Of a stretch of 56,377 bases of DNA, positions 1 to 56,377 are shown piece after piece. The translations under genes were made by a program, and so were the position numbers. The notes below the pieces were generated by a model. The model saw only the letters and a program-made list of their open reading frames with translations, ran no database searches and had not been told where the DNA came from. Position 1 is the first letter of the stretch; the number at the start of each line of letters is the position of its first letter. The stretch covers positions 1 to 56,377 of the forward strand of contig JAMOVS010000037.1 of assembly GCA_027061845.1 (NCBI GenBank), in the 5' to 3' direction. This stretch comes from Thermaceae bacterium (lineage in GTDB: Bacteria; Deinococcota; Deinococci; Deinococcales; Marinithermaceae).

Positions 1-2
1 AG

Positions 3-317
3 CCCACCCGCTGCCTGATCTGGCGCTACCACACCTACTTCTCGCCGCCCGAGCTGGTCAAGGAGGTGATCGAGCCCGAGTGCCGGCGGGCGGGGATCGG
101 CTGCGTCGAGTGCAAGCGGATGCTCTTCGACTCGATGATGAAGGAGCTCGGCCCCATTCAGGAGCGGGCCGCCGAGCTTAGGGCCCACCCCGAGCGGGTG
201 CTGGAGGGGCTGGAGGAGGGCCGGAAGCGGGCCGCCGCCATCGCCGAGCCGGTGATGGAGGAGGTGCGGGAGAGGATCGGCCTCCTGCGGCCGGGGGCGC
301 GTCCTTGGGAAGACTAG
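3..317 (+). CDS. trpS: Tryptophanyl-tRNA synthetase, C-terminal part (truncated by window start)
   Basis: Frame open from nt 3: PTRCLIWRYHTYFSPPELVKEVIEPECRRAGIGCVECKRMLFDSMMKELGPIQERAAEL, typical TrpRS C-terminus. Confidence 0.85.
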   Translation, partial: PTRCLIWRYHTYFSPPELVKEVIEPECRRAGIGCVECKRMLFDSMMKELGPIQERAAELRAHPERVLEGLEEGRKRAAAIAEPVMEEVRERIGLLRPGARPWED

Positions 318-979
318 TCCTCCGCTTCGGGGAGTTCGAGGGCAGCGCCCGGGAGCTGAAAGCGGCGCTTTTGAAGGGGGAGATCGCCCCCGAGGCGATC
401 CCGCTGGCGTCGCTGGTCGAGGCGGCGCTTTCCCAGGCCGAGGGCTGGCCCCTGCTCGAGCGGGCCCGGCTCGCCCCCGAGCTGGCCGCGCTCTTGCTGC
501 TTCGCTTTTCGCTGCCGGAAGAGGAGGAGGCCGACCCGGAGGCGGCCGCCCACCGCACCGTGGGGGCGCTCTTCGACCTCGAGCGGGCGGCCGAGCTGCT
601 CGCCGAGCGGGCCCGCTCGCGGGGGGATCGGCTTCCCGCGCGTCCGCCGCCGCTGCCGCCGGACCCGCGAATCGCCCGGGTCGAGGTGCGGCGGCTCGCC
701 CGCTTGGCGCCGCCGGCGCGGCCCCGGCTTTTGCTCGGGGCGATCGCGGGCTTCGGCCTGCGCGAGGCCTGGCGGCGGATGCGGGCCCTTCTCGCCCACA
801 CCCCGAGGCTTTCCTTCGACCGCCTCGCGCCCCGGCGTTTCTTGCCCCGGGCGGTGCACCTGGCGGCGCTTTTGGAGGCGGCCCGGCGGGGCTGGGTCGA
901 GCTCTGGCAGCCGGAGCCCTACGGCCCCATCGAGGTGCTGCGGAGGGCCCCCGGGGAGGAGCTCGACGACGCGGTATAG
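305..979 (+). CDS. scpA: Segregation and condensation protein A-like
   Basis: LVLRFGEFEGSARELKAALLKGEIAPEAIPLASL...; ScpA-like start and length; overlaps trpS end. Confidence 0.7.
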   Translation: MGRLVLRFGEFEGSARELKAALLKGEIAPEAIPLASLVEAALSQAEGWPLLERARLAPELAALLLLRFSLPEEEEADPEAAAHRTVGALFDLERAAELLAERARSRGDRLPARPPPLPPDPRIARVEVRRLARLAPPARPRLLLGAIAGFGLREAWRRMRALLAHTPRLSFDRLAPRRFLPRAVHLAALLEAARRGWVELWQPEPYGPIEVLRRAPGEELDDAV

Positions 980-987
980 TGGCGGCG

Positions 988-2394
<1,407 letters not shown>

Positions 2395-2406
2395 GGAGGT
2401 GGCAGC

Positions 2407-2682
2407 ATGCAGCGTTGCTACGTGGACGTCCAGAAGGCCGAGGGCTGCAAGACCGAGATCGCGGAGCGCATCCGGACCTGGTTGCGGGAGCACGGCTTCC
2501 AATCGGTGGAGCTCCGGCCGGTGAGCGGGCATCGCTACTACGCGATCCACCTGAACGGGCTGCCCGACCCGGTGCCCGGGGTGGTGCTGGCGGAGGAGGA
2601 CCTCGAGGACCCCGAGGTGCTCATCGCCACCCTCGAGGCCGCCCGGGTCGTCTTCGACCACGAGACCGGCAAGGCCGACTAG
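2407..2682 (+). CDS. Conserved small protein of unknown function (91 aa), paralogue of preceding ORF
   Basis: RBS-like GAGGTGGCAGC before ATG; C-terminal half aligns without gaps to the 2119-2394 product. Confidence 0.75.
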   Translation: MQRCYVDVQKAEGCKTEIAERIRTWLREHGFQSVELRPVSGHRYYAIHLNGLPDPVPGVVLAEEDLEDPEVLIATLEAARVVFDHETGKAD

Positions 2683-2692
2683 GGGGAGACCG

Positions 2693-3040
2693 GTGGTGAC
2701 CTTTTACTGCAAGAAGGGCTGCCGCACCTGCCAGAAGGCCCGGGACTGGCTGGAGGCGCACGGGGTTCCCTACCGCTTCGTCGACTACACCAAGGAGCCG
2801 CCGCCGGAGGAGCTCGTCCGAAAGATCATCGCCGAGTTCGGCGAGGGGGCGCTCCGCCGCCGCCACAAGCGCTTCAAGGAGCTCAAGGACCGGGGCCCAA
2901 AGGCCTGGATCGAGGCCATCCGCGAGGATCCCGGGCTCCTGATCCGCCCCATCCTGGTCTTCGAGGACGGCCGCTACGCGGTGGGGTTCGACCCCGAGTA
3001 CTGGGAATCGCTCTTCGGTGATACGCGTTCGCGGGCTTAG
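2693..3040 (+). CDS. ArsC/Spx family thioredoxin-fold protein
   Basis: MVTFYCKKGCRTCQKARDWLEAHGVPYRFVDYTKEPP...LIRPILV, CxxC and RP motif of the ArsC/Spx family. Confidence 0.85.
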   Translation: MVTFYCKKGCRTCQKARDWLEAHGVPYRFVDYTKEPPPEELVRKIIAEFGEGALRRRHKRFKELKDRGPKAWIEAIREDPGLLIRPILVFEDGRYAVGFDPEYWESLFGDTRSRA

Positions 3041-3749
3041 AAAGCACTACCGCCGGACGCCGGCCCTCTTGGGGATCGACTTCGAGGTTCGGGAGGGGGA
3101 GGTTTTCGCCCTCCTGGGTCCCAACGGGGCCGGCAAGACCACCACCTTGCGGGCGCTCGTGGGCCTGATTCGAAGCCAGGCCGAGGAGCTCTACGTCGCC
3201 GGCGCCGACCCCCGGAAGGATCCCCTCATGGTGCGCCGGCGGGTGGGCTACGCCACCGGCGGGATGGGCCTATACGAGCGGCTTACCGGTCGCGAGCACC
3301 TGGTCTTCTTCGGCCGTTTCTACGGGCTTACAGGTCCAGAGCTCGCCGAGCGGATCGCCGAGCTCGACCGCGCCTTTGGCCTGGGCGAGGCCCTCGACCG
3401 TCAGGTCCAAGCGATGTCCAGCGGGATGCGGCAGAAGATCCTGGTGGCCCGGGCCTTCCTGCACCGGCCCCAGGTCCTGCTCCTCGACGAGCCCACCGCC
3501 GCCCTCGACGTCTTCGCCCGCCGGGCGCTTTTGGACCGGGTGCTGGAGGAGAAGCGGGAGGGGAAGGCGGTGCTCTACTCCACCCACGTCCTTCCCGAGG
3601 CCGAGGAGATCGCCGACCGGGTGGGCTTCCTCTACCGCGGGCGGCTCGTCTTCACCGGCAGCATCCCCGAGGCCAAGGCCCGCTACCGGGCCCCCACCCT
3701 GGAGCACGCCTTCATCCAGGCGGTGCGGGAGGTCGAGGATGCCGCCTAG
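3018..3749 (+). CDS. ABC transporter ATP-binding protein (NatA-like)
   Basis: Walker A GPNGAGKTTT, MSSGMRQK signature, LLLDEPTAALD Walker B. Confidence 0.95.
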   Translation: MIRVRGLRKHYRRTPALLGIDFEVREGEVFALLGPNGAGKTTTLRALVGLIRSQAEELYVAGADPRKDPLMVRRRVGYATGGMGLYERLTGREHLVFFGRFYGLTGPELAERIAELDRAFGLGEALDRQVQAMSSGMRQKILVARAFLHRPQVLLLDEPTAALDVFARRALLDRVLEEKREGKAVLYSTHVLPEAEEIADRVGFLYRGRLVFTGSIPEAKARYRAPTLEHAFIQAVREVEDAA

Positions 3750-4899
3750 CCGAAACGTCTTCTGGAAGGAGCTTCTGAGCTTTCTACGGGACCGCCGGAC
3801 GCTTTTTAGCCAGGTGCTCCTGCCCTTTTTCCTGATGCCCTTCTTCATGTTCGCCCCCGGCTACCTGGTGGAGCGGCTCAGCCAGCAGACCGCCGCCGAG
3901 GTCCAGAAGGTGGCGGTGAAGGGGATCCCCGCCGAGCTCGAGGAGGCGCTCTCGAAAGCCGGGCTCTCGGTCTTCCCGGACCCCGACCCCGCCCGGGCGG
4001 TGCGCGAGGGCCGCGCCGACGCCGGCCTGGTCTACGACGGGCGGCGCTTCGTCCTCTACCTGAAGCTGGCCCAGGAGGGGATGCGGGCCGAGGTGCTCCG
4101 GGGCCGGATCCGGGCGGTGCTCGAGGACTACAAGACCCGCCTGGTGGAGCGCCGGCTCGCCCAGGCGGGGCTCGATCCCAAGGTGCTCGAGCCCTTCTCC
4201 GTCGAGGTCGCCGACGTCTCCCCGCCCAAGGCCCAGGGCACCAGCGTCTTCGCCTACCTGGTGCCGATGATGCTCCTGATGTTCATCCTCTCGGGGGCGA
4301 TGCCGGTGGTCACCGACGCCACCGCCGGCGAGAAGGAGCGGGGCACCCTCGAGGTCCTGCTCGCCACCCCCACCACCCCCCGGGAGATCCTCCTGGGCAA
4401 GGCGGCGGCGGCGATGGTGGCGGCGTTGCTGTCCACCGCCAGCGGCATCGGTGGCTTGCTGCTGGGCGGGGCGGTGGCCGCCCGCTACGCGGAGAGCCCC
4501 GAGCTGGAGGCGTTTTCCTTCCGCCTCGGGGCCGAGGCGCTTTGGGCCACCTTCGTCACCGGGGTGCTCTTCGCCGCCTTCGCGGTGGGGGTGATGATCT
4601 TCCTGGGCATGCTGGCGCGCTCCTACCGCGAGGCCCAGACCTACATGGGGTTCCTCTACATGGCGCTGGTGCTGCCGGCGGTGCTGGTGGGGATGGCCTC
4701 GAGCTTCCTCGAGCCGACGCCGGCCTACTACCTGATCCCGGTGGCCGGGCCGATGATGCTTCTGGACGCGGTGTTTCGCGCCAAGGCCGACCTGCTCGCC
4801 TACCTCTTCGCCTGGGGCTCGACCCTGCTTTACGCCGCCCTCGCCCTGGGGCTCGCCGCCTGGGCGTTCTCGCGGGAAGAGATCGTCTTCAAGAACTAG
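3739..4899 (+). CDS. ABC transporter permease (NatB-like)
   Basis: ATG within ATP-binding gene end; RNVFWKELLSFLRDRRTLFSQVLLPFFLMPFF..., six-TM ABC-2 organisation. Confidence 0.9.
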   Translation: MPPSRNVFWKELLSFLRDRRTLFSQVLLPFFLMPFFMFAPGYLVERLSQQTAAEVQKVAVKGIPAELEEALSKAGLSVFPDPDPARAVREGRADAGLVYDGRRFVLYLKLAQEGMRAEVLRGRIRAVLEDYKTRLVERRLAQAGLDPKVLEPFSVEVADVSPPKAQGTSVFAYLVPMMLLMFILSGAMPVVTDATAGEKERGTLEVLLATPTTPREILLGKAAAAMVAALLSTASGIGGLLLGGAVAARYAESPELEAFSFRLGAEALWATFVTGVLFAAFAVGVMIFLGMLARSYREAQTYMGFLYMALVLPAVLVGMASSFLEPTPAYYLIPVAGPMMLLDAVFRAKADLLAYLFAWGSTLLYAALALGLAAWAFSREEIVFKN

Positions 4900-4900
4900 C

Positions 4901-4929
4901 TTGACAGCCGCCCCCAGCGGTTCTAGAAT
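4901..4929 (+). promoter_or_regulatory. Promoter of ilv-leu operon: TTGACA-N17-TAGAAT
   Basis: Exact consensus -35 (4901-4906), 17-bp spacer, -10 TAGAAT (4924-4929). Confidence 0.85.
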
Positions 4930-4939
4930 CGCCGGCAAG

Positions 4940-5020
4940 ATGCCGTTCGCGACCGGTGGTTCCCTCGTCCTAGGCCTAGTACTCATTACCGGCCCGGGGG
5001 CGGGGGTCGCGCGCGTTTAA
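4940..5020 (+). CDS. ilvL: ilv operon leader peptide (26 aa) MPFATGGSLVLGLVLITGPGAGVARV
   Basis: ATG 10 nt after -10; Leu/Val/Ile run CTC GTC CTA GGC CTA GTA CTC ATT; stop 15 nt before a terminator hairpin ahead of ilvB. Confidence 0.8.
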   Translation: MPFATGGSLVLGLVLITGPGAGVARV

Positions 5021-5035
5021 AGAGAGCGGCATCCC

Positions 5036-5069
5036 AGGTCCCCGGGAAGACCCCGGGGACCTTTCGTTT
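5036..5069 (+). terminator. Attenuator (intrinsic terminator) in ilv leader
   Basis: AGGTCCCCGGG (5036-5046) loop AAGAC, CCCGGGGACCT (5052-5062), then TTTCGTTT. Confidence 0.8.
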
Positions 5070-5083
5070 AGGGGAGGCGGGAG

Positions 5084-6766
5084 ATGACGGGAGCAGAGGT
5101 TCTTTTGGAGGCGCTGGTCCGGGAGGGGGTCGAGGTCATCTTCGGCCACCCCGGGGGCGCGATCATGCCGGTCTACGACGCGCTGTATCGTCGGCGGGAA
5201 CTCAGGCACGTGCTCACCCGGCACGAGCAGGGGGCGGGCCACGCCGCCGCCGGCTACGCCCGCGCCAGCGGCCGGGTGGGGGTGGTGATGGCGACCAGCG
5301 GGCCCGGGGCGTTGAACCTGACCACCGCCCTGGCCGACGCGATGATGGACGCGACGCCGCTCGTGGCCATCACCGGCCAGGTGCCCACCACCGCGGTAGG
5401 CACCGACGCCTTCCAGGAGGCCGACGTCACCGGCGTGACCATGCCGATCACCAAGCACAACTACCTGGTCGCCGAGGTCAACGACCTGCCCCGGATCGTG
5501 AAGGAGGCCTTCTACATCGCCAAGACGGGGCGCCCCGGTCCGGTGCTCATCGACCTCCCCAAGGACGTGCAAAACGACGAGTTCACCGGCGGTTTCCCGG
5601 AGGCGATCGACCTCCCCGGCTACCGGCCCACCTACAAGGGTCACCCGCGGCAGATCGAGCGGGCGCTGGCGGCGCTCTCGAAGGCCCGGCGCCCGGTCCT
5701 GATGGTGGGCGGGGGCGCCCAGCACGCCGCCGAGCCCATCCGCCGCTTCGTCGAGACCACCGGCATCCCCACCATCGCCACCCTGCAGGGGCTCGGGGTG
5801 GTGCCGGCGGACGACCCCCGTTTCCTGGGGATGCCGGGGATGCACGGCACGGTGGCCGCCAACCGGGCCATCCACGAGGCCGACCTGATCCTCGGGATCG
5901 GGCTCCGCTTCGACGACCGGGTGACCGGCGACGTGGAGCGCTTCGCCCCCAACTTGAAGACCCTGATCCACGTCAACATCGAGCCCGCCGAGATCGGCAA
6001 GGTGATCGAGGCCCAGATCCCGGTGGTGGGGGACGCCGCCTGGGTGGCCGAGCGGCTGGCGGAGGGGGCCCGGCCCCTCGAGATCGCCGACTGGTGGCAG
6101 CAGATCCGCCGCTGGCAGGAGGAGAACCCGCTGCCCTTCCCCGACGACGGCGAGCTCCGCAGCCAGGCGGTGATCCGGGCCTTCGGCCGGGCCACCGGCG
6201 GCGAGGCGGTGGTGGTCACCGGGGTGGGCCAGCACCAGATGTTCGCGGCCCAGTTCTACCCGGTGAAAAAGCCCCGGAGCTTCATCAGCTCGGGGGGGCT
6301 CGGCACCATGGGCTTCGGCCTGCCGGCGGCGATCGGGGCCCAGGTGGCCAGGCCCGAGGAGACCGTGATCCTCTTCGACGGCGACGGCTCCTTCCAGATG
6401 ACGCTGCAGGAGCTGGCCACCATCAAGAAGTTCAACCTGCCGGTCAAGATCGTGCTCTTGAACAACGGCTTTCTCGGCATGGTGCGGCAGTGGCAGGACC
6501 TCTTCTACGAGGACCGCTACAGCGAGGTCTTCCTCGACGACTCCAACCCCGACTTCACCAAGCTGGCCGAGGCCTACGGCATCCCTGCCTTCGCAGTGGA
6601 GCGGCGGGAGGAGCTGGAGGAGGCGGTTCGGCGGGTGCTCGCCGAAGAGGGCCCGGTGCTGGCCGAGTTCCGGGTCAAGCCCGAGGAGGGGGTCTACCCC
6701 ATGATCCCGGCCGGCGGCAGCGCCGAGGACATGATCACCAAGCCCCCGAAGGAGGCGCGGGCATGA
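5084..6766 (+). CDS. ilvB: Acetolactate synthase large subunit
   Basis: MTGAEVLLEALVREGVEVIFGHPGGAIMPVYDAL...; RBS GGGGAGGCGGGAG. Confidence 0.97.
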   Translation: MTGAEVLLEALVREGVEVIFGHPGGAIMPVYDALYRRRELRHVLTRHEQGAGHAAAGYARASGRVGVVMATSGPGALNLTTALADAMMDATPLVAITGQVPTTAVGTDAFQEADVTGVTMPITKHNYLVAEVNDLPRIVKEAFYIAKTGRPGPVLIDLPKDVQNDEFTGGFPEAIDLPGYRPTYKGHPRQIERALAALSKARRPVLMVGGGAQHAAEPIRRFVETTGIPTIATLQGLGVVPADDPRFLGMPGMHGTVAANRAIHEADLILGIGLRFDDRVTGDVERFAPNLKTLIHVNIEPAEIGKVIEAQIPVVGDAAWVAERLAEGARPLEIADWWQQIRRWQEENPLPFPDDGELRSQAVIRAFGRATGGEAVVVTGVGQHQMFAAQFYPVKKPRSFISSGGLGTMGFGLPAAIGAQVARPEETVILFDGDGSFQMTLQELATIKKFNLPVKIVLLNNGFLGMVRQWQDLFYEDRYSEVFLDDSNPDFTKLAEAYGIPAFAVERREELEEAVRRVLAEEGPVLAEFRVKPEEGVYPMIPAGGSAEDMITKPPKEARA

Positions 6767-7277
6767 AGCAACGTCACCTGGTCAGCGTTCTGGTCGAGGA
6801 CCACCCCCGGGTGCTCACCCGCATCACCTCGATGTTCGCCCGCCGCGGCTTCAACATCGACTCGCTGGCGGTGGGCCGGACCCACCTGCCGGGGGTGAGC
6901 CGGATCTCGTTCGTGGTCGAGGGCGACGACCGCACCATCGAGCAGGTGGAAAAGCAGCTCAACCGCCTGGTCGAGGTGCTTAAAGTCGTGGACCACACCG
7001 GGCCCCGGCTGGAGCGCGAGCTGGCGCTGGTCAAGGTGCGGGTGGAGGGAATCGAGGAGCGGCTCGAGCTCAAGGAGATCGCCGACGCCTTCCGGGCCCG
7101 CATCGTCGACGTCGCCCGCCACGCCCTCACCTTCGAGGTGACCGGGCACCCGGCCAAGATCGACCGCTTTTTGGAAGAGCTTTCGAACTACGGCGTGTTG
7201 GAGACGATGCGCACCGGGGCGGTGGCGATGGACCGGGGCGAGCGGGTGATTAAACTGAAACCCCGAAGGGAGGCGGT

Positions 7278-7281
<4 letters not shown>
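6763..7281 (+). CDS. ilvN: Acetolactate synthase small subunit
   Basis: [42 protein letters not shown] overlap with ilvB. Confidence 0.97.
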
Positions 7282-9812
<2,531 letters not shown>

Positions 9813-9816
<4 letters not shown>

Positions 9817-9974
9817 CCGAGGGGCGGCCCGGCGGGGCGCAGGCGTTCCACCAGGTAGCGGTAGAGGGCTTCCAACGAGGATAGGGTTTGTTCGGGTCCG
9901 TCCGGGGGACGGACCCGGATCTCCAGGCGGCCGCCGGCCCGCTTGCGGATGACGATCACGTACCCCCGCTGCAC
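9813..9974 (-). CDS. Small ORF (53 aa) downstream of BTAD regulator: [53 protein letters not shown]
   Basis: Translated by hand; GTG start preceded by GAGG, 24 nt after the regulator stop; below the ORF-track size cut-off; its stop shares CTAG with leuA. Confidence 0.6.
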
Positions 9975-9998
9975 GGCCTCAGGTTGGCCGGGGGAGCG

Positions 9999-12900
9999 TC
10001 ACCGGTCCGTCACAAGCCGGGCGGCGAAGGTCTTCCGGTGGCCGGCGCGGAGTTCCGGCGGGATCCGGGCGGCCTCCGCCTCCAGGAGGGCCCGGGCCTC
10101 CTCCCCGGCGGCGGGGTGGAAGCGGGCGTAGACGGCGTAGACCAGCAGGCGCTCGGGCACCCCGGTGCGCCAGCCGTCGGCGTGGCGCCGGGCGGTCTCG
10201 GCGTGGCGCCGGGCGGCCTTTGGGTCCGTCGCCTCGAGGGCCAGGGCCATGAGCGCGTGCGCCCGGGCGGCGTGCCCGCCCTCGCCCCGCTCCTCCCAGT
10301 GGCGGATCGCCCGCTCCAGCCAGGGGATCGCCTCTTCGGGCCTTCCCTGGCGGTAGCGCAGCTCGCCGAAGGCGGTGTAGACGTGGCCGATCTTGGCCTG
10401 GTCGCCGAGCGCCCGCATCCCCGCCAGCGCCTCCTCCAGGGCGGCCTCGGCCTCCTGGAAACGGCCCATCTCGATCAGGGGCAGGGCCCGCTCCGAGGCG
10501 AAGAGCGCGTTCTCGCGGGGGGTGCCCACCGCCTGGGCCAGCGTCTTTCCCTGGTCGAAGGCAAAAAGCGATTCCCGGTAGCGGCCCAGCTTCCATTCCG
10601 CCAGGCCGATGAGCTCGAGCGCGTCCATCTGGGCCGGCAGGTCGGCGGCCCGCCGGGCCTCGGCGAGCAGCCGCTGGGCGCCCTCGAGGGCGGCGTGGTA
10701 GTCCCGGTGGAGCCAGCGACCGGTCAGCCGGTCGGCCCAGACCCGGCGGTAGGTGACCGGGTCGGGGTGCTGGCTCAGGGTCTCCAGCACCCGCCGCTGC
10801 TCCCGCTCGCCGGTCTCGTGGTCGCCGAGGCGGAAGGCCAGGGCGGCGAGGTTGCGCCGCACCCGGGCGCTCTGGCGGTGGTCGCCGGCCCGGGTGAAGG
10901 CCTCGAGGGCGGCCTCGAGGTGCTCCCGCTGCCGCCAGGGGTCGCCGGCGCGGTACTCCACCCAGGCGAGCAGAAAGCGGGCCCGGGCGGTGGCGGCGTC
11001 GCCGGCGGAGAGGCCCCAGGCGGCCTCGGCGTGCTCCCGGGCGGTCTCGAAGCGGCCCTTCTTCAGCGCCGCCTCGGCCGCGGCCAGGTGCCAGCGGGCC
11101 TCCAGGCCGGGGTCGGGCCGGGGCGGGGGGCCGAGCTCGAGGAGGTTGTCCAGGGTGTCGCGGCCCAGCTCGGTCTCGAGCTCCAGGCGTTCCAGCCGGA
11201 CCCGGTAGCGCTCGGCCTCGGAGAGGCCGGGACCGCGCTCGGCCCGGCGGTAGAGCACCACCGCCGTCGCCGGGTGGGGGCCGGTCCGGGCCTTCCGGGC
11301 GGCCTCGAGGTAGGCCGCCTGGGCGAGCTCGGCCCGGCCCCCTTCGGCCAGGTGCTCGGCGATCAGCAGCGGGTGCCCCCCGAGCTCGGCCAGGGCCGCC
11401 GCCCAGCGGCGGTGCACCGTCTTCGCCAGCGGCTGGGGAACGGTTTCCCGGAGTTCCGGGTAGCGGGGGAGGTAGCCCTGGGCCACGCGGTAGAGGAGCC
11501 CCGCCCGCTCGCCCTCGAAGAGCGCCGCCGCCGCCGCTTCCTCGCCGAGGCCGAGGGCGCGGGCGGCCAGCTCCGGGGTGGCCGGGCCCTTGGCGAAGAG
11601 CAGGAAGCGCACCACCCGCTGGCTCTCGGGGCCGAGCTCCTGCCAGCGCCGGAGCAGCGCCTCCCGGACCGAGCGGGGGAGCCGGAGCTCCAGGTAGTCC
11701 GGGGTGCGGTCGTAGGGGGTGGACCAACCCCCGGCGCTCAGGCGCAGCTCGCCGCTTTGGAAGAGGTCCTTGATGGTCTCGGTCAGGAAGCGGGGGTTGC
11801 CGCCGGTGGCCCGGTGGAGCCGGGCCGCGAAGCGGCGCCCGCCGGGGCTGCCGGAGAGCGCCTGGATCAGGGCGTGCACCCCGGCCTCGCTCAGGGGGCG
11901 GAGGGGCAGGGCGGCGACCAGACCCTCCGCCACCAGCTCGGCCGGTGGCGGGGTGCGGGCGGTCACCACCCAGGTCAGGCCCAGGGCAGCGGAGCGCCGG
12001 GCCAGGTAGGGGAGGAACTCGAGGAAGGCGGCGTCGGCGTTTTCCAGGGCGTCGAGCACCCCGCCGGGGGCGACGGCTTTGAGCCCGGCGACCAGCGCCT
12101 CGAAAAAGCGTACCCGGGCCTCGGGCTCGGTGATCGGGTGGGGGGAGGCCGGCCCCAGCTCGGGGAGGATCCGGGCGAGCTCGGAGCGAATCTCCTCGGG
12201 AAGCGTGCGGAGTTTCTTCTGGTGGGGTCGGAGCGCCTCGGCCAGGGCGCCGTAGGGGAGCTCGCTCAGGCTGGGGTAGAACCGGATCCAGAGCGCCCGC
12301 GGCCCCAGGTAGGCCTGGGCCAGCCGGGTCTTGCCCACGCCCTCCTCGCCGTGGATCCAGCGGAGCGGCTCCGGGGCCCTCTCCAGGGCGGCGAGCTCCG
12401 CTTCCCGCTCGACCAGCGGCGGGTTCTCCAGCGATGGCGGCGCGGGGGCGGCCTCGGGGCGGCGGGCCTCCCCCTTGCGGGCGGCCTGGAACTGGCGCTC
12501 GGTCTCGGGGCTGGGGGGGATGCCAAGCTCCTCCTGCAGCATGCGCTCCAGCCGGCGGTAGCGGGCCTCGGCCTCGCTCTTGCGGCCGGTCTTGGCCAGC
12601 AGGGGGAAGAGCCGCTGGTAGGCGAGCTCGAGGAGGGGGTCCCAGGCCAGGGCGGCCTCCAGGTGGCCGATCGCCGCCTCGGGGTCCTCGGCCTCGAGCT
12701 GTTCGGCGAGCCGGAGGTGGAGGGCGATCACCGCCTCCTTGAGCCGCTCGTTTTCCAGGTAGCGCCAGTCCTCGAAGCCCGAGGCCTCGGGGTGGAGCCC
12801 CTCCAGGAAGCTCCCCCGCACCAGCGCCAGCGCGGCCTGGGGACGTCCGCTGTGGTAGTGCCGCCAGAAGCGGTGGTAGTCGCTTCGCAGGTTTTGCAGC

Positions 12901-13157
12901 TCGATCCTGCCCTGCTGCTCCCGGAGGTAGGGGGCGAGCCCCCGCTGCCGCAGGCGGTAGAGCTCCTGGCGCAGGTTCCGGCGGGCGCGGGCGTCCGAGG
13001 CGTCCCAGAGCAGGGCGGCCAGGCGTTCGCGCTCGGCCGGGCCGCTCGCCGCCAGGTAGGCGAGCAGCGCCTGGCCTTTCTGGGTGAGCCCCGAAAGAGG
13101 CCGCCCGCCGGTGCTGGCGGCAAACGGCCCCAGGAGCCTAAGCTCCAGCGGGCGCAT
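9999..13157 (-). CDS. Large transcriptional regulator: BTAD/SARP-type N-terminus, AAA/NTPase core, TPR-like C-terminus (1052 aa)
   Basis: MRPLELRLLGPFAASTGGRPLSGLTQKGQALLAYLA... (winged-helix/BTAD start), GEEGVGKTRLAQ Walker A, helical repeats in C-terminal half. Confidence 0.85.
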   Translation of the reverse strand: MRPLELRLLGPFAASTGGRPLSGLTQKGQALLAYLAASGPAERERLAALLWDASDARARRNLRQELYRLRQRGLAPYLREQQGRIELQNLRSDYHRFWRHYHSGRPQAALALVRGSFLEGLHPEASGFEDWRYLENERLKEAVIALHLRLAEQLEAEDPEAAIGHLEAALAWDPLLELAYQRLFPLLAKTGRKSEAEARYRRLERMLQEELGIPPSPETERQFQAARKGEARRPEAAPAPPSLENPPLVEREAELAALERAPEPLRWIHGEEGVGKTRLAQAYLGPRALWIRFYPSLSELPYGALAEALRPHQKKLRTLPEEIRSELARILPELGPASPHPITEPEARVRFFEALVAGLKAVAPGGVLDALENADAAFLEFLPYLARRSAALGLTWVVTARTPPPAELVAEGLVAALPLRPLSEAGVHALIQALSGSPGGRRFAARLHRATGGNPRFLTETIKDLFQSGELRLSAGGWSTPYDRTPDYLELRLPRSVREALLRRWQELGPESQRVVRFLLFAKGPATPELAARALGLGEEAAAAALFEGERAGLLYRVAQGYLPRYPELRETVPQPLAKTVHRRWAAALAELGGHPLLIAEHLAEGGRAELAQAAYLEAARKARTGPHPATAVVLYRRAERGPGLSEAERYRVRLERLELETELGRDTLDNLLELGPPPRPDPGLEARWHLAAAEAALKKGRFETAREHAEAAWGLSAGDAATARARFLLAWVEYRAGDPWRQREHLEAALEAFTRAGDHRQSARVRRNLAALAFRLGDHETGEREQRRVLETLSQHPDPVTYRRVWADRLTGRWLHRDYHAALEGAQRLLAEARRAADLPAQMDALELIGLAEWKLGRYRESLFAFDQGKTLAQAVGTPRENALFASERALPLIEMGRFQEAEAALEEALAGMRALGDQAKIGHVYTAFGELRYRQGRPEEAIPWLERAIRHWEERGEGGHAARAHALMALALEATDPKAARRHAETARRHADGWRTGVPERLLVYAVYARFHPAAGEEARALLEAEAARIPPELRAGHRKTFAARLVTDR

Positions 13158-13170
13158 CGGTATCCCCAGC

Positions 13171-13884
13171 TTACCGCCGTCGCTGCCGTTCTACCAGGAG
13201 CACGAAGCGGACCAGCCGGAGGCCCCGCCGCCAGCGGCGGGGGTCGCGGCCCACCCGCCAGGCCCACTCGAGGCCGAGCCTTTGGGTCCAGCCGGGGGCG
13301 CGGCGGGCGGTGCCGGCGAGGACGTCCAGGGTGCCGCCCACCCCGATCGCCACCCGGGCCCCGAGCGCCTCGCGGTGGTCCTCGACGAAGACCTCCTGGC
13401 GCTCGCCCAGGCCGACGAGCAGAAGGTCGGGGCTTGCCTTTCGCACCGCTTCGACGACCGGCTCGGGGTCTTCGAAGTAGCCGTGGTGGGTGCCGGCGAC
13501 CCGGGTACGGTAGCGGCTCTGGGCGTACCGGGCCGCCCGTTCGGCGACCCCGGGGCGGCCGCCCAGGAAGAAGACCGAGCGGTCTTCCCCCCCGCGCTCG
13601 AGCAGCGCCAGGGTGAGCTCCACCCCGGGGACCCGCTCCCGGAGGTCGAGCCCATGAAGCCGCCGGGCCGCCCAGAGGATGCCCACCCCGTCCGGGGTCA
13701 CCAGGCTGGCCCGCCGCACCGCCTGGGCCAGGCGGGGGTCCTCTTGGGCGCGGACGACGATCTCGGGGTTCAAGGTCACCACCGGGTCCAGCTCCCGGGT
13801 CTGGAAGAAGCCCTCGACGCGCTCCAGGGCTTCCCCGAACCCCAGCGGGTCGAGGGGCAGGCCGAGGATCTCAATCCGGTTCAT
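13171..13884 (-). CDS. WecG/TagA/CpsF family glycosyltransferase
   Basis: TLNPEIVVRAQEDPRLAQAVRRASLVTPDGVGILWAARRL...FFLGGRPGV...VGLGERQEVF. Confidence 0.9.
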   Translation of the reverse strand: MNRIEILGLPLDPLGFGEALERVEGFFQTRELDPVVTLNPEIVVRAQEDPRLAQAVRRASLVTPDGVGILWAARRLHGLDLRERVPGVELTLALLERGGEDRSVFFLGGRPGVAERAARYAQSRYRTRVAGTHHGYFEDPEPVVEAVRKASPDLLLVGLGERQEVFVEDHREALGARVAIGVGGTLDVLAGTARRAPGWTQRLGLEWAWRVGRDPRRWRRGLRLVRFVLLVERQRRR

Positions 13885-14593
13885 GGGGCAGAAAGCGGAA
13901 GAGGCCGACCCCGCGCACCTGGCGCCGCTCGGCCAGGCGGGGCACCTGCCGGGTGCGGCCGATGATGCTGGCGTGGGCCAGGTCCTCGGTGAAGCCGCGG
14001 GCGTGCAGCAGCTGGCCGCTCGCGGATTGCCAGAGCGCCTCCTGGGGGTCGGGAAAGGCCTTCAAAAGGGCGGTGGCGATGCGGGCGCCGTCGTTGACCT
14101 GGACCTCCTCCCGGCCGCGGATCAGCTTCTTGGCCAGGAAGCCACTGGCCAGCGCGTCGTCCAGCGCCTCCTCGCCGCCGTGCCCGGCGGCGACCACGGC
14201 GATCTCCTTCCCGGCGAGCCGGCGGGCGGCCTGCACCGCCGCCGGGGCGTTGACGAAGGCGCCCAGCAGCAGGTGCTTGGCGTCCCCGGCCCGCTCCAGG
14301 GCGCGGGGCAGGTTCTCGCTGGTGTAGGCGACCGACTTGCCGGCCAGGTCCAGGGAGAGGATCTCGGCCGGGCTGGTGCCGTGGGCGAAGCCCTCGGGGG
14401 GCAGCCCCTCGCGCTCGCCGAGGGTCAGGTCGGCCTCGAGCTCGCGGGCCAGGCGCAGGCTGCCGGTGACCCAGACCTCGCGGGCACCCTTTTCAAAGAG
14501 CAGCGCGATCGAGGTGGAGGCCCGAAGCACGTCGACCAGCAGGACGAGGTCAGCGTAGGGGCCGCGGGGCAGGAGCTCGACGCGCACGCGCAT
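13871..14593 (-). CDS. comB: 2-phosphosulfolactate phosphatase-like (ComB family)
   Basis: LVLLVDVLRASTSIALLFEKGAREVWVT...HGTSPAEI; start placed at ATG 14593, 7 nt after TAGAAT. Confidence 0.85.
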   Translation of the reverse strand: MRVRVELLPRGPYADLVLLVDVLRASTSIALLFEKGAREVWVTGSLRLARELEADLTLGEREGLPPEGFAHGTSPAEILSLDLAGKSVAYTSENLPRALERAGDAKHLLLGAFVNAPAAVQAARRLAGKEIAVVAAGHGGEEALDDALASGFLAKKLIRGREEVQVNDGARIATALLKAFPDPQEALWQSASGQLLHARGFTEDLAHASIIGRTRQVPRLAERRQVRGVGLFRFLPHEPD

Positions 14594-14621
14594 CGGCGCC
14601 ATTCTACGGCATGATGAGGGG

Positions 14622-15553
14622 GTGAGGATTGCCGAGTTTGGCGAGCGGGCGCTCCTTTCCCGGCTTTCCCGGGTGGGCTATCCCAAATCCGCCCCCCTGC
14701 CCCCGGGCGACGACGCCGGCGGCGTCTTTGCCCTGGGACGGGCGTTGCTCTTGAAGACCGACGGGTTTCGGGCGGCGGAGGTGCGGCTTTCCGGGATGCC
14801 CGAGGCGGCGATCGGCTGGCGGGCGGTGACCGCGGTGGCCTCGGACCTCCTGGCCAAGCTGGCCGGCCCCTTGGGGTTCGTGCTGGCGGTCTTCCTGCCT
14901 CCCGAGGCCGAGGTGGAAAAGGCGCTGGCCTGGACCCAGGGCGCCGCCCGGGCCGCCCGCGCCTACGGCGCCCCGCTGCTCGGCGGCGACACCAACGCCG
15001 GGGAGGAGGCGGTGGTGGCCTCGGGGTATGCCGTCGCCGAGCGGCCCCTGCCCCGGGGGGCGAGGGAGGGCGACCACCTGCTCCTGGTGGGCGACCGCTA
15101 CGGGCTCACGGGCGCCGCCATCGACGCCCACTACCGGGGTGCGGACCTCTCCCGCTACCCCGCGATCCGGGCCGCCGGCCACTGGCCGAGGGCGCGGCTC
15201 GCCCTGCTCGGCCTCGGCCCCTACCGGCGCTACCTCTCGGGCTCGGCGGACAGCTCGGACGGGCTCGCCCTCACCCTTTGGTTGCTGGCCGAGGCCGGCG
15301 GGGTGGGGGTGGAGCTTTTCTCGCTCCCCTTCCACCCCGAGCTCCTCGCCTACGCCCGGGAACACGGTCTCGCGCCCGAGTCCCTGGTGCTCTACGGCGG
15401 TGAGGAGTACGAAGCGGTCTTGGCCGTGCGGCCCGAGGGGCGGCCCTTCGTCGCGGCCTGGCTGGAGGAGCACGGGGTGCCCCACCACTGGGCGGGGCGG
15501 TTTTCCGGCCCGGTGGGGGTGCGCTTTTCCGACCTTCCGGTGGCCCGGAAGGG

Positions 15554-15572
<19 letters not shown>
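14622..15572 (+). CDS. thiL: Thiamine-monophosphate kinase-like
   Basis: MRIAEFGERALLSRL...PPGDDAGGVFALGRALLLKTDGF...GGDTNAGEEAVVAS. Confidence 0.85.
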
Positions 15573-17275
<1,703 letters not shown>

Positions 17276-17279
17276 ACGA

Positions 17280-17314
17280 CCAAGGCTACCAGGCGGGGCG
17301 CCCGGTAGCCTTGG
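17280..17314 (-). terminator. Hairpin between slyD and DUF1028 gene (11-bp perfect stem, no T-run)
   Basis: CCAAGGCTACC (17280-17290) and GGTAGCCTTGG (17304-17314). Confidence 0.55.
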
Positions 17315-17326
17315 GTTCGCCGCCGG

Positions 17327-17800
17327 TCAGTGGTGGTGGTGTCCGTCGGGGCCGTGGGCGTGGCCGTGGGCCAGCTCTTCCGGGGTGGCGTCGCGGACGT
17401 CGAGGATCTCCACCTCGAACTCGAGCGTCTTGCCCGCCAGCGGGTGGTTGAAGTCGATGGTGACGTCCTCCCCCTCGACCTTGGTGATGGTGAAGGGAAG
17501 CGGCTGGCCGGAGGCGTCCTGGGCGTAGAACTGCTCGCCGACCTCGATCTTGCTGCCCTCCGGGAAGGCCGACTTGGGCACCACCTGGACCCCTTCCGGG
17601 TTGGGCGCGCCGTAGGCCTTCTCCGGGGGCACGGTGACGGTGAGCTTCTCGCCGGCCTGGTGGCCTTCGAGGGCCTCCTCGAGGCCGGGGATCAGTTGTC
17701 CGTGCCCGTGCAGGTAGGGAAGCTCGCCCTGGTCCACCACCTCGCCGTCGACCTTCAGGGTGTAGCGGATCGTGACCACCTTGTCCTTTTCTACTTTCAT
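17327..17800 (-). CDS. slyD: FKBP-type peptidyl-prolyl isomerase SlyD
   Basis: VVTIRYTLKVDGEVVDQGELPYLHGHGQLIPGLEEALEGHQAGEK, His-rich tail HGHAHGPDGHHHH. Confidence 0.95.
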   Translation of the reverse strand: MKVEKDKVVTIRYTLKVDGEVVDQGELPYLHGHGQLIPGLEEALEGHQAGEKLTVTVPPEKAYGAPNPEGVQVVPKSAFPEGSKIEVGEQFYAQDASGQPLPFTITKVEGEDVTIDFNHPLAGKTLEFEVEILDVRDATPEELAHGHAHGPDGHHHH

Positions 17801-17865
17801 GCCATTCGCTCCCTTCCCTTCCGCGGGGAAGCCCTTTAAGTATAGTGCGGGCCGGGGGAAGTCCG

Positions 17866-18780
17866 GTGAGGATCGAGGACGCGATCGGCCACACCCCGAC
17901 GGTACGGGTCTTGAGGCTCGTGCCCGAAGACGCCGCCGAGGTCTGGGTCAAGCTCGAGGGCAAGAACCCCGGCGGCTCGGTCAAGGACCGGGCGGCGCTC
18001 TTCATGATCCGGGACGCCGAGGAAAGGGGCCGGATCCGCCCCGGGCGGGGTGACCTCCTGGTCGAGCCCACCTCGGGCAACACCGGCATCGCCCTGGCCA
18101 TGCTGGCGGCCAGCCGGGGCTACCGCCTGGTGCTCACCATGCCCGCTTCCATGAGCGAGGAGCGCCGCCGCATCCTCAAGGCCTACGGGGCCGAGCTGGT
18201 GCTCACCGACCCCGAGGGCCGGATGCGGGAGGCCCTCCGGGTGGCCCGCGCGATCGCCGAGCGGGAGGGCGGCCTGATCCTGAACCAGTTCGAAAACCCG
18301 GCCAACCCCCGGGCCCACTACCAGACCACCGGCCCCGAGCTCCTCGCCGCCCTCCCAGGCGGCCTCGACGCCTTCGTCTACGGCTACGGCACCGGCGGCA
18401 CCCTTTCCGGCGTCGGCCGCTACCTCAAGGAACGGCTACCCTCGGTTCGCCTCTACGCCGTCGAGCCCGCCCGCCTGCCGGTGCTCGCCGGCGGGCGGGG
18501 GTCGGGAAGCCACGGCTTCATGGGGATGGGGCCGGGGTTTTTGCCCAAGAACCTGGACACCCGCCTGCTCGACGGTGCCATCCCGGTATCGGAAGAGGAG
18601 GCCTTTCCCCTGGGACTCCGCCTGGCCCGGGAGGAAGGGCTCTTTCTCGGGCTTTCGGCGATGGCCAACCTGGCCGCTGCCCTCCGGCTGGCCCGGGAAC
18701 TGGGACCCGGCCGCCGGGTGGCGACGATCGCCCCCGACGGCGGCGAGAAGTACCTCTCGGTCCCGCCCTACGCCGACTAG
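17866..18780 (+). CDS. Cysteine synthase family PLP enzyme
   Basis: IGHTPTVRVLRL...KLEGKNPGGSVKDRAALFMI (PLP lysine), EPTSGNTGIALA. Confidence 0.93.
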   Translation: MRIEDAIGHTPTVRVLRLVPEDAAEVWVKLEGKNPGGSVKDRAALFMIRDAEERGRIRPGRGDLLVEPTSGNTGIALAMLAASRGYRLVLTMPASMSEERRRILKAYGAELVLTDPEGRMREALRVARAIAEREGGLILNQFENPANPRAHYQTTGPELLAALPGGLDAFVYGYGTGGTLSGVGRYLKERLPSVRLYAVEPARLPVLAGGRGSGSHGFMGMGPGFLPKNLDTRLLDGAIPVSEEEAFPLGLRLAREEGLFLGLSAMANLAAALRLARELGPGRRVATIAPDGGEKYLSVPPYAD

Positions 18781-19817
18781 CCGTCGCCGTAGCGGATGAA
18801 GGCGGGGATCTCGAAGTCGCTGGGGTCGACGCCCCGGCCCGGGGCGGCGGCGCGCGCCGGGTAGCCGGGGGCGGCCTCGTCGAATCCGGAGGCGATCAGG
18901 ATGACCCGGAGCTCGTCGCTGGCCCGGGGTTCGTAGGTGACCCCGTAGAGGATGTCGGGCTCCTCCACCCCGGTGGCGGCGCGGATCTTCTCCACCACCT
19001 GGGAGGCCTCCTCCAGCGTGATGTCCTCGTCGCCCACGACGTTGATCAGGAGGTTCTTGGCGCCCTCGATGCTGCGGTCCAGGAGCGGGCTGGTGATGGC
19101 GCTTTCCGCCGCCTGGTCGACCCGGTTTTCCCCCTTGCCGGCGCCGATGCCCATCAGCACCTGGCCGGCGCCCTGGAGCATGTTCCTGAGGTCGGCGAAG
19201 TCGACGTTGATCAGCCCCGGCAGGTTGATCACGTCGGAGACGCCCTTGACGCCGTGGTAGAGGACCCGGTCGGCGATCAGGAAGGCCTCCTTGAGGCTCA
19301 CCTTCTTGTCCACCGCCTGCAGCAGGCGGTCGTTGTTGACCACCACCATCGCGTCGACCCGGTCGCGGAGCTTCTTGATGCCCTCCTCGGCGACCCGGCG
19401 ACGCTTGGGCCCCTCGAAGGTGAAGGGCCGGGTGACCACCGCCAGCGCCAGCGCCCCCTGCTTGCTGGCGATCTCGGCCACCACCGGGGCGGCGCCGGTA
19501 CCGGTGCCGCCGCCCATGCCGGCGGTGATGAAGACCAGGTCGGCGCCGTCCAGGTGCTCGGCGATCAGATCCTGGCTCTCGAGCGCCGCCTTCTCGCCGA
19601 TCTCGGGGTCGGCGCCGGCGCCCAGCCCCCGGGTCAGCTTGTCGCCCAGCTGAATGCGGATGTCGGCCAGGGATTTCGAGAGCACCTGCGCGTCGGTATT
19701 GGCGGCGATGAACTCCACCCCGGAAAGCCCCGCCTCGATCATGCGGTTGATGGCGTTGTTGCCTGCGCCTCCGAGCCCAATAACCTTGATAACCGCTCCA
19801 CCCATCTTCGTCTCCAT
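18777..19817 (-). CDS. ftsZ: Cell division protein FtsZ
   Basis: [29 protein letters not shown]...[18 protein letters not shown] tubulin signature. Confidence 0.99.
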
Positions 19818-21082
19818 TAAAAGAAGTCTTTGAAAAAGGCTTTGATTCGTTCCCAGACGCCGGTTCCCGGGGCCCCGGCCTCGTTCTTCCGGACCTTGGG
19901 GCGGACCGGCAGCTTGAACCGCTGCCCCGAGGGGGGCGTTTCGGCGTGTTCCTCGCCGTAGTGGATCAGGCCGACGGCGGCGGCGTAGGCCGGCGAGGCT
20001 ACCAGGTCGGCCAGGCCCTCGACCCCGGTGGGACGCCCCAGCCGGACCGGCAGGCCGAAGTCGCGGCGGGCGAGCTCGTCGGTACCGGGGAGCAGGGCGC
20101 TGCCGCCGGTGAGCACCAGCTTGCTGGCGTTGACCTCCAGGGGGCCGATGGCGTTCTCCAGCGACTTCCGCGCCAGCATGAAGATCTCCCGCACCCGCGG
20201 CCGGATGATGCGGGCGAGCTCGGGGGCGGGGATGCCGCCGGCGGCGTGGCCCGGAGGGGTGACCTCGAGCACCAGCTCGGGGTCGGCGAGCTCGGGGAGG
20301 GCGGCGCCGTACTTCTTCTTGATGCGCTCCGCTTCCTCGAAGGGGATCTTGAGCAGCTTGGCGATGTCCGAGCTGACCAGCTCCCCCCCGAGCGGCAGCA
20401 CCTCGGCGTAGGCCAGCCGGCCCTCCTTGAAGTAGGCCACCCCGGTGGTGCCGGCGCCCAGGTCGAGGACGACGGTGTTCATCTCCCGCTCTTCCGGCAG
20501 CAGGACGCCCAGGCCGGCGGCGTAGGGGGCGGCGGCCAGGCCCCCGATCCTGAGCCCGGCGGTCTCCACCGCCCGCTTCAGATTGGCCAGCGGCCCGGCG
20601 GCGGTGGAGACCAGCAGGACGTCGACCTCGAGGCGCACCCCGGTCATCCCCACCGGGTCGTGGATGCCCTCCTGACCGTCCACCCGGAACTCCAGCGGCA
20701 CCACGTGCAGGAGCTCGCGGTCGGTGTCGAGCGGGTAGGCGCGGGCCTGTTCGATGGCCCGCTCCACGTCCTCCGGCTTGATCGTCTGGCCGCGGCGGAT
20801 GGCCGCCAGCCCGTTGGAGGTGTGGCTCTGCAGCTGGGGGCCGCCCACGGCGACGAAGACCTCGTCGGTTTCCACGCCGGCGACGCGCTGGGCGGCCTGG
20901 ACCGCGCGCTGAATGGCGTCGGCGGCCTTTTCCAGGTTGACCACCGCGCCCCGGCGGATGCCCTCCGACGGGACGGTGCCTTGACCGATAATGTCGAGCA
21001 CGCCATCGGCGGCCCGCTCGCCGATGACGGCGGTGACCTTGGTGGTCCCGATATCGAGTCCGACCAATAGACGTTCGTTCAT
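19817..21082 (-). CDS. ftsA: Cell division protein FtsA
   Basis: MNERLLVGLDIGTTKVTAVIGE...VLDLGAGTTGVAYF; stop overlaps ftsZ start (TAATG). Confidence 0.97.
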   Translation of the reverse strand: MNERLLVGLDIGTTKVTAVIGERAADGVLDIIGQGTVPSEGIRRGAVVNLEKAADAIQRAVQAAQRVAGVETDEVFVAVGGPQLQSHTSNGLAAIRRGQTIKPEDVERAIEQARAYPLDTDRELLHVVPLEFRVDGQEGIHDPVGMTGVRLEVDVLLVSTAAGPLANLKRAVETAGLRIGGLAAAPYAAGLGVLLPEEREMNTVVLDLGAGTTGVAYFKEGRLAYAEVLPLGGELVSSDIAKLLKIPFEEAERIKKKYGAALPELADPELVLEVTPPGHAAGGIPAPELARIIRPRVREIFMLARKSLENAIGPLEVNASKLVLTGGSALLPGTDELARRDFGLPVRLGRPTGVEGLADLVASPAYAAAVGLIHYGEEHAETPPSGQRFKLPVRPKVRKNEAGAPGTGVWERIKAFFKDFF

Positions 21083-21684
21083 GGGCCTACGCTCACCCCC
21101 CAAGCATACACATGACCGCGCGGCGGGCTGGGGGCCGGCACCTCCGGTCGGGCCAGCCAGAGCCGACGCTTCTCAAAGTCTAGGGTATACCCCGCCGGAC
21201 CTACGGTCACCGCCCGGGCCCGGGGGTAGCGGGCGAGCAACCGGAGGCCGGCGTCCAGCTCCGATTCGGGGCCGCGAATCGCGCGCGGGGCGCGGGAGGC
21301 CAGCAACGGGTGGGCCTCGGCGTCGAGCACCACCCCCCGCCGGCGGTAGCCGGGGAAGCCCAGCGGGTCCTCCCATACCGCGAGGGGTAGCCGCTCTTTC
21401 ACCTCCAGGCGGAGCACTCCCTGCCGCTGCCGGCTAAGGCGCACCGCGGCGATCTGGGGGTGGGCGGCGATCCTTTTTTGCGCCCAGAAGGGGGCGTACA
21501 GCCAGGGGGCCCCGGCGTAGAGGTGGCCCAGTCGGGCCAGCGCTTCCGGGGGCAGCTGGCGGGCCCCCACCACCTCCACCCGGCGTACCGGCAGGGCGAG
21601 CCAGCTCGCCAGGAAGGCGAGGGCGAGGAGCAGCGCGGCGGCCAGCAGCAGGGTTACGGTTCGAACGTTCCCCAGATTTCCCAT
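21079..21684 (-). CDS. ftsQ: Cell division protein FtsQ (POTRA domain)
   Basis: Single N-terminal TM then VRRVEVVGARQLPPEALARLGHLYAGAPWLYAPF...VKERLPLAVWED. Confidence 0.85.
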   Translation of the reverse strand: MGNLGNVRTVTLLLAAALLLALAFLASWLALPVRRVEVVGARQLPPEALARLGHLYAGAPWLYAPFWAQKRIAAHPQIAAVRLSRQRQGVLRLEVKERLPLAVWEDPLGFPGYRRRGVVLDAEAHPLLASRAPRAIRGPESELDAGLRLLARYPRARAVTVGPAGYTLDFEKRRLWLARPEVPAPSPPRGHVYAWGVSVGP

Positions 21685-22463
21685 TCCAACTCCAACCCCA
21701 ATTCCTCCTGAATGCGCCGGACCAGACTCCAGACCTCGCGCGCCGTGGCTCCCCCCAAGTTTACGACGAAGTTCGCGTGCTCCGGGCTGACCATGGCCCG
21801 GCCCACCCGGATGCCCTTGAAGCCGGCTTGGTCGATCAGCCTGCCGGCGGCGTCGCCGGGGGGGTTCTTGAAGGCGCAACCGGCGCTCTTGCGCTTGGGC
21901 TGGCGCTTGCGGGCGGCGTCGACCCGGGCCATCCGCTCGGCGATCTCGGCGGCGGGGCGGCGCTTGAGGTCGAAGCGGACCCGGGTCACGATCGCCCCCG
22001 GGGGGAGCTCGCTCTTGCGGTAGCCGAGCCCCAGGGCCTCGGGGGGCAGACGCCGGAGCTCGCCCTGGTGGAAGACCTCGACCTCGGCCAGGGCGTCCTT
22101 GATCTCGCCGAAGCGGGTGCCGGCGTTCATCCGGACCGCCCCGCCGACGCTGGCGGGGATGCCGAGCAGGGGCTCCAGGCCGGAGAGCCCCTCCTTGGCG
22201 GCGGTCTGCACCCAGAGCGGGAGCAGGCTGCCGGCCCCCACCCAGCCGGAGAGCTCGCCCTCGAGGAAGCGGCCGCCGAGCTTGATCACCCGTTCGGGGA
22301 CGCCGGCGTCGGAGACCAGGAGGTTGGAGCCGTTCCCCAGCACGCGGTAGGGGGCCTCGGTGGCCCGGAGCAGGTCGTCCTCGTTCTCGACGATCCAAAG
22401 CTCCGCCGGCCCCCCCACCGCCAGGGTGGTGTAGTCCTTGAGCTGGACCTTCCTCACCTCCAT
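21654..22463 (-). CDS. murB: UDP-N-acetylenolpyruvoylglucosamine reductase
   Basis: YTTLAVGGPAELWIVENEDDLLRA...VLGNGSNLLVSD...GIPASVGGAVRMNAG. Confidence 0.96.
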   Translation of the reverse strand: MEVRKVQLKDYTTLAVGGPAELWIVENEDDLLRATEAPYRVLGNGSNLLVSDAGVPERVIKLGGRFLEGELSGWVGAGSLLPLWVQTAAKEGLSGLEPLLGIPASVGGAVRMNAGTRFGEIKDALAEVEVFHQGELRRLPPEALGLGYRKSELPPGAIVTRVRFDLKRRPAAEIAERMARVDAARKRQPKRKSAGCAFKNPPGDAAGRLIDQAGFKGIRVGRAMVSPEHANFVVNLGGATAREVWSLVRRIQEELGLELEWEIWGTFEP

Positions 22464-23818
22464 GGCACGGTCTTCTCCTCGTCGGCGAGGGTGCGGGCCA
22501 GCTTCCCCACGTCTCCGGCCCCCAGGGTGATCAGGAGGTCGCCCTCGTCCAGGGTTTCCGCCAGGTAGCGAAGCGCCTCCTCCGGTTCCAGGTAGCGGGC
22601 GTTGGCGCCCAGTTCCCGGGCCCGCTCGGCCAGCGCCCGGCCGCTGACGCCGGGGAGGGGCTCCTCGCCGGCGGCGTAGACCTCGAGCACCAGGGCCTCG
22701 TCGGCCAGGCGGAGGGCGTGGGCGAACTCGTCGAAAAAGCGGGCGGTACGGAGGTAGCGGTGGGGCTGGAAGACCGCCCGCACCCGCCGCCCCAGGCCGC
22801 GGGCGGCCTCCAGGGTGGCGGCGAGCTCGGTGGGGTGGTGGGCGTAGTCGTCGAAGATCAGCGCCCCCCCGCGTCGGCCCACCGGCTCGAAGCGGCGGCC
22901 GGTGCCCCGAAAGGCGGCGAGGCCCTCGAGGACCGCGTCCGGTGCCACCCGGAAGAGGAGCCCCGCGGCGGCGGCGGCAAGCGCGTTTTTGACGTTGTGA
23001 CGGCCGGGAACCGCGAGCGCGACCTCGCCGAGGCGGTACTCCCCGGCCCAGAGTTCGAAGCGCGTTCCGCCCGGCTGGACGGCGAGCTTTTCCGCCCGCA
23101 CCTCGCCGCGGTCGATGCCGAAGTTGAGGGCGGCGCGCTTGGGCGGGACCAGGGGGCGGAGGGTCTCGTCGCCGGCCGGGTAGACCACCATCTCGGAGGC
23201 GGCGAGCCAGGCCGCCATGGCCTGTTTCAGGGCCTCGAAGCTCGGGTGGTAGGTGGGTTTTTGGGGGTCGCCGACGTGTTCCTCCTCGAGGTTCGTGACC
23301 ACCGCGAGGTCGACCCGGGCCTTTGGAAAGCGGCGGTCGGACTCGTCGATCTCGGCCACCACCGGCCCCGCCCCGGGGCGGTAGCCGCCCCGCCAGCCCG
23401 GGACCCGGGCCCCGACCAGGGCCATCGGGTCCTTGCCGCCGGCCTCGAGCACCAGGGCCAGCATGGCGCTGGTGGTGGTCTTGCCGTGGCTGCCGCTGAC
23501 CCCCAGGCTCTTGCGGGCGGCGAGCACCCGGGCCAGGGTCTCGATCCGCCGCTCCACCGGGATCCCCCGGGCCCGGGCGGCGGCGACCTCGGGGTGGCTC
23601 TCGGGGATCGCGTTCGAGATCACCAGCAGGTCGGCGGCGGCGAGGTGGGCGGGGTCGTGCCCGCGGTGGACGGGAATGCCGCTTTGCTGCAGGCGCTCGG
23701 CGTTCTTGCCCGGGGCCAGGTCGCAGCCGCTGACCTCGGCCCCCAGGTCGAAGAGGGCCTCGGCCAGGGCGTTCATGCCCACGCCTTCGATGCCCACCAG
23801 ATGGTAGCGACGGCTCAT
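22454..23818 (-). CDS. murC: UDP-N-acetylmuramate-L-alanine ligase
   Basis: YHLVGIEGVGMNALAEALFDLGAEVSGCD...GVSGSHGKTTTSAMLA. Confidence 0.97.
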   Translation of the reverse strand: MSRRYHLVGIEGVGMNALAEALFDLGAEVSGCDLAPGKNAERLQQSGIPVHRGHDPAHLAAADLLVISNAIPESHPEVAAARARGIPVERRIETLARVLAARKSLGVSGSHGKTTTSAMLALVLEAGGKDPMALVGARVPGWRGGYRPGAGPVVAEIDESDRRFPKARVDLAVVTNLEEEHVGDPQKPTYHPSFEALKQAMAAWLAASEMVVYPAGDETLRPLVPPKRAALNFGIDRGEVRAEKLAVQPGGTRFELWAGEYRLGEVALAVPGRHNVKNALAAAAAGLLFRVAPDAVLEGLAAFRGTGRRFEPVGRRGGALIFDDYAHHPTELAATLEAARGLGRRVRAVFQPHRYLRTARFFDEFAHALRLADEALVLEVYAAGEEPLPGVSGRALAERARELGANARYLEPEEALRYLAETLDEGDLLITLGAGDVGKLARTLADEEKTVPWR

Positions 23819-24831
23819 GCTTCCTCCTCGATGCGATCGGCGATCTTGGCGGCGCTGCCGGCAGGGTCGAAGGCCGCCAGCGCCCGCCGCATCGCCGCCC
23901 GCGCGTCCTCGTCGAGCAACTGGGACAGGGTTTCGCCGAGGTTGGCGATCGCCGCTTCCTCGACCCAGCGGGCGGCCCCGGCCTCGGCGTAGCGGCGGGC
24001 GTTCTTCCGCTGGTGGTCGCCGGCGGCGTGGGGGTAGGGGACGAGCAGCAGGGGCACCCGGTGGTAGGCGGCCTCGGCCAGGGTCATCGCCCCCGCCCGG
24101 GTGATCGCCAGGTCGGCCGCCGACCAGGCCAGCGGCCCCGCGACGAACTCCCGCACCTGGTAGCCGGGCCCGGGGGCCCGGACCTCGCCGGCGCGCCCGC
24201 GGCCGGCCAGGTGCAGCACCTGGAGCTCGCCCAGGAAGGGGGCCAGCAGCTGGGGCAGGCGCTCGTTGAAGACCCGTGCCCCCTGGCTCCCGCCCATGAC
24301 CAGCAGGGTGAGCCGGTGGGGGTCGAGGCCGAGCGCCCGGCGGGCCTCCTCCGGGGGATGGCGGGTCTCGTCGATCGGCATCCCCACCGCCCGGCCCCGG
24401 GCCGTCGGGCCCGGCATGGCCAGGAAGACCTCGTGGGCCAGCGGCGCGAGCAGGCGGTTGGTCAGCCCCAGGGCGGCGTTTTGCTCGTGCAGGAAGAGCC
24501 GGGCGCCGAGGAGCCGGGCGGCCAGGGCGAAGGGGAAGGCGGCGTAGCCCCCGGTGGCGAAGACCGCCTCGGGGCGGAGCCGGCGCGCCAGGCCCAGCGC
24601 TTGGGCCAGGCCCCGGGCGGCCTTCCCGAACTCGCCGGGGCGGAAGGCGGTGCGGTCCAGCTTGCCGGCCGGGATCCGGTGGAAGGGCAGGCGGCCCGGC
24701 ACCACCTGGGCCTCGAGGCCGTCGGCGCCCACGTAGACCACCTCGTGTCCCCGGCGGCCGAGCTCCTCGCCCACCGCCAGGGCGGGGAAGACGTGGCCTC
24801 CGGTACCGCCTCCGGTCACCGCGATCCTCAT
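23815..24831 (-). CDS. murG: Lipid II synthase glycosyltransferase
   Basis: VTGGGTGGHVFPALAVGEELGRRGHEVVYVG. Confidence 0.97.
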   Translation of the reverse strand: MRIAVTGGGTGGHVFPALAVGEELGRRGHEVVYVGADGLEAQVVPGRLPFHRIPAGKLDRTAFRPGEFGKAARGLAQALGLARRLRPEAVFATGGYAAFPFALAARLLGARLFLHEQNAALGLTNRLLAPLAHEVFLAMPGPTARGRAVGMPIDETRHPPEEARRALGLDPHRLTLLVMGGSQGARVFNERLPQLLAPFLGELQVLHLAGRGRAGEVRAPGPGYQVREFVAGPLAWSAADLAITRAGAMTLAEAAYHRVPLLLVPYPHAAGDHQRKNARRYAEAGAARWVEEAAIANLGETLSQLLDEDARAAMRRALAAFDPAGSAAKIADRIEEEA

Positions 24832-25868
24832 GCCGACTCCTCGGTCTGGACCGCCGCCCGGCGGGCCTCGCGGGCGGCGGCGTGCAGCAGGCCGAGCGCG
24901 ATTCCGTGGGCGATCATGGCGCTGCCACCGTAGCTCACCAGCGGCAGCGGCAGCCCGGTGGGGGGGAGGAGGCCGAGGTTGACCGCCACGTGCAGGGCGG
25001 CCTCCAGCAGGATGGTGGCGGTCACCCCCAGCGCCACCAGGCTGGTGGCCCCCTCGGTGGCGAAGGCGATCTGCAACCCCCGGCCCAGGATCAGGGTGTA
25101 AGCGAGGAAGAGCACGATCACCCCCACCGCCCCCAGCGCGAAGGCCAGGGCGGCGAAGGCGGAGTCGTTGTAGGCGTAGGGCACCGGGGGGTAGAGGGTG
25201 GCGCCGGGGCCCTGGCCGAAGAGCCCGCCCTCGTGGATGGCCTTGAGACCCTGCCGGATCTGGTAGACGTCCTCGCCGCTGAAGAACGCCTGCAGGCGCT
25301 CGAAGACGTGGGCCAGCCGGCCGGCGAAGATGCCGCTCACCGCCAGGGCGGCGAAGAGCGCCGAGGTGCCGATGGCGATCAGGCGGCGGGCCGGGACCCC
25401 GGCGGCGATGAGCAGCAGGGCGGCCAGCCCCAGCAGGAAGATGGCGCTGGTGAAGTCGGGTTGCAGCAGCACCAGCGCCGCCCCCACCCCCACCAGCCCC
25501 ACCGGCCCGGCGATCGGGTAGTCGGGGCCGTGGCGGTCGAGGTAGCGGGCCAGGTAGAGGATCAGGAAGATCTTGGCGAACTCCGAGGCCTGCAGCGAGA
25601 AGCCCTTGATGTCGAGCCAGCGCTGGGCCCCGTTGGTCAGCACGCCGAAGAAGAGGGTGGCGACGAGCAGCACCAGGCTGGTGAGGTAGAGCAGTGGCGA
25701 GGCCTGGAGCCAGAGCCGGAGCGGGGTCCGGGCCACCCCCAGGGTGATGACCAGGGCGAGCCCGGCCCGGAGGAGATGACCGGGGAGGAGCTCGGGGGCG
25801 CTCACCGCCACCGCGTTGGCCCCGAGCGCGAGCAGGAGCAGCTGGCTCATCAGGAGGAAGGGGTCCAT
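24828..25868 (-). CDS. ftsW: FtsW/RodA/SpoVE family glycosyltransferase
   Basis: Polytopic; QRWLDIKGFSLQASEFAKIFLILYLARYL..., LPLVSYGGSAMIAHGIALG. Confidence 0.95.
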   Translation of the reverse strand: MDPFLLMSQLLLLALGANAVAVSAPELLPGHLLRAGLALVITLGVARTPLRLWLQASPLLYLTSLVLLVATLFFGVLTNGAQRWLDIKGFSLQASEFAKIFLILYLARYLDRHGPDYPIAGPVGLVGVGAALVLLQPDFTSAIFLLGLAALLLIAAGVPARRLIAIGTSALFAALAVSGIFAGRLAHVFERLQAFFSGEDVYQIRQGLKAIHEGGLFGQGPGATLYPPVPYAYNDSAFAALAFALGAVGVIVLFLAYTLILGRGLQIAFATEGATSLVALGVTATILLEAALHVAVNLGLLPPTGLPLPLVSYGGSAMIAHGIALGLLHAAAREARRAAVQTEESA

Positions 25869-27085
25869 GCCACCTCCCGCACCGCTTCCCGGAAGGCCCG
25901 GGAGCGCTCCTGGTAGCTCTCGAACATGTCGAAGGACGCCGCCATCGGGGCCAGCAGGACGCTTCCGCTCTGCAGCCGGCCGAGCGCTTCTTGCACCGCC
26001 CGGACCAGCGCCGCCTTGCCCCTCTCCTCGATCGCGACCACCGGCACCAGGTCGCGGTAGGCCTCGGCCAGGCGGGGGCCGTCTCGGCCGATGGCGAGGA
26101 TCAACGCCACCTTTTCCTTCACCAGTTCCCGCAGCCGCTCGGGCTCGCTGCCCTTGTCCAGCCCCCCCAGGATCCAGGCGACCGGCGCCGGCGCCCGCCG
26201 GAGCGCCGCCTCCACCGCCAGGGTGCGGGTGGCGATCGAGTCGTCGATGAAGACGAGATCGCCGTGGCGGGCGAAGGCCTCGAAGCGGCCGGGTACCGGC
26301 GGCGCCTTCCCGGCGGCCTCGGCGAGCGCGGCCGGGTCGTGGGGCCGGCCGCTGAGCTCGAGGTAGGCCGCCGCCGCCAGCCGGGCCGCCTCCCGGTTGG
26401 CGGCGTCGGCGTCGGGGCCGGGGAAGAAGGGGTAGGTCCTGGCCGGCACCGCCGCCACCGCCCGGGCGATCTTCTCGTCGGCGGCGTTGTAGACCACCGC
26501 GTCCTCGGCGGTGAGGTTTTCCAGGATGCGGAGCTTGGCGCGGTGGTAGGCCGCCAGGCTCCGGTGGCGGTCGAGGTGGTCGACGCCCAGGTTCAAGATC
26601 ACCGCCACCCGCGGGCGAAAGTCCCGGATGCGCTCGAGCTGGAAGCTGGAGAGCTCGGCCACCGCCACCTCGGCCCGGTCCACCACCTCGACCAGCGGGG
26701 TGCCGATGTTGCCGCCGGCCATGGCGTTCACCCCGGCGGCCTTCAATATCTCGGCCAGGTAGTGGGTGGTCGAGGTCTTGCCGGCGGTGCCGGTGACCCC
26801 GAGGATCTCGGCCGTTCCCTCGCGCCAGGCCAGCTCGGCCTCGCCGATCACCGGCGCCTTCAGGGCCTTGAGCTTGGGGTGGTCGAGGGGCACGCCGGGG
26901 GCGGCGATTACCTCCCGGTAGCGGCCCGGCGCCGGGTCGGGGTCGGGGACGTGCCCTAAGGCGGTGGCCTCTTTAAACTCCTCGGGCCTCGGGCGGTCGT
27001 CGTAAAAGGCCGCCCGTTCGCCTCGGCGGGCGAGGAAGCGGAGCACGCCGAGGCCGCTCCTGCCGAGCCCGAAGACGAGCCTCAT
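25850..27085 (-). CDS. murD: UDP-N-acetylmuramoylalanine-D-glutamate ligase
   Basis: GLGRSGLGVLRFLARRGERAAFYDDRP...GVTGTAGKTSTTHYLAEI; start at ATG 27085 overlapping mraY stop. Confidence 0.95.
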   Translation of the reverse strand: MRLVFGLGRSGLGVLRFLARRGERAAFYDDRPRPEEFKEATALGHVPDPDPAPGRYREVIAAPGVPLDHPKLKALKAPVIGEAELAWREGTAEILGVTGTAGKTSTTHYLAEILKAAGVNAMAGGNIGTPLVEVVDRAEVAVAELSSFQLERIRDFRPRVAVILNLGVDHLDRHRSLAAYHRAKLRILENLTAEDAVVYNAADEKIARAVAAVPARTYPFFPGPDADAANREAARLAAAAYLELSGRPHDPAALAEAAGKAPPVPGRFEAFARHGDLVFIDDSIATRTLAVEAALRRAPAPVAWILGGLDKGSEPERLRELVKEKVALILAIGRDGPRLAEAYRDLVPVVAIEERGKAALVRAVQEALGRLQSGSVLLAPMAASFDMFESYQERSRAFREAVREVAWTPSS

Positions 27086-27948
27086 AACCCCCTCCAAAGC
27101 GCCACCGCCAGGGCCACCAGGACGGCGGTCAGGGCGGCGAAGCGAAAGACGATCTTGGCCTCGCTCCAGCCCGAGAGCTCGAGGTGGTGGTGCAAAGGCG
27201 CCATCTTGAGGATGCGCTGGCCGCCGGTGGCGCGGAAGTAGAGCACCTGCGCCACCACCGACAAAAGCTCGGCGATGGGCACCGCCGCCGCCAGCGCCAG
27301 GTACCAGCCGCCGCCGCCGGCGAGCCAGTAGGCGGCGATCAGCGCCCCCAGGGCCTCGGAGCCGGCGTCGCCCATGAAGACCCGGGCGGGCGGGGCGTTG
27401 TGCCAAAGGAAGCCGAGCAGCGCTCCGATTGCCGCCGCCGCCAGGGGATCGCCGACGAAGGGAAGGAGCAGGATCGCCCCGACGCTCGCCGCCAGGCCGT
27501 CGACGCCGTCGGTGAAGTTCATCGCGTTGGCGGCGCCCACCACCACCAGCACGACGAAGAGGGTGTCGAGCGCCGGGTGGGGCAGGTAGCCGGGGTTCGG
27601 CAGCCCGTAGAGGGCGAAGGCAAAACCGGCGAGGAACTGCAGGACGAGCTTCTCCCGCGCCCTCAGGGGACGGTTCCAAAGCCGCGGCGAGAGGTCGTCC
27701 AAAAGCCCGATCAGCAGGAAGGCGAGCGCCACCCCGGCGAGGGCGGCCGGCACCCTTCCCGAGAGCAGGACCACCGCCAGCGCCGCCAGCGCCATCGGGA
27801 CCCCGGCCATGCTCGGCGTTCCCGCCTTGGCCAGGTGGCTCCGGGGGCCGTCGGTCCGCACCTGCTTGCCCAGGCCCAGGTTCCGGAGCGCCTTGATCCA
27901 GACGCCCACCAGGAACCAGGAAAGCACGAAGGCGGCGGCGATCGTCAT
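27082..27948 (-). CDS. mraY: Phospho-N-acetylmuramoyl-pentapeptide transferase
   Basis: GTPSMAGVPMALAAL...NFTDGVDGLA...FMGDAGSEALGALIA. Confidence 0.96.
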   Translation of the reverse strand: MTIAAAFVLSWFLVGVWIKALRNLGLGKQVRTDGPRSHLAKAGTPSMAGVPMALAALAVVLLSGRVPAALAGVALAFLLIGLLDDLSPRLWNRPLRAREKLVLQFLAGFAFALYGLPNPGYLPHPALDTLFVVLVVVGAANAMNFTDGVDGLAASVGAILLLPFVGDPLAAAAIGALLGFLWHNAPPARVFMGDAGSEALGALIAAYWLAGGGGWYLALAAAVPIAELLSVVAQVLYFRATGGQRILKMAPLHHHLELSGWSEAKIVFRFAALTAVLVALAVALWRGL

Positions 27949-28676
27949 GGCCTTTCCTCCAGATCGTGGTCCAGGCGGACGAGCCGGTTTTCCGCGTCGA
28001 GAAGCCAGACCCCGCCGGCGTCCACCGCCAGGTCCCGGTAACGGCCGCGGCGCTCGCCGAGCCGGAGCCCGCTCAGGCTGTAGCGGAGTACGGCGGCGTC
28101 GGTGAGCAGGTAGAGGTCTTCGTAAAGTTCCCCCTTCCGGTACTCGGGGAGGGTAAAACGCGACCCCCCCGGCAGCCAGGCCTCGGGGCCCAAAAAGGCA
28201 AGCCGCTCCTGGTCGGCGACGACCGCGCGAAACCTCTCCTGGGAAAGCGGGGTTTCGTCTCGGTAGGGGTGGCCCTTCGGGTCCAGCCAGTAGACCTGGC
28301 CCCGGAAGAAGCGGGCGTCCTTCGCCGGGTAGGGAAGGAGCCCGGCGTCCTCGGTGAAGAGGCCGGCGTCAGTGCCGAGCGCCAGCCCGGGGCGGGCGTG
28401 CAGGAAGCGGGGGACGCCGGGGAGGTCGAAGACCGCGCTCAGCTCGCCGTGCTCGAAGACGTCGAGCTCGAAGGGGTAGGCCAGGTAGAGCCGGTCACCC
28501 CGGCGGTCGGCGAAAAGCGGCGGCGCCGGCAGGGGAAAGCCGCCCTCGAGCTCGGCCCAGGCCCCGACGATGCGGCCGCCGGGAACCAGCAGCACCGCCG
28601 GGGTATCGGCGGCGCGCGGGGCGCAGCCGACGAGGAGCAAAAGCAGCATGAAGAATGCCTGGAGCCTAGCCGGCAT
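27945..28676 (-). CDS. Predicted lipoprotein of unknown function inside the dcw cluster (243 aa)
   Basis: MPARLQAFFMLLLLLVGCAPRAADTP signal peptide with LVGC lipobox; blade-like repeats; translationally coupled to mraY and murF. Confidence 0.8.
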   Translation of the reverse strand: MPARLQAFFMLLLLLVGCAPRAADTPAVLLVPGGRIVGAWAELEGGFPLPAPPLFADRRGDRLYLAYPFELDVFEHGELSAVFDLPGVPRFLHARPGLALGTDAGLFTEDAGLLPYPAKDARFFRGQVYWLDPKGHPYRDETPLSQERFRAVVADQERLAFLGPEAWLPGGSRFTLPEYRKGELYEDLYLLTDAAVLRYSLSGLRLGERRGRYRDLAVDAGGVWLLDAENRLVRLDHDLEERP

Positions 28677-29961
28677 CGAAGACCTCCAGGAGCTTTTCGA
28701 AGCCGAGCGCCCGCGAGGCCTTCAGGTAGACGCTGTCCCCGGGGCGGAGGTGGGCCTTGAGGAGGGTGCTCGCCTCCTCGGTGCTTTGGGCGGCGAGCCC
28801 CCCCGCGACCTCGGCCATCAACTCGGCGTAGCCGCCGACGAAGACGACGAGATCGGCGACGCGGGCGGCCTCGAGGGCGGCCCGCTGGTGGTAAAGCGGC
28901 GCCTTTTCCCCGAGCTCCTTCATCTCACCGATCACCGCGACCTTGCGCCCCGGCTGGCGGGCGAGCACCTCGAGGCCCGCCGCCAGCGAGGCCGGGTTGG
29001 CGTTGTAGGCGTCGAAGAGCACCCGGTAGGGGCCGCGCCGCTGCACCTCCATCCGGCCGGGGGGAAGCTTGAGCCCGGCCAGGCGTTCGGCCACCTCGGC
29101 CGGCGGCCGGCCCAGGAGCTCGGCCACCGCCAGCGCCGCCAGGGCGGCCAGCGCCACCCCCCGGCCGGGGTAGGGGAGCCGGACCCGCAGGTTCTGGTAG
29201 CGAAACTCGCTGGCCTCGGGCAGGAGTACCAGGTCGCGCCCGGAAAAGCGCGCCCCGGGGGAAAACCCGTAGGTCTCGGCGGCGAGGCCGAGCCGCTCGG
29301 CGAGTTCGTGCTCCGCCAGCTTGAGGGGCGCGTGGCGGAGGAGCTTCGTCTTTTCCCGGGCCACCGCCTCCAGGCTCCCCAGGCCCTCAAGGTGGGCCGG
29401 GGCGACGGCGGTGAGCACGCCCAGGGTGGGGTCGGCGAGCGCCAGCAGGTCGTCCATCTCGCCGGGGCGGTCGATGCCGAGCTCGACCACGGCGCCCTGG
29501 GGGCGGCCTAAGTGCAGGAAGAAGCGGGCCAGCGCCGGCGGGGTGTTCAGGTTGCCCTCGGGGGCGGAAAAGCCGAGCCCCTGGGCGATCGCCTCCTTGG
29601 TGCTGGTCTTGCCCACGCTGCCGGTGACCCCGATCACCGGGTTCGGGAAGCGGTCGCGGAGCGCGCGGCCGAGCCGGACGAGCGCCCGGTAGGCGTCGGG
29701 GACGCGGACGGCCCGGGGGTGGGCCTGGTCGGTGAGCAGGAAGGCCGCCCCCTTGGCCGCCGCCTCGGCCAAGAAGGCGTTGCCGTGGGTCCTGGCCCCG
29801 GGCAGGGCGACGAAGGCCTCGCCGGCGGCGAGCTCCCGGGTGTCCCAGCGGAGGTCGCGCGCCGGCGCCGCTTCCGGCCCCGGCCGCCCGCCGGTCACCG
29901 CCGCCACCCAGGCGGGGTCGAGCTTGCCCTGCGTGCTTTGAGTATGTTGAGTCATATACAC
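28666..29961 (-). CDS. murF: UDP-N-acetylmuramoyl-tripeptide-D-alanyl-D-alanine ligase
   Basis: DTRELAAGEAFVALPGARTHGNAFLAEAAAKGA...GVTGSVGKTSTKEAIA...DAYNANPASLAAGLEVL. Confidence 0.96.
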   Translation of the reverse strand: MYMTQHTQSTQGKLDPAWVAAVTGGRPGPEAAPARDLRWDTRELAAGEAFVALPGARTHGNAFLAEAAAKGAAFLLTDQAHPRAVRVPDAYRALVRLGRALRDRFPNPVIGVTGSVGKTSTKEAIAQGLGFSAPEGNLNTPPALARFFLHLGRPQGAVVELGIDRPGEMDDLLALADPTLGVLTAVAPAHLEGLGSLEAVAREKTKLLRHAPLKLAEHELAERLGLAAETYGFSPGARFSGRDLVLLPEASEFRYQNLRVRLPYPGRGVALAALAALAVAELLGRPPAEVAERLAGLKLPPGRMEVQRRGPYRVLFDAYNANPASLAAGLEVLARQPGRKVAVIGEMKELGEKAPLYHQRAALEAARVADLVVFVGGYAELMAEVAGGLAAQSTEEASTLLKAHLRPGDSVYLKASRALGFEKLLEVFDAG

Positions 29962-29968
29962 AACACAC

Positions 29969-31329
29969 TCACCTAACGCCTAGCTTAGCACGATCCGGCG
30001 GCTGGCCCCAGAGGCTCAGAAGGCCGGCCGCCACGTCCTTGAACACCGGGGCCGCGAGCTTCGAGCCGTAGCGCTCCTCCGGCGGCACCTGGGGGTCGTA
30101 GAGCACCACCACCACGGTGGCCTGGGGCCGGTCGGCGGGGACGAAGCCGGCGAAGAGGGCCACCACCCGCTCGGGGTCGTAGCCCCCCTGGACGGCGATC
30201 TGGGCGGTGCCGGTCTTGCCCGCCAGGCGGTAGCCGGGGAGCCGGGCGGCGCGGGCCAGCCGGCGTTCGAGCATGCCCCGCAGCGCGCGCACCGTTTCCG
30301 GCCGGAAGACGCGCACCGAGAGCTCGGGCTCGTTGGCGTAGAGCCGCGGCGGGTGGTAGGTGCCGTCGGCCAGGGTGTTCATCGCCGCCGCCAGGTGGAG
30401 GGCGGTGACCGCGAATCCCTGACCGAAGGTGGCGTTGGCGTACTCCACCGGGCCCCAGGCCTCGAGCTCGGGGAAGAGCGGGCGGGCGGTCTGGCCCTGC
30501 AGCAGCCCGGGGTCGCTCAGGTGGAGCCGCTCGAAGTAGCGGTGCAGGGTGGACCGGGGCAGGCGCTCGGCCAGCAGGCTGATGCCGACGTTGGAGGAGT
30601 GGGCGAGGATCTCCTCCAGGGTCCAGCGCTCGGTCTTGTGCCAGCGCCAGTCGTGCACCCGCCGGTCGGCCACCTCCCGCCGGTAGGGCACCTCGATCCG
30701 CTCCTCCGGCCGGACCGCGCCGGTCTCCAGGAGCACCGCCGCGGTCAGTGCCTTGATCGTCGAGCCGGGTTCGATCAGGTGGAGGAAGGCGTAGTTGACC
30801 AGGCGGGGGTCCTCGTCGGGGGCGCCGCGGGGGCTTTGGGGGTCGAAGAAGGGGGCGTTGGCCGCCGCCAGGATGCGCCCGTCCCGGGCCAGCACCACCA
30901 CCGAGCCCCACTTCGCCTGGGCCCGCGCCATGCCGCGGGCCAGGGCCTCCTCGGCGATCGCCTGCACCCGCGAGTCGAGGGTGAGGACCACGTCCTTGCC
31001 CTGGGCCAGGACCAGGTTGCGCCGGCCCTCGACGCCGGCCAGCCCCTTGCCGTAGGTGCCGTGGGCCCGCTCGGTGTAGCCGACGACCTGTCCCGCCAGC
31101 TCGCCGAGCGGGTAGCGCCGCTCCCCCCGCCGCGGCGAGGTGGCCAGCACCGCCCCGTCGGCGCTCAGGATCCGGCCCCGGGGCTGGACCACCGGCGGCG
31201 GGGGCTGCAGGCTGGGGAAGACCTTCAGCTGCGGCAGGGTGAGGACGTAGGCGGCCCCGTAGAGGAGGACCACCAGCCAGGAGGGCAGGATGAAGAGGAT
31301 CGCCCAGACGCGGTGCAGGCCCACCCGGT

Positions 31330-31342
<13 letters not shown>
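29969..31342 (-). CDS. ftsI: Penicillin-binding protein 2/FtsI-type transpeptidase
   Basis: GRILSADGAVLATS; EPGSTIKALT (SxxK), SSN, KTGTAQ motifs. Confidence 0.95.
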
Positions 31343-32854
<1,512 letters not shown>

Positions 32855-32877
32855 GGACCGACTCCCGATAACCCCTC

Positions 32878-32946
32878 GTGGGAAAGGTTAACACATTTTC
32901 CCACTTGGTTCTCCTTTTTTACCACAGGTCTACCCCAATTTCCCAC
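32878..32946 (-). promoter_or_regulatory. mraZ/dcw operator: three direct GTGGKAAA boxes at 21-bp period plus one inverted box; candidate -10 TAACCT
   Basis: Minus-strand boxes at 32939-32946, 32918-32925, 32897-32904; inverted GTGGGAAA on + at 32878-32885; TAACCT at 32885-32890 (minus). Confidence 0.75.
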
Positions 32947-32960
32947 CGGCGGGAGTCGGC

Positions 32961-32988
32961 AAAGCAAAACCGGGCCCGAAGGCCCGGT
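32961..32988 (-). terminator. Intrinsic terminator of rnpB
   Basis: Minus: ACCGGGCC-TTCG-GGCCCGGT then TTTGCTTT run; UUCG tetraloop. Confidence 0.9.
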
Positions 32989-32989
32989 C

Positions 32990-33357
<368 letters not shown>

Positions 33358-33363
33358 AGGTAT

Positions 33364-33392
33364 ATTTTAGCGGAAACATGGGCTTTTGTCAC
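33364..33392 (-). promoter_or_regulatory. rnpB promoter GTGACA-N17-TAAAAT
   Basis: Minus: GTGACA (33392-33387), 17-bp spacer, TAAAAT (33369-33364), about 7 nt before the predicted rnpB 5' end. Confidence 0.75.
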
Positions 33393-33416
33393 CCTCGGCT
33401 CGGCTAGCATGGGGCC

Positions 33417-33929
33417 ATGCAAGGGCTGTTTTGGGGGCTCTTGGCGGCCCTCCTGACCGGCCTCCTCGCCGTCGGGCTCCGGATTCCCGGGGGCGCGGTG
33501 GTGGGGGCGATGCTGGGGGCCGCCCTGTACAACTTCTCGGGGGCGCCGCGGGCCGAGTTCCCGGGCTGGGCGACGCTTTCGATCCAGCTTCTGGTGGGGG
33601 CGATGATCGGGTTTTCCGCCCGGCGGGAGCTGGTGCCGGTGCTGCTCCGGGTGCTGCCCATCGCCCTCTTGGGGGTGGCTACCTTCCTGCTGGTGGGCGC
33701 CCTGCTCAGCTACCTGGTGGTGCGGCTGGGCTGGCTGGACCCGGTGAGCGCGCTCTTTGGCTTCGTCCCCGGGGGCATCTCGGTGATGAGCGTGGTGGCC
33801 GAGAGCGAGGGGGGCAAGGGGGCGGTGGTGGCGGCGATGCACTTCGTCCGGGTGGTGACCATCCTGCTGCTCGCGCCCTGGCTGGCCCGCTTCCTGATCG
33901 CGCTCAATCGAGCAGGCCCAAGGCTTTGA
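33417..33929 (+). CDS. AbrB-like membrane protein, half-size (170 aa)
   Basis: LRIPGGAVVGAMLGAALYNFSG...FGFVPGGISVMSVVAES: repeats of the AbrB_dup membrane family. Confidence 0.8.
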   Translation: MQGLFWGLLAALLTGLLAVGLRIPGGAVVGAMLGAALYNFSGAPRAEFPGWATLSIQLLVGAMIGFSARRELVPVLLRVLPIALLGVATFLLVGALLSYLVVRLGWLDPVSALFGFVPGGISVMSVVAESEGGKGAVVAAMHFVRVVTILLLAPWLARFLIALNRAGPRL

Positions 33930-34455
33930 GCCGCGGCCGGGCGTAGAACAGGGTGAGGGCGGTGGCGCCGTCCTCGATCTCGCCGGCCTCGAGCCGCCGG
34001 TAGACCTCGGTAAGGGGAAGCTCCAGCGGGGTCAGGAGCTCCGAGCGCTCGAGCTGGGGCTCGCCCACCCGCCGCGCCTCCAGGGCGAGGTAGGGGCGAA
34101 AGACCACCGCGTTGAACGAGGGCTGGGGGTGGAAGGCGGGGAGGGCCAGCAGCCGGCCCGCCTCCGCCCCCACCTCCTCGCGCAGTTCCCGGCGGGCGGC
34201 GGCCTCGGGGCGTTCGCCGTCGTCCACCTTGCCGGCCGGGACCTCGAGCAGGAACTTGCCGGTGGGGTGGCGGTACTGGCGGATCAGCAGGGCGGTCCCG
34301 CCGGCGGTCACCGGCAGCACGAAGACCGCCTCCACCGGGCCCGGCCGGTAGATGTAGGTGATCTCGGCCCCGGTATGGGTTAAAAGGCGCTCTTTGACGA
34401 TGTGCACCGGCTCGGTGACCAGGTCCTCCAGGGAGAGCCGCTTCCAGGGTTTCAT
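33904..34455 (-). CDS. NUDIX hydrolase (ADP-ribose pyrophosphatase-like)
   Basis: LLIRQYRHPTGKFLLEVPAGKVDDGERPEAAARRELREEVGAEAG. Confidence 0.93.
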   Translation of the reverse strand: MKPWKRLSLEDLVTEPVHIVKERLLTHTGAEITYIYRPGPVEAVFVLPVTAGGTALLIRQYRHPTGKFLLEVPAGKVDDGERPEAAARRELREEVGAEAGRLLALPAFHPQPSFNAVVFRPYLALEARRVGEPQLERSELLTPLELPLTEVYRRLEAGEIEDGATALTLFYARPRLKALGLLD

Positions 34456-34477
34456 TCCCCTTAAGCATAATGAACGG

Positions 34478-35497
34478 GTGCGGTTCCTACTCACCGCCGA
34501 CCCGGGGTTCGAGGACGTCACCCTGGCCGAGCTCGCCGAGCGGGGGCTCCCCGGCGCCCCCCGGCCCTTTGGCTACGCCGGGCTGGTGGTCGCCGAGGCT
34601 CCCGGACCCGAGCCGCTTTTTTCGCTGCGCTCGGTGCACCACCTGGTGCAGGACCTGGGCCGGGCCCGGCTTTCGGGGCCGGGCCTCGAGGACGCGCTTT
34701 CCGCCCTGGCCCCCTTCGCCATCCCCGGCCTGGGGCCGGAGACCTCGTTCGCCGTCCGGGTGCACCGGCGGGGCCGCCACGCCTTCCAAAGCCCCGAGCT
34801 GGAGCGGGCCTACGGCGCGGTCTTGGTGGCGCGCTACCGTGCCCCGGTGAACCTCACCCAGCCCGACCTCCTGGTGCGGGTGGACCTCTTTGAAGAGGCG
34901 CTCTTTTTGGGCATCCAGCTCACCCGCAGGCCGCTTTCGATCCGCTACCCCAAGGTCTACGCCCCGCCGGCCGCGCTCAAGGCCTCGGTGGCCTACGGCA
35001 TGCTGCGCCGGCTGGGGGTCTCCCGGGAGACCCGCCTGCTCGACGCCTTCGCCGGTTCCGGGACGCTGGCGATCGAGGCCGTCCAGGGGTTTTCGCTGCG
35101 CCGGGTGGTGGCGCTGGACAGGAATCCCCGGGCGGTGGCCGGCGGCAGGGAAAACGCGCGGCAGGCGGGGGTTTCCGAGCAGATTCGCTTCCTGCAGGGC
35201 GACGCCCGCAAATTGCGGCAGCTCTTCCCCCCGGCTCGCTTCGACGCGGTGGTTGCGAATCCCCCTTATGGCAAACGTCTCGGGCGCTCGGAGAACCTCT
35301 ACCGGATGTACCTGGAATTCTTCCAGGAGGCTAAAACGGTGTTGAAACCTGGAGGGGTCCTGGGGGTATTGGTCTTGAAGCGCGGCTGGATCGACCGGAT
35401 CGCCCGGCAGGTCGGGGGCTGGGTCCTGCTCGAGCGGCGAGTGATCGAACTCGGCGGCTTGTACCCGGGCTATTTCGTTTTTCGGTCGAAGGGGTAA
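34478..35497 (+). CDS. trmN: THUMP-domain tRNA (guanine-N2)-methyltransferase
   Basis: GTG start; N-terminal THUMP-like region, LLDAFAGSGTLAIEA and VVANPPYGKRLG catalytic motifs. Confidence 0.85.
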   Translation: MRFLLTADPGFEDVTLAELAERGLPGAPRPFGYAGLVVAEAPGPEPLFSLRSVHHLVQDLGRARLSGPGLEDALSALAPFAIPGLGPETSFAVRVHRRGRHAFQSPELERAYGAVLVARYRAPVNLTQPDLLVRVDLFEEALFLGIQLTRRPLSIRYPKVYAPPAALKASVAYGMLRRLGVSRETRLLDAFAGSGTLAIEAVQGFSLRRVVALDRNPRAVAGGRENARQAGVSEQIRFLQGDARKLRQLFPPARFDAVVANPPYGKRLGRSENLYRMYLEFFQEAKTVLKPGGVLGVLVLKRGWIDRIARQVGGWVLLERRVIELGGLYPGYFVFRSKG

Positions 35498-35531
35498 AAA
35501 CCCCCGGGCGAATTTGTTAAAATCGCATCGC

Positions 35532-35867
35532 ATGTTCGGCGGCAGCCTGACGAACATCCGGCCGGCCGAGTTGCTGATCCTGCTCAAGGATCGCGACGGC
35601 GAGCTGATCCTGGCGGCCAGCGGCGACCCCCCGCTCCAGATCTACCTGGAGGAGGGGAAGGTCGCCTGCGCCCGCCTGGGGACCGACGCCCTAGCCTGGG
35701 ACGAGCTGGTGGCGGCGCTGATGCGGCTTTACGCGGCCGGCGAGATCGCCTTCCTCTACCGGCGGGGGATCCGCCCCAAGGACTGCCCCCTGCGCTTTGG
35801 CGTTCCCGCCGACCGCCTGATCCACGAGACCCTGACCCAGGGCGACGGCGCTAGCCCTGCTTCTTGA
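35532..35867 (+). CDS. DUF4388-like small protein (111 aa)
   Basis: MFGGSLTNIRPAELLILLKDRDGELILAASGDPPLQIYLEEGKVACARLGTDALAWDELVAALM; ATG 8 nt after TAAAAT. Confidence 0.65.
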   Translation: MFGGSLTNIRPAELLILLKDRDGELILAASGDPPLQIYLEEGKVACARLGTDALAWDELVAALMRLYAAGEIAFLYRRGIRPKDCPLRFGVPADRLIHETLTQGDGASPAS

Positions 35868-36282
35868 GCGCGTCGCGGATCTCCCGGAGGAGGACCACCT
35901 CTTCCGGCGGGGGCGGCGGCTCGGAGGGCGCTTCCTCCTCCTTGCGCCGCATGTTGTTCACCGCCTTGACCACCAGGAAGATGGCGAAGGCGATGATGAT
36001 GAAGTTCACCAGCTCGTTGACCCAGGCGCCCCAGGCCAGCACGGTGGCGCCTGCCTCCATGGCCGCCTTCAGGGTGGGGTAGGGGCCGGGGGTGGCGCCT
36101 TCCTTCAGGACGATGAAGAGGTTTTGGAAGTCGGTGCCCCCGAGCAAGAGCCCGATGGGGGGCATGAGGATGTTCTGCACGAACGACTTGACCACCGCCC
36201 CGAAGGCGGCGCCGATCACGATGCCAATGGCCATGTCGAGGACGTTGCCCCGCTGAATGAATTCCTTGAACTCCTTCAACAT
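35851..36282 (-). CDS. mscL: Large-conductance mechanosensitive channel
   Basis: MLKEFKEFIQRGNVLDMAIGIVIGAAFGAVVKSFVQNILMPPIGLLLGG. Confidence 0.98.
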   Translation of the reverse strand: MLKEFKEFIQRGNVLDMAIGIVIGAAFGAVVKSFVQNILMPPIGLLLGGTDFQNLFIVLKEGATPGPYPTLKAAMEAGATVLAWGAWVNELVNFIIIAFAIFLVVKAVNNMRRKEEEAPSEPPPPPEEVVLLREIRDALKKQG

Positions 36283-36302
36283 GCCCCTATATTACCGAAG
36301 CC

Positions 36303-36340
36303 GGAAAAAGGCGGGCGGGCATTTCCGGCCCGCCCGCCTT
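36303..36340 (-). terminator. Intrinsic terminator of icd
   Basis: AAGGCGGGCGGGC (36308-36320) / GCCCGCCCGCCTT (36328-36340), followed on minus by a T-run. Confidence 0.9.
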
Positions 36341-36354
36341 GGGGTGTCCCCGCT

Positions 36355-37629
<1,275 letters not shown>

Positions 37630-37645
37630 GCTCTCTCCTCCGTTT

Positions 37646-38212
37646 TCAAGATACCGAGCCGGGGGGGACGGAGGTCCCCCTCCGGGCCTCGAGGAGGCCC
37701 TCGGCGTTGACCAGGTAGTGGGCCAGGATACCCGGGATCAGGGAGCCGGTGGCCAGGTAGGCGAGGCCGAAGAGGACCCCGGCCAGGCCGACGTAGAGCG
37801 GGTAGGCGTAGGCCCGACGGTCGGGCACCGGGTGGAAGAGGGCGAAGATCAGCGCCGAGAGCAGGAGCGCCGCCGCCTCCGGCAGCCCCCGGGCGAAGAG
37901 GGGGATCAGAAACCCCCGGAAGAAGACCTCCTCGGCCAGCGCGCTTAAAAGCGCGAGGGGCAAAAGGGCGGCCTCCGGCAGCGCCGCCGCCACCCGGCGG
38001 ATCAGCGCCTCGGCGACCCGGTAGGAGTCGGGGAAGAGCCGGGCGAAGAGGGCCTCGCCCGCCTTGAGCGCGAGGTAGAGGAGCAGGAAGGCCAGGGTGT
38101 CGCGGGCGGGGTCGGGCCGGGCGACCAGGGGGACCCGGAGGGCGTGCATTCCGGCGAGACCCAGGACGAGCAGGCCGGCCTCGGCCAGGAACAGAATGCG
38201 CAGGGGGTTCAC
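37646..38212 (-). CDS. CPBP family intramembrane metalloprotease
   Basis: [17 protein letters not shown]...LIFALFHP...[12 protein letters not shown] motifs, multi-TM. Confidence 0.9.
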
Positions 38213-39561
38213 CGCAGGATCCGGATCTCCAGCCGGTGGCGGCGGGTCTTCCCGGGGGCGATCTCGGTGGCGAAGACCAGCCGGGCCCGGCTGCCCTCGA
38301 CCGCCAGCTGGAAGGGGCGGGGGGCCTCGAAGAGGAGGGCCAGCTGCTCGAGCTCGAGGATCTGCTTGGCCGATTCCTGCCGCAGCGGGCGGGGCTCCTC
38401 CGCCAGTTCCAGGTCAACCGCGAAGAAGCCCTGATAGCCCCCGTCGTCCTGGCGGCCGATCCGCCACTCGAGCTCCAGCGCCTGCTCCTTGGGGCGGGGG
38501 CGGTAGGTGGCCTTGAGGGTGAAGCCCCGGTGGCGGCCGGCCAGGTGCACCCGGTCGCGGTACTTGGTGGCCTCGAAGGGCACCCGGTGCCAGCCCCCCC
38601 GGTCGAGCGCGTCCAGCCGCTCGGCCAGGTGGGGCACCAGGCTGCGGCCGGCCAGCAGCGGCAACTCGACCTCGCGCACGTCGAAGGCGAAGAGCGCGCC
38701 GCCCAGGGCGGGGCGGAGGTAGAGGGTGAGGGTGTGGCTTTCCAGGATCGCCTCGGGGAAGCCGTCGGCGTCCATGTCCTCGAGGTAGAGCTCGAGCCAG
38801 GCGTACTTGCGGGGATCGCAGTGGTTCTCGGCGGCGAGCAGCTCGCGCCAGGCGAAGCGGTAGGCCTTTGGGTCCTGGCCCCGGTAGGCCCGTCCCCACT
38901 GCCCCCGGTAGAGCCGCTGGTAGGCTTCCTCGGGCGGCCGCTTGGCCTCTTCCAGCTTGTCCGAGACCCAGCGCATCTTGGCGAAGAGGTCGGCGGCCCG
39001 GGGGTTTTGACGGGGGAGGACCCGGGGGTGGTCCGCCCCCCGCACCCAGCCGGCGGGAAAGGGGGCACCGGGGTTCCGGGGGGCAAAGTAGGCGGTCTCG
39101 CCCCGGTAGGGAATCAGCCAGACCCCGGCCTCCTCGACCCCGGCGTAGGCGGGCTCGGCAAGCGCCTCCTGGGGCAAAAGGGCGTAGGTGTAGCCCTCCT
39201 CGGCCAGGCTCTCGACGCGGGTGAGGTCGAAGGCGCCGTCGGCCAGGAACGCCCCCTGCACCTCGACGCCGAAGAGCTCCTCCAGCCGGTCGGCCATGTC
39301 GGCGAGCTGCCAGGAGGCGTCGCGCTCGGGGAGGAGCGGCAGGTAGGGGGAGTAAAGCCCCCCGCCCAGGAGCTCGAGCTCCCCGCTGGCGGCCCGCTCG
39401 GCGATCGCCTCGGTGAGCTCCTCGGGGAGCCGGTCGAGGAGGAACCCCGAGAGGAAGAGGAGGCTCCCCTTCGGCATCTCGGGGAGCCGCTCGGCCAGGC
39501 GGCGGAGGGCCCCGTCCTCCTCCCCGGGCCCGGCGTCGTAGACGAAGAGCGGCCGTTCCAC
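38209..39561 (-). CDS. Degenerate GH57-like protein (alpha-amylase/4-alpha-glucanotransferase family)
   Basis: ELELLGGGLYSPYLPLLPERDASWQLADMADRLEELFGV (GH57 region 2-like), DMDADGFPEAILES and C-terminal beta-sandwich-like region; canonical catalytic motifs altered. Confidence 0.65.
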   Translation of the reverse strand: MERPLFVYDAGPGEEDGALRRLAERLPEMPKGSLLFLSGFLLDRLPEELTEAIAERAASGELELLGGGLYSPYLPLLPERDASWQLADMADRLEELFGVEVQGAFLADGAFDLTRVESLAEEGYTYALLPQEALAEPAYAGVEEAGVWLIPYRGETAYFAPRNPGAPFPAGWVRGADHPRVLPRQNPRAADLFAKMRWVSDKLEEAKRPPEEAYQRLYRGQWGRAYRGQDPKAYRFAWRELLAAENHCDPRKYAWLELYLEDMDADGFPEAILESHTLTLYLRPALGGALFAFDVREVELPLLAGRSLVPHLAERLDALDRGGWHRVPFEATKYRDRVHLAGRHRGFTLKATYRPRPKEQALELEWRIGRQDDGGYQGFFAVDLELAEEPRPLRQESAKQILELEQLALLFEAPRPFQLAVEGSRARLVFATEIAPGKTRRHRLEIRILR

Positions 39562-39587
39562 CGCTTTGAAGCTACCACGAGCCGGCG

Positions 39588-40268
39588 CTAGCGGCGCTCC
39601 TCGCCCACCACCCGGCCGTCCTCCAGCCAGACCACGCGGCGGGCATGTTCTAGCAGGCGGGGGTCGTGGGTGGCGAAGACGAAGGTCATCCCCGCCTCCC
39701 GGTTGAGCCGCCGCATGGTCTCGATCAGCCGCAGCCCGGTCTTTTTGTCCAGGTTGGCGGTGGGCTCGTCGGCCAGCACCAAACGCGGCCGGGCGGCCAG
39801 CGCCCGGGCTACCGCCACCCGCTGCTGCTGGCCGCCGGATAGCTCGCTGGGCCGCCGGTTCGCGAGCTCGGCCATGCCCAGGGCTTGGAGCGCTTCGTGG
39901 GCCCGGCGGTTCCGCTCCCTTGGGGGCATCCCCCGGAGCTCGAGCACGAAGGCGGCGTTTTCCAGCGCGGTGAGGACCGGGATCAGGTTGTAGGCCTGGA
40001 AGACGAAGCCGATCTTGTAAAGCCGGAGCCTCGCCCGCTCGGCCCGGCTCAGGCGGTCGACGCGGGTGGCCTCGAGCCAGACCTCGCCCTCGCTCGGCAG
40101 GTCGAGCCCGCCGATCAGGTGGAGCAGGGTGCTCTTCCCCGAGCCCGAGGGCCCGGCGACGGCGGTGAACTCGCCGGCCTCGACGGCGAGGTCGACCCCC
40201 CGGAGCGCCGGGGTCTCGACCTTGCCCTGGCGGTAGATCTTGGCCAGGTTTTGGGTTCGTACCAGCAT
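39588..40268 (-). CDS. ABC transporter ATP-binding protein (LolD/MacB-type)
   Basis: GPSGSGKSTLLHLIGGLDLPSEGEV, LSGGQQQRVAVARAL, LADEPTANLD. Confidence 0.96.
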   Translation of the reverse strand: MLVRTQNLAKIYRQGKVETPALRGVDLAVEAGEFTAVAGPSGSGKSTLLHLIGGLDLPSEGEVWLEATRVDRLSRAERARLRLYKIGFVFQAYNLIPVLTALENAAFVLELRGMPPRERNRRAHEALQALGMAELANRRPSELSGGQQQRVAVARALAARPRLVLADEPTANLDKKTGLRLIETMRRLNREAGMTFVFATHDPRLLEHARRVVWLEDGRVVGEERR

Positions 40269-40278
40269 CGTTCCCCCT

Positions 40279-41475
40279 TCAGGCGGCGACGTAACGCAGG
40301 GCCCGGGCCGGCTCCAGCCGGGCCGCCAGGAAGGCCGGCCAGAAGGCGGCGAGGAGGGCGGCGGCCAGGGCAAAGAGCAGCACCAGCAGTACGTCCTGGC
40401 GGTGAAGCTCGCCGTAGAGCACCGGCGGCAGCCCGAACTCGGCGTAGCTCTCGGCGACCTCCGGGGGCAGGGCGAAGCCCCGGGCCAGGCGCAGGTGGAT
40501 CGCGCCCCCGAGCAAAAGCCCGAGGAGGGCGCCGACCAGGGTCAGCATCAGGGTCTCCAGGTAGACGAGCAGGAAGACCCGGCCCGGGGTCATCCCCAGG
40601 GCGGAGAGCAGGCCGAACTCGCGGACCCGCTCGCTCAGGGAGAGGTAGACGGTGTTCAAGAGGATCAGCGCCGCCAGCAGGAAGAAGATGCCCACGAAGA
40701 GCAGCATCATCCGGTGGAAGACCCGCACCATCCCGGAAAGGCCGGGCACGGTCTGGTCCCAGCGGAGGACCTCGAGGCCCCCCGGGAGGGCGGCGGAAAG
40801 CCTCCGCTGGGCCAGCTCCAGCCGCGCTTGCTGGGAAAAGCGCACCACCCCGGGCAGGAAGATCACCAGCTCGCTCACCATCCCGGGGGCGGCGAGCCGG
40901 GAGGCGGTCGCGAGCGGCAGCGCCAGGAACGCCCGCTCCTCGTTTTTCTCCAGGAGTTCGACCGTGGCCGCGACCGGCAGCAGGCCGCTGCCCTCGCCCA
41001 GGGCCTCGGGCAGGTAGAGGTAGACCAGGTCTCCGGGCCGCTTCTGGAGCCTGACCGCAAGCGCCCGCCCCAGCACCGCGCCCCCTTCCAGCGGCGCCCC
41101 CTTGAGCAGGCTTCTCGCCAGCCGGCCGCCGGGCTCGAGGCCGGTGAGCAGCGCCGGCTCCGAGCGCCGCTCGCCGGCGACCAGGGCCGGCCAGAGGAGC
41201 CTTCCCTCGACCCCGGCCCCGGGCAGCACCCGGAGGACCTCGGCCCGGGTCCCGGCGGGGAAGACCCGTTCGACGAGGGGGCGTTTCTCGTAGTTTTCCA
41301 CCCGCACCACCAGGTGCCCGATGCGGGCGGTGAAGGTGGCGAAGTAGCCGTTGACGGCGGCCCAGGTGAAGGAAAGGAGGGCGAGCCCCAGGGCCACCAC
41401 CAGCGCCACCACCCCGGCGGTGAGCAGGCTCCGCGCCCGGGCCCGCCAGAGGTTGCGCCAGGCGAGGGCGATCAC
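40279..41475 (-). CDS. FtsX-like ABC transporter permease
   Basis: MIALAWRNLWRARARSLLTAGVVALVVALGLALLSF...; C-terminal TM triplet of FtsX/MacB family. Confidence 0.92.
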   Translation of the reverse strand: MIALAWRNLWRARARSLLTAGVVALVVALGLALLSFTWAAVNGYFATFTARIGHLVVRVENYEKRPLVERVFPAGTRAEVLRVLPGAGVEGRLLWPALVAGERRSEPALLTGLEPGGRLARSLLKGAPLEGGAVLGRALAVRLQKRPGDLVYLYLPEALGEGSGLLPVAATVELLEKNEERAFLALPLATASRLAAPGMVSELVIFLPGVVRFSQQARLELAQRRLSAALPGGLEVLRWDQTVPGLSGMVRVFHRMMLLFVGIFFLLAALILLNTVYLSLSERVREFGLLSALGMTPGRVFLLVYLETLMLTLVGALLGLLLGGAIHLRLARGFALPPEVAESYAEFGLPPVLYGELHRQDVLLVLLFALAAALLAAFWPAFLAARLEPARALRYVAA

Positions 41476-42200
41476 GGGCAGTCCTCCGGCAGCGCCTCGG
41501 GGGTGAAGCAGCCGGGGTCGATGGTCTGGAGCACCCGGAAGCGCTCGATGCGGAAACGGGTCCGCCAGCCTTCGTGGACGAGGTCCTCGGCCACCCCGGC
41601 GGTGACCAGGTAGCCCGTGTCCAGCCGGGCGAAATCGCTGAAGCGGACCCGTTTCACCTCGATCCCGCGCTGGTCGTAGTAGGAGATCGAGAGCGGCACC
41701 TTCCGGGCCTTTTCGATGACCAGTTCCAGCTTGCCGTAGGGGGTGGGGGCCTGGGGGCGGGGGGTGAGCAGGACGACGTAGCGGCGTTCGTCCTCGAAGG
41801 CGAGCTGGCTCTCGTAGTCCTCCAAAAGCCCCTGCCCGCTGAGCTCGAGGGCGGAGAGGTCCGAGCCCAGAAACCGCTGGTGGCCGCTGCTGGGCGGCAG
41901 CTCGACCACCCGGTCGAAGCGGGGGTCGTAGAGCCAGATGCCGTTTTCCAGAAAGAGGTAGGCCTCGCCCCGGCGGGCGGGGGGCTCGAGCACCCGTACC
42001 CGGCTTCTCCCCTCGCCGTCGGTGTAAAAGCGGAGGCGAAACCGCCTCGGGGAGCCGGGGCGTTCGATCTCGACGACCAGCTCCCCGGTCATCGGCGGAC
42101 CGGAGAGGGCCTTGAGCGCCGCTTTCACCAGGGCCTCGGTCGGGGGCGCGGCCCGGGCCGGGGCCAGGAGGAGGAGGGCGATCAAAAGGGCTTTCTTCAT
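41472..42200 (-). CDS. Outer-membrane lipoprotein-sorting protein (LolA-like)
   Basis: Signal peptide MKKALLIALLLLAPARA; GIWLYDPRFDRVVELPPSSGHQRFLGSDLSALEL...YLVTAGVAEDLVHEGWRTRFRIERFRV. Confidence 0.85.
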   Translation of the reverse strand: MKKALLIALLLLAPARAAPPTEALVKAALKALSGPPMTGELVVEIERPGSPRRFRLRFYTDGEGRSRVRVLEPPARRGEAYLFLENGIWLYDPRFDRVVELPPSSGHQRFLGSDLSALELSGQGLLEDYESQLAFEDERRYVVLLTPRPQAPTPYGKLELVIEKARKVPLSISYYDQRGIEVKRVRFSDFARLDTGYLVTAGVAEDLVHEGWRTRFRIERFRVLQTIDPGCFTPEALPEDCP

Positions 42201-42202
42201 GC

Positions 42203-43402
42203 TCACACCTCGAAGCGGAGCGCCCGCGGCAGGTCGAGGGCGTAGACGTAGCGGGCAGGGAAGAGGAGGGCCAGGAGGGCGGCCGCCGCCACCACCGAGG
42301 CGGTGGGGCCGAGGTAGCCCGCCCGTACCACCAGGTAGACCTCCTCGAAGAGCCCGGCTTCGGGCCAGATCTGGTTGCTGAGGGCGAAGATCGGGCCCAG
42401 CAGGTTGTGCTGGCTGCCGTAGTAGAGCAGGCCGTAGCCGAAGAGGAGTCCGGCGGTCCAGCCGATCAGACTGGCGAAGACGCCCTCGAGCACCACCATC
42501 CCCGCGAGCCGGGCGGGGTCGAGGCCGAGGGCGGCGATCACCCCGAGCTCCCGGGTGCGCTCGCGGACGCTGACGTAGAGGGTGCTGGTCACCGCCAGGG
42601 CCGAGAGCAGGGCCAGGAAGAGGTTGTAAAAGCGGGCCAGCGCCCGTCCCAGCTCGATGTCGGTCTTGACCGGGCCGACCAGCGCCCAGGCGTCCCTGGC
42701 GGCGTAGCCCGGGGGAAGCCGGGCGGCGATCTCCCCGGCCACGCGCGCCTCCCGGCCCCGGGGCGCGTCCACCGCCAGGTGGGTGGCGGTGGCCAGGCCG
42801 GTGAGCCGGCGGGCGTCCTCGAGGTGGAGGTAAAGGCGGTAGCGGTCCACCGCCCCCACCCGGGCCCGGAGGAGGCCGACCACCCGGAGTCCGGCGGAGC
42901 GCGGGCCGGCCAGGTGGGCGGCGGAGAGGACCAGGCGTTCCCCCACCCGGACGTCGAGCCTCTTCGCGAGCTCATGCCCTAAGACGACCTCCCCCGGGCC
43001 CTCCAGCCAGCGCCCCTTTTCCACCCGGCCGGGCACCCGGGAAAGCCGCCGCTCGGCCTCGGGCTCCACCCCGGTGGCCTCGACCCCCTCGCTCTGGTAA
43101 GGACTTTCGGCAAGGGCAGAAAAGCCGAGCCTTAGCGTATGAAGGCGGTCCCCGACCGCGGCCCGCACCGCCTCCAGGTCCTCGATCCCGTGCTCCGGGG
43201 CGGGGTCCTCGAACCACTCGGTCCTGGCCACCACCACCGGGGCGGCGATGAAGCGGGCGTAGGCATAGCGGACGCTTTCCTCGTAAGCGTCCATGACGCT
43301 CAGGTAGAAGAGGTTCGCCACCACCACGTAGGCCACCACCAGGGCCACCAGCAGGGTGCGGGTGGGGTGGCGGAGGAGGTTCTTCAGGGCGAGGCGGGCC
43401 AT
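42203..43402 (-). CDS. FtsX-like ABC transporter permease (second)
   Basis: MARLALKNLLRHPTRTLLVALVVAYVVVANLFYLS...YVSVRERTRELGVIAALGLDPARLAGMVVLEG. Confidence 0.92.
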   Translation of the reverse strand: MARLALKNLLRHPTRTLLVALVVAYVVVANLFYLSVMDAYEESVRYAYARFIAAPVVVARTEWFEDPAPEHGIEDLEAVRAAVGDRLHTLRLGFSALAESPYQSEGVEATGVEPEAERRLSRVPGRVEKGRWLEGPGEVVLGHELAKRLDVRVGERLVLSAAHLAGPRSAGLRVVGLLRARVGAVDRYRLYLHLEDARRLTGLATATHLAVDAPRGREARVAGEIAARLPPGYAARDAWALVGPVKTDIELGRALARFYNLFLALLSALAVTSTLYVSVRERTRELGVIAALGLDPARLAGMVVLEGVFASLIGWTAGLLFGYGLLYYGSQHNLLGPIFALSNQIWPEAGLFEEVYLVVRAGYLGPTASVVAAAALLALLFPARYVYALDLPRALRFEV

Positions 43403-43830
43403 TCTTCCTCCAGGAGCTCCTTGAGCTTTTCGCCGTAGCGGCGGTAGACCCGGGCGAGCTCCGCGAGCCGGCCCCGGGCGCCCGGACCCGAGGGAGCCGC
43501 GGCCGCCTGCTCGGCGATGCCGGCGAGCTCCCGGACGAAGGCCAGGTCCTGTTCGATTACCCGCCGCCAGGCGTCCTCGGCCAGCCGGTAGTAGGCCCGG
43601 CGGTCGCCGGGCCGGTGCACCCGCTCGATCGCCCGGTAGCGCTCCAGCAGCCGGGTGGCCAGGCTGGCGCTGGCCTTGGAGAGGCCCAGCTCCCGGGCCA
43701 GGTCGGAAAGCGCCACCGGTTCCTCGTCGGCCACCACCAGGTAGCCGAGCACCAGGCCGGCGGTCCGGGGCAGCCCCAGGTCGGAGAAGAGCCGGCCCAG
43801 ACGCTCGGCGAAGGCCCGCTTCGCGTCCAC
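43384..43830 (-). CDS. GbsR/MarR family transcriptional regulator
   Basis: RTAGLVLGYLVVADEEPVALSDLARELGLSKASASLATRLLERYRAIERVHRPGDRRAYYRL winged-helix. Confidence 0.9.
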   Translation of the reverse strand: MDAKRAFAERLGRLFSDLGLPRTAGLVLGYLVVADEEPVALSDLARELGLSKASASLATRLLERYRAIERVHRPGDRRAYYRLAEDAWRRVIEQDLAFVRELAGIAEQAAAAPSGPGARGRLAELARVYRRYGEKLKELLEEEWPASP

Positions 43831-43836
43831 GGGTTT

Positions 43837-43867
43837 AGTTTAGCAAAACGTAAACGTTCAAAACGTT
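43837..43867 (-). promoter_or_regulatory. AT-rich operator/promoter of GbsR operon (AACGTT repeats, -10 TAAACT)
   Basis: + strand CAAAACGT at 43844-43851 and 43859-43866 (15-bp period), AACGT-AA-ACGTT inverted repeat 43847-43858; TAAACT on minus 43842-43837. Confidence 0.65.
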
Positions 43868-43872
43868 AAAAA

Positions 43873-44535
43873 CTACCCCGGCGCCGGCGGCACCGGCCGG
43901 GCCCAGAGGATGTAGGAGAGGTGGTTCAAGTAGGCGAGGGCGGGCTCCGGGAGCGGCCGGTCGATCTCGATCGCCATCATCGCCTCGCCCCCCTTCTTGG
44001 TGCGGCTCGAGGTCAGGTGGGCGATGTTGACCTCGTCGTCGGCGAGCACCCGGGCTACCCGGGCGATCACCCCGGGGGTGTCGACGTGCTTGACGAGAAG
44101 CGCCGGGGCCTCGCCGGTGAGGTGGATCTCGAAGTCGTCGAGCCGCCAGAGCTTGACCAGCCCGCCGCCCAGCGAGGAGCCGTAGACGACGACCCGCTCC
44201 CGCGGGTTTTCCAGGGTGATGCGGACGCTGTTGGGGTGGACGTCGCCGAGCTCGACGGTCTTGAAGGCGTAGTCCAGGCCCGCCTCCTGGGCCAGCTTCT
44301 CTGCCTCCTTGATCCGGGGGTCGTCCGGCGCCAGGCCCAGGACGCCGGCGAGCAGCGCCTTCTTGGTGCCGTGCCCCTCGCCGGTCTCGGCGAAGGAGCC
44401 GTGGAGGCCGAACTCCACCCGCTCGAGCTCGCCGGGGAGGAGCTTGCGCGCCAGCCAGGCGATCTTGGCGGCGCCGGCGGTATGGCTGGAGGAGGGGCCG
44501 ATCATGACCGGCCCGATCATATTAAAGAGGCCCAT
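43873..44535 (-). CDS. sdaAB: L-serine ammonia-lyase beta subunit
   Basis: MIGPVMIGPSSSHTAGAAKIAWLARKLLPGE...GHGTKKALLAGVLG, ACT-like C-terminus; start at ATG 44535 (listed ORF over-extended). Confidence 0.95.
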   Translation of the reverse strand: MGLFNMIGPVMIGPSSSHTAGAAKIAWLARKLLPGELERVEFGLHGSFAETGEGHGTKKALLAGVLGLAPDDPRIKEAEKLAQEAGLDYAFKTVELGDVHPNSVRITLENPRERVVVYGSSLGGGLVKLWRLDDFEIHLTGEAPALLVKHVDTPGVIARVARVLADDEVNIAHLTSSRTKKGGEAMMAIEIDRPLPEPALAYLNHLSYILWARPVPPAPG

Positions 44536-44586
44536 ACTCCGAGCATAGCGCTGGCGGCGGGGGGAGAAAGCGGTAAGAATGAGCTC

Positions 44587-46410
44587 ATGCGACGTGGACT
44601 TTGGATGCTTTGGCTGTTGCTGCCGGCGTTGGCCCAGAGCCTGGTGGTGCCGCCGGGGGCCGAGCCCGGGGCGCCCGCCGAGGTGGTGGGCGAGGGGCTG
44701 CCGCCCGGCACCTACGCCCTGGAGATGGCGACCCCCGAGGGGGAGGAGAAGGTCTTCACCGTGGAGGCCCCGGACGGCCGCTTCCGGTTTACCTTCACCC
44801 CCGAGGAAGGGGGCGAGTACCGCTTTCGCCTGATGCTCGGGGAGAAACCCCTGGAGGCGGTGCTGGAAGTGGTCTTGCCGGCCCCGCACTTCAGCGAGAC
44901 CGGGCTCTGGTTGAGGCCCGGCCTCGAGGTCAAGCTGCCCGAGCCCGCCTCCTGGATGGGACCGGTGGTGGCGGGGGCCCAGGTCTACGTCGCCCGGCCG
45001 CTCTTGGTGCTGGAGATCCACCGCTTCACCGGGGCGATCACCCGCCACTACCCGCCCAACCGGGTGAAGGAGCTCCTCCCCGGTCCCGAGCTGGCCCTGG
45101 TCGACGGCCGCCGGCTGGGGCTCGAGGAGATTCGAACCCTGCCCTTCGAGGCGCCCTGGTCGGAGCTCGCTGCCCTGGCCAAGCTGGAGCGCTCGCTCGG
45201 CGACTACCGGGGCTACCGTCCCTACTGGAGCCTTTGGGCCGAACGCCGCAGCGACCCGGCGGCGCTTTCGGCCATGGGCAAGGACCTCTTTGCCCGGGGG
45301 CACCGGGTGGAGCTGGCCTGGGGCGAGGACCCGCCCTTTGGCTACCTGGTGGCGGCGGCCGAAAAGGCCCGGGGCGAGGGGATCGAGCAGAGCCTCGCCC
45401 TCACCCGCTTCCTTTTCGACCACCTGCCGCTCTTTCCCGGCAGCGCCGCCTTCTTCCAAGACGCCGCCGACTGGCTCTGGGCCCAGGGGCTGCGGGCGGA
45501 GGCCGCCCGCCTACGGACCGGAACCGGCTGGCTGGGGCACTACCGGCGCCTGGGGCTGGCCGGGCTGCTGGGTGGGCTCTTCCTCTTCTTCCTGGTGGCC
45601 TACCTGGCCCTCTTCTTGAAAGCGCTCTTCTCCGGCGGCCGCCCCTTTGGGGCGCGGCTTTTCTTCACCGAGCGGTTGCTGCTGCCGCTGCTCCTGCTGG
45701 GCGTCGCCGCCAGCGGCACCGGCTACCTCCTCGCCCGGCAGGTGGCGGGCGAGCTCGGAGAGAGCTTTTCCCGCGCCAGCCTACAGACGCTGGCGGCCCG
45801 GGAGGCGATCGCCGCCCTGCCGGAGGGTCCCGAGCGGGAGGCCCTTTTGTCCGGCAAGGGAGAACGGGTGCCCTCCGCCGCCCTGCGCCTGCGGGCCGGT
45901 CGGCCGGCGGCGGCGCTGGCCTGGGACCGGGACAGCGGCCCGGTGCTCGAGGCCCTGGCCCTGGGCGGCGACCCCTGGACCGCGGTCTACGCCGGCACCG
46001 GAGAGTCCCGCCCGCTCGGCCCCAGCGACCGCGAGCTCGAGCTGCTGCTCGCCGCCGCCCAGGCACGGGCCTTCGCGGCCCGGCCGCTGGCGACCCTGAA
46101 CCAGGCGGTAAAGAGCCCGCTCCTGCTGGGGCTCATGGCGGTGCTCGTCTTGCTTTTGTTCCTGCTTCACCTGCCCGCCCTCTTCCGGGGCTCGCCGGCC
46201 CGCCCCAACCTGCTGGTGCGGCTTTGGGAGCTTTTGGTCCCGGGGCTTTTGGGCTTCGGCGCCGGGGTCGGGTTGCTGCTGCTGGCGGCCGCCCTCTACG
46301 GCGCCTTCCGCCTCTACCAGGGCGGCGCCGACGGGGCCTTCTGGCTCGCCGCCGCCTACCTGCTCAACCTGATCTGGCTGGCCGCCGACTGGCGGGGGGC
46401 GAGGGCGTGA
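44587..46410 (+). CDS. Large membrane protein of unknown function (607 aa)
   Basis: Signal peptide MRRGLWMLWLLLPALAQS, extracytoplasmic N-terminal domain, several hydrophobic segments; coupled to the next gene by overlapping GTGA. Confidence 0.75.
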   Translation: MRRGLWMLWLLLPALAQSLVVPPGAEPGAPAEVVGEGLPPGTYALEMATPEGEEKVFTVEAPDGRFRFTFTPEEGGEYRFRLMLGEKPLEAVLEVVLPAPHFSETGLWLRPGLEVKLPEPASWMGPVVAGAQVYVARPLLVLEIHRFTGAITRHYPPNRVKELLPGPELALVDGRRLGLEEIRTLPFEAPWSELAALAKLERSLGDYRGYRPYWSLWAERRSDPAALSAMGKDLFARGHRVELAWGEDPPFGYLVAAAEKARGEGIEQSLALTRFLFDHLPLFPGSAAFFQDAADWLWAQGLRAEAARLRTGTGWLGHYRRLGLAGLLGGLFLFFLVAYLALFLKALFSGGRPFGARLFFTERLLLPLLLLGVAASGTGYLLARQVAGELGESFSRASLQTLAAREAIAALPEGPEREALLSGKGERVPSAALRLRAGRPAAALAWDRDSGPVLEALALGGDPWTAVYAGTGESRPLGPSDRELELLLAAAQARAFAARPLATLNQAVKSPLLLGLMAVLVLLLFLLHLPALFRGSPARPNLLVRLWELLVPGLLGFGAGVGLLLLAAALYGAFRLYQGGADGAFWLAAAYLLNLIWLAADWRGARA

Positions 46411-47261
46411 TCCTGCCGGCCCTGCCCACCCCCATGGACGCCGCCGGCCGTCCCGACTGGGGGGCCTACCAGGCGGTGATGGACCGCCTCGCCGGGCAGG
46501 TGGACGGGTTTTTGATCTACGGCTCCAACGGCGAGGCGCCCCTGCTCTTCCCGGAGGAGCGAAGGGAGGGGCTTTCCAAGCTCAAGCCGCCCCAGCCCTT
46601 CCTGGTCGGGGTGGGCGACGAGAGCACTCCCCAGGCGCTTTTTCACCAGCAGGCAGCCCGGGAGGCGGGGGCCTTCGCCGGGCTCGCCTACCTGCCGCGG
46701 TTTTTCTTTGCGGCGCTCGACGAGGCGGCGGCGCTTCGCTACTTCGAGGCCCTCGCCCGGGTGCACCCGGTCTTCGTCTACCACGTGCCCGGCCTCACCC
46801 GCACCGAGCTCCCGCTCCCCTGGGTCCGGCGGATCGCCGAGATCCCCGGGGTGGTCGGGATCAAGGACTCGAGCGGCGAGGTCGCCCGGCTCGCCTACTA
46901 CCAGGCGGAGCGCCTGCCCCTGCGGGTGTTCACCGGCAGCGCCACGGTCTTCCTGGCGAGCCTGCTCCACGGCGCCGAGGGCGGGATCCTGGCGGCGGCC
47001 AACCTGGTGCCCGCCCTGATTCAAAAAATCCACGCCGCCTACCGCGCCGGCCGCCTGGACGAGGCGGTGGCGCTGCAAAACCGGCTCGATCCCCTGGCCC
47101 GGGCGCTGGGGGCGGGCGGGGTGGTGCTTTTGAAGCAGGCGATGCGCCACCTCGGCTTTCCGGTGGGCTTCCCGCGGCCGCCCCTGCCCCAGGAAAGCCC
47201 GCTCTGGGCGGAGTTTGGTCCGCTGCTCGAGGCCTTCCGGGAAGAGGGCCTGACGGCATGA
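46407..47261 (+). CDS. Dihydrodipicolinate synthase/N-acetylneuraminate lyase family protein
   Basis: VILPALPTPMDAAGRPDW...GFLIYGSNGEAPLLFPEER...VFVYHVPGLT...VVGIKDSSGE (Schiff-base Lys). Confidence 0.92.
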   Translation: MILPALPTPMDAAGRPDWGAYQAVMDRLAGQVDGFLIYGSNGEAPLLFPEERREGLSKLKPPQPFLVGVGDESTPQALFHQQAAREAGAFAGLAYLPRFFFAALDEAAALRYFEALARVHPVFVYHVPGLTRTELPLPWVRRIAEIPGVVGIKDSSGEVARLAYYQAERLPLRVFTGSATVFLASLLHGAEGGILAAANLVPALIQKIHAAYRAGRLDEAVALQNRLDPLARALGAGGVVLLKQAMRHLGFPVGFPRPPLPQESPLWAEFGPLLEAFREEGLTA

Positions 47262-47287
47262 GGGAAAATGGGGCGAAGGAGGTAAGT

Positions 47288-48109
47288 ATGCGCGGACGTT
47301 GGTTCCTCGGATTGCTCCTGCTCTTGGGGCTTTTCGCCTGTGCCCCCCGGCAGGGCCAGCTGGCGGCGCCCAAGGCGCGCCTTCTAGGGAGCGAGCTGCT
47401 GGCGGTGGACCCCTTCCAGGACCGGCTCTCCCTGCGGCTCCAGCTCGAGCTCTCGAACCCCAACCCCTTCGACCTCCCCCTCTTGGAGAGCGAGCTCACC
47501 GCCCGCCTGGGCGACTGGAGCACCCGGGCGATGCTGCCCTCGCTCACCCTGCCCAAGAACGGGCGGACCCAGGTCTCGCTGCTGCTCGAGGGCAGCCTCT
47601 ACGGGGCCGCCAAGACCGTCGCCGACCTGCTCTCGGGCCAGGAGCTGCCGCTCAGCCTGACCGGCAAGCTCTGGGTGGAGGCCTTGGGGCAGCGGATGGC
47701 GCTCGGGCCCTACACCCTGCTGCAGGACCGGGTCCGCTTCGACCTCGCGCTGACGCCGCCGGAGATCCACCCGCTCAAGACCGAGGTCAAGCTCGGCTTC
47801 GGGACGCTCACCTTCCAAGTGCGTTTCCTGGCCAAGAACCGGCTGCCGGTGGGTTACCGGCTCGAGGGCGCCCTGCTCGCCGAGGTCGGCGGCTTCCCGC
47901 TGGGCGAGGCGCCGCTTTCGCTGAACCTGCCGCCCCTGGGCGAGGAGGAGGGGAGCCTGGGCCTGACCGTCTCCCTGGTCTCGCTGCCGGGCATCGTGCA
48001 GGCGGTGAAGAACGGCACCGACTACCAGCTCGCGGGCACGCTCCGGGCGGTGATCCCGGGAATCTGGGACCGCCCGCTCCAGATCCGCCTGGCGGGCCAC
48101 CTGCCCTAG
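47288..48109 (+). CDS. LEA/WHy-domain-like lipoprotein
   Basis: MRGRWFLGLLLLLGLFACAPRQ lipobox; LQLELSNPNPFDLPLLESELTARLG; RBS AAGGAGGT. Confidence 0.75.
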   Translation: MRGRWFLGLLLLLGLFACAPRQGQLAAPKARLLGSELLAVDPFQDRLSLRLQLELSNPNPFDLPLLESELTARLGDWSTRAMLPSLTLPKNGRTQVSLLLEGSLYGAAKTVADLLSGQELPLSLTGKLWVEALGQRMALGPYTLLQDRVRFDLALTPPEIHPLKTEVKLGFGTLTFQVRFLAKNRLPVGYRLEGALLAEVGGFPLGEAPLSLNLPPLGEEEGSLGLTVSLVSLPGIVQAVKNGTDYQLAGTLRAVIPGIWDRPLQIRLAGHLP

Positions 48110-48116
48110 CCGCTCC

Positions 48117-48722
48117 GTGTCCCGCTTCGACCGGTTGGGAAGGCTGTTCGAGCGCCACGGCCACCGGGTCTACCCCGGCTGGGCGCGGGCCTCGCTCTTG
48201 ACGTTCGCCGGCCGGCTTCCGCCCCGCGCCCGGGTCCTCGACCTGGGTGGGGGCACCGGCCTGCTCGCCGGCTGGATGCGCGCGGTCCGGCCCGACCTCG
48301 AGCTCGTCGTGGCCGACGCCTCCCGGGGGATGCTGGCCCGGGTGCCCGAGGGTATCCAGGCGGTTTACGCCCGGGCCGAGGCGCTGCCCTTCCCGGACGC
48401 CGCCTTCGACGCGGCGGTCCTGGGGGAGGCGCTGCACCACTTCGCCGACCCCGAGGCGGCCCTTTCCCAGCTGGCCCGGGTGCTCGCCCCCGGCGGGCGG
48501 CTCTGGCTCTATGACTTCGACCCCCGTCCCCTGGGCGGGCGCTTGCTCCGGGTCTTGGAACGCCTTTGGGGGGAGCCGGGGGCCTTCTACCCGCCCGAGG
48601 CACTGGTTCAAAGCCTCGCCGAGCGGGGGATCGAGGCCCGCGCCGAGCCCCGCGGGTTTCGCTACGTCTTGTTGGGCGAGCGCAAGGAGAACGCCTCCGG
48701 GAGCAGCTCCCCGAGCCGGTAG
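48117..48722 (+). CDS. Class I SAM-dependent methyltransferase
   Basis: ARVLDLGGGTGLLAGWM...[46 protein letters not shown]. Confidence 0.92.
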   Translation: MSRFDRLGRLFERHGHRVYPGWARASLLTFAGRLPPRARVLDLGGGTGLLAGWMRAVRPDLELVVADASRGMLARVPEGIQAVYARAEALPFPDAAFDAAVLGEALHHFADPEAALSQLARVLAPGGRLWLYDFDPRPLGGRLLRVLERLWGEPGAFYPPEALVQSLAERGIEARAEPRGFRYVLLGERKENASGSSSPSR

Positions 48723-49057
48723 CGGCGTTCCTCCCCCCGGTCGTTGACGCAGACCACCAGCGCCTCGGGCCCGGCGAACTCGGCCAGCACCTGACGGCAG
48801 GCGCCGCAGGGGGCGGCCGGCGGCGAGGAGGTACTGGCCACCACCACCGCCTCGATCTCGCGCTCGCCGGCGGTGACCATCGCCCCCACCGCGATCTGCT
48901 CGGCGCAGCGGGAGAGGGGGTAGGCGCTGTTTTCCACGTTGGCACCGGTAAAGACCTTGCCCGAGCGGGTCTGGATGGCGGCCCCCACGGGGAAGCGGGA
49001 GTAGGGGGCGTAGGCGTTCTTCTGCGCTTTCTTGGCGGCCTCAATCAGCTTCTTCAT
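48662..49057 (-). CDS. cdd: Cytidine deaminase
   Basis: AYAPYSRFPVGAAIQTRSGKVFTGANVENSAYPLSRCAEQIA...PCGACRQVLAEF zinc motifs. Confidence 0.97.
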   Translation of the reverse strand: MKKLIEAAKKAQKNAYAPYSRFPVGAAIQTRSGKVFTGANVENSAYPLSRCAEQIAVGAMVTAGEREIEAVVVASTSSPPAAPCGACRQVLAEFAGPEALVVCVNDRGEERRYRLGELLPEAFSLRSPNKT

Positions 49058-50414
49058 GGACGTCTTCCTCCCGCGGCTTGGGCTCGGCCCGCACCAGCGT
49101 CACCTTGCGCTCGTCGGCCTCGGCGATCAGAAAGCGCCAGTCGCCGTGCTCGGTGACCTCGCCCTCCTTGGGGATGTAACCGAAGCGATCGTAGAGAAAG
49201 CCCGAGAGGGTCTCGTACTCGCCGTCCGGGAACTCGGTCTTGAGGGCGTCGGCGACGTCGTCCAGAGGGGTCTGGGCGTCGATCAGAAAGGCGCCGTCGG
49301 CGAGCTTCTTGATGTCCTGCTCCAGCTCGTCGGTCTCGTCGTAGATCTCGCCGATGATCTCCTCGATCACGTCCTCCAGGGTGACCAGCCCGGCGGTGCC
49401 GCCGAACTCGTCGACCACGATCGCCATGTGCATCTTGCGGCGCCTGAGCTCGCGGAGGAGGTTCCAGACCGGCATGCTCTCGGGGACGAAGTAGGCGTCG
49501 TGGGCGATCGCCCGCACCCGCACCTCCTCCAGGCGGCCGTCGTCGACGTAGTCGAGCAGGTCCTTGATCAGGGCGATGCCGATGATGTGGTCGATGTTCT
49601 CCTCGTAGATGGGGTAGCGGGAGAAGCGGTATTCCCGCACCAGGTCGAGAAACTCCCGCAGCGAGGCGTCGGCCTGCACCGCCACGATCTCCACCCGGGG
49701 GACCATGATCTCCTTGACCTGGGTCTCGCCCAGCTCGAGGACCCCCTGGATCATGTCCTCCTCGGCTTCCTCGATCGCCCCCGAGCGCTCGGCGCCGGCC
49801 AGGATCAGCCGCAGCTCGTCCTCGGTCACCAGCGGCTCGTGCCGCGGCTCGAGCCCCAGGGCCCGCAGGATCAGGGTCGAGGCCCAGGTGAAGAAGCGGC
49901 CGATGGGGTAAAGCAGGATCGAGAGCCAGTAGATCGGCCGGATGACGATCCGGGCGATGCGGTCGGCGTGGTGCACCGCCAGCGACTTGGGGGTGATCTC
50001 GCCGAAGAAGAGCACCAGGAAGGTCATCGCCCCGGTGGCGATCCCCACCCCGGCGTCGCCGAAGGCCTTGGTGGCCAGGTCGGTGACCAAAGCGGTGGCG
50101 GCGATGTTGACCAGGTTGTTGCCCACCAGGATGGTGGTCAGGAAGCGGGTGATGTCGCGCTCGAGCAGGCTGAAGGGGCCGCTGCCCCCCTCCTCCTCGG
50201 CGAGCTCCTTGACCTTCCAGGGCCAGAGGGTGGTGATCGCGGTCTCCGAGGCCGAGAAGAAGGCCGATAGGGCGAAGAGCGCGATCAGCAGCAGGATCTC
50301 CCAGGGGCTGACCGAGGCCCCCGGGCCGGCCGCCAGGGCCGGGGCGAGGACCGGGCTCAGGGCCAGGATCCAGCGGATTTTCCTAGAACTCGGAGGGTGT
50401 TCGTGTTCGCCCAT
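49041..50414 (-). CDS. CNNM/hemolysin-type transporter (DUF21, CBS pair, CorC_HlyC)
   Basis: FALSAFFSASETAITTL...VKEIMVPRVEIVAVQADASLREFLDLV...DEFGGTAGLVTLEDVIEEIIGEI. Confidence 0.95.
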   Translation of the reverse strand: MGEHEHPPSSRKIRWILALSPVLAPALAAGPGASVSPWEILLLIALFALSAFFSASETAITTLWPWKVKELAEEEGGSGPFSLLERDITRFLTTILVGNNLVNIAATALVTDLATKAFGDAGVGIATGAMTFLVLFFGEITPKSLAVHHADRIARIVIRPIYWLSILLYPIGRFFTWASTLILRALGLEPRHEPLVTEDELRLILAGAERSGAIEEAEEDMIQGVLELGETQVKEIMVPRVEIVAVQADASLREFLDLVREYRFSRYPIYEENIDHIIGIALIKDLLDYVDDGRLEEVRVRAIAHDAYFVPESMPVWNLLRELRRRKMHMAIVVDEFGGTAGLVTLEDVIEEIIGEIYDETDELEQDIKKLADGAFLIDAQTPLDDVADALKTEFPDGEYETLSGFLYDRFGYIPKEGEVTEHGDWRFLIAEADERKVTLVRAEPKPREEDVHEEAD

Positions 50415-50418
50415 CGTG

Positions 50419-50820
50419 TCACCTCACCAGGCGTTCCCAAAGGGGCGGAAGGAAGAGGAAAAGCCCCAGCAAAAGCGCCGCCAGGCTGGCCAGCAGCACG
50501 GCGGCGGCGGCGGCGTCCTTGGCGGTCTTGGCGAGCGGGTGGAGCTCCGGGCTGGCCAGGTCCACCAGCGCCTCGACCGCGGTGTTCACGAGCTCGAGCC
50601 CCAGCACCAGCCCGATTGCGAGCAGCACCGGCACCGGGCTCACCCCCAGCCACAGGGCGAGCAGCAGGGCGGCGAGGCCGATCAGGGCCTCCAGCCGGAA
50701 GTTGGGCTCGGTCTTCCAGGCCTGGGCCAGGCCGGCGTAGGCGTGGCGGAAGGCGTCGAGGAGCCGCGAAAGCCTCAAAGTTCTCGAATCCGCCTTTGCA
50801 CCTTGCGAAAGCCTTGCCAT
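50419..50820 (-). CDS. dgkA: Diacylglycerol/undecaprenol kinase family
   Basis: DAFRHAYAGLAQAWKTEPNFRLEALIG...LVLGLELVNTAVEALVDL...AKDAAAAAVLL; true start may be the TTG near 50778 that abuts the ybeY stop. Confidence 0.93.
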   Translation of the reverse strand: MARLSQGAKADSRTLRLSRLLDAFRHAYAGLAQAWKTEPNFRLEALIGLAALLLALWLGVSPVPVLLAIGLVLGLELVNTAVEALVDLASPELHPLAKTAKDAAAAAVLLASLAALLLGLFLFLPPLWERLVR

Positions 50821-51194
50821 TCGTCCTCCGTGGTGTGGTCGTGGCCCAAGAGGTGCCAGAGCCCGTGGGCGGCCAGCGTCCAGACCTCGGGCCAGAGCCC
50901 GTGCCCGGCCGCCTCGCCCTGGCGCCGGGCGGTGTCCAGGCTGATCACGATGTCGCCGAGGTGGGGGGGCACGAAGGGGTCGCCGGGCTCGAAGGTGGGG
51001 AAGCTGAGCACGTCGGTGGCGGCGTCCTCCCCCCAGTGCTCGCGCTTCAAGGCGCGGATGCGGGGGTCGTCGGTGAGGATCACGGTCACCGCCCGGTCGC
51101 CCACCCCGAGCTCCTGCATCAGCCGCTCGAGCTTGGCCTCGAGCTCGTAGACCCGTTCGGGGTCCACCGGCACCTCGGCCACCAGGTCAACCAC
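50775..51194 (-). CDS. ybeY: Endoribonuclease YbeY
   Basis: ATDVLSFPTFEP...LGDIVISLDTA...AAHGLWHLLGHDH zinc motif. Confidence 0.97.
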   Translation of the reverse strand: MVDLVAEVPVDPERVYELEAKLERLMQELGVGDRAVTVILTDDPRIRALKREHWGEDAATDVLSFPTFEPGDPFVPPHLGDIVISLDTARRQGEAAGHGLWPEVWTLAAHGLWHLLGHDHTTEDEWQGFRKVQRRIREL

Positions 51195-52182
51195 TTCGGC
51201 GTTCCGCCTCCTCGTAGGCGCGCACGATCCGGGCCACCAGGGGATGCCGGACGACGTCCGCCTCGCTGAAGTAGACGAAGGCGATGCCCTCGATCCCCTT
51301 GAGGATCTTCTCGGCCTCGACCAGCCCCGAGCGGGCCGCCTTGGGCAGGTCGATCTGGGTGACGTCGCCGGTGATCACCACCTTGGAGTTGAAGCCCATC
51401 CGGGTCAGGAACATCTTCATCTGCTCCGGGGTGGTGTTTTGCGCCTCGTCCAGGATGATGAAGGCGTCGTTCAGGGTGCGGCCCCGCATGAAGGCCAGCG
51501 GCGCCACCTCGATCACCCCCGACTGCAGGTAGTTGTCGAAGCGGTCGGGGTCGATCATGTCGAAGAGGGCGTCGTAGAGCGGCCTCAGGTAGGGATCCAC
51601 CTTGGCCTGCAGGTCGCCGGGCAAAAACCCAAGCCGCTCGCCGGCCTCGACCGCCGGCCGGGTGAGGATGATGCGCTTGATGTGGTGGGCCTTGAGGGCG
51701 GCGACCGCGGTGGCCACCGCCAGGTAGGTCTTGCCGGTGCCGGCGGGGCCGATCCCGAAGGTGATGTCGTTCTCGGCGATGGCCTCGACGTAGCGCCGCT
51801 GCCCCGGGGTCTTGGGGCGGAGCTTGCGGGGCAGGACCAGCCCGCCGGGCCGGGGCTCGGTCTCCCGCACCAGGCTCTTGCCCGCGAGCGCGAGCTCGAC
51901 CGCCTGCTCGATCGTGGGTTCGTCGAGCTCGGCGCCCTGGCGGACGAGGGCGAGCAGGTCCTTGATCACCTGTTCCGCCAGGGTGACCTCCTCCAGGTCC
52001 CCCTGAATCTTGACGGTGTTGCCCCGGGCGACGATCTTGGCGCCGAGCCGCTCCCGGAGCGCCTTGAGCCAGACGTCCCCGCGGCCGAGCAGGGCCATCG
52101 CTTCCTCGGGGCCTTTGATCTCGACTACCGCTTCGGCGGCCACCGGCGCTTGGCCCTCGGCTCGGAGAGAATCTCGTGCCAT
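51187..52182 (-). CDS. phoH: PhoH family ATPase
   Basis: GIGPAGTGKTYLAVATAVAALK...AFIILDEAQNTTPEQMKMFLTRMGFNSKVVITGDVTQIDL. Confidence 0.97.
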   Translation of the reverse strand: MARDSLRAEGQAPVAAEAVVEIKGPEEAMALLGRGDVWLKALRERLGAKIVARGNTVKIQGDLEEVTLAEQVIKDLLALVRQGAELDEPTIEQAVELALAGKSLVRETEPRPGGLVLPRKLRPKTPGQRRYVEAIAENDITFGIGPAGTGKTYLAVATAVAALKAHHIKRIILTRPAVEAGERLGFLPGDLQAKVDPYLRPLYDALFDMIDPDRFDNYLQSGVIEVAPLAFMRGRTLNDAFIILDEAQNTTPEQMKMFLTRMGFNSKVVITGDVTQIDLPKAARSGLVEAEKILKGIEGIAFVYFSEADVVRHPLVARIVRAYEEAERRSG

Positions 52183-52487
52183 ACGATCCCTTTCACGATA
52201 GCATTCCGGGTCAGGCGGAGCCCGAGCTTCTTGGGCCGGCGGGCGGGCGGGGGCTCCTCGGCCGCCGGGGGTGCCGGCTCGCTAGGGGCGGGCGCCACCG
52301 CCACCGGCCGCACCGGGACGGGCTCGGGCTTCCGTTTCTCCCGAGGGGGGACCTCCTCCTCGGGGGGCTCGGGGAAGGCCTCCTCGAGGATCTCCGGGAC
52401 CCGTTCCTTCTGGAAGAGCCCCTTCAGCACCGGGCCGACGATGAAGAAGAGGACGAAGAGCAGACCCAACAGGTCGTCGAGCTTCAA
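52125..52487 (-). CDS. Small membrane-anchored Pro/Glu-rich protein of unknown function (120 aa)
   Basis: MKLDDLLGLLFVLFFIVGPVLKGLF TM segment, Pro/Glu/Ala linker, basic C-terminus; overlaps phoH start. Confidence 0.7.
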   Translation of the reverse strand: MKLDDLLGLLFVLFFIVGPVLKGLFQKERVPEILEEAFPEPPEEEVPPREKRKPEPVPVRPVAVAPAPSEPAPPAAEEPPPARRPKKLGLRLTRNAIVKGIVWHEILSEPRAKRRWPPKR

Positions 52488-52490
52488 GGG

Positions 52491-53465
52491 CTACTCCTCC
52501 TCGCCCTCTTTGGCCGCCCGGCTGATCGACTCCCGCATGTCGGTGTCGGCCTCGATGTTCTTGAGCTGGTAGTAGTCCATCACCCCGAGCCGGCCCTTCT
52601 TGAGCGCCTCGGCCAGCGCCAGCGGCACCTGGGCCTGGGACTCGACCAGTTTGGCCCGCATCTCCTCCACCTTGGCCCGCATCTCCTGCTCCGCCGCCAC
52701 CGCCATCGCCCGGCGCTTTTCCGCCTGGGCCTGGGCGATCTTCTTGTCCGCCTCGGCCTGGTCGATCTGCAGCTGGGCGCCGATGTTCTTGCCCACGTCG
52801 ACGTCGGCGATGTCCACCGAGAGGATCTCGAAGGCGGTGCCGGCGTCCAGGCCCTTCTCCAGCACCACCTTGCTGATGCGGTCGGGGTTTTCCAGCACGT
52901 CCTTGTGGCTTTCCGCCGAGCCGATGGTGGTGACGATGCCCTCGCCCACCCGGGCGATGATCGTCTCCTCGCCGGCGCCGCCCACCAGCCGGTCGATGTT
53001 GGCCCGCACCGTGATGCGGGCGACCGCGATCAGCTGGATGCCGTCCTTGGCCACGGCGGCGATCCGGGGGGTCTCGATGACCTTGGGGTTGACCGAGACC
53101 TGGACGGCCTCGAGCACGTCCCGGCCGGCCAGGTCGATGGCCGCTGCCCGGTCGAAGGTGAGGTCGATGCCCGCCTTCTGGGCGGCGATCAGGGCGTCCA
53201 CCACCCGGTCGACGTTGCCGCCGGCGAGGTAGTGGGCCTCGAGCTTCTCCAGCGGTACCTCGATCCCGGCCTTGGTGGCCTTGATCAAGGGGTAGATGAT
53301 CTTGGCCGGGGGGACCCGCCGGAGCCGCATGGCGATCAGGGTGATCAGCGGTACCCGGACGCCGGCCGCCCAGGCCGAGATCCAAAGCCCCACCGGCACG
53401 ATGCTGAAGAGCACGAAGAGCGCGATCAGTACCAGACCCGCGATGAGCACTAGGGTGAGATCCAT
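52491..53465 (-). CDS. floA: Flotillin-like protein FloA
   Basis: [44 protein letters not shown]...[54 protein letters not shown]. Confidence 0.96.
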
Positions 53466-54737
53466 TTACTCCTCCTTCCGTACCACCACGCGCACGCCCT
53501 CCACCCGGACGACGCGCACGGTGCTGCCTTTTTCGATGTACTCCCCTTCGGCGACGACGTCGACCTTGCGCTCGCCGAACTGGGCGACCCCCGCCGGCCG
53601 GAGCGGGGTGAGGGCCTTACCGATGGCGCCCGTCAGGGGTTTCAGTTTTTCCTCGGGCGGGGCCTCGCCGGCGATCGCCGACTCCAGGACCAGCGCCCGG
53701 CCGGTGCGGGTTCGGGGCAGGAAACGGAGGGCGAAGACGAGGCCGACGGCGGTCAAGATCACCGCCAGCGAGGCGACGTAGAGGGTCTGTTCCCCGAAGG
53801 TGAGGTAGATCGAGGCGAGCAGGGCGGCGATGCCGCCGATCCCGGCGACCCCGAAACCGGGGATCAGGAAGATCTCGGCGAGCAGGAGGAGCACCCCGGT
53901 CAGGAAGAGCAGCACCTCGACCACCCCGCTCATCCCCGCCAGGTAGCCACCCAGGAAGTAGAGCCCCAGGGCCAGGAGACCCACCAGGCCAGGGATGCCG
54001 AATCCGGGGGTGAAGGCCTCGATCAGCAGGCCGAGCACGCCCACCGCCAGCAGCACCGCCGCCACCGTGCTCGAGGTCAACGTCCGGGCCACCCGCACCC
54101 GCACGCCCGGCTCGATGCGCTCCACCTCGGGGTCGAACCCCGCCTTGACGAGGGCCTCGGCCAGGGTGGCGGCGATGAAGTCGGCGATGCCGAGCTCGAC
54201 CGCCTTTTCGGCGGAGAGGGTCAAGGGTTCGCCCTTCGGGGTCAGTCCCTCGATTTCGATCTCGGGATCGACCATGGCCTCGGCGATCTCGGCGGGGCGA
54301 CCGCGGGCCTCGGCCACCGCCCGGAACTTGGCCTTGAAGCCGCTGACGATCTTGCGGTCGGCGGCCTCGTACTTCACGCCAGGGATGTACTGGACCGGGA
54401 GCGCGGCCCCGATCTCGGAGCCGGGGAGCATGGCGATCCGCTCGCAGGAGAGGGCGATCAGCGCTCCGGCGGAAAAGGCGTTCTTAACCACCGCCAGGGT
54501 GGGCAGCGGGCTTTCCAGGATGCGGTCCGAGATCTTGATGGCGGCGTCCAGCCGCCCGCCGGGGGTGTCGATAAGGAACGCCACCCCGCTGGCGCCGGCG
54601 TTCTCCGCCCGGGAAAGCGCCTGGTCGACGAACACCGCCAGGGCGGGGTCGATCTCGCCTTCGATGGGGATGAGGTAGGTCTTTGCGAGCCCCAAAGGAG
54701 CGAGCCAGAGGAGCAGGATCAACAGGCCCGATCTCAC
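53466..54737 (-). CDS. nfeD: NfeD family membrane serine protease
   Basis: YLIPIEGEIDPALAVFVDQALSRAENAGASGVAFLIDTPGGRLDAAIKISD, NfeD-type TM block and C-terminal OB-like domain; start GTG 54737 preferred over TTG 54755. Confidence 0.93.
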   Translation of the reverse strand: MRSGLLILLLWLAPLGLAKTYLIPIEGEIDPALAVFVDQALSRAENAGASGVAFLIDTPGGRLDAAIKISDRILESPLPTLAVVKNAFSAGALIALSCERIAMLPGSEIGAALPVQYIPGVKYEAADRKIVSGFKAKFRAVAEARGRPAEIAEAMVDPEIEIEGLTPKGEPLTLSAEKAVELGIADFIAATLAEALVKAGFDPEVERIEPGVRVRVARTLTSSTVAAVLLAVGVLGLLIEAFTPGFGIPGLVGLLALGLYFLGGYLAGMSGVVEVLLFLTGVLLLLAEIFLIPGFGVAGIGGIAALLASIYLTFGEQTLYVASLAVILTAVGLVFALRFLPRTRTGRALVLESAIAGEAPPEEKLKPLTGAIGKALTPLRPAGVAQFGERKVDVVAEGEYIEKGSTVRVVRVEGVRVVVRKEE

Positions 54738-54773
54738 TACGTTCCAGGATACCAAACGGGTAAGCTACCGGCG

Positions 54774-55565
54774 ATGCAGCTCGGCATTCTCGGCGATCCC
54801 GTGGAGCACTCGCTCTCGCCCCGGATGCACCAGGCCGCCCTCAGGGCGCGGGGGATCGAGGGCCGCTACCTGCTCCTCGCCACCCCGCCCGAGCGCCTAC
54901 CCGCCCGGATCGAGGAGGTCCGCGCCCGCTTTCGCGGGGTGAACGTCACCGTGCCCTTGAAGGAGCGGGTCCTCGCCCACCTCGACCTTCTCTCGCCGGC
55001 GGCCGAGGCGATCGGGGCGGTAAACACGGTAATCAACGAGGGGGGCCGCCTCCTGGGGGAGAACACCGACGCCGCCGGGTTCTTAAAGAGCCTGGAGGAG
55101 GCCGGGGTGACCGGCGAGCGGGCCTTCGTTCTGGGCGCTGGGGGCGCCGCCCGGGCGGTGGTCTACGCCCTCAAGACCGCCGGTTTCGAGGTCGACCTCT
55201 ATAACCGCACCCGGGCCCGGGCCGAGGCGCTGGCGCGGGCGTTCGGGGCCCGGGTGACGGAACTTTCGGAAGCGCGGGGGGCTGACCTGGTGGTCAACGC
55301 GACCTCGGTAGGGCTCGCCGACCCCGGGGCCACCCCGCTGCCGGCGGAGTTTTTCCCCGAGCGGGGCTTTGCCGTCGACCTCGTTTACCGTCCCCGCAAA
55401 ACCCGCTTTTTACGGGAGGCCGAGGCGCGGGGGCTCACGCCGGTGGACGGGGTGGGGATGCTGCTCTGGCAGGGGGCGCTCGCCTTCGAGCTCTGGACCG
55501 GGGAAGAGGCCCCCATCGAGGTGATGCGGCGGGTACTCGACGATGCCCTCGGAGCCGCTTCCTGA
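54774..55565 (+). CDS. aroE: Shikimate dehydrogenase
   Basis: LGILGDPVEHSLSPRMHQAALRA...GVNVTVPLKERV...GAGGAARAVVYAL. Confidence 0.97.
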   Translation: MQLGILGDPVEHSLSPRMHQAALRARGIEGRYLLLATPPERLPARIEEVRARFRGVNVTVPLKERVLAHLDLLSPAAEAIGAVNTVINEGGRLLGENTDAAGFLKSLEEAGVTGERAFVLGAGGAARAVVYALKTAGFEVDLYNRTRARAEALARAFGARVTELSEARGADLVVNATSVGLADPGATPLPAEFFPERGFAVDLVYRPRKTRFLREAEARGLTPVDGVGMLLWQGALAFELWTGEEAPIEVMRRVLDDALGAAS

Positions 55566-56238
55566 CTTCGCCTTAACGCCCGAGCGATGGCAGCGCGAGC
55601 TGCGGGCGCTTGGGGTCCTGGCGCTGGCGTTCTCCGCCGGCTTCTGGCCCAGCCCGCTGCGCGAGGCCTTTTGGCTTTTGCTCTTTCTTTTGCTGCGGCG
55701 CGGCTTTTTAACCGAGCTCTCGCCCGTTTACTACCGCCAGGGCTGGCTCGTTCGACAGGGCCGGCGGCGCCGGGCGGAAGAAGTGCGCGATCTTATTGGC
55801 GCCGTCGTCTGGGGCCTCTGGCCTCGCTTTGGCCTGCGCTTCGAGGACGGCGAGCGCTGGTGGTTGCCGCTCGGGCGGGGCTGGACGCTTTTGTGGCAGG
55901 AGCTCCGGCGGGTGAGGCCGGAGCTTCCCGACTGGCGCAGGACGCCGCTTTGCCCCTACTACCTCATGCTGGCAACGTCGGAGTCGCCGCCCGAGTCGGT
56001 GCCGGGGGAGCTGATCGAGCTCGCCGCTTGGGCGCAACTTAAGGGAAGGGCGGGGGCGGGCTTTTTCGCGATGCTGTTGGTTTCCGCCGTCGGTGGGGTC
56101 CTTTCCGGGCTGCTGACCTCACCCCGGATGGGGCACTGGGGTGAGCTGGGGTTGGTGGTCGCGCTGGCGTTTTTCGTCGAGGGAGCGGTGCGCGTTTGGG
56201 ATCAGTCCCGTTTGCGGCGGTATTGTAAAGACGCATGA
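55543..56238 (+). CDS. Hypothetical membrane protein (231 aa)
   Basis: Overlaps aroE end by 23 nt; two hydrophobic N-terminal segments and two C-terminal ones. Confidence 0.7.
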   Translation: MPSEPLPDFALTPERWQRELRALGVLALAFSAGFWPSPLREAFWLLLFLLLRRGFLTELSPVYYRQGWLVRQGRRRRAEEVRDLIGAVVWGLWPRFGLRFEDGERWWLPLGRGWTLLWQELRRVRPELPDWRRTPLCPYYLMLATSESPPESVPGELIELAAWAQLKGRAGAGFFAMLLVSAVGGVLSGLLTSPRMGHWGELGLVVALAFFVEGAVRVWDQSRLRRYCKDA

Positions 56239-56377
56239 CTTGCCGCGTCGACCTTACCCGCGAGCTTCTTCGCGGGCTCGGAATCGCCCTGGGTTTGATC
56301 TTGCTCATCACCGGGCCCTTCTTCAGTCTGCTCTCGTCCTGGTTGGGTCCCGCGCTTTTCGCCTTGGGGGCGGTGCT
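56235..56377 (+). CDS. Membrane protein, 5' part only (truncated by window end)
   Basis: ATGA overlap with previous ORF; MTCRVDLTRELLRGLGIALGLILLITGPFFSLLSSWLGPALFALGAV... Confidence 0.6.
   Translation, partial: MTCRVDLTRELLRGLGIALGLILLITGPFFSLLSSWLGPALFALGAV

Follow-up and report, generated by a model that had tools for sequence, protein, structure and literature searches.

A probable variant MraZ operator with one box slot lost at the head of the dcw cluster of a Thermaceae bacterium

The sequence upstream of mraZ in a contig of a Thermaceae bacterium (the window, the whole stretch of 56,377 nucleotides analyzed) very probably serves the dcw cluster as its MraZ operator-promoter. MraZ would repress its own operon from this site by occluding RNA polymerase, and the 21-bp steps between the strong boxes represent a 10.5-bp grid from which one slot, at -21, has been lost and in which others are weakened. 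What was established directly is the presence of the boxes on their grid, their conservation and the fact that the array accompanies mraZ alone; binding by MraZ, docking of its ring and repression are the most likely interpretation of these features. The array is a lineage-specific variant of a known switch.

The array lies on the minus strand between the rnpB terminator and mraZ and reads, in order, GTGGGAAATT GGGGTAGACCT GTGGTAAAAA AGGAGAACCAA GTGGGAAAAT GTGTTAACCT TTCCCACGAGG. A sequence-only reading of the window had described three GTGGKAAA boxes 21 bp apart and an inverted copy, and the sequences and coordinates it gave were all correct. Numbered by their offset from the promoter box, these are slot -52 (GTGGGAAA, 32939..32946, minus strand), slot -31 (GTGGTAAA, 32918..32925, minus strand) and slot -10 (GTGGGAAA, 32897..32904, minus strand); the inverted box (GTGGGAAA, 32878..32885, plus strand) lies in the discriminator and predicted start region. 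Two elements had been overlooked. A weak box, GGGGTAGAC (GGGGTA, one mismatch to GTGGKA; 32928..32936, minus strand), fills slot -42 between the first two boxes, and the -10 element is the 3' part of another box position, slot 0 (GTGTTAACCT, 32885..32894, minus strand). The -10 hexamer TAACCT had been assigned the right coordinates (32890-32885, minus strand) but does not simply sit between the last two boxes, as had been proposed; it is fused with the final box of the array. Slot 0 of the window reads GTGTTA, which is weak as an MraZ box and good as an extended -10. Slot -21 (AGGAGAACCAA, 32905..32915, minus strand) holds no box and overlaps the expected position of a -35 element. A sigma-70 promoter scan did not find a -35/-10 pair, and an extended -10 without a -35 is preferred.

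GTGGKAAA occurs six times in the window, compared with 1.2 ± 1.1 times in shuffled sequences. The pattern GTGGKAAA-N13-GTGGKAAA gave two overlapping matches in the 1.56-Mb assembly (which is incomplete, at 77%), both of them in this array, and the reversed pattern gave none. Three exact copies at any equal spacing from 9 to 40 bp would arise with a chance of about 1e-7 per genome, as estimated from base composition, so three equally spaced copies are unexpected by chance.

The presumed cognate regulator is the 142-residue product of mraZ (32426..32854, minus strand), which scores 111.3 bits against TIGR00242 (cut-off 98.35) and contains two stretches of the Pfam MraZ family (PF02381), with a DxxxR motif in each domain. 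In an alignment, D11/R15 and D82/R86 are invariant among the window MraZ, E. coli MraZ and one solved MraZ from the PDB, and the first motif (D11/R15) also aligns to mycoplasma MraZ. Given these invariant residues, the boxes and the protein fit the known pairing of MraZ and operator. Solved relatives labelled MraZ are 1n0e, 9qlr, 9qlg and 9sx6. The first downstream dcw gene is rsmH (mraW; 31575..32429, TIGR00006); the cluster also includes a gene for an FtsI/PBP2-type transpeptidase (29969..31342), which matches PBP2/FtsI models best but stays below the curated cut-off of each, and murF (28666..29961, above the TIGR01143 cut-off), all on the minus strand. Upstream of mraZ lies rnpB, the class A RNase P RNA (32985..33356, minus strand; Rfam RF00010, 273.5 bits), separated from the mraZ promoter by a terminator-like hairpin (32968..32989, minus strand). 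Five further genomes of the genus share the rnpB-mraZ order, as does one genome from each of the family's two other genera, and in every one of the three family genera examined (window; L004-L009, L107) rnpB is the immediate 5' neighbor of mraZ, on the same strand.

Comparison across the order placed the array in context. We found mraZ in 108 of 111 genomes and read 106 upstream regions, which were aligned on the -10-containing box GTGnTAnnnT; a slot was called occupied when at least five of its six letters matched. No Deinococcus was identified among the 111 genomes, and a class-wide search returned the same 111. Nearly all 106 regions carry direct GTGGKA boxes on a grid of about 10.5 bp, at roughly -10.5, -21, -31.5, -42 and -52.5 from the promoter box, with the final box merging into an extended -10 (GTGnTAnnnT) at nearly all loci. 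Mean occupancy over 27 genera is 0.91, 0.92 and 0.80 at slots -10, -21 and -31, respectively, against 0.046 in shuffles. Boxes at slots -42 and -52 occur chiefly in the family of the window and in the family that includes Calidithermus (L037 and L047, which have the same sequence). One f2 genome also has no box at -21, and single loci elsewhere are without other slots. In two genera (f5g15 and f5g16; L101 and L104) mraZ is present with no recognizable box array upstream. In four f4g12 genomes (L114-L117) mraZ is joined by another mraZ-like gene, which has diverged (46-48% identity to the window MraZ) and has no MraZ array upstream.

The three-box pattern GTGGKA-N4/5-GTGGKA-N4/5-GTGnTA was matched in 43 of the 111 genomes, and its reversed control was matched in none. 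By coordinates every match is beside mraZ, with one exception; that match falls at a contig end, and mraZ of the same genome starts 35 bp into another contig. A second MraZ target was considered at GTGG boxes spaced 11, 11 and 10 bp before a GntR-family gene (G000:C146:1200-2700, L123), and was rejected. All that the orthologs retain is TGGTA-N6-TGGTA, and since the -10 makes up part of it, this looks like the promoter or operator of the GntR gene itself, with GTGG-type repeats that mimic an MraZ array. The other genome-wide pair matches that were inspected, which lie within long open frames or in short tandem repeats, were rejected as well. The proposal that this is an MraZ operator of the dcw cluster is very probably right, since the neighboring gene passes the MraZ equivalog cut-off and the upstream boxes are conserved across the order and exclusive to mraZ.

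Conservation in close relatives, on which the sequence-only reading had staked its claim, is found: in the six mraZ-bearing genomes of the genus, slots -31 and -10 are filled in every case and the 21-bp gap between them is fixed, while the spacers between boxes have diverged. Slot -31 is an invariant GTGGTA in five of these genomes, slot -52 is filled in five of the six, and slot -42 is G-rich in all five of the closest genomes. Slot -21 is empty in all six. Loss of slot -21, together with a weak slot -42, accounts for the 21-bp steps. The most divergent member of the genus (L008) has boxes at -41, -31, -10 and 0 and no inverted box; its spacing of 10, 21 and 10 bp shows the 21-bp step to be 10 + 11 bp minus one box. 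The step is most simply read as a derived loss of slot -21, which elsewhere is among the most conserved, and the "different geometry" that had been suggested is not supported. All boxes of the window (-52, -42, -31, -10 and 0) fall on the grid of about 10.5 bp of canonical MraZ arrays, and the apparent 21-bp period is such an array with weak or missing alternate boxes and not a new lattice.

The site immediately precedes mraZ, the gene that opens the dcw cluster, consists of direct repeats with a GTGG/TGGG core, and keeps a helical phase of about 10 bp in its offsets. At least three contiguous strong boxes are a common, though perhaps not a required, trait of MraZ operators; the window site lacks slot -21 and has only weak boxes at -42 and 0. 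The site is nevertheless orthologous and is counted as a variant MraZ operator.

We propose that direct GTGGKA boxes on one face of the helix, running from -52 to the promoter with the last fused to the extended -10, would allow a multimeric MraZ ring to dock and cover the -35/-10 region. RNA polymerase would thereby be excluded and MraZ would repress its own operon. Since the boxes of the Thermus branch stretch from about -60 as far as the -10 itself, the polymerase footprint would lie under a bound ring. In the genus of the window, the loss of slot -21 and the weakness of slots -42 and 0 leave strong boxes at -52, -31 and -10, and with strong boxes only at every second turn the affinity may be lower than that of a contiguous array. 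We only infer the sign of regulation, because MraZ is described as an activator in mycoplasmas; an activating role is compatible with the sequence, and autorepression by occlusion is our best inference.

The fixed gap between -31 and -10 would also be expected of a truly different operator, in which MraZ of this genus reads both the inverted box and a 21-bp lattice, the latter through alternate ring subunits or two rings; DNA bent around the start site would be one way to do so. The core of the inverted box, TCCCA[C/T], holds its offset (+11) in five of the six genus genomes while the leader beyond it diverges, with an identity of 0.80 over the seven discriminator columns compared with 0.38 further down; this also speaks for such an arrangement. 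We nevertheless regard it as improbable. Every position falls on the ordinary grid, slot -42 of the window holds a weak box, the remaining genome of the genus combines adjacent boxes (-41/-31 and -10/0) with the absence of an inverted box, and no other genus of the order has an inverted box at this offset. We give the same small chance to a sparse operator in which alternate ring subunits contact strong boxes at every second helical turn, with the inverted box over the start site; if true, this would be a binding mode not seen in contiguous arrays. It is very unlikely that the boxes serve another regulator or a structural element such as a G-quadruplex. The repeats are G-rich, and a G-quadruplex has been proposed for the S. 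aureus mraZ promoter (PMC11796246), but many boxes are GTGGTA, with just two consecutive G residues, and spacing and helical phase are kept across the order in an array that follows mraZ alone.

An operator role for the inverted box, which had been suggested, is doubtful. The copy is present and, as claimed, forms a perfect 8-bp inverted repeat with the proximal box, but that repeat is specific to the window genome. Four relatives share just TCCCA[C/T], so that conservation of the box amounts to 5-6 bp, is confined to five genomes of one genus and coincides with the discriminator. The box probably represents the promoter discriminator or initial transcribed sequence, kept for RNA polymerase and not for MraZ, a role that explains it more simply than an inverted MraZ contact would and that is compatible with an MraZ operator on the 10.5-bp grid. 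It directly follows the -10, where a discriminator must be; its outer bases vary, and conservation runs on past it into AGRGG. The perfect 8-bp match in the window points the other way. A conserved RNA hairpin at the transcript start was also considered and dropped; the stems were drawn by eye in single genomes and their register differs across relatives.

MraZ of E. coli represses the dcw promoter through repeats upstream of mraZ (as cited in PMC7761207); the operator there, GTGGGAAATT GTGGGGCAAA GTGGGAATAA, has the same letters at a 10-bp period. Pmra of E. coli, which reads GTGGGAAATTGTGGGGCAAAGTGGGAATAAGGGGT, resembles the window site in box letters, direct orientation and location upstream of mraZ. 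Its boxes are contiguous at 10 bp and, as stated in PMC7761207, lie downstream of the -10, whereas those of the window precede the -10, extend into it and lack one slot. In Burkholderia cenocepacia, MraZ binds the upstream region in EMSA, and four 7-nt repeats with 3-nt spacers were identified there (PMC7761207). These repeats likewise have a 10-bp period and lie upstream of mraZ in the MraZ-bound region, but all four are contiguous and span the start site, downstream of the -10. The Mollicutes site, (AAAGTGKN3)3, is bound by octameric MraZ (cited in PMC5282649); located at the dcw promoter, it likewise consists of direct repeats with a GTG core and a 10-bp period. Its box flanks differ, and the mycoplasma protein is the activator mentioned above, as described in PMC7761207. 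The mraZ arrays of the Thermus/Calidithermus type share with the window an identical grid and a final box fused to the extended -10, but they keep slot -21 and have extra boxes further downstream, either a pair at the start codon or one box in the leader at about +32.

The start-codon pair was seen at 43 of 103 loci (L010-L032, L098, L102 and others) and consists of two further boxes, 10 bp apart, immediately before the mraZ ATG. These loci belong to 11 genera, from three other families and, through the single g2 genome, from the family of the window. The strict form of the pair, GTGGGANNNNGTGGGARATG, has a single match in each of 26 genomes; 25 of these matches lie exactly at the mraZ ATG and the remaining one is within the G099 promoter array. 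The reversed control of this pattern gave no matches. The pair may be a second operator and is possibly more novel than the array of the window. Three other genera, of the Thermus/Calidithermus family, have in place of the pair one direct MraZ box in the 5' leader, +31 to +33 from the promoter box, a distance of three helical turns (L029, L039, L047, L048, L057, L080 and others of genera f4g10-g12). The genus of the window has neither.

The start-codon pair, conserved as it is in many relatives, prompts the question of whether a single ring bridges the two sites. From this comparison, the MraZ operator of the Thermus branch emerges as a 10.5-bp grid fused to an extended -10, and the finding of this array solely at mraZ suggests that MraZ of this branch may control one promoter. 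The natural, genus-wide loss of a highly conserved slot provides a ready-made test of the number of boxes that an MraZ ring needs.
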